NCBI RefSeq assembly: GCF_014839805.1
Contig: NC_051120.1
Location: 11,718,001 to 11,782,000 of the forward strand
Reading direction: 5' to 3'
Length of the DNA: 64,000 nt
Source of the DNA: Manduca sexta
Lineage: Eukaryota; Arthropoda; Insecta; Lepidoptera; Sphingidae
Shown here: positions 1-64,000 of the stretch, one piece after another
How positions within the stretch are numbered: the stretch's first letter is position 1
Layout: each line of letters begins with the position of its first letter
The notes under the pieces: model-generated
Seen by the model: only the letters and a program-made list of their open reading frames with translations
What the model was told of the DNA's origin: nothing
The model's database searches: none
Translations under genes and position numbers: made by a program

Positions 1-1796
1 AAACGTAAATAGTAGAAAATCTGTCAGGGTTGCCATACTACGAAAAAATAGGGAATGGAAGGAGACGGATCGACTCAATCACGACACGTACTGCAACAAT
101 GGCATGCCCTTATTAATACAATAAGCGTTGCATACGTTCATCGTTTGTTCGAACTCGCGGCTAATGTGAACTAAATGTAGAGCTGGGATGACATAACTAT
201 AGCAATATGAATAGCAAATATTTGTATAGATTCAGAAAAGTATAAAATAGTAGAAAATCTTACTAAATTACATAGGAAGCATGCTGACTACCAAGAAATG
301 TAGATCGCCCTGTTGCAAGGTAGCATTTGAACATTACTCTTCCATTATTCTTTTACATACAAACTGTTCAAACATTTAAGACAAGAGTAATACTTATTTA
401 CTTTTTTTACCTTTTTCGATAAAATACTTGATGGAAATTGAGCAGTTTACTATGGATCAGGCCAAACCAGCTCTCTGTCGCGTGTTGTGTTAGTCCCACA
501 CAGCCGTCACCTCACAGGCTTCTACTCTTTAAGTGCCCCCTCGTTAGCCCGGTTAGCGTGGAATTGGAATGTTAGGGCTTATGTATAATAAGGTCGCTTG
601 CTGACTAGACTATTTTTGGTGAAATAGCTGAGAGCAGCCTATGGTCTTGTGTTTGGTTAAGTTTTTTTATAACCTGGCATGAAAAGCGATTTTTTGTGGT
701 CACTATCTCTAATTTCATAAATGGTCATTAATTCTTGATTTTATATTAGAGGATTTACGGATTTGAATCGGGCAACGTACGGCTTCGAGATTTTACTGTA
801 AACATGGTCACTCCCATTTGGGATATACACCACGTCACTCGAGCGCAGTGGTTATAGCATAATATAACTGTAATTTCAATAAAAACATTATCACTTAACC
901 ACTTTTATGAGTAGGGTTTGGTACACCATATTGTGGCGACTTTAGGTGATACTATAAAGATATTTTTATCTATATTATCACCTAAAGCGGTTCACTTGGG
1001 TCTTGGACCCTCAAAAATAATTTTAAATAATGTGACTATTCCCCCAAAACCCGTGACGTCAACAAGCGATCTAAGCCAAGACAGTCAATGTACAGTGCAC
1101 TTGTTAGTGATGAGTCGAAAATTAGTAGAAAATTGTGTAACAAACTTTTCCTTTCGAGTTTAAAGCATAGCATAATTTTTACAACTGAATACCAGCTGTA
1201 ATGGAATATATTAAAAAGCATTTTAGCTTAACAATTAATTATGTTACGTATTTCGATGTCTTTGCACACTTTTGCGTTGAACTTAAGATTCTAATTAGTT
1301 CTGAATTCGCCATATATGATCTTAAGTAATTAGAGATACTAACATGCACGACTATGTTAGATAATCTCATAAAATTTGAACAAACGAAATGCTGGGCAAG
1401 TTCTTTCGCCATTATTTAGCATTTTATAATTATCGTTTAGTAGAATTTTTAATGACATTAACTCAATGTTGCCTAGTAATTGATTTCTACCATTTAGTAA
1501 ATAACAAGGAAAAGTTTGTTCTAAAGCAATACCATTGTAGCGGTCGACAGTGTTGTCAGAATCGTCTAGCGACCTGGTTACCACTGATGACAATGGTAAT
1601 CACCACTGATGGCCATGGTCATCATTAGCGAAACCATGATAGTCATCACTGACACCATGGTGGTCGCTACTGGTGACCATAGTAATCATCACTGATAACC
1701 ATGGCCATTATTAGTGATCACGTTGGCCGCCTTTAGCGCCCATGTTGACCACTAGTGATCGTGACGGTCACAGCGTCCAAGATGAGCACCGTTGGG
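1..1796 (-). other. 3' UTR and downstream flank of dystrophin
   Basis: No convincing second gene. On the minus strand an ATTAAA lies near 1446-1451, roughly 345 nt past the stop, as a possible weak poly(A) signal; no canonical AATAAA was seen on that strand within this stretch. Short open frames here look like chance. Confidence 0.5.
1566..1770. repeat. Degenerate minisatellite in the dystrophin 3' UTR
   Basis: About eight imperfect units of 20-24 bp built on CACTGATGACCATGGTAATC. Units contain CCATGG and ATGGCCAT palindromes, so the transcript could fold into repeated hairpins. It begins about 30 nt after the stop codon (1797) on the minus strand, hence lies in the expected 3' UTR. Confidence 0.7.
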
Positions 1797-1903
1797 TCAC
1801 TCCTGGGCCGGCTTGCCGTTGGTGTACTGCGGCGGTGCGTGCGATTGGGCTGGCTCTTCCGTCATGACGGAGACCAGCTCCTCCACTGCGCGGCCTAGGT
1901 CGT
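1797..1903 (-). CDS. Dys: Dystrophin terminal coding exon (DDLGRA tail and stop)
   Basis: The acceptor reads TTCCAG before 1903. The exon completes an Asp codon, then reads [16 protein letters not shown] and ends KPAQE with TGA at 1797-1799. The motif DDLGRA(M/V)E.LVSVMT(D/E)E is the conserved end of one dystrophin C-terminal splice form in vertebrates. Here the tail is longer and Pro/Gln-rich ([15 protein letters not shown]). The 3' UTR runs leftward through a degenerate minisatellite. Confidence 0.93.
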
Positions 1904-4900
1904 CTGGAATGTTAAAATGTCAATTAGAATATGTTGAATATTTTTATTATGTAACCTTTGATGCTGTATGTAGTCCAGTGATGTAGTGTAATTACTTTTA
2001 TTTTTCAAGTACCTACAATAAGTCTATAAAAAACTAGATGATTTGAGGTTAATGAACGATGATGTCTTTTTTAAATGAACCTATTTTTTCTGTGTTGGGC
2101 TAATTAATATTTACCTCAAGGTATGCGTCCTGGTATGGTTTGCAAAAAAACAACAGTTTGTTATTATTAGGTTGATATCAAACAACACAAGCCAAACTCA
2201 TGCAGAAACGATGAAAAACAACGATGAAACGAATCAAGTAACTCTACTAGAAAATAAGCAACAATACTGGCTGTGTGTCAATCGATCTAACCAACGATTA
2301 CTAAAAAACAGCATAAAGCAATTTTAATATCACGTGTTAAAACAATAAAAATGTCAGAAAAACAACACCAAATAAAACGAAACTATTTTTTCTATAAAAA
2401 AACAATAAGCGGATCTAGAAAAAACAACAAAAACTCTGTTTGCGGGGCTAGTCCGGCTGACCTGCGCAGTGCATGAGCGAGTGCACGGAGTGCGGCGGCG
2501 GCGGCGGCCGCTCCAGCGCCTCGCGCTCGGCGCCCGCCCAGCGACCGCCGCCATCTTGCCGACCAACACAACCATCAAATGCCGGAATCTCATAGGTTTA
2601 CATGCTATAGACTTAGTGTTCATTTCATTTCATTCCTAACCATTTAAATTTATAAACAAATTCGTTTATGGCAAGACAAGCCTTTTTTAAATCGTCGTAG
2701 GTAATAACTATTTTATTGATAATATTATAATCATCTAAAGCTTCCTAAGTTCTCCCTTTCACTTCATTTTATTCTATACTATAATCGTAGCTATGTGGGC
2801 TGTAGAGACTATCCTTTTCACAATCAGAAGTGTTGGACCACGCTGTGATGCAGGTTGGTGTATCTAACTTTATTACCAATCATTTTGCCAGTATATTTAT
2901 ACTTATAAAGTTAGCTTCAAAACCGAAGATATTAGTAGTATCCTATACATCCATTGCCTTTCTATACGACTATTATATCATATAGATAGGTATTATTCGC
3001 ATCATAGTTATATATCAGCTACCGCTTTACTTCTATCCTCATCTATCAGTTATATTATAATCGCATGTGTCACTAATTATATCAGGTAATGTACTTACTG
3101 GTCTGCGATTCGTGGTAGAGCCCGTTGTGCATCTTGGCGGGCGAGTCGGTGGCGAGCTGCGAGGCGGTGACGGAGCGCGTCTGCAGCGTGCCCGTGCGCG
3201 CCGGCGGCGAGCCCTGCGCCGGCTGACACATTACCATTAGTAATATTATGTGAATGGGAGTCGCCATGGTTTCTATAGAATAGTCTATTGAATATGATTG
3301 GTGGACGTTGAAAGAGTCTAGAAGATAAATTTTACATAAAAAAAAAACCCCGCTTCCGGTGTAATTATTTTTACATAATATCAATTTATTTTCTTTTTTA
3401 GTCTTTCATCGAGAGCATCACTTAAAGAATTGCCTAAAGATATTTTTCATAAAAATTTCCTGTCCTCCAATTCAACCAATCATCGATTTATTGTAACATA
3501 ACAAAGCCACGATTTGCGCAAACTACTTATGTAGTGTTACCTCATCGAGCAGCCGCCGCAGTCTCTGCAGCTGAGCCTCGAGCTGCCGGTTGTGTTCCTC
3601 GAGGATCTGCATGCGCGCCTCGAGCCGGCCCTTGTGCTGCCGCAGCAGGCGCGCCTCCGCCATCATGTCCTGAGAATAATCATACAATTGCTTACACATA
3701 GTCCCGAACTCTAATGAACATAAATTAAAAGCCCTATGATTGGATTTCTCGCAACACCCAGACCAGAAGTATTTTCAGATTACAAATATTATAAGCTTTA
3801 ATTCATGACTAAAAATGCTTGTAATATACTGTTAAAACACATATCGTAAAAGCAAGTCAAGAGTCAGCAAAACAAATGGAGACGAGATCATAGGAACTTA
3901 TATAAGTTATGGAGGCAAAAGACCAAGTTTGTGATCTCATTTTATAACATAACAACTCCGTCAAACTAGTCTGTACGTGTTAAACAACTGGCTACTATTA
4001 TTTACCTGATCAGCCGGTGCGTTCCTGTTGTCAGTGAGTCCGTGCTGCTCCTCTGGAGTGGATCCTGGCGTCTGCTTGGCTTTCAGGCGCTCATACTCCG
4101 CTTGGAGACTGGCGTTCTCCTCTTCCAGTTCCCTAATCATTCAAAATACTATTAGGCTGGCGATAATTTTTAGGGTTAAATTAGGTTTAGCATTGGCCAT
4201 TTTGTGGCTAAAGATGTAATTAGATTAAGTAGATGGGTAAATATTAAAATTTCAAATATCTTAATATATATTCTCAGATTTTTGTATTAAAAAGTATTTA
4301 CTGCATAGTTCTGTCTAGTGCCGTTATCACTCCGCTATACTAGATTAAACAGTCGGTAATAATATCACCTAAGATATCCTTCATTTTTTTCAAAATTCAT
4401 CTCCAGTATTTGGCGCCAATATATCTAGAAAGGACTTCAAATTGGTCTCCAATAATTTAAGCTAGAAATAAGACATACTAAATATGTTATGAGTGATATC
4501 AGGGAACAAGGAAAGAAGGAGATGCTACCGTATCATGGCCTCGAGTTCGTGTCGCTGCTCGCGGTGTATGATGGAGACGACCTGCACGGGCGAGCGCGGC
4601 GCCTCCTCGCTGTCGGCGGCGCCGTTCAGCGACGCGCAGTACTGCGCGATCAGCTGGTGCTCCTCGTCACTGTGGAGTGAGGGCTTGTATTACAAAGGTG
4701 TAGAGTATGAAATTGGTCGCATGGGCAATTTATAATGTATTGATTTTTCTTAAATAAATTAATTAATATCTGTCAAAAACAAGACACGGTTCACAGTTTC
4801 CTAAATATTAAGTAGAGCAAACTTATATAGTCCCAGTATCTAGTTGATAAAATTTTCTTATTCAAAAATATGCTGGAACAGTGAGCCGCCCGCGCCCGCC

Positions 4901-7710
4901 GCGCCTGCGCCGTGCTGCGGGGACTAGTATGTGTGTGTGTGTACCTGTCCGGCGTGTTGTCGGCGGCGCCGAGCTCGACCTGCGCGAGGCGGGAGGCGTA
5001 GAGCTCGAGGCGCGAGTGCATGTCGTCCGAGCGCGCGCCCGCGCCGCCCGCGCCCGCCGCGCCTGCGCCGTGCTGCGGGGACTAGTATGTGTGTGTGTGT
5101 ACCTGTCCGGCGTGTTGTCGGCGGCGCCGAGCTCGACCTGCGCGAGGCGGGAGGCGTAGAGCTCGAGGCGCGAGTGCATGTCGTCCGAGCGCGCGCCCGC
5201 GCCGCCCGCGCCCGCCGCGCCTGCGCCGTGCTGCGGGGACTAGTATGTGTGTGTGTGTACCTGTCCGGCGTGTTGTCGGCGGCGCCGAGCTCGACCTGCG
5301 CGAGGCGGGAGGCGTAGAGCTCGAGGCGCGAGTGCATGTCGTCCGAGCGCGCGCCCGCCGCGCCTGCGCCGTGCTGCGGGGACTAGTATGTGTGTGTGTG
5401 TACCTGTCCGGCGTGTTGTCGGCGGCGCCGAGCTCGACCTGCGCGAGGCGGGAGGCGTAGAGCTCGAGGCGCGAGTGCATGTCGTCCGAGCGCGCGCCCG
5501 CGCCCGCGCCCGCCGCGCCTGCGCCGTGCTGCGGGGACTAGTATGTGTGTGTGTGTACCTGTCCGGCGTGTTGTCGGCGGCGCCGAGCTCGACCTGCGCG
5601 AGGCGGGAGGCGTAGAGCTCGAGGCGCGAGTGCATGTCGTCCGAGCGCGCGCCCGCGCCGCCCGCGCCCGCCGCGCCTGCGCCGTGCTGCGGGGACTAGT
5701 ATGTGTGTGTGTGTACCTGTCCGGCGTGTTGTCGGCGGCGCCGAGCTCGACCTGCGCGAGGCGGGAGGCGTAGAGCTCGAGGCGCGAGTGCATGTCGTCC
5801 GAGCGCGCGCCCGCGCCGCCCGCGCCCGCCGCGCCTGCGCCGTGCTGCGGGGACTAGTATGTGTGTGTGTGTACCTGTCCGGCGTGTTGTCGGCGGCGCC
5901 GAGCTCGACCTGCGCGAGGCGGGAGGCGTAGAGCTCGAGGCGCGAGTGCATGTCGTCCGAGCGCGCGCCCGCGCCGCCCGCGCCCGCCGCGCCTGCGCCG
6001 TGCTGCGGGGACTAGTATGTGTGTGTGTGTACCTGTCCGGCGTGTTGTCGGCGGCGCCGAGCTCGACCTGCGCGAGGCGGGAGGCGTAGAGCTCGAGGCG
6101 CGAGTGCATGTCGTCCGAGCGCGCGCCCGCGCCGCCCGCGCCCGCCGCGCCTGCGCCGTGCTGCGGGGACTAGTATGTGTGTGTGTGTACCTGTCCGGCG
6201 TGTTGTCGGCGGCGCCGAGCTCGACCTGCGCGAGGCGGGAGGCGTAGAGCTCGAGGCGCGAGTGCATGTCGTCCGAGCGCGCGCCCGCGCCGCCCGCGCC
6301 CGCCGCGCCTGCGCCGTGCTGCGGGGACTAGTATGTGTGTGTGTGTACCTGTCCGGCGTGTTGTCGGCGGCGCCGAGCTCGACCTGCGCGAGGCGGGAGG
6401 CGTAGAGCTCGAGGCGCGAGTGCATGTCGTCCGAGCGCGCGCCCGCCGCGCCTGCGCCGTGCTGCGGGGACTAGTATGTGTGTGTGTGTACCTGTCCGGC
6501 GTGTTGTCGGCGGCGCCGAGCTCGACCTGCGCGAGGCGGGAGGCGTAGAGCTCGAGGCGCGAGTGCATGTCGTCCGAGCGCGCGCCCGCGCCGCCCGCGC
6601 CCGCCGCGCCTGCGCCGTGCTGCGGGGACTAGTATGTGTGTGTGTGTACCTGTCCGGCGTGTTGTCGGCGGCGCCGAGCTCGACCTGCGCGAGGCGGGAG
6701 GCGTAGAGCTCGAGGCGCGAGTGCATGTCGTCCGAGCGCGCGCCCGCGCCGCCCGCGCCCGCCGCGCCTGCGCCGTGCTGCGGGGACTAGTATGTGTGTG
6801 TGTGTACCTGTCCGGCGTGTTGTCGGCGGCGCCGAGCTCGACCTGCGCGAGGCGGGAGGCGTAGAGCTCGAGGCGCGAGTGCATGTCGTCCGAGCGCGCG
6901 CCCGCGCCGCCCGCGCCCGCCGCGCCTGCGCCGTGCTGCGGGGACGGGGCGGGGGACTCCAGCGCGTCTCCTGAGGGGGGGGGGGTAAGTACCACATTTT
7001 ATTTCAGACTAGCTTCCGCTCGCAGCTTCGCCCGCGTGGATTTCGGACTTCAAAAATGGAGCCGGTCGCGAACGTTCGAGAATGTTCGTTTTACGAAGCT
7101 ACTCGCTAGGTGATTCGCTAGCCTCTAGGTGCCAAGCAAGCCGCCTGCCTGTGCGTTCGCGACCTTATATATATACAAAAATAATCCTTATAGCATGATT
7201 CAGTATTCACGCATGATGGCTTATTATTAGCGTATTTCATGTATAATTTTGGTGTTTCTATACCGATTTCTACGATTCTTTTTTATGGAATATTTAATAA
7301 TGTTAACTTTTTTAATTAGGGATGACTAAGAGTGTTATAAACGTAAGAGTAGACAAATATAATGAGAAAGCTTCGAATTGCTAAGCTATCGGGAGTTGTA
7401 CACGTGTTATTGTGAGTCAACCATAAAAGATAGACATATGCTGTCGTGGGATATTTTTTACATAATTTTAAGGAGAACATTTCCGTCATACATGATTTCT
7501 GTGTAGCTTTAACCATTAAGCTTGCACACGCGACGGAAGCTTAAAAATGGAGTAACTTCTCCCGTTTTCCCAACATTTCCCTTCACTGCTCTGCTCCTAT
7601 TAATTGTAGCGTGATGAAAAGTATACTATAACCAGCACAGGAGTATGACAAATAATTGTACCAAGTTTCGTTAAAATCCGTCGAGTAGTTTTTGTTTCTA
7701 TAACGGTTAT

Positions 7711-7751
<41 letters not shown>

Positions 7752-10700
7752 AATTTTACTAATTGCATTTTTGGCATCAGTATCGATCCCTAATCACCCC
7801 CTGATAGTTATTTTGGAAATATATTTCATGTACAGAATTGACCTCTCTACAGATTTATTATAAGTATAGATTAAAGAGAAGATTCTATCGTGTCATGTTG
7901 AGAAATTCGGGAATCAAAAAAAAACCCCAGTCATTCATTTTTCAATTCCCATTCTTTTCCTATCACACCAGCAGTAGGTATATCCCTAAAGCGAAAACTA
8001 AACGAAAACATAGTATTGGACCACATGAAAATTTAAAAGTATGCACATCGCGTACAGGATAAAACTAAAAGATAAACACGATTTTGAAAGGTATATGTAG
8101 CTACATAACATCATAAAATTTCTTAAACAGAATATCACACTTACCTTCTAGAACAGTCTGTACGGGCAGATATCCCACTCGTGGATGTTTCTTGAAGTAC
8201 CTCGCCGACTTGAACTTGTTGCGCAAGGCTCGCGTGAAGTCGCGCACGTCCTCACCAGACGTTGTCTATAAATATAATACAATTCATTTCTGTATATTCA
8301 CATGAATAAAAAAATATCAACATGGGCTAGGAAAGTTTCTCTACAAACTTCGTTTTGATGAATAGGGAAGTGTGCTCGCTTTTTAATATTTTTCCTGTTT
8401 GGCAAATTGACTCCAATAAGGCGTAGTGCTGCTCAAGTATTTTCGATTAATAAAAGTCCTTGATGTTACGGTGGTGAGATTACCAGGTATTATGACGTTA
8501 TACTCACAGCTGTGCAGTACTCCTGCATGGGATGCGTGAGCTTGTGGTTCTTCGCCTTGCGTCCGTTGAAGAAGCACTTCTGGCACATGTCGAAGTTGAA
8601 GCACTTGAGGCATCGGTATCTGGAATGATGATACTAGTTGTTAATTCACAATTATTAAAATACTGAAAGGTGTAGAGTATAGATTGTTACCCACCATATG
8701 TAAACAACATATATTTTAATTTTTTACTATCGCCATTATCAATATCACCATCAGTCCTAACAAAAGTATTTTTATACTCCAGATATTTTCTTTTATTTTG
8801 TTAATAGTGGTAGTTAATCTAATACGGAAAATACATAGATAGCAGCTACTGAAAGAGGTCAAAAATTTTTTCGGTCCATCAGTTTCTGTTTAAATTATGT
8901 TGGGAAATAAATTTTCAATAGCTGCTTTGGTTATTGGGAATCCTATATAATTAGTTACCTGAAGCCGACGATGGGATACTCCTTGCAGATATTACACTTG
9001 GCTTGATGCCTGGCGCTTTCAGCAGCAGCGAGGCGGTGCAGCACCGGCAGCCACACCATGGACTGCGGCTCCTTCTGCAGCCACTGCAAGAAGTGGAACG
9101 CTTCGATGTGCTGCAGCTGTCCATCCGCGTCGCGTTCCAGGGTCTTCTCTTTTGATTCTTCTTTCTCTTTCTCTTTTTCTGCTGTTTTGATAAATTAAAA
9201 AAAAATGTTAAAACTAAATATGTTTATGACATTGCCATTAGTATTAGGTCTCCTTATTCTAAGGTTAAATTAACTTTCTAGAGTTGTCTTCAATAGTTGG
9301 TAGATGACAACACAGAATTTGGTGGCTCTCGACCTATTCAACACAGCTTTTGCTCAATATTTACTATTAGCATAAAATATTTTAGTGAGGGTATCTGTAA
9401 CATTTTTTGCTATAAAAACACTGAACGGTTGGTAGACCGAGTTAGTTGGTTGTTGACAGGCGTACCGGTCGGTTGCTTGGTGGAATATTTGTGAAAGTAT
9501 TTCTGAGGTCAGTGATATTTCTTTTAATTTTAATTAAAATCGAATCAGTTCTCTTACACATCATATTTTCAAAGGGCATATCGTTGACTGATAAGACCGA
9601 TAATTCTAATTTAACCTCCCAGGCTGTTTTAAGGATAGTCCTGGAAATTGCATTTTCCCTGCATCATTATCAGTTAAATTATCTCACCAGGCTTTCTATC
9701 CAGCGTGGCGGTCCGTGGTGGCTCTCTGGCGGCCGACGCCTGCTCGAAGCAGCTGCGGACGGAGGGCTCGATGTTGGAGCCTCCGAACGCCGCCACCTCT
9801 CCTAGCTGTCGTGGCACCTGGACAGGAAAACAGATTATAAGATTTCGGTTCGCAAAGAACTTCAAACCTTTTTTAAAACCTACATTAAATTGATCTCCAT
9901 TTCAGAACTAGAAAAGAATTTTTCTACTAAACAGACGAAGAATAGAAAATCGGACTGCAGACTAACTTGTATTATCTTACCTGTATACAATCGTGCAAGA
10001 GCAGGCCAAGTTTCCTTTGGTCCGCTCGACACGACGGGTCTGCTATCAGTCGGAATAGATATCTGGAAATAATTATTGGTCATTTAAAATCTTCATATGC
10101 CATCTAGAATTACTACATTATTTTATATGTAAGTCAGTTTTCAAATGTTATGAGTTTGGATGTAGAAGGGTATTTCTAAAACTATTGATCTAATATAATA
10201 ATGTCTTTGTACTGTATCCAACGTGCTGTCTTAGGATAGGACTCATATCCTAGTACTATTCCTATCATAGGAGTTATATGCGGACTGAGACGCGAACTAA
10301 TAAGATGTATCTAAATGAGAGAATCTATCTATATATCTGACAGATTTGTTGAGACACGCTACTAAGAAGACCTCAACGACTTTCTTCTTCACTAGTACTA
10401 AACAACTTATGAGAGATAATAATTCACCTATACTTCTCCTCGAGATGTCCCTTGCAGAGCAGCACCAGGCCAACTTTGAAGCTGAGCACGCGGATCTGGC
10501 CGGTGCGCTGGCTGTCGTACACATTCAGTAGCCAGTTGATGGACAGGTCCAGGCAGAGTGGTACGTTCACTAGGCTTGGATTTTCTGCCGCTATCACCTG
10601 GTGGAAGAAAAAAAGTACTATAGAAATCTGGAAATTTCTGTAGGTAGGTTAAGACTAACGAAATGAAATAAAGAAATTACATTTTTTAACACTAATAACC

Positions 10701-13700
10701 TTCAACAACCTCCTTGTAAAATGCAGTTTTCATAAGCCAAAATTTAAATATTTATCTATCAACAGTTGAAGAGACAAGAATAAATCTTGACGTTATTTAG
10801 AAACTTTTGCAAAGCTTACTCTTATTAACACAATCTAATTAAGTCATGTTATCAAGTATATACCTTCTATCCTTCCTAGAATAATAACCCTATAAAGCCG
10901 TTACTAACCTCGTATAAAGAAGTGAGCACGGTGATCATATCGGGGATGTCGATGAGGCGGTCGTTCTGCGCGCGCAGGCCGTGCGAGTCGAACGCCTCCA
11001 GCGCCGCCGGCAGCTGCAGCATGTGCACTGGAACGAGGGAGAAGGATTGAGAATAGAGTTTGGAATTGGTGAATTCGATGTGGTGTTGAGGATGTCGGGA
11101 AAGGTATGCTGTAGTTTAAAATTTTCTTGTTTTTACAATTGAGCAATCAAACGAGCAAATTGTTGCTCTCTCTGGCTACAAATTACAATGTTCTGGTGCT
11201 GAGGAATTTTTGTGACAACACTTTAATCACAGTTTTTTATTCACGTTTGGAATATGAACTATTTTGCCTATCATTTGTTAAATTGGTTTAGCCTTCTATA
11301 TAAGTCAGTTGTTTTGTTTTACAATCATTTTTAGTATTAGGTACACGAAATATAATTGTATTAATGAACATTGTTTGTTTGACAATTTACCATAATACAA
11401 AAAATTCACCAATATCGATACAAAATACAAATAGACTTACTGCATAACGCCTTCTGCACAGTTCTTAGTTTGAGCGCGGTGCGGTACGCGGAGAAGCGCA
11501 CCTCGTTGAGGTCTGCCAGCGAGTTCATTAGCTCAATCATCTTCGGGTGGTCCCAGTGCGTCGTCTCCAACTCATGACTAGTAGAATATTATGATTTCTT
11601 ATGTTTACGCGAATGTTAGACATTGAAATAAAAACTAAAAACTATTTAAACGGATTTTATCGCGGTTTTTTTTTTTTTTTATATTATTATTTTCTCCCGA
11701 CGTTTCGAAGACTTTGCAGCCTTCATGGTCACGGGGGACTGAGGTGTTGTTCATCCGTAAAGTCAAAGTTACAATATCTACCTACATTTTTCAAATATAC
11801 AACTTTTTAAAAATTTTTATCTGTTGACGGTCCGATCTACGCAGAATGAGCTCACAGTGTCTTGAGGTCTGGCAGCCGGTCTTTTGGGATCCGATTTAAT
11901 TAAATGTAGAACAGGATCCCAGGCTTGTGCAAGCTTCCAACCATCTTCCCTATTGAAATTTGGGTGTTTTTCATTTCAATAGCCTCGCGAATCATCCTAG
12001 GCAGGAATCGGTGTTCTTTGGCAAGGATTTGTGGCTTGTCTAATCGCAAATAATGATTGGAGCCTCCTTCAGAATGTTCAGCGACTGCAGACTTCGTAGA
12101 GCGTCGGTGTTTCACGTCAGCTATATGTTCTTTTACGCGGGTCCCTATATTTCTTTTTGTTTGTCCTATATAAGAGAGGCCACAGTTGCAGTCTATCTTG
12201 TATACACCCGGTTCTTGTAGAGGTATATGGCACTTGACAGGTGGTAAAAATTGACTAATCTACGGTACGTAGATGATACTTTCACAATTTTACCATCGGA
12301 CAAAGTATCTGCATTTTTAAATCACCTTAACTCCATCAATAATAAAATCCAATTCACTATGGAGTTAGAACACAACAAATCTCTTGCTTTCTTGGATGTT
12401 TTAGTCATTCGTAATCCTGATCAGACCTTAAGTCATACTGTGTATCGGAAACAGACCCATACTGATAAATATCTGAACGGTGAATCTCACCACCATCCAA
12501 AACAGTTAGCTACCGTGGGCAAATCATTGTTTCAGAGAGCACGAGGAATCTGTGACGAGAAACACCTGGCCGCTGAGCTACAACATGTCAAGCAAGTACT
12601 GCGAGACAACAAGCTCCAAATTCCACGCCGCCGTCACAGAGACCGAGTGAAACCAGCCACAGTTGAACGTGTTCCGGTTGTACTACCATATGTGAGAGGA
12701 GTCACCGACAAGATTGGCTACATCCTGAAGCGTGCTTCAATAAAAACCTATTTCAAGCCGCCTAAGAAGATTAGTCAATTTTTACCACCTGTCAAGTGCC
12801 ATATACCTCTGCAAGAACCGGGTGTATACAAGATAGACTGCAACTGTGGCCTCTCTTATATAGGACAAACAAAAAAGAAATATAGGGACCCGCGTAAAAG
12901 AACATATAGCTGACGTGAAACACCGACGCTCTACGAAGTCTGCAGTCGCTGAACATTCTGAAGGAGGCTCCAATCATTATTTGCGATTAGACAAGCCACA
13001 AATCCTTGCCAAAGAACACCGATTCCTGCCTAGGATGATTCGCGAGGCTATTGAAATTAAAAACACCCAAATTTCAATAGGGAAGATGGTTGGAAGCTTG
13101 CACAAGCCTGGGATCCTGTTCTACATTTAATTAAATCGGATCCCAAAAGACCGGCTGCCAGACCTCAAGACACTGTGAGCTCATTCTGCGTAGATCGGAC
13201 CGTCAACAGATAAAAAATTTTAAAAAGTTGTATATTTGAAAAATGTAGGTAGATATTGTAACTTTGACTTTACGGATGAACAACACCTCAGTCCCCCCCG
13301 TGACCATGAAGGCTGCAAAGTCTTCGAAACGTCGGGAGAAAATAATAATATAAAAAACCGCGATAAAATCCGTTTAAATAGTTTTTAGTTTTTATTTCAA
13401 TAGTAGAATATTTTTATATATTAATGTAGGAATAACGTACAATTTAGGTTAAATATAATATTGCAGACTAAACGCTTAGCACCAAGCAATAAGTGTTCAA
13501 AGAGCAGGCATTTCGGGCGCTTCATTGTTATATTATTCCTCGTCTGTTACAATATTGGTGTCATCTATCATTTTATCATATTAATAGTGTAAATGAAGAT
13601 CAAGTCCTTTATAATTAATACTTATTTATGTTATTCTTACAATAGTTTTTTTTTACAAATGGATTGGCTGAGCACGTGTAATTGAAGTAGCAAACAACGG

Positions 13701-16700
13701 ACATTCGTATTGGATATGAGATGATCGACCTCAATGATTATAACTTTTTTATTTGACATAAATAAATGAAAAAAGCAAGTCGTTCTTCACTTAAAACAAG
13801 TAAGTAGTTCATCTGCTGGTAAGCTACACGACTGCCCATTACCAGTAGCAACATCACCCGATATTTTAATCACAAACAAGGTTTGTATTAGTGGTTTCGC
13901 TGAAACCAGTGGTTGCTTGTGGTTAGCGTTGTGGTTTGCAGCCGGAGTGTACCGATACCGTCGTGCTTTACGACGTATAAATATATCCCATAGCAAGATT
14001 AGGATAACATCGCCCTCTCATTACCAAATTCTATTCCGTTGCTTAAACGAAGAAGGATTTCTTTATCCTTCTAGCATTGTGGATTGTATGATCGGTAGAG
14101 AGTACTGAGATCACAACTTGCTTGGTCCACCATAACCGATAATGACCTAAGCTAATTTGCCTCGTCCTCCCTTAAGCTAAGTTTAGACAGCAAGTTGTTG
14201 CAGTAGATAATATATTGCTCAAGAATCAAGATCTTCTATACGCATTTGCCCACAACATTTTCAATAGTTCTGTACATATGCGGCTTTTTACGAGCCTGAA
14301 TATCTGCAGAAGTAAGCTTTCTATGATTGTTTATATGGTAAAAATCGCTTGCGAAAGTTTACTTTTGCAACTTTTCTTTTTTATTTAAACTTCGCATTAA
14401 AGTGATACTTACTTGATATAATAAGGTACGTTAGCGGGCGTGACAGCTCGTTCCCATGGTGGGTCTACTGAGCCAGCAAGGAAGCCCTGTGCGGCACCAG
14501 CGCCGCCATCCCGCGCCACGCCTGCTAGCTGGCGGGCACGTTCCTCACCTCCCGCGCAGAGAGCGCATACTCTGCAAGGAATGATGGGGTAAGAGTTAGA
14601 GGAATAGTGGTTACTACTGCCAATTATAGACGCATGTTAACCACTAGTTTTAAGAGTTGTATACATTTGATTAAGTCTAATAGACTTGCGTTGTCTTTCA
14701 AGTAACCTTTTTCATAGTTGTATTGGCAAGCTATTTATTTGAACTTGGTGATTCCGGAGGAAAGTGATAGTATCATATAAGGTTTTACATGCCTGTCTAA
14801 GAAATACTCTAGACTTAAATAACGCCGAGATTTTAGTTTTCCGGAAACATAGAGGAAGTTAATTTATTAGTCTAGTCACACTTGACTCGGAAGTCTTAGG
14901 TAACAAGTTACGTTCCTAAAGGAAGTCCCTTCTTTTAAGAATCATAATTGTTGCTACGTATTAGTTTTATTATTATATTATAGTCGTTTCGTAACTCATG
15001 CCATTCTAGACCTCCCAATGACTTGATTTACAGGAAGGTGAAGTTTCTTGGCTTTATATAGATTATAACGGAATTAGTAACCTGATAAGATAAACCTCGG
15101 ACACGAGTCACCTGCACTTATCGGTCAAGAAGGAAGAAGAGTTGATAAGCTCAAATCTAATTCCTTTTTAATGGCGATACAAAATTTTGTAAGATAAAGT
15201 TTAATAGAGAGTGTTGCAAAATCTGGAAATTCGTTTAGTGGTCAGCAGGAAATGTTTTAATTTAACTCTGTGATATTTTAATTAAAATCTATTCTAAAGT
15301 TGTCTAATATCTAAATAGATGTTGTCGTACTCATAATGAATATAAGTCATAAGTTGTATCTAGTGAATTGGGTTTGTGATCTACCAGCGTAGATAAACAT
15401 TTGTAAAGTAGGTGAGCATAATTCTTTGACTATTTCGAGATTCGAAGCGTAAAGATATGTTGTATTGCACTAATTATGAGGTTCCGTATACTCACTACCA
15501 TATAAAAATAAGTGTCTGATATTTATTTTACAATTGAAAAGCACAAACCTGGTATTCAAATCATCAAGTTTCGCCAGCAAATGCTCTGGTAGTTGGATCT
15601 TATCCCTTGCTAGGGCCTGCGCCTGCTGGTGGAGTTCATCAGCCAATCGACGCAGCGGCGGCAGCTGCGCACGCGCACGCGACACGGCGTCGAGCTGCGC
15701 ACGTGCATCGCGAGCGTCGCCCGGCCCGCGCCATGAGGAGCGCGCGGCCTCGGCAGCTTGCACGCGGCCGGAGAGCTCGTCCAGTGAGGTAGTGAAGGCC
15801 CGGACGCGCTGGAAAGAAGAGAATGGGGTTTAAAATCATAGTCATTCGATAAAATTATTCTAATTATTAAAAATACATATCATTTTATCTGTCATCGCCA
15901 AAGTTCGTTTATGGTAATTCAAACGTCATAGACTAACCAAGCTCTTCTATTTTGTAGTTTAATATCGAAAATCGTTGATTCAATGACAGGCAGAATACTT
16001 TTCAAATAGTATATAAATAGAGCATCTAGCACAGTGTTAAAATCCTGTTTAGCTATAAGTTATTTGTTACTGTACCAAGAGTCCAGACCCTAAACAGTTT
16101 AAGTGGATCAAAAGTTCATAGCAGATAATACACACAATAGGTACTTGTATCCAAAATCCAGTTCTAATTTCCAGGTTTAGAATCAATTTATTTTAATCTA
16201 CCATATCCATATTGACTTTCAAACTGTCTCAAAAGGTATAAACCCAAGTAGCAATGTCACCGCCACAGCTTTTGTCCACAAAAGGGCGTGAGATTCCGGT
16301 TGTGGCGACAGTGACCTTGCTGGGCGACGGCAGGGCGTCGGCGGGCCGACGATCTGGCCTTGTCTCAGTTCTAACGTTACGTGCGATATGACACCGACAT
16401 CTAGACCTTAGACGGTTTCTAGACTGGAAAATCAATATTGGTATAAGGTCAGTGCGCTTGGAGTCGTTTTGTAGATGGTTTGTGGGTTCTATGCTCGCTT
16501 AAGGTACTAAAACTGATCACGAAAATTACATCATTGTTGACAGCTTGGTGTTGATAATCAATGAGACTTATGAACTAAAACTGTGTATAGAAGAAGACCA
16601 AAAAACTATCAATGCCGTTTACATACGCGCATTAACCACGAAGAGGCTTCACACCTAAAGGAATTGAGAATGAATATTTTGTTTAAAGACTTCGAAGATA

Positions 16701-19700
16701 ATCTCCGCAATCGTCAAATACGCTGTAAAAGGTCCCCAAATTTGAATAATATATTCAAATTCCAAATACTTTAAAAGTGTTTTTCCGCTAAGAGCAACAA
16801 TTCAGGTTGAAATAAAAATTAAGTGTGTGATTATTTTTCCAAAATTCCTATATAGAAATTATACAAACTTACTACCTACTCTTTAAGAATTATAATCAGG
16901 CCAACATACTTCTCTACATCCTTATGTCACAAGGGTAATACACAACTACGTAGACCTATGCAAACACGTATCAGGATATTCCCCAAGCCCCAATACACAC
17001 GGCACACGACTAATATTGTTAGCTAAATTGGACCATGTTGCCATCCCACGAACCAATCTGCCCGTGATGGCCCAAATAATGGATTCTTTTTGTACATAAA
17101 CGTGGTAAATTGTATTTATTTACGGTAAAACTTGGGTTTGTCTTGTTGGTATTGTGTCACAGAAAATAAAATATGTAGGTTCATTGTTATTTCATTTTGG
17201 AGTTGTCTACTGTTTATAAGGAAGGCTGTTAAATTTTTATCATTAAATTCTGTATTGGGTTGGCAGTGGTGTAACTAAAGATGGTAACGACAATATTATC
17301 TCTGATCCACAATGTTATAGGGATCAAGACTACGGATGTTTTGCGCAGCTATCTCAGTGCAACAAGATACGCCGGGCCGTCCCGTATGTGCAGAAGAATG
17401 CCACCCCGGATTTTGGTTGATATGCAGGTTCAGGATATACAGGGGTTGGGGACTCGGTCCAATGCTCTCTCGGATGGTGCTATATTCCCGAGTATCGACA
17501 TTGGGCCGTAAGACCGATGAAAACAAACATAACCATTTCAGTTACCCAAAGTGATGATAATGGAAAAGCGTTTTTACCCACGAAAAAAAAATGGAGACCA
17601 CAACAATGTCTGGTATAAATTGCAACATCCAGCCCTTCTTTCGAATCTAAACCTAGCACAACTATTCCAACCTGCGAATTGAAACCAGAACCCCCAAAAT
17701 CTTCCCCAAAACCACAAACACAAAGTTATACATTACAAGTTTCAATTGTGACAATTCTCTCGCGTATTAATGTACTACGCTAATGCCATTGTATCCTGCA
17801 GCCTCGTCGTGACCGCTACACGTGTGGTCATTCCAATCGGACCTTTCATCTCACGACACTCCCAAATGTGTAGTTTAATTGTTTCATTAAAACCGATGGA
17901 TCTCAGAAAATGTAGGATATCACGATTGCTTTGTTTGGACTGTAAACAAATTCTTCACTTAATTTGTTTTCCTTTTACAGCAAGTCAGTCGCTCACCTGA
18001 TGGTTAAAGCCGAGTGTACCTAATCTGTAGCAGTAGATCTATTTAGAACTATAATTAACTAGCTGTGGCCGCGGCTGCGCTCAAGTGTAAATCAGTGTGT
18101 CACAAAGTTTTCCCGGGTAAATCCCAACCCACGAGATTTTTTACAACCACGCGACATCTTCAACAGTAATCGTTATATTTCAGTTAATTTACATAAAACC
18201 GTAATGTATTATTAAATTAAACCTTCTTCAAGAATTGCTCTATTTTTTAGTGAAAACTATACAAAAATCCTTTCAGTAGATTTTGAGAAAATCGATCACA
18301 TATAGACAGACAAATTTTGGGGAATTTGTTTTATAATATGTATAAGTAGATAGGTAAAGCTTAGTATGGCACTGAGCTGTATTCGTCATCATAAGAAGTT
18401 GTGTCGTGCCTAGAAATTGCACTGGTCATTACTTCATATGTGGAACAATATAGTAGGTGCATATTGCTAATGGTTAGTGTATGCCCATGTAAACTCTTGC
18501 ATATAAGACACCCTTCACTAGTAATTTGAAATGAAAACAATCATAAAGATCATTCTCAACATTTCGAGGGTTGAACATATTCAAAATAAAATACAACCGA
18601 AATTAACTGCAACCATAACAACCGTTACGCAGATCGGTCTCAAGATAACCAAAGGGATTGCAACCCCTTCGACGGATCAATCTGCTACATCAGATATAAA
18701 AGGTATGTCAGAAACTTATGGGCAATCCGCATAACCGAGTCAATGTAGATAGCTTTGTTGAAGTTGGGGTTTTAGAGAAACTATTGATAAAGTAACCGCT
18801 ATATATTGTACAACTTTGTAGTATGTTTCAAGTGGAATGTTTTACTATAGTAAGTTAATATCAAAATAATATGATCTATAGCACTGGATGACAGTGGATT
18901 TATAAAAGTGAAAATTAGAATTGGTTAAGTAAACCCACACAAGAAACTAACTCATAAATTTCAACTCATAATTTGTTTTTATAATAAATATGATTATACC
19001 TCTGCTCCTGTACTGGATAATAACAAACTTATCGAAATATTGATATGACACACATCTGTCTAAAATGAAAATATGATTGGTGTTATGAATGTATTATGAG
19101 TAATCGCAAAGGGCATTACATAAATATTTCGATAAGCGTTCAAAAACCCAAACAAAACCCAACCGCATTATCTCTGCGCATAAAACTATATCAAATTTTG
19201 TTATGGTCCTCTGAACGCACTCCTCCGGGACTTGCGTGCTGAGCCCTCATCAGATACTCCCGGGATCTCCTATCACAGATAAGGCTGTCGTCTGGACGTT
19301 ACGTTTTATGATTTTGTGACGTCACGTCGCCTTGACAGGGTCGCGAAAATATGGCGAGTCTGAGATAAACATTATGTGAAGAAATTTGAAATGAAGTTGT
19401 TATATCTATTTGTAAAGAAAAGTTAGGTGTTTGGTTAATTATTGATTTAATTTATTTATTAAATATAATCTTACAAGAGTTACACCTAATGCGTTTATAT
19501 TTATTTTGTCATATAGCCAATTCAGAAACAGATATGAATAGTACATATGGTCGATACAGTAGTTAGGATTTCTATAGTCACTTTTATGAATTCTGCTAGT
19601 GCATAATTAAATCCGCCCAGCTTCATTAATTATGTTTAAGGTCCTTGCCACTAGAGCATGTCTATGTACGAATCTATCTGGCTATATATTATATATTATA

Positions 19701-22700
19701 GCATCATATTATTTAACAAATCAAAGATGTGTGTCCTGGGGATATGAACCTGTGGACATTTGTCTCGGCAGTCCGTACCACACCACACTAGGCTATCCCC
19801 TCTTACGTCTTTCGCTACAATATCTTATCATAATATTTTTTAAAATGAACTTAGACTTCTTAGCTGATACTATTATTGTTCTGTTTTGGCATTAAATTCT
19901 ACAAATCATAGTCACAGTGTCGATATCGGTGAGTAGTTTTACATGCTGCAGCCTGTCAAATGAGTTGTGACGAAACATGGCGCCAGGCAGCGTCGGTGGC
20001 GCAATCCGCTACGAATTTAGTCCACCATGCGTTTTATCCATTGTACAATAGTCTCAAATTGGCGTGGTTTGCACGTCGATCGAGTGTGATAGTCATAAAT
20101 CTGTATTTGGAGTTAACGATCGTTTGCACGGAGGATTGAATACCTTTGATACGATTTTGAAAATCATTTCACTATTAGGTTTCTTTATCCTTGAGTACTC
20201 TGATTAGTACTAGGAGCTATTAGCAAATATATCAGTACAATATTGTTAGACTTAACATACCTTCAGAATCTCTACCTATAGATTTACTTATAACTAGCTT
20301 TGTGAAAGCGAATAATGTTTTAAAATTATAATTTTTTTACAATATACTGTAGTCTAAGGTTTTAACTGTTGACCTTCGTCTAACCAGTAAATCTCGCTGA
20401 ACTATTAAATAAACAAATGACTTAATATAGAATATTTATGGAGTGTTATTATCATATCAAAAGCGAGACAGAACAGCTTTTCTATTAAATACTGACAGAC
20501 GTATAATTGATATAATAATGCCTGGTCACGGCTGCTGGCGTGGCGGTCACAATAACTGTACCTTCATGCTATTTAAAGGTAGATAGCTTGGCTGGTTTTA
20601 GTAACCATGTTTAATTACTAAATGACTTATTATTTAAGAATACATACATCAAAAACATTTAGTACAGCTCAAACAAATTTAGTTACCGTATAGAATTTAA
20701 AAGAAATAGTCAACGATCAGAATGCTTAAAATGTCAATCTTTGTATAGCTTACTCTAAGAGCGTCGGTTTTATAAATACCTTTTCCCGAAATTCAAAAGT
20801 ATTGATTAATCTGTTATTATTCATAAAATAACTAAGTAGGAATGCACTTTTAGTTCTTGTTTCATTATGAATATAATAATAATAATAGTATCATTCCTGT
20901 ATTATATACTGTCCCACTGCTGGGCACGGGCCTCTACTACTGAGAGGGATTAGGCCTTAGTCCACCACGCTGGCCCAGTGCGGATTGGTAGACTTCACGC
21001 AACCTTAAAATTCCTATAGAGAATTTCTGGAGTATGCAGGTTTCCTCACGATGTTTTCCTTCACCGTTAAAGCAAGCGATAATTCACAAAGATACACACA
21101 TAACTTTAGAAAAGTTAGAGGTGTTTGCCCTTGGGATTTGAACCTGTGGACATTCGTATCGACAGACCGTTCCATACCCAACTAGGCTATCGCCGCTAAT
21201 TATGAAACAATCAAGTAAATATTACTCATCCCAACAGTATATATTACAGGGCTAGTATTATATCAGAAACACTCATTCAAACATTTTTAATCCATTGAAC
21301 GTATTCCTAGACAAGGTCGCGTGCGGTGAGTCATGCGATATGTGCCGTGGTCATTATCGGAGGCCACTGACCCCGCTCAACGAGAAGATTTGCCTATTTA
21401 TAGAAGTGCATTGGTTTTACGGTTTTACGTAGTTTTATGGCTTTTTATGTGAATTGACGTAAAGATTAAGAAACAGGCGTTGTATATTTGCTTATCATTT
21501 TATGTATAGCCCGGAAGCGTACCTGATTCATACTCGGAAGTAATATATTTAAATTTAGATAACAACTAACTTACACAAAATAAAAACCCAGTACATACTA
21601 GTTTCTTATGGGATAAGGCGGTATCTATACATAAACTAAGATAACTGAAACTAAAATACCAGTTCTATTCAACCCCTAGATCGCGGTAGTGATAACGCTT
21701 TTTCCCCGCGCAAAATAAAAGTTTGATGACCAACATTTTAACGTTTCACGTTGACTTTGGATTTTTATGTAGTCTGTACATTCAAGTTTAAATTTTTTAT
21801 CGCGGGTAAAAGACTATTAAGCTTTATCGCTACATCACTAGGATGAGTGGTTATGTCGGTTGCACTGGTCTTACGACCCAATGTACACTCGGGAGCATAG
21901 CATCATCCGAGCGAGCATTAGATCAAGTCTGTAACCCTATTATACCCTACACCGGCATACCAACTAAACCCGCGGTGACCTTCTTCGGCGTGTAGGGGGA
22001 GGCACAAGCTATCTTGTTGCACTGAGATAGCTGCGCGGAACCGTCTCTGACATTCAAGTATTTACTATTTACCATAAGAAGTGTTATAATTTATTCGCCA
22101 AGATATAATAGTATTTGTACTAGTGGCGAAGGATTTATAACCCAAATCCTTTCCGCTTGCCTTTTGTAACTTATATAAAATCTAATTATTATTGTAACGA
22201 TTTGCAAACCGTATTAATGCATATTAGTAGTACCTGTATATTGTGTTGGGTTTCCTTGAAGAAAATATCATCCTTCGCTACTGTTTTATAGGTATACCTA
22301 AGGTTTCATAGGCAGATTTTGAAAATAAAATATAGCTTAAATAATTCTCTACTGTAACTTCTAAAATTCTTAATAATTTATTCCCTTTGGCCCAAAATAC
22401 GAGCTCATAAAATCAAACGCACTTTAATGGTATCAATAAATATAACTATTTCTGGAATTCAAATGCAGTGTGCAACTGAAAGAATACGTGAAAACCACAT
22501 TAAAATCGGTTTAGTGCACGTCTGAGTGATGGATAAACAAATAGTGCTTTTCAATGCTTTCGACGTCCGGTTATTTACTGTATTTGGTTAGCTTGTATCA
22601 TTAGTTTGGGATAATAGAGGGCTCGTATATGTGTCTGGAAAGGTACTACTGCTTTGCAAATATTTGCTGTCAAGCTACGCTGTTGTTTTAAATTATATTA

Positions 22701-25700
22701 AAACCAGCGAAAGGAGTACTTATAAGAAAATTTGTTTCAATATCGGTTTCAATAATAATCAACGTATCTTTTTATTTAATACGTTAGTTAAAAATATTAT
22801 AAATTGATTATATTATTGGCTATTGAGTATATTCTAGAATTTAATATAGTTTAAATAAAATATAGTATACTAAGGCATGGTGTGTATTTCTATTATTATA
22901 GAGGGCCCAGTTCGAAGCTTATGCTTCTACGATCAAATATCGCCTTTATTTCTTTATATAACTGTATCTACATATCATAAAAAAATAATGTATAGGCGAT
23001 CAAAGATTTATTATGTATTCAGTTATCCAAACACGGAGCGTCAAAAGTGCTGTGACCCCGACAGCTGACTAATTGACATTGTACGCAAAAACCCACAATA
23101 GCATAACTGATGAGTGATTCGCAGATTCCTTTATATAACTGTGAATGCCTACATCAAATATACGACTGTAGTATATATACTTACACATATATAAAAATGA
23201 ATCCCTATTTCCCTTGGTCACGCCATCACGCGTGAACGGCTGGACCGATTTTACAATTTTTTTGTTGTTGTGTTTGTTATTGTCAAGAGAGGTTCTTATG
23301 AAAGAAAAAATACAAAAAATTGCGCGGAAAATTAGAAATTTAAGAAAACTAAACGAAAATATTAATTTTATGTAACTGTCAATTGTTTGAAATAACTGTC
23401 AGCGATTGACAGAATGCGCGCTGCAAATTCATAGTTAAGACGGGACAACGTCTGCCGGGTCAACTAGTTTATCATTATAAAGGCAAATATCTGTTTGTTA
23501 CGCTATTTCCGCTAAATAATTAAACTGATTTTGATGTGATTTAGTACGGAAGTCCGAATTTCATGAGGATAGGTTATTTGTAAACCAAAACACCATGCAG
23601 GATATGCTAATATATACCCCTATACCCCCTGTAGTGATAAAGGCGTAGGCAGATCATAGGTGATTCGTGTAATCAAAGAACATAAATAAAAACCTGTAAT
23701 ATGCAAACCAATTAGAGCCATGTACCGTGAAACAAACGCATAACTCAAATTAATTTATTTGGCACCTCATAAATCTCAGCGAACCAAATAAAAATGTACG
23801 TTTAAATAACATGCAAGTGACTCGGACGTGTCTATATGAAATTTAAAAGCTGTTTGTATGTTGGGATAAAGTTATAATAAAAGGATTGGAAGAAGTTTAA
23901 ACTAAAAAAACGCAAATCAGGATTTATTTTATGCCAAAATGTGTTAAAATGAATAACGTATTAGTTTCATATTATTTTTCAGCATTCCAAAGCAGGCCGC
24001 TTTTGAAAGGTCCATCAGGACTTCTTTAGAGAAAGTCAATGTTAAGCAGTGGTTCATGTTGCTCATGACGGTGATCTCTTTTAGCTACATAATTATTCTA
24101 ATAGACAATTTGCATTACTAAAGAGATATCTCTTTATTACTGGACAAAGTACACCACAATCACTTTAGGACAATTCCAAAAAGCGACCGCACCCACGGCC
24201 TGTAACTAGTCACAATTAAGCCACAAATCGTGCTGACAGGTGCGATGTAGATCGACAGTTAATCACCACAACTGGACTCTAATTTGCATACTTATTTAGA
24301 AGTGTCAACTGTAGATGCTAACGGTACAGAGGCTGGACGATTGCTATCCAAGACGCGTTGTTTCACATTTTTTATACTGATCAAATTATTGCCTTGTTTG
24401 TTTATATATAATAATATCAGCATTGTATTATATGCTGTCTTGCTCTTGGGCACGGGCCCCTCTACTACTGAGAGGGATTAGGCTTTAGTCTTCCACGCTG
24501 GTCTAGTACCGATTGGAGGGATTTGGCCTTAGTTTTCCACGCTGGCCTACTGCGGATTGGTAAACTTCACACGCACTTAAAATTCCTATAGAGAATTCTC
24601 TTCTCTAAATTGAGTGTAGGTAAATACACCCAATTTTCAGAGTTAATTTCCATTCATTCATTACCTTTTATCCACCATTCAGGAGTGTAGACATTTTGGA
24701 ATTTAAAAAAAATATAGGTTTTTAAACTGTTTGTTTTAATAAAACAACTCCATGAACTTGACAAAATCAATCGGTCCATTTCCTGGCGCACTAATGAGCC
24801 GATCGGAACAGTAAACACAAACTCGTTGAGAAGGGAAACCTAGCTGCTTGGATTAATTGCTGCCGACCCGCTAGTTTTCACCGCTGCTGTATATGTCTTA
24901 ATAAATTTAGTAATGCCAGATGGCAGTTTTATAGAATTCTTATATGATAATACCGGCTCTGTATAACATACTGCACAGTGCTGACCACGGGTCTCCTCTA
25001 CTACTGAGAGTTTAGGTCTTACTCCACGCTGGCCTAGTACAGGTTGCCAGACTTTACATACCCTCGAAATTTTTAAGAATTCTTAGGTAGCTATATATAT
25101 TTCTGCATATATGAACTTAAGATATCTGCAAAAATACGTTAAAAATCCTCCCAAATCTACTTCTTGCGACCAAATTTACTCCTGTTGCGTTTCCACATAA
25201 TGTCTGTACACAGAACTCCGCTTGAAAGTGTGTATTCGCTGGTAATTAGCACTATACGGTGGAAATTTTGTGAGGAAACATGCATAAGAATGCGATACTG
25301 ACATAATTCGTGGTGGATTAAAAGCCAACAAAATCTCTACAATTGAAGAGGCAGACCACCGAATAATGGGACAATTCTATAAAATAAGAATATTTAACAA
25401 ATAAGTCTTAAATTATAAATGTAAAAAAAAATCTAAAGATATTATCATATATGAAAACTTTTAATTTCCTCTCCAACATCCCGTTATTTCTTCAACAAAA
25501 CTCTATTTTCAAATAACACGAGCGTAAAGCGGGAGATATATCCCGATCCCGGACATACCGGGACGTCATAAACACGAGCCGGCCCGGGCTACGTATAAAA
25601 CCGGATATAACCGGTTCAAACGGGATTTGTAGGGGAAAATGGCAGCAACGCGGGCGACACTGCGACCCGCTGATTGGCTACATTCTTTACTGCGAGAATA

Positions 25701-28700
25701 GTACGACATTTTCGGGTGAATTGTTGCGAAAATATGGACTTTGTTGGAATGAGAGGTTGTAAAATATATTTGGGGGTCCTTTACCTTACAACTTTGAAGG
25801 TTAACGCCGAGGACCGTAATGTTTCTTTGTCAACATTTTACCTTTGCACGTAGAGTAGTAAGGTGAGTTTTTATATTTAAAACGGGGTTTAAAAGTGGAA
25901 GTGATGTGGTAAAAGTGGCTTACATCCATAGCCGTTTTCGATGATTGTCCACAAAGAAGTGGTATGCTAATAGTGCCTTAACACCTACAGGGGTTTTCGA
26001 TGGTAGTAGATACGAACAAAAAAGAAATAGTATAAGTCATATTCTAAGAGATTATTACTATGTATTTATTTACAATAGATCAGTTAACAATTAATCCAAA
26101 ATTTATTCTTCTATCCATCCAAGGCTGAGCATAGGCCTTTTAAAATGCACGCCAGGTTGTTCTGTCAAGGGCAGTCCTCATCCAGCAACCCAAAACACTT
26201 ATTTATAAAATTATAGGAACACGTATTTTGAAGACAAAGCCGGAAAGTAATATAATTCCTTCAAAAACCAAAAATAGTTATACTAGAGTCCCACATAAGT
26301 GCAGAACCCGATAAGATACAATTCTTGAGTCATGACTCAATATGTACCAACTTATCATAACTAAAACACGAGCCATGACTCGTGGGGATCAATTACGAAG
26401 GATTAACGACTCCAGACTGATCCATTGGTATCGGAATACAATGTTGCGATGAAGCAATACAAAGGACATTGCTCGCCCTATAAAATGGAATGACGACACG
26501 TTTCGAAGAATCTGTAATCGGATAGCGACGGTTGCTCCACGCGGCATTATTGTCAAAATGTCGCCGACGAGTCACTCGTGAACTATTTGGCAATATGACA
26601 TTGGCATTTTAAAGGATTTTGGGAAGATGGTAAATTGCAATTCAATAATAAATATATGTTTTTTATATTGGCCAGAAAATGAGGAGCTTAATTATTACTG
26701 TGGTCGAAGATATCAGATAGTGGATTCCGAATTTTGAGTCGAGAGGTTCAGAGATGAAAGATTTAATAGCCTCCTGGTACTTTACTTTACTAGACTTTGA
26801 TCGTACGGCTCTTAGCGACTCAGTCTTGAATTGAAAATCTCAATCATTGTTATTCGACAAGGGACAGTAGTGATCTAATAACTCAAAAAGAAACGAAATT
26901 ACAGTATAAGAATAACAACGCGACAAACGTGTCACCTTTTCAATTAACCTCTAAAACTATCCGTACATCAAAACGAATATTTCAAAACCGTTGAGTTACA
27001 CGCGTTAAAAAAATCATAATTTCTCATCGATGACAGGTGTGACATTAATCTGGCAACATTTCCACGCCCGTCTACAGATAAAAAAAAAAGATGGCGCGCG
27101 CGCACTATTTGTCAACGTCTGACTGATGGCTAATGATTTTTTTGGAAGATACACAAAGACATTTATTTTTACTGCTTTGTTGGTGTTTGTAAAATGGCAA
27201 ATGTTGTATTTAATTATATGAATAGTTTTTGCTGAATCATATCTTATGTGATTATCGAGTGTAAAGTTTCGTGTACGCGAGAGTCTACCTTCCTAGGCAT
27301 TGCCTCAAGCAGGAAGATACAAAGTTATTGTTTTGGTTTAAATAATATTTTAGGCAGTGTAACTACGGCGACTTACATCGTGGGGGCGACTACTTCGTGA
27401 AAGTTTAAAGATATTTTTGAAATATATGTTTTGTAACTGCCTCGGTGGCGTAGTTGTATTGCATGTCCGGTACAATAGCGCTCTGAGGTCCTGGGTTCGA
27501 ATCCCGGGTCGGGCAAAGTGATATTTGGGTTTTTCTGCTCAGTATCAGCCCGGAGTCTGGAATTTGTGCCCGATATGGCGATAGGCTCGCCCCCTATCAC
27601 ATCATGGGACGGAACATACTTGGCGAAAAGTGGGTGCCCTAGTTGCGCCTCTGCATACCCCTTCGGGGATAAATGCGTGATGTTATGTATGTTTTGTAAA
27701 ATGTGTGTTCTGTGAAATGAATGTTTATAGTAGAAATTAAGTATGCTTATTTATTTATGTATCACTACTAAATACAAAACGCCTAACAACCAATCCCAAT
27801 AACCATAGTGCAGTAGTAATATGTTTTCATTTAATGATCTCGAGAATATTGATTCCTATTGTTTTAGGGAATATACCAGTTCGTCGCATCATTACTGATA
27901 TAATGGCATTAATTAACTTTCATATTATTATTTATCAATGGCCTATTAAACACCATAAACTACTAAGCAATAAATCTCACATAAATCGCGACACCTGGCA
28001 ACATGCGCAAGCGCAGGAAATGTACCAATTTGAAATTCGAACAATGGCGTCGTGACATGCGCGTGAGTCAATCCGCTCTTTATCATTCAGATGAGGGTGT
28101 GAGAGGCGAACGAGTGAACACGCCCAGCTTTGAGATCGAAGATTTTAAGTACATTTCAAGCCCTTTGTTATTGAGCTAGATTAATAGTTTTAGAGTTATA
28201 GCACGCCTTTTCTCTTTGCAAAGGTCTATCCTTAAAAGACTCCCTGTGGGAAGACTTCCTGTAGGAAGTATTCCATAGCACAAATATAACACACCAATAT
28301 TCTGTTAGCTATCTTAGGTCCCATCCAATAAAAGGCCCGCCTATTGCTATATACGACTATGCCGGCTAATGAGACGCTAGACATCTATAATATACAAATG
28401 AATCGCTGAATGTCTCGCTAAGCGAGTTTTATAATACTCCTTTAAGGACGGGGATGGTTCTTACGGAGTGAAAAATTTAATAAATTGCCGGTAAAAGTCT
28501 GAAAACAACATTTTTCTGTATTCCCATATAAAAGTTTCGTAATACTACTTATAAGTCAATTTGAACTTTAATACCATACTATAAAGTTTAAGTGTTAGTG
28601 GAGGGGTTCCGGGAAGACAAAACAATTGAGTGACGTTAGATGGAACGATGGAAAGAATTTTAAATTATTTTTTTACTTAATGTTATTGTTGACTTATCAA

Positions 28701-31700
28701 CTTTCTTTGTTCTTTTTTTTTATCTTAGTAGCTGACCCGGTGTTCCGAATAGCAGAATAAGTATTAAAAAAAAAGATTTTAAAAAATCGACTGTTAGGCG
28801 GTACGAAGTTCGCCGACTCAGCTAGTTATAAATAAACGAAAGGTTAAAATCGTAGAACAACAAAATAGTAGGAAGATAATGATGACGAAGAAGATGTATA
28901 GGGTATGAAGTAATAGCTTTAATTTGAAATTCTACGTAAATTTGCGACTGTTTATGTGTGGGGAGATAATTGCCATCAAAATAAAATCAGCCCTACTTAT
29001 CATTATTTTTTCCTGTTTCATCTGCCTATATTCTATTCCAATGCGGAGTCGACGTCATATAGAATAATTGTATGCAGGTGCCGAATTGACTTAGCTTAGT
29101 TGTTAGGCTCAGTCTAAAAGTTAAATATAAAAAAAAAAACAAAACCAGCTAAACTGCCGTCGAGAAAGGATTCAGTAATGATATTTTCAACATACATAAC
29201 AGTAAAGTAATTAACAGTGTTACATAACATTTTTAATATATTTTGTAATTTATTGATAATTAATTATATTTATGTTACAATATAAATGATAAAGTACTGT
29301 CGATACGTCACGAATGAGGTTGGTTGTGAAAATTACTTCGAATCGCTTTCACAGGACATTTGGTGGTGGTACATGTGATAAAAAATGGACGGTATAATAA
29401 TTTGAATATAAATAAATCGAAATATTTACCCCCTTATTCATAGACGTTATTTATCTAAGGACGGGGTATTGCTGTGATAACAAGTCTGTTTTTCAGCTTT
29501 GTTTATCTGACAGCTTGCAGTTTGTTCAGCTTTGTTTATCTGACAGCCAACTAGATTCAAGTTGTATCTCAATATAAGCCAATCAAAACGGCCCTATGTT
29601 TACGCACTACGAAGGCTGTCATGCCGTCAGCACTGAGAAACAGACTTGGTATCACAGCGATGCTCCGTCCTTAGATTAATAACGTCTATGAATAAGGGGG
29701 TTAGTCTCTACCTATCCACAAAGATACAGAGAGATACGGAATATGAAGATGTCAATTTAGGAATCACGCCTTGCGAAAAATAGTGCATAATGCCAATGTA
29801 ATAATAAATGTGAGGGTCTCCAAATATATCATAGATTTGTTCTAATATGATGTTCTACATGTAGTAGATGAGAAAGCTTTGAAACATAAAATGCTATAGG
29901 TTTATAATATGTGTAAAGAAAATATGAGAGGAACGAGTCCCATATCTTTGCAGTACATTTTAAGAACTTAAAACAATTACTAATAATGGCAAAGGTTGAG
30001 AAAGAGTAATACTAGACGTAAAAATACATATAATTTACATAGTAAAAACTTGCGTCTCATAACCCAAACCTTGAACGAGCGATAAAATTCAAAAACCAAA
30101 AAAATATTGGCACTGAACTCAAACATCGCGTGAGTGCAGGCATTTAAAATAAAACCGGCGGTACAGACTCGTCCGCGGGAATATTAAATTGATGTCGCGT
30201 TTGAAAAATAACAAACGCCCGTGCATGGAAACGAAATTCACGAAACCGCCTTTTAAATATTTTATTGGTATGAAATTTTGTACGTTATATTTACATATTT
30301 TTTTTAGTTTAACTATGATGTCATGATTTTAAATTAAAGATAATACACTTTTTTAAAGTCCAAAATGTCTCATACAATCTCAAAATCAGGATAGTAGCAA
30401 TACTACACAATACTTTGTAAGCCAAAGCACTGTATAGCATTTCATTGCACCCTTCATTGAAGCATTCGAAGTCTCATATAAGTAGTTTCTCGGCAATGGT
30501 ACTTAATTAATTTGCTAACTTTCTCGGTGAAGAAATGGTGCTGCATTTTTCTTTGCTATACTAAATTATATAGGTTTTATCACTTACGGTAATAATAAAA
30601 TAAACCTTGAAAATGACGTAAAGCCATCTTTTCGAACGATAAATTCGAAAATTCGATTGTTCTGTTGTACATCATCCAAATTACCATCAGTTATAATACA
30701 CGTCATAAAACCTTACTTAACCATACAAAACCCTCAATACTTTTATTTGCATAAAATCCATCCATCATTCATTTTTGCAAAACAGGTTTCCTTCATTCTA
30801 TCCTGCTCTATCGTAAAGGTAAGTTAGAGAGAGAAAGGGATAGAACCAAAATACTTTATAGATCGTGTGAACAGAAATTCGACGCGTATCGGATGCGCCT
30901 ACGAACACGAGAGCCATTGTATGTATTTTGATTAAAAAAGACTCTAAAAGGCTTCCCATACGTACGGAAATGTTAGTTTATTTATATCTAAAAAGTTCTA
31001 TGGCATCAATGAGATTTTTTTTATCGGAAATGGACTATTCCTGGATTTAAATAGAAAGATTTTTTAGCATAGGATGTCTGGTCACCATCCTACGATGTAA
31101 ATAATGATCATAATATGTGGAAATTATATGTTATGCAAGCAATAATAATCCAAAGACGATTATCGGTCTATGGCCGTTTGCAAAATACTATCAATGCGAA
31201 ATCACGAATGCGTGAAAAAATGTGATGCGCTGAATGAACAATACGATGGGATATAGGTAGCGAACAGGCTATCGGTACTTAAAACTCACACTTACATCTT
31301 TGAAGGTCAACTGGAGAATGATGGAAGTCCTTCCATGATTCGAGCTAAAAATTCTTTACCATACTTTCATTAGTATGCTATACAAAACCTTATCAGAGTG
31401 TAATGATTTTTATTGACATGTTTTAAATTGGGGAATCACGTTTTGTGTTGCGTGGAATAATTTAGTGCTAAAATATCGTCTGTCCATTTCGTTCTCAGGT
31501 CGTTAACATTAAGATTTGTTTGGATTCCTTCGATTAAGATTTGGGAATTGGTTTTTTAACTTCCATTCCTTACAATTTGAAATGGCATTTTTGAAGGTGC
31601 AGTTTTGTGAGGTGTTATATCAGTTTATGAGGTCTTTATACGAATGTTTGACATTAAAATAACCCTTTAAAGTATACGATTTTTTTCGGGATTACTTCTT

Positions 31701-34700
31701 TAAGAGCCTATTTCACAACTGAGTTAATGCTACTCGTGATATACCTAAATGTATAAGCCGACCAAATACAAAAGTCACACTTCAATCTGCACTTTCAAAT
31801 AAATGGTAATAAAATGACTACTATCTACATTAGCTGTTTAATACCATAACTGTCAAATCAAATATATTTGAAACATGTGACACAGGCCCTTATAATTTTC
31901 TTTCTCATGCGAAGTTGTGAATGTAAAAATTTTGGGGACTAAGGGAGAGAACCTATTCTTATTTTAAAGGCTTTGATAATACCTCACGTCGATATTTCTA
32001 GTATTTTGGATCGCTACGTGTGGTGATCCCTATCTATTAGATAAACCATTAGAAAACACATTTGTTCATTGGCCGCCGCATAAAATATGTCATTGTATAC
32101 GATAATGTAGATTCATTAAAGTCGTTCTCATGACTTGCAACTGTTTTGTTTATCTTATTTATTGGTATATTTACAGCTGATTCATCCAGCAATCCGTCTA
32201 CGTACATAAGAAATTTAAAATCTTACTAATAATAAATAAGAAAATCACTTTGAGACTTATTAAATTTAGAAATACAATTAAAAAGCATATTAATAATTTT
32301 ATTTGTGTATAGAACAAATTTTATTTGTGTTTAGAACAAATTTTATTTGTATTCAATAAAGTATAAATGTATTTAATACTAGAAATGTTTATCTATCTAA
32401 CCGAGAAGATATTGATATCACGAAGTAAAAGAGCTTGAAAAACAATAAAAACTTACTATTTGTATACTATACAAACTAACAAATATTTCATTATAATTAA
32501 GAGCAAATAAATACAACAATTATCATAAATAAGCATAAAAATGATAATTTCTTTATCGACTCTCATTTTCGCATAAAAAACGTTATAAGCAGTGAATTGT
32601 TAATTATAAATGGAAGTTAACTGTTAACTGGCATTCTTGCCTTATTAATAGTGGCGTTTGTTTATTCAGAAGGGAGCCATTAAGACATTAATTACCATAA
32701 ACTTGCATTTTTATTTCGATCTAATTTGCATTGAGTTGATCGTGGATCGGCCAAGCGTCTTCCCGTCGGTTCTCATACTTGTTAGTGTATTGCTTGTATT
32801 TTGGCTTGACAATGTTACGTCTGATAAATGTTAAGGATTTTAGAACTAAGTCGGTAAGTAATCACCTTCGCTAGGGAACAATAGATTGTGAGTGCATTGT
32901 TGTCCTTAAAGTGGGATGTTCATTTGTTTATTTTCGAGGGTGACCGATATTATATTTTTGGGTGTAAACAATTACAATTTTTTTAAGTAATTGAATTACA
33001 AACAAATTGTTACTACCTACATTTTACATGGGCTGGAACCGTTAAACTAAAATAAACCGGGACTAAGTTAATGCCAAAAAACTAGCAGTCTCTGCTTTAT
33101 TGATATTCTATAATTTTAACAAAAAAATACGTAGTATATTATGAATCTTTTAATAATATGTAACAATATAATAATCTTTTAGGTAAAATTTCATTTAAAT
33201 GTCCCCGGATTAGTGCTCGTAAGCCATGTTTGTTTCAGCCTCCCGCGTTTAAAACTAATTATGGTTCTAATATTTTTATTAGTAGAGCAACTTTTAAGAA
33301 TAATAAGTTTGCTTTAATCTCCGATATCGATATATTTTATCAAACACTACACATCTACAGGAAGGCATTAATTGCTATTGTTGATAATTTAGATACTTGC
33401 TTCTGTTGAATTATTTTCCTCGTTTGATTGAGTTAATTTGTTTCTTATTTTAGCAATTTTTAATTTGTAATTTTGTTAATTAATTTTCGTCTAATCTCTT
33501 CTAGGTTAGCTAGCTAGCTATACTAATAGCTAAATTAATTAATTTACATTCATTTATTTTTAGTCATAATTTGTTCTGTTTGTTTCCCAAATAAATAACT
33601 AAATATTATTAAGTAAATCGCATAATGAAATTCACTCACCGTTTCTTCCTCCTCCAAAGCCCTGATCAGTTCATAGTACAGCATCTCGGCCTCCTCCGAT
33701 ATTTGTACCTTTTCGATATCGCCATTTTTGTAGGGTATGTCAGGCGTGAGATCCATTTGGAGATGCATTTTCATTATCCTACGTCTTCGGGGTCGACACA
33801 AACGTCTTTATCTTTGGCTTAATTTCGATATTTATCACGTATTTATCTAGTATATAGAATTCAATGTTTGGATGTTCGAATTTTAATGATTTTTATGTTA
33901 ATCGTTATTGGTTTTCGAGTCGTTTTAAGTGGAATGAGGTAATTTATAATGTAACTTATCGACTGTCAAGACTGCATAATAAAATTTAAAAATAGGTTAT
34001 TTCTCCAAGTGTAATTTTTACGACTGTTTTGATACTTTAAATAAACAAACATCTTGTGAACTATGTTTTGAACAATTTAATTTCTTTAAATAGAAAATAT
34101 CAAAAATACTTAAAACAGATGATTCACAAAGGGAATAAAAACATTCTAAACTAACCATAAAACCTAAGTCCACAAATAACATGTACAGACGCGATCTTCC
34201 CCCCTCTGCCCCCTCCGACACATATCAAGTGAAGTCTGCATTCCTTTAGATTCTAAATGAAGAACGTCGCGACTGATGGGGAATGCAAAACGAGAAATTA
34301 AATTTATTACATAAATACGAACATTTTGTTAATCTTTTAGCTTTATGCTTTTAGTAACATCTGTAGTCTATTTTCTGTACTGCTATTGTTAAGTTGAACA
34401 GTTTGCTTTTTTGTTTGTTTAAACCTCCTAATATCTGCAATGCCTGGGGCTGTTACCATGACGCCTTAATGCAATCGTTTATGCTAACAGAAAATAAAAT
34501 ATGGAAGTGTCATATCAATAGGTTTAATGCTATGATATGATATTCGTTTTTTTTTAATTCTTTCACCAGTAGGATGATCTCCGTGTGCTATTGTTTATCC
34601 AGGGATTTAAGGGGAGAGTTCAAATTTCTTTCATATATGGAAAGCTATATTATGCCTATAGGACGTCCACCCACGAGACAGATGACCTCATAAAAGTCGT

Positions 34701-37700
34701 AGGAGGTCGCTGGAGGCGGGCTTACAATAGGTCGATCTGAAAATGTTTGTGGGAGACCCGTGTTCAGCAGTGGACATCTTGCGGCTGATGATCATGATAA
34801 TGATTATGTCTGTCTGTTATTGCTTATTCCGGAAACGAATATAGAAGGAGTCACAAAAACAAACTAATGTAATAATATAACTTACTACGAAGGTTTAACG
34901 ATGAAAATTGACCGTTACATTCTCTTTTATATATTTAATGTGAAGTCTATCCCACTGTAATTTTTACACTAATATTTATCTCTTCATACGGAAACAAAAC
35001 TATACCTCTACCTACCCCTTAGAGATAGGAATGAACACGTTATGTCATAAAATCTTCTCTCGCAGTTTCTAGTTACAACACGAATAACTGCACCAGAATT
35101 GTCAGTTATTTATTTTTTACTTAACCGCAATGATGCCATAACCACAAGCATATTACAATATTACATGGGACATGACTATGGGCTTCGAACCTTGCTTATA
35201 TGGATGGGGAAAAACAATGTTTTGATAATCCTACGTCATATTTATACATAACTAGCTGACCCGACAGACGTCTCGTGTTGACTATGAATTTGCAGCGCGC
35301 ATTCTGTCAATCGCTGACAGTTATTTCAAAAACTTGACAGTTATATAAAATTGATATTGGATGATGATGATGGAGGATGATGAAGGACAAATTCAAAAAA
35401 ATGTGCGGAAAATTAGAAATTTTAACCACAATACTTTAATTTTACATAACTGTCAGTTGTTTGAAATAATTGTCAGCGATTGATAGAATGCGCACTTCAA
35501 AGTCATAGTTAGACAGAACAACCTCTGTCAGGTTAGCTAGTACTAGATATTTTTTAAGTATTTTTGTATGTAAAAGTTGAATGCTAAATATAAGTAAGGA
35601 GCGGATGTCGGTCCTGCGCGCGAGGCGCGGCTCGAAATAGAAAATTACAAGGAAACGTGTTTGCGAAGACATTGCGTTATTTATTGTGAACCACTTTGTT
35701 GCGGCGAAAGCTGTTCTAAATAAAAATGGAGGTTTTAATTAAATGAATTTAACTTAATCTTTATTCCTGAGGGAATAGGTAGAGATGTAATTAGTTTGAA
35801 AGTGTTTAAGCTATACGTCTTATGTGATAGAGTAGCATTACTATATTTGGCAGACATTAAGATTTTCGAATGGAAAACGAGATTATATAATGTTTATACC
35901 GTTCAATCGGTGAGGAAAGGCGGACGGCTTGAAATGATGACATCTGATTGACCATCACGCTGGACCGAGGTCCTAACATTATGTGTTGGGCACATATAGG
36001 TATACCCTACACCGGCATACTAATGACCTTGTGCAAATTAAGGGTGTTTTGTACGTTCACATGTATAATGGAATCTAGACCTGTATCATAGTCCGAATAT
36101 ACTAGGTACGCTTATGGTCGAGACTTATTTTTTAATCTATTCTATTGAATTATGAATACCATTTTTATATTAAAACTATTTTAATAAATATTTTATAAAA
36201 AAAAGCCATGAAGATGTTTGGACGAAGAACAAAACTGTAAAATCATCGAGCTTACTAAAACACTTTAATAAGACAAATGATTCTATATCTTTTGTTAAGA
36301 TATTTTAAGTTAAGGTTAAATGATAACTAAGCATACTTAAACTTTCGAATAATAATTCACACAACCAAGATCTATTGGCAAAAGACAGTAGACGCCAGTT
36401 ATTAGCAGTCGCAGCACGCGCAGTCTGACCCATTGCTTTGTATTCAAATGGTTGTAGGAAAGTACCGAAGATCCGCGTGGAAGTCGTGTCGCTACATTTT
36501 GTTACAAACGTCGCATTATCTGAGATTTCAATTAACATTTTTCTTATATTATTAGGTATAGTCATTATTTTGTTTGACATTAAGATAGCTTTTATTAAAA
36601 TATTAGAAGCTAGAAACATCAGTAATGAACTATAAATATACTCCCACTCATTCGTCAATGAGATTAAAAGAATGAAAAAGACATTATTTTTATTTAAAAA
36701 AAATATACGGCCTCGAACCCCAGTGCACTCGAAAGTAAGTGGAGTAGGGTCCAGACAGAGCGTCGACTGACGATGATGATTACCCCTCGACAATCGACAT
36801 AATAAGCTGACCCGTTTGTATCTTGATTTCCTTATTTATGCTATACAAAAAATTCACCGTTTACATTTATTTATAGATCATATAACCTATGATACAGTGG
36901 TGAAGTATCCATATAACCCGATTTCGTCTCTTTCGTAATTTATGTAAAATCTTATTATTATTAGAATGATTTACAAAACGCATTTATGCATATTTAGTAC
37001 TTATATGTTGTGCCGAGTTCCCTTTTTGAAATTTTCATCCTTCGCCACTGCTATCACATAACCAGCGATAAATTAGGAATTATGATGAGGCGGCAAACAC
37101 GCACTAAAATCATAAAGCTCTTTGGCTACGTAAACAGCAAATAAACAACTTGTTTACATGGATGTATTTCATCTAGTTAAGCCAATTCAAACTTAGGTTA
37201 TGACTAACCCGTTACTCAGAATCTATTTGTAACTACTCCAAAATTAGAATAGTTGCTAGTGGAATCAACGTGAAAGCGAAGTGTGAATCTTCAAACAGAT
37301 CATTCCGTATTTGTATACTAATTTTGCTCGCGGCTCGGTCCGCAAGAGAGAGTTTTCTTAGGATAATAGTCCCGCAGGTCCCGCTATATATTTTTTCCGT
37401 ATAAAAATTAGCTTATATCCTCCCCAGGATCTTAAACTATCTCCTTACCAAATTTCATCGACTTCTGTTGGGTACTTTTTAAGCTTATCGCATTCAGACC
37501 GGCAGACAGATGCGGTACTTTGTTTTATAATATATTATTTAAAATATTTACGAATACGGCGTGAATTTAAATATACATACACTATATACAATAAAGATTA
37601 TTAAAGACCATGACGTCTTATTAATTTATAATTAAACTTAAATTAATTCCTACATCGATTAGCTGTTAGAGAAAGTCAAATCAGGTTGTATAAGGAGGCC

Positions 37701-40700
37701 CTTCCGCCTATAAACGTCGCTCGATATAATGCATATTATGTAAGTTCTATTTCTGGAGCCATTGTTTTCAAAACCGCGATACTGTCATCAAGCTAATGCT
37801 ATGAACGTACAGTAAGCGATGTTATTATTGGAAGAAAAGAATTTGTAAAGTGGTCCCGTTTGTAGTTTAACATTTTTTATGGACACGCTGAAGATCCAAC
37901 TGCACTTTATAGTAAGTGACAGTATTTGTGACAGTGGTGATTTTTAATTCGCTTGTATTTCTGGAGATTGTGAATTTTTAGTATCTGTTATCAGATAATG
38001 GACGGACGTTAGCTTGGTAAACCACGGCTACATATTATTCGTAAGATGATCTTAATCCCAACAAAATCCACAAACTGAAATCTGTACTAATATATAAAGC
38101 TAAAGAGTTTGTTTCAACGCGCTTATCTCAGCAAACACTAAACCGATTTTGATTTGTTTAATAGAAAGCTACTTCTAAGTACAGTAGGCTACTTTTATCC
38201 TGGGAAAATATTTATACCCGTAAACTTTTTCACGTGCAAAAATATTATAATTGAAGCCCCTAAAATATTATCAAAGAGTTCGTCAGTTTGTCCTCACATC
38301 GACTAAACACTTCAAAGGGACCAGCAAGTTTTACTCAAATATTTTTTTATTACAATTTCTAACATAAATCACAAACACGTGCTACGACGATAATAATAAT
38401 AGGGGGTGAAATAATAGTCCTCGAGTTAATAGAATGTTCCCGGTGATTTGAAAGGGTAATCATTGAATCGGTTCGAGGGTCGAAAACAATGGCGGCAGTG
38501 GTACACTAACGATGCAATTGAAGTTTGGAAAACATGGGGCGAACAGTAAACTAAATAGTATAAAAGTTTTAACATGATTTTGAACGAGATAGTTCAGTAG
38601 TAATTATGATGAAGGCCGTTGCGGGTTCGAAGCTACCCCATGACTGTAATATAGCTTTTCTCTAAATTATGAGAAATTAGGAAAGGTCAAAGGTTAGAAG
38701 AACGAGTTACCTTCTAAGTTAAGAAATATAACGGAAGATGAATGCCGCAGTAAAGCTAAAAATTACAAAGCACTGATGTCGCTGTACTCAAAACATTAAA
38801 TGTGAAGCCGAATAACTCCAAATAATACATTCGCTATTTTTTTCTATTTCGCAACACCATTCCATTTGAATATCAGTTAGCATACTGTTCGCGTCGCCTT
38901 TGCCTATGGACGGAAGTAGCGCGCTACACCACTAGCCAGTGACTCAGTGGCGTTGTTTTGTTTTCGCCGGGTAAACGGCCCCTTAACTGCTCTTCACGGC
39001 CAATCGAGTTTTCAAACTTCAAACTTGAAAAATAGTACTACCTATTTTTTGTAGGCAGTTGTCTGTAATTATTTTTTTGTTGCACGGCAAATTAGCACTA
39101 CATCTGTTGGTAATTAGAGCGTGCTACAAATATGTCAAAGAACGAGAGATATTCTTCGATGGTGGATAGAATTATGCCTGTCTAAGTGATTGTTCGCCTA
39201 CTCTGATGGTCTTTCATCACTAAAAATATAAATGTGTGCTCTAATGTGTGGGTTTCCTTCCAATGTTTTCTTTTACTGTTATGCCTCATTTAGACTATCG
39301 GCGAATAATTCAACGAATAACTTGACGAGTTAATATGACTATGAATTGAGTAACGAATATACCCGAATAAACTGTTTACACGATCGTTTTCGTGTCTATT
39401 TGTTTATACTCGTCGAGTATCTAAATCAACGGTTAAAGCCAGTGATAATTAACAACGAATACACACGTCATTTCAGAAACAGGTGCGTGCTTTGGAAAGG
39501 AGACGGGGTGCGCTGTCTCAACAATTATGCATCGTTGGGAATAACAATGGTATTAAAATGTATTATTCAGTTAATTTTATTTACAATATTTTTATTTATA
39601 ATTTCCTTATTCAAATTAATTATTATGATATAATGGAATTTTCGTTTTATAACGTATTAACTGCCACAATAGAGTGACACAATAACAACATTAAAATGTC
39701 ACTGTTTGTTCTTTGTACTACATAAGTTCATGCTAGTCTCCGAAGTGGAAGGTACAGAATTCAATTATATTGACAAATTTAGCACTGTACTGGAAACCTC
39801 AGAGTAAAACAAAGTCAGTCCTTCAAAACCTCGTTTTTTAAGGCGGTTCATTATATTATGAAATAAATTTAATGGAATCAGACAATACTACAAATATTAA
39901 ATTTTTATGTCATAAATACTTAAATACTCCAAATAAAACAACTACCTGAGTTGCAACGTTTAGTGTGCTAGTGTGTTCTGTGACATACATACACACATAT
40001 ATTTGTTAAAAATATGTTATTAGACCATCGCGGCGCGGCGACAAAATGAGAACAGCGTGTTTTGCAAAATTATTTGCGTATTGCAACATTTATTTGTAGC
40101 TGAGTTTATAAATTTGTCATTCTTTTTTGAACGTAGTTACTACTGCTCCTCCCGTATAAATATCAAATGCAGCAGTGGCGAAAGGTGAAATTTTCCGAAA
40201 CATCATATAGATACTTATATGCATAAATTCGGTCTGCCAATCGTTCTGATCATCATACATTCGACATATAGGGAAGCGGGCAGGAATCGGGTTAAATAGA
40301 CCCTTCGCCGCTGATAATAATAATATAATAATATCAGCCCTGTATTATATACTTGTCCACTGCTGAGCACGGGCCTCCTCTACTACTGAGAGGGATTAGG
40401 CCTTAGTCCACCACGCTGGCCTAGTGCGGATTGGTAGACTTCACACACTTTCGAAATTCCTTTAGAGAACTTCTTAGATGTGCAGGTTTCCTTACGATGT
40501 TTTCCTTCACCGTTAAAGCGAACGATAAATTCACAAAGAATACACACATGATTTTAGAAAAGTCAGAGGTGTGTGCCCTTGGGATTTGAACCTGCGGACA
40601 TTCGTCTCGGCAGTCCGTTCCACACCCAACTAGGTTATCGCCGCTTTTTTTTTGCCGCTGATGCCTAGTTTAAAATCCTTAAGGAACCATTTGGCAGGAT

Positions 40701-43700
40701 TAAAGACATAACATACGTAGAGATTTTTACCTCAAAAATATATGGGCTGCTCGGGATTGAAATGTGTGCCGAATATGGCGAGGTTCCCTCTTAGTAGTAG
40801 AGGAGGCCCGTGTACAGCAGTGGGCAAGTATATAATACAGGGCTGATATTATTATTATGGCGAGGTTCATTGCCATCGTATCATAGGACATTAGTATACG
40901 TTTGGCTAGATGTGGATGCAGTAATTCTTTATCTAATCTGAGTTTCTTGCCCGTTTTTCTGGTGGCAATTGCTTTTCGAACTGGTGGTAGATTAAAATTT
41001 TTACTGAATCTAAATGATTATTAAAAATATCATAAATTAATTCATTTTATTTCAATCCTTTCGAGATATAGATTTGGTTATAATAATCTTAATGTTTTGG
41101 TCTCGAATTAAAAAATCAATTCCAAAAACCTACTTAATTCTATTAATCCATAAATCATGTCCTTATACTTGAGGTTAAAATACCTCCGTAGTTCATTATT
41201 TTGTCTCCAGCTATGCTATTAAGGAAAGTGGACAATTAATATTTCCAACTCCTCCCTATCTTTCTATTTGATTAATTTTGTTGCGGGATAAAGACAGATT
41301 AGTGTTCAGAGGCTCGAGCTTCACCGCTCGTTGTCATAAAATGCGTGCCACTGCTGATCCTGGCTTACAGGAGTGGTAGTGGTGGGCGTAAGGGCGGGAA
41401 AGTTTAATCCATAAATCAGTCTATTTCAAATACAAATTGAAATGTTTAATATTTACTGACCCCATGAGTGATACGGCGTGATAATAAACGCATAAATCAG
41501 TATTGATAAGGTCAAACACCTGGGAATTTAACTTCAAGCAATTAATGGTTTAGCCACGAACGAGAGTACTGTCAGGGTATTGTAGTTTCTATTCAATAAC
41601 TTTACTAATGGTTTTTGTATACATATACGTTGCAAAACACTTTTTTAAAAATTTTATGTTCCATAAAGTTCAGCAACTAATGTAATTGGTATCGTCAGAA
41701 CTTTTAGAAACCATTTTTGTATACACATTGCAAAACAACAAAAAAAATCATTGTTATCGTTATACTTCACAATGTTCTTTTTAAGACCACACGGGACCTA
41801 TCGAGCAGAAATATGATGTTTAATTTTTTTTCTTTACGTATTATAAATTTCAAATAGCTTCTAAAAATACGGCTAGCGGTTTTGCTGGGCGCACTTGTCT
41901 TAAATTTTAAACGTTTCAATTTGTGTCTCCACTTTTCTTACTTTTTGTGTGTTGGATGTGATTGATGATCATAGTATTTATAGTTGGATATTTCGCATCA
42001 AAAATTTAATTACCTAAATGTCAATCGATTTTAATGGCATCAGAAAACCTGTTTTGCTTCCTGCGTAGGGTACTAAGGTATTACGAATAATTGTTTTTAC
42101 GATGTCTTAAAATAGTGATAATTGAGACGTGTTAAATATATCAGAATCAGTTTATAGCCAGATATTTCAAACTAACATGAACTGCACGATACTACAAAGA
42201 CCTCGAAATCCTGATAGTTTAGACGATGAAACTATATAATACCCCGTAATTACGCAGGCTATCATACCTTTTAAATTGCAATTTATGTGGTGAAACGGTG
42301 ATCAAAATTTGAATAGTATACAAAGGATCATTATCCATTTTAGTTGAACAATCTTTTATCGCGGCATTACATAAATTAATTATGCCTTTTTAAGAATCTG
42401 AATAGCACGAGTTCCTTTGCTTATACGGCTCTGAAAAAAATACGGCAACATTATCTTTCGTTGAAGCTTGTAAAAAAGTAATTATTAATTATTTCTTTTT
42501 TTAAGATACCGAATGATAGTTTGACTGTTCGATTGTGGAACAATTAAGTTCCAAATTTGAACCTAATCATTTAAAATTAATGTTCATTCCGCGATGTCAA
42601 TATATTACAGACGCTACTTTCGAGTTATGTTTGTTTAGGACCAACTTTCTCCGCAGAATTTTCACCCTTATGGATTTATTATCAAGCAGATTTAAAAATA
42701 CCCAAAATTTTCTCATTTAGCTTTATACAACTTCAGCTTTATGCCTTAAAAAAACTTTTCAACGCTCCTATCTTAAAATATCACCACTCGAATACTCGGC
42801 GATTTTAGAAACACTAGGATTCGATTTGGGTAACTTTTAGCAAAATTGCAATCCGATACGCACCTCTAGCCGACCCAGACATCTTAAATCGTCTAGAGGT
42901 GAAAAGGGCAAGGCTATCCTTTCGCCATACGCGGCCCTAGCCTGAAGTATCTAAGATCACGGCTCCTTGAGGGGTGGGCAAAGTTCTAAGTTGATTTTGG
43001 CATAGCTTCTGCCTTCTGATAATGTGTTAGAGGATAAGTTTGTTTTTAAAAAGGTATTTATTTTATACTTATGCAAGTATCTTAGTGTTTTTGAAAATCT
43101 AACATCAATATTATAGACCTTTGAATTCCAAATTTCGTCGGTCTCTGTTTTAGAACATTGTCACTAAATCACGAGGATTATATTTTAATTTCTAACGGTT
43201 TATATTTGACTCTATTATTACTAATATTTTGCCAATAAAATGCGAACAGCCTGTGACGTAAAGCCGGTTTGGAGATGACGTCAGCAGGCGACCGGCCATC
43301 CCGACAACCACTCCGACTTATTAAGTATTTGCATGCATTCAGACTATTTTAAAATACTTAACGGCCACAATTTATGTTATTTATTCAAATGTTTCCTTTG
43401 CTTAGAAAGTTGTTTTTATAGAAAAGAGGTATAAAGTTCTGAACACTCTTTTGTTAGAAACTTTTTTAATATTAATTCAATCGTAACTTTACCAGTGCTT
43501 ATGTTAACAAAATTCCGAACATCCAAACACGAGTCAAGCACTAAGTACTTGAGATACGGATATGTATTACAAGTAACCGAGAGATAACAGTAATGTAACG
43601 CGATAATCATAACAAATCCGAACTTACAGACACTTCATAACACACATTAACGTAACTTAATACCCTCACACAAAAACACACAGTAAATTTACGATTTAAA

Positions 43701-46700
43701 AAAAAAACACAGTAATTGCACTTAAATTTATTGCACTAACACATCACAAAGCGAAACACGATATTTTTATTAAATTGTCGATTTGTTTTTCAAAATGGCG
43801 CGTGGCGCGAACGCGCGTGCGCCCGACAGACGGCCGCCATGACACTGCCCGCGCCAGCGCCGCGCTTTACATATTATTATGCGAGGTCCTTTGCATGATC
43901 TTAGTTAAAACAGACGGCAGCCGAGTGCGTGTGCTTTGCATTCCTTTGCACTTTAAAACTTTTTTTTTTTACTTTTTATTGTTTATCTTTGGCTAAGGTA
44001 AAGAGATAAACTTCCTCTGCAAACGAAACAAATATTTAAACTGTAAGTTTAAAAACTTAAGTATTTAACAAAAACTTATTTCATTCAAAATGTTGCCTTA
44101 AGAATCAAGCTATGAATATCTTTTGAATAAAAGTCCAGACTTAATAAGTATACTTGACTTGACTCTACCAAAATGTAGAGCTTTTTGCGGCTTAAGACGG
44201 GCTCGTGATACATTTTTAATTAACTGTAACTAAGATAAATAATTAACGGTAATTATTTCAATCAGGTTTTCGACTTAAATAGAAGCGAAACGGGCTCACA
44301 AAACAAGTTTAGTATAAAATATATTCGTTTCCAGAGATGGGTCTGTGGACGAGGCGGTTTTGCGAAATTAAATGAACGGACTCAGTTGCGCATTGGATTA
44401 GAATCAATAATTATCGTTATTGTCCTCGAACCGATAAATTCACAAACCTAGAACCTGCTCTTCAATATGCTAACACGCGACCAAAAGCGATAATGATTCA
44501 AAGCACAGAAAATAGAACTTTATTCACTTATAATAAAGGTCAGTTATAGACAGTTTTGTGAATAGTGGCCTGACCGGGGCAGCAGAGAACCAGCATGAAC
44601 TAGCTTATGATATTATCGAAGGCATATTAAATCCAATGCCAATCCAATTGCCAATACATATTACTCCTATATCGGCAAAGTACACACAGAGTACATAACT
44701 CTAGGCTTTAAGGTAAGTACGGTGACTACTTACCACCATGTGAGTAATAACATTCTTACATATTAATGTATCTGTTCCTTAGCCTATAAAAAAAACATCA
44801 CAACAGCCAAAGTCAAATATTACAAAACCAACATTTCAATGCTAGTCATTTAAATCAACGTTCGAAAACCGTATCAAATAACGAGATGCAATATTTCGAA
44901 CGCACGCAATCCGAACTGACTCACCGACCGACTGACTGACTCGCGTCAATTTACTCAGCCAATCTAACTCGGCGACTGACAACGCGTTCCGGGAGTTTTA
45001 ATTCCGACCCATTTTTCACGTTTCAATGGGAAATCGTTCAATTTTGTTACGCGTATAGAATGACAAAGTTGATATTTGCGGAGAAACAGGATATTGCATT
45101 TGATCGTTGTTTTTGTTAAAACAGTTTTCCTACTGTTGAGCATGGCTATTAACGAGAGATTAGGCAGGTTGGCTAATTTAATTAGACCTTATATAACTTA
45201 AAAAATACTTGAATGGAGAACAGTTCTTTAAGTTTGGTTTTCAGCAAGAGCAAATAAGACAACGACATATTGCCAATTAGTAGACCAAATTTGGAGCGCA
45301 AATTTGGTCTTGTGTACTATCTATAACTAACTATACTGTCTAATGTCTACATGCAAGCAATAGTTAATACAACAAATGATGATACAAAGGCATGTGTCGG
45401 CGCCAGTCATTTCATACACCATTAATTAATATAGGAGTGCAATTATGTATGGCCGTTCACCTGGGCGCGGCAGGATGTTGCTAAATAGATCACAATGCGT
45501 CCCATGGGTGGCGGGTTTGGTTCCGTGGCGCAACTGTGCAGTTAGGCGTGGGTAACTAGCCTCTAGAAGCTATGTATAGATGCAATGATGGTAAATTAAT
45601 TCGCAAATTACGGTGTGAATAATTATGTAATAATGCATAATGTTCACTGGTGGTAGGTCTCTCATATGTGCGAGTCCGCCTGGGTAGGCACCACCGCAAT
45701 GTCTTTTACTGCCGCCAAGCAGCAGTGTGTTGTTGTGTTCGTGCCGTGTGCCAAAATTCATCCAAATGCATCCAGCTGTTTCTTCGTTTAGCTCGAACAA
45801 ACATCCAAATATTTTCGAGATAATCCCTTGTCAGTTTAATTACGTCGGCCTACTTGATCGACCTGCTGTCGACCTCTGTCATAAATATCATTTATAATTA
45901 CAACCCTAACTTACATGCAAATAAAAAGACTATAAAGACGCAGCAATAACAAAAGTTGGCATCACAACCCGTTCCAGACATTAGACGGAGCTAATCCGCA
46001 TTTCGTTTCATTTCAGACGCAATGGGTTCATTTTAATGAAATCTTGAATACAGCCTGTTACGGATTTAAAATAGTTTTAGCTTTAATCTGCCTTCTTGGA
46101 AGGACGTTTTGTTTGCGACGACGCGAATTATTTTATTAAACAATTTAAATTACATTTCTGTTGTAGCTTTGTTGTAGGTTTTTAAATAAATGGTAAAAGG
46201 AGTAAATTATTCGTCTAATGGTAAGCGACGACTCCTTTATATATTTGAATTTTCCCCCCTTTTACGGTGTTGTGCGTGTACTAGCTTATATAATTAATCA
46301 GACTTTGTATACAAAAGACTTGTAAAAAAAATTCAAAAGATTCAATGGACAATTGATGACAAAAAAAGCGCACGGAGTTTCTTTCTGCCTTTCTTCTTCG
46401 GGTAGTCATCGCTTAGGTAGTTAGTGAAAGGCTGGTAGGTTAGGGCTTTGATCGTCTTCACCGATGAGAATTGCGACGCGTTCCTCCCTTTATTTTTATT
46501 AAGATTATGTACATCATTTTACTTCTTTCCTGCCAGCCCGGTCTGGCTTCTTTGTTTACTTCATAGTCTTTAATTTATTTTATGTCCAATATAAATTGTC
46601 TTAAGTTTATATAAGCGACTTTATCTAAGTAATAATTAAATATTCTCATGTACCTTGACTTATCATAAGTGCAACTATGTTCGCCTAAGTGATGAATAAA

Positions 46701-49700
46701 GTTTTTTTTATTGCACTTCACATACAATTAAATATTGTTCATAGGCGAACTTAATATCGTAGGCATTCTCTCCCAGTCAACTTTATGGCAGAGTAGAGGT
46801 GATACGTCACATGGGCTACCCATTCAAAAACAGCGCTGCAGTATTACATAGGTGGTATAGCAGTAAACAGCTGAATGGGAGGCCCATTGTTGATGCAATT
46901 GCTTATGTTATTAAGGATTTAATTTTTTTGTTCCAATAATAAACTTCTTTCTTTCTTTATATGAACAAGGTTGGTTAGCAGAAACATCATCAAACAGAAT
47001 TTAGAATTTCACTGACTTCTGAGATAGAGGAGCGTCACAATGTCCGTAATACACTTGTAATGTCTCTTAAAACTGAAGAGAATTAACTTTAATATACGTT
47101 ATATTTTATCCTTGAAAACATTTTAAGTCTAGTTAGGAGAAAATCTAGGTAAAGTACATAAGTAAATAAACTAATTAAAAATTACAAAACGCTTACACTC
47201 TTTTGTGTTCTTACCGAATTTTTTCTTCATAAAAATAAATAAAAGAGATTTATTTTACTCCCTACTTAGTAAAAATATGTTTCAATTTAACAAAACATGT
47301 ACAGGCGATTTAAAACTTTGATTAAGCTAGTTTTGTAGCTAACTGTATCAAGTTAATAAAAATTAAGTGAAATTAAAACATCTTTAAAAATCTAGGTGAC
47401 ATCTGATAATCTATATTTAGTTGCAACTGTTTACTTGCAGTTAGACGACCTCAATCGGCTGATAACGAGTTATGCATTGTCTGATAACGGCGATTTCCGC
47501 GTTTAACACCAAACCCGATCGCGGTAACCAGGTGATCCCAATTGGACTGTATTGTAGGTAAGTACGCAGTTTTTTTCACTGGTGGATATATTTTATATCC
47601 GCCCAGATAGCGACCACTGTACACAAGGTGTTAAAACCCGTCATGGTGGCCCAGGAAAGTGTCGCGTTCCGGTATCAACCTGTGTATGTTCGGTTCCAAT
47701 AGGCCGGCATAATTATGTCGACTGTCGAGGGGTAATCATCTTTCTGTCGATTTTCTATTGGAACCCATTTACCATCAGGTGCAGCGTGGTTATTTAGCGT
47801 GCTAAAAAAGTGTTGAAGTAATGTCAGTTGTATAACTGCCATATATTCTTAATCCCACCTACAAAATCCACAGTTGTATTACAGTACAACTACAGTGATA
47901 AGGTCTTAATACCCAGTCCAGCAGTGATATTGGGTTATTCTATCAGCCCGGTACGGCGACAGGCTCCTCCACTATCACATTATGGGATGGAATACACATG
48001 GCCAAAAGTGAATAACCAGTTGTGGGTACGTGTGGATGTATGGGTGTATATGTCTTCTTATATAACAGAGGGAAATGTTCTAGTCTATAAAACACAGGTC
48101 TGAAACCATAGCATAATAAATAGACTTTAAATAAAGCTGGATGTAACAGTAGTCAGTCATAGTCGGGGGTTGGAAAAATTAAATAAAATTCGAGCTGTGT
48201 TACGAGGAAAGCCGGTAGTTCGCTATTTAATTATGAATTTATGAGCGGCGGGCAAAATGCAAACCTACAGCCGGGGGCTCAGTGGTGGAGAGGTAGCGGG
48301 TATACGCGAGTAGAAGACTGGGTTGTTAAACGAAATTGGGCTTAAGAACAGCCATGTAAATATTCGTAAAAAAATATATATAATATGTTTTATGCAGTGC
48401 TCGGGTTAGACGAGGCAGCGGGAATAAGCAGGGGTGAAGGTTGGGTTGTTAAACATATTTGGGCTTAAGTATAGACATGAAAAAATTAAATAGTTATATA
48501 CTATTGTATGAATAAGAATGTATGATGTAGAAGTAAAGATTATGTAATGATTTCTTAAAAAAAGCAATTTAATACCCCTTTCTATTTTCTTTGATTAAAA
48601 CCACATTAAGTTCTCAAACATCTATATTGATATATAAAACTGAAGCGTTTGTTTGGTTGTTTGAACGCGTTAATCTTAGCAACTACTAAACCTATTTTGA
48701 AAATTTATTCACTAATAACTACGTTACTGCTGAGTGTTACTAACTACTTTTTATCCCGAGAACATATAAAGTAGGAATTTTATTCCGGACTTTTTACACG
48801 CCAGCGAATCCGCGAGAAAAAGCTAGTATTTTATACAAATAGCACAGTAAATCATTAATCATTGGACCCCTAATCAAGATACAGGACACAAAAAATACGC
48901 AACTTTAAAAATTCTACTACCGCTCCCGCTACCGCTTATGAGTATATGCCCGCCCTAACCGCTGCAGCTATTCCCAGTTTCTGGTTAATTAAGACACTGT
49001 TTTGAGTGGCGCTTACAACGGACTAAATAAATAACGGGATTCATGTTTTAGGACGAAGCGGAATGGGTGCCAAAAATGTAAGCCGACTTAATGAATGAGG
49101 GAAACTCGACATGATCTGAGGCTCGTTATGTATAATTTTTTATGTATAACCATTTTAGGTTGAGCTCTTTGGCCTATGGATTTTTATAGTGATAAAGGTC
49201 GAATTATTTTGGAAATCTAAACTCATTATATTCCTTTTTTCATTGGGAAAATACTCTTGGATTCCCAACTGGTGGTACGCATGGGAAAAAGCCCATATTG
49301 GTCTCCATCTGTACTTTCGTGGAGCTCCAGGACCTCAATATGAACACGCCAGAACTCCACTATTACGTCGCTGAAAACACTGCCTCAGTGGAGAAATAAC
49401 AGCTTGCTAACAAGGTATCAAATCTTTTCCATACAACTATATTCGTCACAAAAACTAGAAAAAAGTTCACATACAAGTCATCTCCATTACTGTTATTAAT
49501 AATTTATCAATTTAAAACTTAGGACCTTTTACACACAACTATTTGTCGCAAAAACTAAAAAAATCCTTACAAGTTATCTCCATAACAGTTCTTGATTCTT
49601 TATTAATAGTTAATATTATTTGTATTGGTCAAACTGTTGACTGGCACACATGTACCAATTAAGGCATTAATCAGCGCGGATAACGATCATGTTTAATCAG

Positions 49701-52700
49701 GTTGGGGGTAGGGGGGTGAATATTAATTGAAATCATCTGCGTGTCGAGATAAACCTGGGTTATGTTTCAAGTATTTTTCAGGCAGAACTTTTTATTATAG
49801 AAGTAGTAGTATTAGCTAAATATTGGTATTAAATTTTCGACTGGGACAAGATATAAATGTCGAAGGGTCTCTCTTCTAGGGTATCTCTTTTGTAATATAT
49901 GAAGCCATGCTATTAAAATTAATGATGTTGTTAACTAATAAATAAATAATATTTATAGCACAGTGGGCTAAAATTGACTTAGAATTAGTATTAGTAAGTA
50001 CATTATGTGTCGGCTTCTTTTTCCAAAAATTTCACCCTTCGCTACTACAAGATATTATCTTAAATAAATTATCGGTCCAAAAGCTCCAGTTATTATCTAT
50101 ACTAATATATAAAGCTGAGGAGTTTGTTTAAACGCGCTAATTTCAGGAACTACTAAAACCGACTTGGAAAATTTTCTCCATAGTACTATCGGCTACTTTT
50201 TATTATGGAAAATATTTTTTTACGCGGGCGGAGCCGCAGGCAAAAGCTGGTTTATTTTATAAGAACTAATAATTTTAATATACTTGATACCTTACAATAG
50301 GAAAATAATTATAGTCTAAAGTTAAGGCAGCGAACTAGAGACCAAACTTTACTAAATTAACCACTGTGTTTTTTGTATTTCATTAAATTCATAATTGTTT
50401 CATAGAACATTCAAAACTATTTACACTTATAAAGGCACATATTCCTAAAATACTTAGGAAATCTATACGGAAGTTTTCCATAAGGAAATCAAAGACGTAC
50501 GAAGTCTGCCAACCCTTTAACTCCTGAGATTTTAATTACAGATATCCTGATATTGACTTTAGCTAATGGCTAGCTCTGAATATCAATAATACATGAGCTA
50601 ATAGATGCGACAGGAGGCTATATCGGACCGTCTTGCCAATAGTACTGCATACTGGTGCGATTTGTACTAATTATGAAGACAAACTGATGTAAATCAAATT
50701 TAATATTACTTTTTTGCTGAATATTTAACAAGTCGCTATGCTATGACGTGAATTAAATGATCTATATTGTAAAAATAAAAAATACTACTAGTTATTTAAT
50801 TATTTCTTATGTTTACGCGAATGTTAGACATTGGTCGCCCCGTTACCATGAAGGCTGCAAAGTTTTCGAAACGTCGGAAGAAACTGCGGTAACATTCGTA
50901 AAATAGTTTTATTTGAATACTATTTAGTTCTTTTTATTTTGATGATATATACAAGGTGGACGGACGACCTGGCCAAGGTCGCAGGAAGTCGTTGGATGCA
51001 GGCCGCTTCCAACGGGTCGACGTCGAGATCCTTGGGGGAGGCCTATGTTCAGCAGTGGACTTCCAGTGGCTGAGATGATTTTGATGATAATTCTAACAAC
51101 AAATATCATCTATAATAACACAAGACGCAAACGCAATTTTAATGACCAGTCTTGAATATTGCGATCACATTTTAAAATCATTTTTAAAAATATGATATTT
51201 CCACAGGCTCAATTTAAACAATAACTTCGTCAATCGAGAACGTCGGGTGCAAAAAGTGTGCATTTACATTTTGGCCGTCGTCCAACGTTGCGCAACCACT
51301 GTGCAGTCCTTATTAACATATTAATACGTGCCGATATCCCTTGATTGCTACGGCTAAGACCGACCGCACGTTTACTATCGGCTTAGATTGAAATGATAGT
51401 CGGATTCGAGTATTTGTGATTGGAATCTATTTGTAACTATAAGTCGGATAGTATGGTTAAATCGTATTTTATTTTGTTATTGGTCGATTTAAGTTAATTG
51501 AATACGATTTTTTCTTAGAGCACATTAAACTTAACTTATCAAATACTATGTTGTTACGCTCTTTAGTATACTAAGTTGCAATATAAAAATGTTTATCTAC
51601 TTTATATTGTATTCAAGATATTCAGAACTTACTCATTATATTCATAAAAATTTTAGTAATAACTCAAACTCAACTAATCTGGCCAAAACTTGAAGATGTT
51701 GCAAATTCTGCATGCTCGATTGATCCATTTTAAATGTCACAATACGATCTGCGATACGATAATCGTTTTGGAAAATCGTATATGTGCATACATAGAAATA
51801 TTGGTCAGTATGTTCAATCAACATTGAATCGCTTGGATGTGGGAAGAGTAATGTCTTAGAAGCAATGGTCGTCTATCTGATTCCTCTTGGGTAATTGATC
51901 ATTGTCTTTAGCGGTTTGTACTAAGATTCCACATAGGAGATACATAGATAGGAGGCAGGACATCTATTACTAGAAACTAAAGTTTGTGATTAAGGATTTG
52001 AGTGGGAATCATTGGCGATTTGTTTGTGGAAAAGTTAAAATATCGTGTTTTTTTGTGCTTATATATTTTTTATGGGTATATTTACCCCACTGCATCTTAT
52101 AGTAAGTGACGAATATAAAATATATCCTATCACCAACATAATTATATTAAAATTATATTATTTGGCTTATTTTTAATAACTAAAAGAAGGTAATGTCTTA
52201 TTATATTGATGGTGTGTTATAAATAAACTATTACTTACCTCACAATGTGCTTTCTTCGATGAGTAAATAACATTTGCTTACCTGAAAATAAACAAAAAAT
52301 ATATTTAGTATTATTTATAAACATGAGTGTTTTTTTAACTAGTCTGAAAATGAGCATTTTATTGTTCAGTAATTAATTCCAATAATCTATGGAAATAACT
52401 TAGAAGTAATATACGTCTTTAGTGCTTTCACTATCCTCGTAGTTTACTTTATATAAACAGATTTTTAGTGTAACCATGATACCGTCTGAATAGACACATA
52501 TTTACAAATAATATAACCGATCTTAAATCTATAGCTGTAGACGTATCTGATTTTGAACAGAGAAACGATTTATTCTGTTCAAACACAAAACAAACACGCG
52601 AAATTCCATTGCATTCGCCGAACCCATTTATATATAAAATTGTGAAATATCAACTTGTATGAGAAAGCACACAATCCTGAATCCAATGTTTGATATTGTT

Positions 52701-55700
52701 CAGCGGCGTTGCATTTATTGCACCAATGATGCTTTCAATCAAGATTCTGTAAGGATCGAGGCACAATCGGAACGTGTTCATGGTTCATTTTATTTTTGTT
52801 CAGATTTTGTAGTATTTATCTGTGTTTAAGAGAATAACCGTTTTTATAAGAGTATAGTAATGTAGTACTTTATGTGGCATCTAGGTGGAGTATGATTAGA
52901 GATGTTTATAACGCGCTAGTCAATATTATTTGTTATTAGATTCCTAGATAAAAGAGCTATCCCCTGATGGTAATATGGTCCTGCTGTCCATTGACTCTAG
53001 CAATGCCAAAGGTTGTACCTTTACCGAGGTTGTACGGAGCAGCCACTCACCAAGCAATGTGAGTATGACGTCAATGTATCCCTTAAAAATAACAAATATA
53101 TTATAATACTAGCCTTTGCTTACGGGCCCACCTGCCTGAAGAAGTATTATCAAGATAAATATTTTCCAAGATTTAAAGTAGCCTATAGCAATTATGAGTA
53201 ATGTAGCTTTCGATTAGTAAAAAAAATCAAAATTGGTTAAGTAGCGGTAGCGAAGCATTCATTCAACCAGATTCCTACATTACATTTGTCTTAGTTAATG
53301 TTTTAATGTTAAATTGGCTACGATATGTAAACGAAGGCATTTTTTGCCTCGGGTTACCTTCTGAACAATTTCACTCTTCGCCACTGTTAAGTAATTACTG
53401 AGATTAGTGCGTTCAAACTTTAAACCTTCATATATGAGTATAAAATTCATATTTCAAAAGGCATAGTCTCTGAGTACATTACCATCCTAACAAAAAGCGT
53501 CCGGCGCCGCGCCGTATATCTTCCACTTACACCCATGACCGTCGCGATCCTTATAAATTCTAATTGAACTACATCGAACAGGAAGTCGCAATTTTTACAG
53601 CAGCCAATGGAACCGCTTACACGTTATTCACAATGATGTAGTGTCGTAGGTCAGTTCGAAGACAATGTTATAATAGTTTCGTAGTGAAGTGAGACCGTAA
53701 AGTGCGTAATACAATGGCAGGTAGCAACGACTTATCTTAAATAGTACTCAGACACTCAACCCTTGGTAGAGGCAGTGATGCACCCACTTTCAGTGGCCGA
53801 CTGGTGTACCTACTTTCCTATGTGTGTATTTTGTCCCATAATATGATAGGGGAAGGTCCTATCGACATACCTGGTAAAAATTCTAGACTCCAGGATACTG
53901 AGTAGAAGAACCCAAGAATACTTTTCGCGACCCGGGGATAGAACACGAGTATAATATTTTCCTTTTTGGGTTACTAGATAGAAACACGGTTTCACTCACG
54001 TATTCATAGTCTAAATCGCCGACCATTTTCTCCGTCCTTAAGTATTCTTTTTGGGATTTTATTCCCCAGTCTCTATTTCTGGTTCATCAATAAACAAGCC
54101 ATTCAACCTTAAACAGGAGAGAATAGACCGCAACAGAACGTATTGTGGTTAATTAATTATTAATTGATTGCTACAAACAAATATTCCGCTGTTTCGACTA
54201 ATTCGAGTTGATGAAATGTTTCATTATGTATTACATTTGTACAACGTAGGTGAGGTACAATTTAAATTAAAAGTAATATTAGTTTGGTGTTATATAATAA
54301 GTGGCGATGGTAAGTTACGAGTGAGAAAAATATTCAAAGCCTGAAACTATTTTTAATTAAAAAAAAATTATACGAATAATCTATTAATTATGATATAGGT
54401 ATGTTGATTCACCTATGGTCTTTCCAAGCTATGTATTTTATGTGTAATAAGTATTATAATCGTTTGCTTATAGGTGAACGAAAATGAGAACGTTTTTACA
54501 CTACACTAGCACAATCCGGATTAGAAGTTCGTATTCGAAATCTTTAAAAACAACTATTTCATTAAAATTTCAAACAGCCAGTTTTAATTTTTCATATTTG
54601 ATAATATTCCTTGCCTCTCCAGTTTATTCAGGCTTAATTTATATGATTAATATTATAATAAATCCTACAGCATCACAGTTAGTCCAAAAATGTTCGCTTT
54701 TTATTCGCTATTCATTCACTCGAGCAAGGCGAGTGACACGGTAGAAAAAAACCACATGAGCTTTAAGAGTGGCCTAAAAATCTGACATAGGGCACGACCT
54801 GGTAGTCTAAAAATTCCACGAGTTGAACTGGGTCAGTGAGGTGTATTATGACTTAATATAACATCAATTTACTGGTGGTAGATATCTTATATGTAAGCAC
54901 GTCTGGGTAGGCCACCGCAATGTCTATATCTGCCGCCAAGCAGCAGTGTGTTATGTGTTGTGTTCCGGTTTCAACATTGTAGCCAGTGTAACTACTGGAC
55001 ATAATAACACTAACATCTCACGACTCAGAATGGCGAGCGCAGTGGAATACCAAACAATACTTTGTAATTCAAAGTGTTGGATGGACTACACAGTACCGCT
55101 TGACCGTAGAAATAGACATTGCGGTGGTACCTATACAGACGGACTCTCCCATATAAGAGACCTCCCATTAGCAAACAGTACTACTAATTAAATAAAAATA
55201 TCACTCATTACATACACTCAAACCCAAGCACACTAAAAAGACGACCTCTACTTTAGTAACACCTCTACAAATTCTTTATACATGTAGACGTGAGCATATT
55301 TCAACAGTTGACTCCGACAATATCAATAACATGAAATTTCAAACGGCGATTTAAATTGAACATTCGTATCGTTACAAATGTGTGCAATTCGCGGAATCTG
55401 TGCGCAACACAAATAGCTGTCCGACACAAAATTAATTAAACCGGAATTATATGATTTAACAAATTACAGCACACAATAAAATATTTGTCGGCATATAATC
55501 TGCATATTAATGAATTTAGCGGATATTGCGGTGTACCACGTCAACTCTACGTTATTTTGTACTCTACATTTCAGTCCGACGCTTTGAACTCTACCATTTT
55601 GGGATAGAGTTGGTTTTGCTATATCCTGGGATGAGGTAAGTGTTTATCGAATTATTAAATTTGTATGTTTTGAGGTTTTTGCAGCATATTCCAAAAGTTA

Positions 55701-58700
55701 TACACCGAGCGATCATTATTGAAGCAATAAAAATATTTTATTCTGAAGTGAAATGTTTGTTATATTTTATGTATTTATTTAACCATTTAAAATATCGGTT
55801 ACTACCATTAATATCGGTAATAGTAGGTACTGCGCAAAATTGTGACGTCGATGAACAAATATTTTCAACAGTGGAATCATTTTCTTACTTTACTTTTCCA
55901 ATGTCTGTATTAAATGAATATTTATTTCAAACATTTCTTAATGTTTATTTCTGTACCCAATGGAAGTAATGGTAACATCGCCACATAAAAATCCTTCTAA
56001 TAATAAATGTAAAGTATGCGAAAATTGATTTTTATAAGCCATTAACGCAAACCGCTAAATGAACTCGCATGAAATTTAACACACATACCATGTCTAACAT
56101 AAGCTACTTTTTACATCCCAAGACCATGAACAAATAATCACTTAACAATTACAATTTACCATCCCGGCCCTCACATCTGACATAATGTTCGCTTAATCAA
56201 TAGAGTAATGTCGAGTAATTAACATTTGTTGGCATTGGTGATGATGGCGAGGATAATGGCGCGCGGGTAGTTTGCGGTGGCCGTTATTGTGCGAAACGGA
56301 GCACGCGGTCAGTCGGAGATCGCCTGCCGAGCGGTGCGGACGTATCTAAAGCCCGCTCCACATTTTTGCCAAAACTACATGAAGACAGGCAAATACGAAA
56401 TTGTAGAGAACATATTCGTTCCGTCTCGCCCTTCTTAGACCCGAGACTAGAATTTATCGGTCTCGGGTCTTGCCGATGACCGAATCGATTCATTGTTAAA
56501 TAAAGTTTTATGTTAATCTCATACTGATGTAGGTAGTTAAAAATAATCGTCCAATAGTCATTCATACATTGTCAGGCAAGCGGTGCGGACGTGTCTGCAT
56601 GTTCGCTGTTTAGTAATATTTGTTATGGTAGTATTGATTTTTGTAATAGAGTCATTGAGCATTGAAAAATAACTGATGATATCAATACATATTATAAAAC
56701 AAAGTACCCTTCTCTGTTTGTATGTTATCGATTTTCTCTAAATCTACTGAACGGTTTTTATGAAATTTGGTGTGGAGATACTTTAAGACCCTGGGAAGGT
56801 TATGGGTTAATTTTATTCCGTAAAACTTCTTCACGGAGGCGAAGCCGCGAGCAATAGGTAGTTATATATAGAAATAAATGTAAAATATTAAATAGTTTTT
56901 ATTTATCTTATTCTTTGTTCGATATTTATAGTCTATCACGAAATCCTATCCCATTTTTAATTTCCCATCTTATCTCTACAAGGATGTTTTCGATTCTAGT
57001 ACATTATCAACAAGAAATGCATACCCAGGCCCAGGATACGACGCGTGTTAACTCCGAGTCGTGTGAGCGCATATATTATCCGGAGCATGTCCTGTGTTTA
57101 CTTTCAGAAATAAAGGTACTCTGCTTTTATTAGGCTAGGATTGGATATTGCTTGGCTCTGTATCGGCATGATTTTCTGGTATTGATTCATATAAGACACT
57201 ATGACAAAGAAAGAAATGGATTAGCGGATTGGTATTTTGATTGGCGAGGAAAGTGAAAATATTTACGGCAGAAATTTCTGTAAAATTATTATATTTATAA
57301 TGATGTAATACGAAAGAGATGTTAATTAAACTAATGAATTGTCATCAGCAGCCTAGGTCCATACCTAGGAATGTATTAAGGAATAAAGATTTAAGGAATA
57401 TTTTCTTTAAAAATATTATTTCATTTATTGTTTATGTTTACGCGAATGTTAGACTTTGAAAATCGCGTTTTTTTGTATTATTACTTACTCCCGATATTTC
57501 CAAAACTTTGCAGCTTACATGGTCACTAAAAAAAATATAATATATAAAAACCGAGACAAAATCCGAAAAATAATTCAATTTCAACCATGTACTTTGATTC
57601 TGCATATGAAAATATATGACCTGTTTACTAAAAATAGACTGGGTTAATTTAATATGTCTCTATGACTATATTATAGCCAAACCTTACAAAATATGCTCAA
57701 ATTAAAATACTTTAATACACATTGCGATTCGTAGCATCAAAAAATTATTTGATTGCGAGTTAAAACACCAAACGCAGGGCTGTCCATTGTGGCGAGCCGG
57801 ACGTAGCGAGAGTCCCGGGCACAACCCACACCAAAGCAAATAGTTCGCGAGTTGTAACCTGACGGGACGGATTTGGTGGAGCTATTTTTTTTTTAATATT
57901 TTCGTATAGTTAAAAAAGTAAATCTAAATACGCTGTTATTCCTGATGAAGTAGCAGGTGAAACCAGGAAACCTAATTTTCGCAATGAGTGTTCAGTCCCA
58001 TGATGTGATAGGATATGTCTTTACCATATCGGACGTACAGTTAAATTTACTAAATTCGCTTTTAACTACTTAAATTAGTGGCTAGTAGTAGTAGACATTT
58101 CTCATTTCAACTAAACGCCATTTGCAATGAACGATTCCAATATTTTTTCGTACTATCTCAAAAATAAACCAATCAGGACAAAGTGTTTTTGACACACTTA
58201 CAAATAATTTATTTTGATTGGTACATTACTGGAAACGGATTGAGGGTTGATATTGCGATCGATTATTAAAAACGGCTGTAAATAAGGCAAATCTAATTCA
58301 AAGTTTCACCATTCGAATTTTAAAATTCTTAATGACAAAACCTCTTTAGTTCACCTATAAAAAAAAAAAACTCCGCATAGGTCACTCGAGTTAATCCTTC
58401 TTTGACAAAGTACTGTCGTAATGTTGAAAATAGCGGATTTGGATTGGCATTGGTAAAAACAGTTCCCGACTCGATAACGTTGCGCTAACGAGCTGCGATC
58501 CTAACCGCTGAATCTTTTTATATAGGGATGTACGATATCGATAGATTTTTGTTGAAAATTTCAGCATTTATCGACATTTCATGAATATTTTAAACTTGCA
58601 TAAAATATTCGTTTGGTTTACCTGTACCATATTTTTTACGTAGCTTGTTCGTTCATTTTTCTGTAGTTAATAGCATTCTATCATATTATTAATTAGAGAT

Positions 58701-61700
58701 GACTCTTCTTACTAGTACAGTGTTGATTGTATAGTAATACGCGAGAGCAGCAATTACTTACAATTATTTCAACGAAATATCTAAAACAATAATGTTTTGG
58801 AGGTTAGAATATAATATCTAATATTGATCGTCACCTCAATATAACACTTTTGAGCTTCAGCATTATCAATAATACCTAAAATTTCCTTCACCATCTTTAC
58901 TTAATTTTTTTTTCTTTATTGATATACGATAAAGTTAATACCGATATCGTACATCACTACCCGCTCTCATCGCAAGTGGTCGCATAACGACTGCGATAAC
59001 GAACCGCGGCGCATTGTTATCCACAAATGCAGAGCAATCGTGTCGACAGATACCGGGCTTTAGAGCTGATTCAGTTTGTCTTGTTTTACGGGATCCCTTT
59101 GTGGCTGTATGCGTTTTGTCATAAACATGTTACATTCGTATCTGGCAGCAATAAATGGTTTTAAATGACAAAAAAAAGTTTTTTTAAATTTCGAATTTAA
59201 AGAGGTTTTTTAAATTTAGAATTGCTTATACGGTTGATGCAGACGAGTTCAGAATTTAATCAAATAGTAGATATTTTCAAAAACAAATTATGTAGACGTC
59301 AACATAGATGCTGACATTTTGGGGAAGGACTTTGGGGCAATTGTAAATTTTTTTTCTGCAATAGTATTCACATAAAACTAGGAATAGGTTTTAATAATGT
59401 TTACAATTGCCTCAAATACTTTTCCCAAAATATCTGTCAGCTCTTATATTAGCAGCATGAATGAAATGGGTCACATCAGGTCTTATAACTATATCAGAGA
59501 GACGTTACGAGATAACTTATAATTGCGTTTCATATAATTAGCGAGATATCTCAATGCCCAAATGTCACCCTTAATATAAGCATTGTATTCATGCATGACG
59601 TCATAAAAAAAAGTTACGAAAAGCACGTGGCGATTTATTGCTAATCAGTAGGAGAAGGTCAAGGTGCTTCCTTTAAAATCTGTTTCGAAAGTATCTTATA
59701 GGCGTCTAATGTTTCAGCCCAAGATTAAATTAACTAATTGAACATTACCTTTTTTGTGATAAAATTAAAAACATAAAAGTGACGTAGCGGCGATAGGCTA
59801 GTTGGGTGTGGAACGGACTGCCGAGACGAATGTCCGCAGGTTCAAATCCCAAGGACAAACACCTCTGACTTTTCTATAATCATGTGTGTATTCTTTGTGA
59901 ATTTATCGTTCGCTTTAACGGTGAAGGAAAACATCGTGAGGAAATCTGCACATCTGAGAAGTTCTCTATAGGAATTTCGAAGGTGAGTGAAGTATATTAA
60001 TCCGCACTAGGCCAGCGTGGTTGACTAAGGCCTAATCCCTCTCAGTAGTAAGTAGAGGAGGCCCGTGCTAAGCAGTGAGCAAGTATATAATACAGGGCTG
60101 ATATTATTATATTTATTATAAAACTGACGAGGAATTTATCCCTGCAATGAAGTTTTGGATTGGAATATTATATTATACCCGTGGTTGCTTACAAAAATAA
60201 ATGATTTGATCTGCATAACAATAAGTCGATAAATACCCCACTGTAGTTCCCGCAAAATTTTATCCATAAAACCTCTCTTTGACAGAGTAAAAATTCCACA
60301 TATTTTTATTTCAAAACCCAAATCCGCACGCGTGTGTGAGCGCGGCCGCCGAATTCAAACTTTGTTAGTAGACTCCAGTAATTAAAATAGTTTCGTTGAT
60401 TTATCCCCGATTGCCGCACATTGTAACACAGCTTTACAACCCGCAGTCACACTACACTTTTTTGGCAAACGTGTCTGATTGTAAAGCTGTTACGGGGTTC
60501 ATGTACTTATCTTGTAACCGATTGTACCACAGAATATAATATTTGTACATTGTGTTCATACAATAAGATAGTCATAATTTTAAGCCTTTAGTTTAGTGAT
60601 AACATGTTCAATTACTTTTACTTACTTTGATTTTAGTAATTATTTATATGATCAGAAAGTAGTGCAGGCCAAGTATTTGAATGATAATATAAAACTATTA
60701 TTTGAAAACTATATCTTATACACTATATTACGAAGAGTTTTTCATCATGCTTACCATTGTTGCTGACGGACACTAAATAACGTCTTATAAGAACTACTAG
60801 CGCCATCTCGTAATCAATAATGTTACGATACTGACATTTGTTATAAATCCTAAGAATCCTTACTTGATACTCTCAAATCCAAAGCTATAGAGAAATGTGT
60901 GAAAGTGTCACGTGCATGCCGAGTGAAAATAATCCCATAGTGAGTAGGGGAGACGGGGGGAGCCGTCACAGCAGCTGAACAAGCACAATGCGACTGCACG
61001 TTGACCCCGCTGCACTCACTTCACAAAACATGCAAATATAGATACGGAAGTTAAATTTTTATCTGTTTTTACGAGTATTTGGGTCATCTGATGGTTGGTT
61101 GATATCCATAACGCCAGAAGCATTGTTAATGTATTACCGGTTCGAGATAGCTTAGGGTTCTTTTGTATTTGTTAGTAGATGTGGAAATATAAGTCATGCA
61201 TAAAAGGATATAAAAATTTAACTAAAGATGACGTGCCATTTAGATTTTTTACTAATTTGATATTTATATGGGAAACATACTTTAGTTACTAAATGTTATA
61301 TTTACTGGTGTTAGGTCTCTCATATGTGATGTCCAGGGTAGTAGCCAAGAAGCAGTGTATAGTCGCTGTTGTGTTCCGGTTTGAAGGATATTATAGCCAG
61401 TGTAACTACTGGACATAATGAGACTTAACATCTCATGTCTCTGGATGGCGAGCGCAGTGGAATGCCAAACAATATTTTGTAATTACAGGTGTTGGATGGA
61501 GTTTCTGCTGTTTATGGGCAGTCGTATCGCTTACCATCAGGTGAACGGCAAGCTCGTCTCGTTATTCAGAGCAATAAGCAAGCAATTTAAATTTGTATAA
61601 ACATATCGATATTTCCTACGAAAATGTAAACATATGCATCAAACGATCAAAAGGCTGTATTTAAAACCAAGCAGCATTTAAATTAAAATTTTCGTTCTAT

Positions 61701-63609
61701 TTATGACATCTCTCCACTCATTCCATCATTTTGTATAAAACCTAGCCAGGTTACTCGACCTACTTTCAATAGACACGCGGTACCTATAGCCTATGCAGCC
61801 GTGAGTAGAGGAATGTGGGCATTGTTACGGCATTCATTGCGTAGTCGTGATGGACTTGCTTCGCAGCAGCTTTAGTCGGTCAATGCACAAAGTTCCTGCG
61901 CCATAGACTAATGTGTAGATGTGATTTTGGATTTAAATTAGTTTTGGTAACTTGAGGTGGGATATTTTGGATGGTATCATTAATAAAACTGATTGGTGGG
62001 TTTCCTTTTATGGAGATCTAAGAAAACATAATAATTGGTAAAATGATATAAAAAGAATATGTGCCTAAAAATATGCTGTAAGCAGTTTTTATAATGTTCT
62101 CATTGGGAAATCAAGTCGCTAGCAAATTATATTTGAAATTTCTGACGACTTATTAAGTCCGTATATTTTAAACCCGTATAGGAATTGGAACATGAAGATC
62201 ACACCAATTGTTAGTAACAAACATATATTACATGGATGAAATGCCGGTATGTTTTTAATATTTACCAGAGGCCTAATTCTCTATGGCAGTGTAAACTCGT
62301 TACACGTTTGTGTTACGTTATATTCGTGAAATTAGCGTGGAATCGTATTCTATATGACAATTCCTATTGTACTAAACGCGATGCGGTGCGTTTTTGTTAC
62401 GTTTTATCACCATAACGTGTGGCATAGAGAATCAGGTCTCTGGTCTGTTTTAATTCTTTGGCGCGCCGTTCCGCGTTGAGCATGATGCTACATAATTTGT
62501 TTTCATTAGCACACGCTTTTATGTGAACTTTTTACAAACCGGCCCGGACGTCCTGCTTATTGTGACAGATTAATACATAATAATGCCTAAATGACAGAAT
62601 ACACGGAGATGTTAATGGATGTTTTAAAGAAAATTATTATTTAAGTCGATGTTTTTTACTGCTAAATATTAATTGTTGACTCTTTGATGGGTAAGCTATG
62701 CATACATTGTGCCTAAAATCAATGCAATTAAGACAATGCGTTGTATTCGTCTTGTGTACAGTCAGATACAACAGTAGCCTAAAAAATTTTAAATCGCCTA
62801 ATCACTTTTTCTTTACAAAAATAAAATAAAAGACATTTACTTTACTCAAACAAAGAAAAATACGTTGAATTAAATATGACGAATAAAGGCTTTTTAGAGT
62901 TTTGAATTAGTTGATCTATTTTTATGGCTGAATTTCCATAAAATGTTTATTTTTTAATATTTATTACTTAATTTCACGTGCAGGCGTAGTATGTTCTGTG
63001 ATATATACTAAACAATAGAACTACGAGCTACTAACGTAACAGTACGCCTTCGTTTGAAATTCAAAATATTAATATTATAGACACAATTATATCAGTTCAA
63101 TTATATTATTCGTTATAGATTTAATTTAAAAGCTAATTAGAATAGCAACGCCATCTATGAATCTTTACACTGCAACTTCTCTACAATTAACATTCAAGTT
63201 GATAACTCCACATTCCCACATTAATAAATAGATGGCGCTATTAAATCAATATGTGCCCATTATTTTAACGCCACACAAAATTATTGATATACTGACTGAG
63301 AGAACATATTTTATGGTAACAATATCTACTAGAAACTTCCTAAGCCAATAACGTCTTTACATGAAAAATAGGTATAAATACTTATTGTACTGAACAATAA
63401 AGTCTTCAAACATAACCTCTTCCAACAAATTTATCTCCTTACCTGCACAGCGTCATCGAGACAGCGTCCCCAGCCGTCGCTGCGGTCCACCAAGGTGTTC
63501 CACTTGTCAGCCAGCTTGGCCACCTCCCTGCGGATGGAGCGCGCCAGCTCCCGAGCCTGCTCCTCGGCAGAGCGGTACCCTCGAGAGTCACCTTCGTTGT
63601 CGCGGCTTG
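1797..63609 (-). CDS. Dys: Dystrophin gene, 3' half (18 exons; 5' part lies beyond the window)
   Basis: Dystrophin links cortical actin to the membrane dystroglycan-syntrophin complex at muscle and synapse. Exons, 5' to 3' on the minus strand: 63609-63443, 15808-15549, 14571-14413, 11577-11441, 11027-10909, 10597-10428, 10062-9981, 9817-9688, 9181-8959, 8619-8508, 8265-8145, 6970-6808, 4669-4529, 4132-4006, 3669-3541, 3222-3099, 2554-2462, 1903-1797. Every border is GT-AG and all phases agree. The order spectrin repeat, WW, EF-hand region, ZZ finger, coiled coils, DDLGRA tail is diagnostic of dystrophin or utrophin; dystrobrevin lacks the spectrin repeats and WW. Insects have a single orthologue, so Dys is used. 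Amino-terminal actin-binding domain and most spectrin repeats are outside the window. The exon model is by eye, supported by phase and by similarity to remembered family motifs. Confidence 0.96.
2462..2554 (-). CDS. Dys: Dystrophin exon: proline run and [10 protein letters not shown] linker
   Basis: 93 nt. Acceptor CGGCAAG before 2554, donor CAG|GTCAGC. It encodes [20 protein letters not shown] followed by [10 protein letters not shown]. The end joins the next exon as HCA-DDLGRA, matching the spacing SLFHMADDLGRA of vertebrate dystrophin. The five prolines come from a GCG/CCG run (2490-2510) prone to slippage. The donor is weak (GTCAGC), which is compatible with alternative splicing near the C-terminus, known in vertebrate dystrophin. 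Confidence 0.87.
3099..3222 (-). CDS. Dys: Dystrophin exon after the coiled coils (Ser/Thr-rich linker)
   Basis: 124 nt, phase 0 in, phase 1 out, strong donor A|GTAAGT. A TACTAAT branch-like motif lies about 15 nt upstream of the acceptor TGTGTCAG, with few pyrimidines. Encodes [20 protein letters not shown] and, further on, [19 protein letters not shown]. The low-complexity Ser/Thr/Pro content matches the poorly conserved linker after the second dystrophin coiled coil; it is placed by phase and order rather than by strong similarity. Confidence 0.88.
3541..3669 (-). CDS. Dys: Dystrophin exon: second C-terminal coiled coil
   Basis: 129 nt, 43 codons, phase 0 at both ends, acceptor TTCTCAG, donor GAG|GTAACA. 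The peptide contains [20 protein letters not shown], then [20 protein letters not shown]. This heptad pattern is one of the best conserved parts of dystrophin and dystrobrevin; the two proteins pair through these coiled coils. In vertebrate dystrophin this is the second half of the leucine-heptad region. Confidence 0.96.
4006..4132 (-). CDS. Dys: Dystrophin exon: first coiled coil, second half
   Basis: 127 nt. Acceptor GATTAG, donor CAG|GTAAAT. The first base completes an Arg codon split with the previous exon. Encodes [20 protein letters not shown], matching the vertebrate LEEENRNLQAEYDRLK heptads, then a Pro/Gln linker ending NAPADQ. Acts in pairing with dystrobrevin at the membrane complex. 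Confidence 0.95.
4529..4669 (-). CDS. Dys: Dystrophin exon: DEEHQLI segment and start of coiled coil
   Basis: 141 nt. Acceptor CTCCACAG, donor CG|GTAGCA (weak). Encodes [16 protein letters not shown], a charged linker, then [20 protein letters not shown]. This matches vertebrate DDEHLLIQHYCQSLN and the following SPAQILISLE.EERGELE block. It must be joined to a donor ending in phase 2 (AG), which the 13 donors of the adjacent array all provide; only the one at 6808 keeps the upstream frame open. Confidence 0.96.
4670..4884 (-). other. Dys: Unique part of the intron between the array and the next exon
   Basis: About 215 nt of ordinary AT-rich intron between the left end of the array and the acceptor CTCCACAG at 4670. 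If the first donor (6808) is used, the intron is 2138 nt, of which most is array. Confidence 0.8.
4885..6945 (-). repeat. 13-copy, 158-bp tandem array of exon plus 5' splice site
   Basis: The marker CTAGTATGTGTG recurs at 4924, 5082, 5240, 5383, 5538, 5696, 5854, 6012, 6170, 6328, 6471, 6629 and 6787: spacings 158 except 143 (twice) and 155 (once). Each unit, read on the minus strand, holds 128 nt of the syntrophin-binding exon (from its His codon, CAC) and its donor GTACACACAC, then TACTAGTCCCCGCAG leading into the next copy. Copies look identical outside the GC-rich length variants. The left edge is a partial copy at 4885-4944; the right edge is the founder exon. The junction shares GTCCCCGCAG with the exon start, suggesting origin by unequal exchange or slippage at microhomology. 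Recent expansion or active homogenisation is implied. Confidence 0.97.
6808..6970 (-). CDS. Dys: Dystrophin exon: syntrophin-binding segment (founder copy of the array)
   Basis: 163 nt. The acceptor is an 11-C run plus TCAG (6971-6985); the donor is CAG|GTACAC. Encodes [13 protein letters not shown], an Ala/Gly-rich stretch (roughly residues 13-24) and [20 protein letters not shown], ending NTPD. The DD.HSR.E.YASRLA motif corresponds to the vertebrate segment mapped as a syntrophin-binding site and alternatively spliced. Only this copy has the genuine acceptor and first 35 nt of the exon; the other 12 copies to the left lack them. Both neighbouring joins are in phase (1 in, 2 out). Confidence 0.94.
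6975..6985. repeat. Homopolymer G11/C11 in the acceptor of the array exon
   Basis: Eleven G on the plus strand (C11 on the transcribed sense) sit directly before TCAG at the exon start, replacing the usual U-rich tract. Such runs are prone to length errors in sequencing as well as in replication. Confidence 0.9.
7007..7868 (-). mobile_element. Helitron-like non-autonomous element
   Basis: Read on the minus strand it starts TCTATACTTATAATAAATCT and ends CGAAGCTGCGAGCGGAAGCTAGT. A 5' TC and 3' CTAGT agree with Helitron termini (TC...CTRR, inserted before T). It contains a GACA microsatellite (7708-7748). The left end lies about 37 bp upstream of the array exon acceptor. It carries no intact gene. 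Similar A/T-rich elements ending in CTAGT recur in the window. Class assignment is by termini only. Confidence 0.5.
7708..7748. repeat. (GACA)n microsatellite
   Basis: Ten perfect ACAG units within the Helitron-like element. Confidence 0.95.
8145..8265 (-). CDS. Dys: Dystrophin exon: segment after the ZZ finger
   Basis: 121 nt, phase 0 in, phase 1 out, acceptor TTTATAG, strong donor AAG|GTAAGT. Encodes [20 protein letters not shown] followed by [20 protein letters not shown]. Nearly the same as vertebrate dystrophin in this block, which is among the most conserved of the family. It follows the ZZ finger and belongs to the beta-dystroglycan-binding cysteine-rich module. Confidence 0.98.
8508..8619 (-). 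CDS. Dys: Dystrophin exon: second half of the ZZ zinc finger
   Basis: 112 nt. Acceptor TCATTCCAG, donor GCT|GTGAGT. Encodes [20 protein letters not shown], then [16 protein letters not shown]. The C..C, C..C and downstream His ligands complete the ZZ finger begun in the preceding exon (CNIC). In dystrophin the ZZ domain stabilises binding of the beta-dystroglycan tail. All expected zinc ligands are present. Confidence 0.98.
8620..8958 (-). other. Dys: Intron inside the ZZ finger
   Basis: 339 nt AT-rich; nothing else seen. The shorter introns 8266-8507 and 9818-9980 and the intron 9182-9687 are likewise plain. Confidence 0.7.
8959..9181 (-). CDS. Dys: Dystrophin exon: end of EF-hand region and start of ZZ finger
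   Basis: 223 nt. Acceptor AAAACAG (purine-rich upstream), donor CAG|GTAACT. Begins with a Lys/Glu run ([12 protein letters not shown]) not typical of vertebrates, then [20 protein letters not shown] and [16 protein letters not shown]. The phrase [12 protein letters not shown] is a family signature. The charged insert lies where vertebrate dystrophin is shorter and variable; it comes from an AGAAAA-rich run and may vary in length. Confidence 0.97.
9688..9817 (-). CDS. Dys: Dystrophin exon: [19 protein letters not shown] block
   Basis: 130 nt, phase 0 in, phase 1 out. Acceptor CCTGTCCAG, donor CTG|GTGAGA. Encodes [20 protein letters not shown] then [13 protein letters not shown]. Matches the vertebrate second EF-hand-like domain ([24 protein letters not shown]). 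The end ([11 protein letters not shown]) is a lineage-specific linker. Confidence 0.98.
9981..10062 (-). CDS. Dys: Dystrophin exon: EF-hand region, YLFRLIADP block
   Basis: 82 nt. Acceptor TTATTTCCAG, donor CAG|GTAAGA. The first base completes an Arg codon (KYR), then [20 protein letters not shown] and LLHDCIQ. Corresponds to vertebrate KYRYLFKQVA...DQRRLGLLLHDSIQ in the EF-hand-like region. Confidence 0.97.
10428..10597 (-). CDS. Dys: Dystrophin exon: EF-hand region, [18 protein letters not shown] block
   Basis: 170 nt, phase 0 in, phase 2 out. Acceptor TTCCACCAG, donor TAG|GTGAAT. Encodes [40 protein letters not shown] and [16 protein letters not shown]. Matches vertebrate [34 protein letters not shown]. 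Strong similarity. Confidence 0.98.
10909..11027 (-). CDS. Dys: Dystrophin exon: EF-hand region, first helices
   Basis: 119 nt. Acceptor TCGTTCCAG, donor GAG|GTTAGT. Encodes [20 protein letters not shown] then [20 protein letters not shown]. Aligns with vertebrate LDLLSLSAACDALDQHNL.QND...DI..IINCLTTIYD. The phase-1 junction gives CMHMLQL. Confidence 0.96.
11441..11577 (-). CDS. Dys: Dystrophin exon: second half of WW domain and first EF-hand helix
   Basis: 137 nt, strong donor A|GTAAGT. The first base completes Asn (YYIN), then [20 protein letters not shown] and [20 protein letters not shown], ending QKALC. HW.HPKM contains the second WW tryptophan. The acceptor TACTAG (11578-11581) overlaps the target-site duplication of a Penelope-like insertion, so the intron sequence immediately upstream is now transposon-derived (see the repeat at 11591-13400). 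Confidence 0.98.
11579..11590. repeat. Target-site duplication, left copy, overlapping a dystrophin acceptor
   Basis: TAGTAGAATATT. On the minus strand this reads AATATTCTACTA, ending one base before the G of the acceptor TAG|T at 11578. The right copy is at 13401-13412. Confidence 0.92.
11900..12260 (-). pseudogene. GIY-YIG nuclease fragment in the inverted left arm
   Basis: Minus-strand copy of the nuclease. Here the A run is five long, so the frame stays open from the LPPVKCH block through [17 protein letters not shown] to GILFYI. It lacks any RT upstream because the inversion junction lies at 12261. Comparing the two arms shows which one carries the indel. Confidence 0.8.
12251..12913 (+). 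pseudogene. Penelope-like reverse transcriptase / GIY-YIG nuclease, truncated and frameshifted
   Basis: The frame reads [12 protein letters not shown] (the catalytic YVDD motif of the RT palm), then [16 protein letters not shown] and [13 protein letters not shown], typical thumb-side blocks of Penelope RTs. It continues into a GIY-YIG endonuclease: [17 protein letters not shown]. An extra A in the run after ACAAAC (six A at about 12872) shifts the frame and ends it at 12911-12913. The nuclease then resumes in another frame (12915-13130). The 5' half of the RT is missing; the open start is a junction with the inverted arm, not a real start. Not functional as it stands. Confidence 0.88.
12915..13130 (+). 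pseudogene. GIY-YIG nuclease C-terminal part, right arm
   Basis: 71 codons beginning [20 protein letters not shown] and ending [12 protein letters not shown]. Continues the nuclease of the upstream frame after the single-base shift. The left arm copy (11900-12115, minus) differs by one visible residue (Met for Ile). Confidence 0.82.
13413..14412 (-). other. Dys: Remainder of the intron upstream of the Penelope insertion
   Basis: Ordinary AT-rich intron. No further element was recognised with confidence. This contains the ancestral branch point and pyrimidine tract region, now about 1.8 kb from the exon. Confidence 0.6.
14413..14571 (-). CDS. Dys: Dystrophin exon: end of spectrin repeat and first half of WW domain
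   Basis: 159 nt. Acceptor TTCCTTGCAG, donor CAA|GTAAGT. Encodes [20 protein letters not shown], an Ala/Gly-rich linker, then [25 protein letters not shown]...N.VPYYIN is the start of the dystrophin WW domain, which with the EF and ZZ modules binds beta-dystroglycan. The first 16 residues align one-to-one with the end of the vertebrate last spectrin repeat. Confidence 0.97.
14572..15548 (-). other. Dys: Intron before the WW exon
   Basis: 977 nt, AT-rich. No repeat or coding signal recognised. Confidence 0.6.
15549..15808 (-). CDS. Dys: Dystrophin exon: last spectrin-type repeat
   Basis: 260 nt, phase 0 in, phase 2 out. Acceptor TCTTTCCAG, weak donor CAG|GTTTGT. Encodes [20 protein letters not shown], then an Arg/Ala-rich helix and [24 protein letters not shown] before the WW exon matches vertebrate LEDLNTRW. 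This is the first exon shared by the long form and the putative short form whose first exon lies at 33640-33774; both upstream donors end in phase 0. Confidence 0.95.
16245..16430. repeat. GC-rich remnant, probably a retroelement piece
   Basis: A GC-rich, CpG-rich block with sharp edges in AT-rich intron, including GGGCGACGGCAGGGCGTCGG. It resembles a common lepidopteran dispersed repeat, but I cannot assign a family. A regulatory island is the alternative. Confidence 0.3.
17281..17515 (+). repeat. Dispersed repeat family D, copy 1
   Basis: Contains CGCAGCTATCTCAGTGCAAC and ACATTGGGCCGTAAGACC. A diverged inverse copy is at 21850-22045 and a piece at 35945-36030. No coding capacity. Class unknown. 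Confidence 0.55.
18058..18350 (-). mobile_element. Helitron-like fragment
   Basis: On the minus strand it ends GCGCAGCCGCGGCCACAGCTAGTT, a CTAGT terminus like that at 7007, with an ATAGACAGACAAATTT segment typical of the group. Diverged. Confidence 0.4.
19302..19380. promoter_or_regulatory. CRE-like TGACGTCA cluster
   Basis: GTGACGTCACGTCGC (around 19317) holds a perfect CRE palindrome, followed on the plus strand by GAAAATATGGCGAGTC. A possible enhancer or cryptic promoter in the giant intron; motif evidence only. Confidence 0.25.
19730..19803 (-). repeat. SINE family A, head fragment
   Basis: Minus-strand 5' part of the tRNA-headed SINE: ATGTCCACAGGTTCATATCC with a degenerate B box. Truncated. 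Confidence 0.5.
20874..21196 (-). repeat. tRNA-derived SINE family A, near full length
   Basis: On the minus strand it begins AGCGGCGATAGCCTAGTTGG (A box), then a B box GTTCAAATCCC about 50 nt on, a body with GTGAAGGAAAACATCGTGAG, and the tail CTACTGAGAGGG-type region into an AT-rich end. Same family as 40331-40645 and 59785-60115. Confidence 0.75.
21848..22050 (-). repeat. Dispersed repeat family D, copy 2
   Basis: Inverse and diverged relative to 17281-17515; shares CGCGCAGCTATCTCAGTGCA and GGGTCGTAAGACC. Confidence 0.5.
23190..23472 (+). mobile_element. Helitron-like non-autonomous element
   Basis: Starts near ATATATAAAAATGAATCCCT and ends CTGCCGGGTCAACTAGTT (CTAGT terminus). Contains AACTGTCAGCGATTGACAGA, shared with the palindromic element at 35260-35540. 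Confidence 0.45.
24403..24600 (-). repeat. SINE family A, truncated with internal duplication
   Basis: Tail part only. The CCACGCTGG...GGATTGG segment occurs twice in a row (about 55 bp), then the copy stops at CTATAGAGAATTCTC. Confidence 0.6.
24945..25090 (-). repeat. SINE family A, truncated and diverged
   Basis: Retains CTCCTCTACTACTGAGAG and CCACGCTGGCCTAGTAC; the head is missing. Confidence 0.5.
25540..25740. promoter_or_regulatory. CCGG-rich island with TATAAAA and AACCGGTT
   Basis: CpG-rich patch in AT-rich intron. TATAAAA at 25594-25600 (plus) is followed by AACCGGAT and the palindrome AACCGGTT (25609-25616), which is the consensus bound by Grainyhead/CP2 factors. Candidate enhancer or plus-strand promoter; no coding exon seen next to it. 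Confidence 0.3.
27438..27690 (+). repeat. tRNA-derived SINE family B, full copy
   Basis: The tRNA-like head has an A box (GGTGGCGTAGTTGTATTGCA) and a perfect B box GGTTCGAATCC (27494-27504). A body with ATGGCGATAGGCTCGCCCCC and a tail TGTTATGTATGTTTT follow. Not a functional tRNA gene: no cloverleaf pairing of the acceptor stem was found by eye. Other pieces: 40735-40920, 47930-48075, 53815-53990. Confidence 0.75.
29429..29700. mobile_element. Harbinger-type MITE
   Basis: 272 bp with terminal inverted repeats CCCCCTTATTCATAGACGTT / AACGTCTATGAATAAGGGGG extending imperfectly for about 65 bp. Flanked by TTA on both sides (29426-29428, 29701-29703), the target duplication of PIF/Harbinger elements. 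Inside, TTCAGCTTTGTTTATCTGAC is duplicated in tandem. No transposase. Confidence 0.8.
32297..32352. repeat. Short tandem repeat, 22-bp unit
   Basis: TTTTATTTGTGTATAGAACA AA repeated 2.5 times with one substitution. Confidence 0.9.
33640..33774 (-). CDS. Dys: Candidate alternative first coding exon of a short dystrophin isoform
   Basis: On the minus strand an ATG at 33774 opens 45 codons: [20 protein letters not shown], then [20 protein letters not shown] and EEEET. A strong donor follows (ACG|GTGAGT). The donor is phase 0, matching the phase-0 start of the exon at 15808, about 17.8 kb downstream. No ATG occurs in the preceding 197 nt back to a good-looking acceptor (ATTATGCAG before 33971), as expected of a 5' UTR. 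The joined product would be about 843 residues: one partial spectrin repeat, WW, EF, ZZ and coiled coils. Flies and vertebrates make such short forms from internal promoters; the peptide itself matches nothing I recall. It could also be an unrelated exon. Confidence 0.62.
33775..33971 (-). promoter_or_regulatory. Putative 5' UTR and optional splice acceptor before the alternative first exon
   Basis: The stretch lacks any ATG on the minus strand until 33774. A T-rich tract followed by ATTATGCAG gives an acceptor candidate (exon start 33971). Either transcription starts in or just upstream of this block, or it is the 5' part of a second exon joined to a more distal non-coding exon such as the one proposed at 43628. 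No TATA box was seen. Confidence 0.35.
34640..34800 (+). repeat. LINE 3' end remnant (RT C-terminus)
   Basis: Decayed version of the 50941 copy: [19 protein letters not shown], a stop, then QQWTS.G and a GATGAT tail. Confidence 0.5.
35260..35540. mobile_element. Palindromic pair of Helitron-like ends
   Basis: Begins ACTAGCTGACCCGACAGACG and ends CTCTGTCAGGTTAGCTAGT, two copies of the same CTAGT-type terminus facing outward. Each carries AATGCGCGCTGCAAATTCAT-like and GTCAGCGATTGA segments. The left arm is 35260-35345 and the right 35440-35540. Related to 23190-23472. Confidence 0.55.
35945..36030. repeat. Repeat family D fragment
   Basis: Shares TATACCCTACACCGGCATAC with the copy at 21848-22050. 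Confidence 0.45.
36305..36793 (-). other. Unassigned 162-codon open frame
   Basis: The longest open frame of the giant intron. It has hydrophobic stretches ([28 protein letters not shown]) and [20 protein letters not shown] near the end. No family recognised; an insect membrane-receptor relic is only a guess. No start context or splice sites were identified, codon use is AT-driven, and it could be chance. Confidence 0.2.
37315..37520 (-). repeat. Helitron-like fragment
   Basis: On the minus strand a GACCGAGCCGCGAGCAAAAT end, with AAATTTGGTAAGGAGATAGT and a CTGTCTGCCGGTC segment, typical of the CTAGT-ended group. Ends eroded. Confidence 0.35.
38083..38240 (+). repeat. Helitron-like family copy
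   Basis: Starts ACTAATATATAAAGCTAAAG with GTTTCAACGCGCTTATCTCA and CTAAACCGATTTTGA. Same family as 48626-48830 and 50095-50255; 3' end missing. Confidence 0.5.
40331..40645 (-). repeat. tRNA-derived SINE family A, near full length
   Basis: Minus-strand copy with tail AATACAGGGCTGATATTATT, body, B box GGTTCAAATCCC and A box TAACCTAGTTGGG. Good match to 59785-60115 in the opposite orientation. Confidence 0.75.
40735..40920 (+). repeat. SINE B fragment interrupted by a SINE A tail
   Basis: SINE B body (GGGATTGAAATGTGTGCCGA, ATATGGCGAGGTT) runs to about 40786. It is broken by the SINE A 3' part 40787-40858 (GTAGTAGAGGAGGCCCGTGT to GCTGATATTATTATT). It then resumes with a repeated ATGGCGAGGTTC. 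Confidence 0.55.
43628..43880 (-). promoter_or_regulatory. CpG-rich block with strong donor: possible promoter and non-coding first exon
   Basis: 43795-43865 is a sharp CpG-rich island in AT-rich intron. On the minus strand it carries ATGGCGGCC (43834), opening only 16 codons. A T/G-rich, leader-like stretch follows, ending at the consensus donor TCT|GTAAGTT (exon end 43628). This is what a non-coding first exon of a dystrophin isoform would look like, splicing to 33971 or 15808. No TATA box was seen; no transcript evidence is available from sequence. Confidence 0.33.
45645..45790 (+). repeat. Dispersed repeat family C, left-end fragment
   Basis: GGTGGTAGGTCTCTCATATG through CCGCCAAGCAGCAGTGTGTT; matches the left part of 54872-55175. 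Confidence 0.55.
47575..47800 (+). repeat. Dispersed repeat family E
   Basis: Block with AAAACCCGTCATGGTGGCCC, GTGTCGCGTTCCGGTATCAA and an ending TTTACCATCAGGTGCAGCG. The last phrase recurs in family C at about 61530 (TTACCATCAGGTGAACGG). Non-coding dispersed element of unknown class. Confidence 0.4.
47930..48075 (+). repeat. SINE family B fragment
   Basis: ATCAGCCCGGTACGGCGACA followed by CACATTATGGGATGGAATAC, body of family B without its tRNA head. Confidence 0.5.
48626..48830 (+). repeat. Helitron-like family copy
   Basis: ATATTGATATATAAAACTGAAG then GAACGCGTTAATCTTAGCAA, ending CGAATCCGCGAGAAAAAGCTAGT (CTAGT end). Confidence 0.5.
50095..50255 (+). repeat. Helitron-like family copy
   Basis: TCTATACTAATATATAAAGC at the start, GCGGAGCCGCAGGCAAAAGC TGGT at the end; terminus slightly decayed (CTGGT). 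Confidence 0.5.
50800..50930 (+). repeat. Penelope-like terminal fragment
   Basis: Contains the same tip as the insertion at 11591 (CTTATGTTTACGCGAATGTT) and the 3' UTR piece ATGAAGGCTGCAAAGTTTTC. Directly adjoins the LINE tail at 50941. Confidence 0.6.
50941..51095 (+). repeat. LINE 3' end: reverse transcriptase C-terminus
   Basis: Plus-strand frame [20 protein letters not shown] then [14 protein letters not shown] and a stop, followed by a GATGATTTTGATGAT tail. This ending is characteristic of an abundant lepidopteran endonuclease/reverse-transcriptase LINE (RTE-like). Only the last 40 or so codons remain. Confidence 0.65.
53815..53990 (-). repeat. SINE family B, minus-strand fragment
   Basis: On the minus strand TCTATCCCCGGGTCGCGAAA (B-box region), a GTATCCTGGAGTCTAGAATT body and CCATATTATGGGACAAAATA-like tail. 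Diverged. Confidence 0.45.
54872..55175. mobile_element. Dispersed repeat family C with inverted ends (MITE-like)
   Basis: The left end GGTGGTAGATATCTTATATG...GGCCACCGCAATGTCTAT is mirrored at the right by ATAGACATTGCGGTGGTACC...ATAAGAGACCTCC, giving imperfect inverted ends of about 55 bp. The middle has CAGTGTAACTACTGGACATA. Related copies: 45645-45790, 61300-61565. Transposon class unknown. Confidence 0.6.
56680..56865 (+). repeat. Helitron-like family fragment
   Basis: TTCTCTGTTTGTATGTTATC, AAATCTACTGAACGGTTTTT and the end GAGGCGAAGCCGCGAGCAATAG. The terminus is decayed. Confidence 0.45.
57425..57590 (+). repeat. Penelope-like terminal fragment
   Basis: TTATGTTTACGCGAATGTTA, then AAACTTTGCAGCTTACATGG (decayed 3' UTR of the insertion at 11591) and AAAACCGAGACAAAATCCG. 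Confidence 0.55.
59785..60115 (+). repeat. tRNA-derived SINE family A, full copy
   Basis: A box GATAGGCTAGTTGGGTGTGG (59792 on), B box GGTTCAAATCC (59839-59849), body AACGGTGAAGGAAAACATCG, and tail GTATATAATACAGGGCTGAT followed by ATT repeats. Best reference copy in the window. Confidence 0.8.
61300..61565 (+). repeat. Dispersed repeat family C, third copy
   Basis: TTACTGGTGTTAGGTCTCTC, CCAGTGTAACTACTGGACAT and GGATGGCGAGCGCAGTGGAA align with 54872-55175. The right end differs (TTACCATCAGGTGAACGGCA), i.e. lacks the mirrored end. Confidence 0.55.
63443..63609 (-). CDS. Dys: Dystrophin exon: spectrin-type repeat upstream of the giant intron
   Basis: 167 nt, phase 1 in, phase 0 out. Acceptor TTGCTAACAG, donor CAG|GTAAGG. 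Encodes [40 protein letters not shown] and [15 protein letters not shown]. The A.LADKWN.L helix is typical of a spectrin repeat, and the end joins [12 protein letters not shown] of the next exon as one repeat. Repeat sequences diverge fast, so assignment rests on phase, strand and continuity of the helix pattern. Confidence 0.9.
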
Positions 63610-63962
63610 CTGTTAGCAAAAGAAAATAATATAAAAAATGAGACCATAGCGAAGTAGTGACTATTTTAGTATATTGATTAAAATTCTTGTTACAATTTTA
63701 TTGTTTTTTTTATTTTTTATCGAAATATTTGGATTAAAAAACAGATATGGTGCCTTGGAATGATATTAAATTTAATATCGAGGTAGATATTCATGGGGCA
63801 GGAAAATATTAATTCGAAAAACTATGTGTGCATATTTATGCCTAAATGTGATAGCATTTTGAAATGAAAAGATCGCCTATCTATGAACATGTTAAATAAG
63901 TACATCTTCATCTCTTCAGGCTTACAAATTACTAGTACATGAATTATCTTCATTCTAAATAC
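63610..63962 (-). other. Dys: Intron at the right edge
   Basis: 353 nt of AT-rich sequence between the first certain exon and the possible edge exon. Nothing else seen. Confidence 0.5.
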
Positions 63963-64000
63963 CTGCGTAAGTAACCACAAACATCCGATGAGGTCTACAA
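63963..64000 (-). CDS. Dys: Possible further upstream dystrophin exon, cut by the window edge
   Basis: A GCAG|GTATTT donor-like site (exon end 63963) follows an open phase-1 frame reading RPHRMFVVTYA, which would join the next exon as ...TYA-A-SRDNEG. Phase matches the phase-1 start of the exon at 63609. Only 38 nt are visible, no acceptor can be seen and the peptide is not recognisable, so this could be chance. Confidence 0.4.

Follow-up and report, generated by a model that had tools for sequence, protein, structure and literature searches.

The window analysed here, a 64,000-nt stretch of the Manduca sexta genome, carries on its minus strand ten exons (9817 to 1794) that join into a single frame of 457 aa. 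One further exon, which should lie between 10428 and 9817, escaped detection. The product contains EF-hand_3 and ZZ domains and is identical to proteins from Spodoptera, Pararge, Leptidea and Ostrinia at the level of 84%, 88%, 86% and 86%, respectively (coverage 99-100%), and PDB chain 9c3c_D, named dystrophin, aligns across the syntrophin-binding segment and the next exon. These findings bear out the assignment to dystrophin made in a preliminary description of this DNA. In agreement with the single-copy state also proposed there, a search of the 470-Mb assembly (4056 contigs) found no second dystrophin gene, the contig C2797 aside, and the remaining two EF-hand_3 matches, both on contig C4, may represent dystrobrevin. 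The exon of interest here, hereafter the founder exon, encodes the syntrophin-binding segment (163 nt, 6808..6970, donor GT at 6807-6806) and is placed by the joined-exon frame between the preceding exon at 8145..8265 and the next exon at 4529..4669. Going by the 9c3c_D alignment and by a vertebrate numbering in which the syntrophin-binding exon is presumably exon 74, it would be the counterpart of that exon. The Gly/Ala stretch of the exon comprises 14 residues here as compared to 6 to 10 in eight other lepidopteran proteins. Searches of the window for RNA genes gave no Rfam match at gathering scores.

Tandem Repeats Finder detected a tandem repeat at 4885-6945 with a period of 158, 13.3 copies, 96% matches and a score of 3891, in which 13 exact donor motifs and 14 unit starts were counted on the minus strand, i.e., 13 units with the founder copy counted and a stump. 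The head-to-tail arrangement of 158-bp units, their coordinates and the 13 identical donors are thus as first described. Each 158-bp unit consists of 138 nt from the 3' end of the 163-nt exon and 20 nt of intron. The identity between founder and first repeat reaches 138 nt back from the donor, so that the unit lacks 25 nt of the exon and not the first 35 nt as had been reported along with an intron part of about 21 nt; the 35-nt figure is the distance to an exonic CCCCGCAG that resembles an acceptor. Twelve copies of exon tail, donor and 20 nt of intron lie 3' of the founder exon, and the array closes with a 38-nt stump (4885..4922); the last exon-like bases before the 12 further donors (4945..6650) are 6650, 6492, 6349, 6191, 6033, 5875, 5717, 5559, 5404, 5261, 5103 and 4945. 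Identical 158-mers account for ten of the 13 units, the founder's own copy counted among the ten, and the remaining three are two 143-mers of the same sequence (6327..6469 and 5239..5381) and one 155-mer (5382..5536), which carry one deletion each (15, 15 and 3 nt) within the GC-rich stretch that codes for Gly/Ala. As every unit variant is one deletion, there are zero substitutions among the units. The GC content of the array is 74.7%, compared to 37.1% for the window. A dispersed element was rejected, given that the unit matched only the dystrophin locus (on contig C6) and C2797 in the assembly.

Splice outcomes were predicted from the sequence. Only the founder donor (6808), one of 13, yields an in-frame product with the canonical protein end, whereas with each of the 12 other donors translation would end early, the stop lying at least 501 nt ahead of the last exon junction. 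Stops at least as far from that junction (>=501 nt) are predicted for skipping of the 163-nt exon, which shifts the frame, and for retention of the whole intron. A coding repeat was rejected for dystrophin, because reading on in frame past the founder donor runs into a stop at 6471-6473 and one donor of the 13 is productive, and in-frame exon skipping is precluded by the exon length of 163 nt. Omission of exon 74 from vertebrate dystrophin has been described; the suggestion that the array tunes splicing by skipping as in vertebrates is not supported here, where loss of the 163-nt exon shifts the frame.

The units might alternatively be used as cassette exons via an acceptor-like AG, three of them together keeping the frame and adding peptide repeats. 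It had been stated that the founder keeps the only genuine acceptor, and indeed 6970 alone has native context, but each unit retains an acceptor-like CCCCGCAG derived from the exon interior (6936..6943 in the founder exon). Its pyrimidine content of 0.59 lies within the range of 0.47-0.88 of 12 acceptors of the dystrophin gene, so that this site cannot be dismissed by pyrimidine content, and with the first three units included as cassettes the reading frame and the canonical protein end are regained in a product of 580 aa. By contrast, a single unit at 12 of 12 positions, or the first two units together, result in early stops, the 60 nt preceding the AG showed nothing resembling a branch site, and the GT-AG distance within one unit is 30 nt, which to our knowledge is shorter than known animal introns. 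Moreover, among the 120 homologues listed of 594 found, none has the syntrophin-segment motif twice, while 87 have it once. Cassette use of the units is accordingly considered highly improbable.

As the alternatives considered, bar the three-unit cassettes, are predicted to truncate the protein, the locus works only if the first donor is chosen or if the waste is tolerated. The U1 duplex of the founder donor was scored at -7.1, a middling value: of 11 other donors scored in the gene, five are weaker and six stronger. Exon definition and transcription order would favour the first donor, whereas distance to the acceptor would not: the last donor lies 275 nt from the next acceptor as compared to 2138 nt for the founder donor, and this proximity could favour wrong donors. 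The main rival explanation draws on such competition and proposes a splicing rheostat, in which the founder donor faces competition from 12 extra donors and copy number sets the level of productive, exon-containing dystrophin mRNA, mis-spliced mRNA being degraded. The identity of all 13 donors and the early stops predicted for 12 of 12 other donors are in line with this proposal, whereas the failure of exon skipping to preserve the frame is not. Regulated splicing of the array exon is possible; a rheostat in the sense given here is regarded as rather unlikely.

Apart from C6, the 158-bp unit was found on C2797 (13,342 bp), which is collinear with the window from 13062 to 1 and extends beyond the window's end. 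The array on C2797 has 9 donors between flanks matching those of the 13-donor array, with unit lengths, in order, of 158, 158, 156, 143, 158, 159, 155, 156 and 153. A 143-mer occupies the fourth place in both arrays, and the unit order diverges after the sixth unit. The 13 and 9 donors within matching flanks, possibly representing two alleles, support a real array of variable length, in agreement with the earlier suggestion that it may be a VNTR. In about 11 kb, the flanks of the two contigs differ at 40 indel places and 33 mismatched columns, mostly by single-base and homopolymer indels and with many mismatches beside indels, a pattern that leaves room for low coverage of C2797 or for faults in it, and it is possibly a haplotig. 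This pattern, as well as the differing copy number itself, could be taken to mean that errors of the assembly or the library in this GC-rich DNA created the array or its length. However, the unique flanks match on both contigs, and 143- and 155-bp units are present in both, with the 143-mer fourth in each. We judge such an artefact to be improbable, although the exact copy numbers may be in error.

Arrays of the same build are present elsewhere in this genome. In a background sample of 19 ten-kb stretches at round coordinates (L024 and L034 excepted, which were picked for other reasons), one stretch (L033) contains a second array of mostly 102-bp units with 39 exact donor motifs, lying 3' of a 179-nt exon whose gene encodes a CBF/Mak21 domain and is taken to be NOC3-like. 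Units close to the founder resemble one another, whereas those at the far end have diverged more, and a run of 500 N follows. The array's ending at this run would suit an assembly error, whereas the divergence at the far end is as expected of an old, real array. The three other arrays of the sample with a period of at least 80 and at least 5 copies belong to a 123-bp family of 42-45% GC, with stops in every frame displayed. In L032, CACCTGATG directly followed by GTAAGTGA occurs in an array of 51-bp units, which was not counted as exonic because it resembles what is presumably a common lepidopteran repeat. Furthermore, a pattern search for GCAGGTR occurring three times at a spacing of 91-121 returned 222 + 98 matches as compared to 26 + 2 for the reversed word used as control, and the first matches, which alone were listed, fall in three places on C2, C4 and C3. 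The place on C2 is a zinc-finger exon with an array of 97-98 bp units and 16 donors. A gene on C4 with no Pfam match has units of about 90 and 96 bp at the array end and again some 7 kb upstream; from its open frame and a downstream acceptor this array appears to be coding. At both loci the search word lies on the opposite strand and not at the donor. The place on C3 was seen as a single row and was not exon-like by eye.

Taken all together, at least four arrays of this build are present in the genome. All four loci that were read have units composed of the tail of an exon and a short stretch of intron, a pattern noticed post hoc and including the dystrophin case, which was selected for its donor. 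The intron piece per unit amounts to 20 nt in dystrophin, 19 nt in the NOC3-like gene, 17 nt in the zinc-finger gene and at least 18 nt in the C4 gene. For the zinc-finger array, the match to the intron that follows the last copy is limited to 6 nt, and the rest of its intron piece is possibly filler. The near-constant 17-20 nt of intron copied in unrelated genes suggests that breakpoints could be set at the donor. Amplification might thus be anchored on 5' splice sites, with breakpoints set by something bound or paused there, for instance the splicing machinery or a polymerase stalled with an R-loop, leaving donor minisatellites whose length may alter splicing; we put this forward tentatively and think it has a small chance of being correct. 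Genome-wide enrichment of donors in tandem arrays relative to control words was looked for and was not shown. CAGGTRAG tandem triples gave 21, 8 and 9 matches at spacings of 92-122, 123-153 and 154-184, as compared to 43, 13 and 12 for the reversed word, and a donor-unrelated GC word gave 1149 + 1185 matches and its reverse 952 + 926, all of these being counts of matches and not of loci, in which long arrays weigh heavily. Rows of CAGGTRAG are located on C15, C597, C16 and C7, with a single row on C27, and were recorded as places only. The high counts for control words indicate that tandem arrays are common in this genome. Selection could act as a filter, since an array that begins in an exon and ends in an intron would leave the first donor intact, whereas arrays that span acceptors or lie wholly inside exons would mostly not be cleanly spliced out; such a filter alone could explain the build, without a donor-directed process.

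The reading we consider probable is that of a real, recently expanded intronic minisatellite of variable length, which is tolerated and spliced out from the first donor. It is supported by units identical save for deletions in the GC stretch, by the array on C2797, by in-frame exons on both sides, by the founder donor being the single one of 13 that gives the canonical protein end, by the middling strength of that donor and by the three other loci of this build. Following this, we propose that the array was seeded by a tandem duplication that took in the GC-rich exon tail, the donor and 20 nt of intron, units being gained and lost thereafter. Exon recognition would extend from the native acceptor at 6970 to the first donor at 6808, the remaining 12 donors would be excised together with the intron, and the array would be nearly neutral. 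What would make arrays of this build tolerable is that they leave the first donor and its surroundings unaltered. The recurrence of the build in other genes points to GC-rich exon ends being generally unstable as the probable cause, rather than to a function specific to dystrophin, and the occurrence in unrelated genes likewise argues against the dystrophin-specific control that a splicing rheostat would entail. In a conserved gene, a single native acceptor is followed by 13 identical donors, of which the first alone is predicted to be productive, and the two copy numbers on matching flanks together with the like arrays in other genes offer a natural test of 5' splice site choice, i.e., whether identical sites are chosen by transcription order, exon definition or acceptor distance. 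Should breakpoints prove to be concentrated 17-20 nt behind donors, they would also point to mutations arising through a process linked with splicing or transcription.

Tandemly duplicated alternative exons are repeated copies of one exon within a gene. The dystrophin array likewise consists of repeated copies of one exon; however, its copies are without the first 25 nt and the native acceptor, offering an exonic AG only, and are singly out of frame, with early stops at 12 of 12 positions. The literature matches listed for lepidopteran, GC-rich or exon-junction minisatellites contained nothing on point. In human IFI6 (6-16), the minisatellite unit is 12 bp. According to the excerpts of PMC4526556, where this case (Turri 1995) is cited, downstream units of that minisatellite act as splice donors. 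Both arrays thus have repeat units that offer alternative donors, whereas use of downstream donors is documented for IFI6 (PMC4526556) and the dystrophin unit is long and exon-derived. In human ABCA7, as described in excerpts of PMC5954066, a 25-bp VNTR of about 12 to 427 units in intron 18 begins with the exon 18 donor GT, one-unit retention gives rise to an isoform, and VNTR length goes along with exon 19 skipping and lower expression. As in dystrophin, the repeat lies directly 3' of an exon with a donor in each unit, and a downstream repeat donor causes a frameshift, which in dystrophin is a prediction; copy number varies in ABCA7 and probably does so in dystrophin (13 and 9 donors on the two contigs here). 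The link of the ABCA7 VNTR to altered splicing and lower expression lends some support to a splicing rheostat, but one-unit retention was unchanged with VNTR length in these excerpts, and it was exon 19 skipping that changed. Moreover, the ABCA7 unit of 25 bp contains almost no exon and its effect on splicing was measured (PMC5954066), whereas the dystrophin unit of 158 bp is mostly coding exon. With 158-, 155- and 143-bp units at an exon 3' end, each carrying a donor, the dystrophin array resembles the donor VNTRs of ABCA7 and IFI6 in anatomy. Intron gain by tandem genomic duplication, the subject of PMC4974935 and PMC3443670, likewise duplicates an exon segment with splice-site-like sequence. 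In dystrophin, however, no exon appears to have been split: founder and next exon are separate coding exons that join in frame over an intron, which was presumably there already and has been enlarged. The array had been called unusual, a view to be qualified in light of the three further arrays of this build in the genome and of the human donor VNTRs; the unit made mostly of coding exon, the gene concerned and the recurrence within one genome are new here.

Besides the array of the dystrophin gene, a second array in which exon end, splice donor and a short intron piece are joined in tandem was found in the assembly searched (G000), in a CBF/Mak21-domain gene on contig C6 (G000:C6:11006386 to about 11010640, covered by the fetched stretches L033:6386-10000 and L035). 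Its units are mostly 102 bp long and carry 39 exact donors; translated, the first units give a 34-residue repeat without stops, the far units are diverged, and a run of 500 N comes after the array. On contig C2, the tail of a C2H2 zinc-finger exon together with the donor GTGAGT is likewise repeated in tandem (stretch L039, near G000:C2:7982481-7984000), with 16 donors in units of 97-98 bp, and the last copy continues beyond GTGAGT into another intron sequence. A further array, on C4 (stretches L043 and L044, G000:C4:861364 to beyond 869700), is built of units of roughly 90 and 96 bp and ends in a donor; next after it comes a coding-like exon behind TTTCTTTACAG.

A consensus donor word was also found in tandem at G000:C15:13200488-13203202, G000:C597:15633-16574, G000:C16:130153-131151 and G000:C7:6673658-6674618. 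The spacing is alike on C15 and C597, and these two places may represent the same locus in two versions. Two GC-rich arrays with coding-like sequence on C1 have a spacing of 148 bp (4536032-4540033) and about 145 bp (4561528-4563245), and a long array with 42-bp steps (G000:C1:2859336-2865305) has the appearance of an ordinary 14-residue coding repeat. Moreover, a 123-bp tandem family (42-45% GC) is common to three stretches far apart (L018:5520-6259, L031:502-2222 and L033:294-910).

Within the window, a plus-strand ORF of 220 aa (12251-12913) resembles the terminal part of a Penelope-like element carrying a GIY-YIG motif. The intron preceding the founder exon of the dystrophin array holds an ACAG microsatellite of 9.8 copies (window 7711-7749). 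Both kinds of deletion in the dystrophin array are located within the Gly/Ala stretch of the founder exon (window 6808-6970), which comprises 14 residues as compared to 6-10 in eight other lepidopteran proteins.
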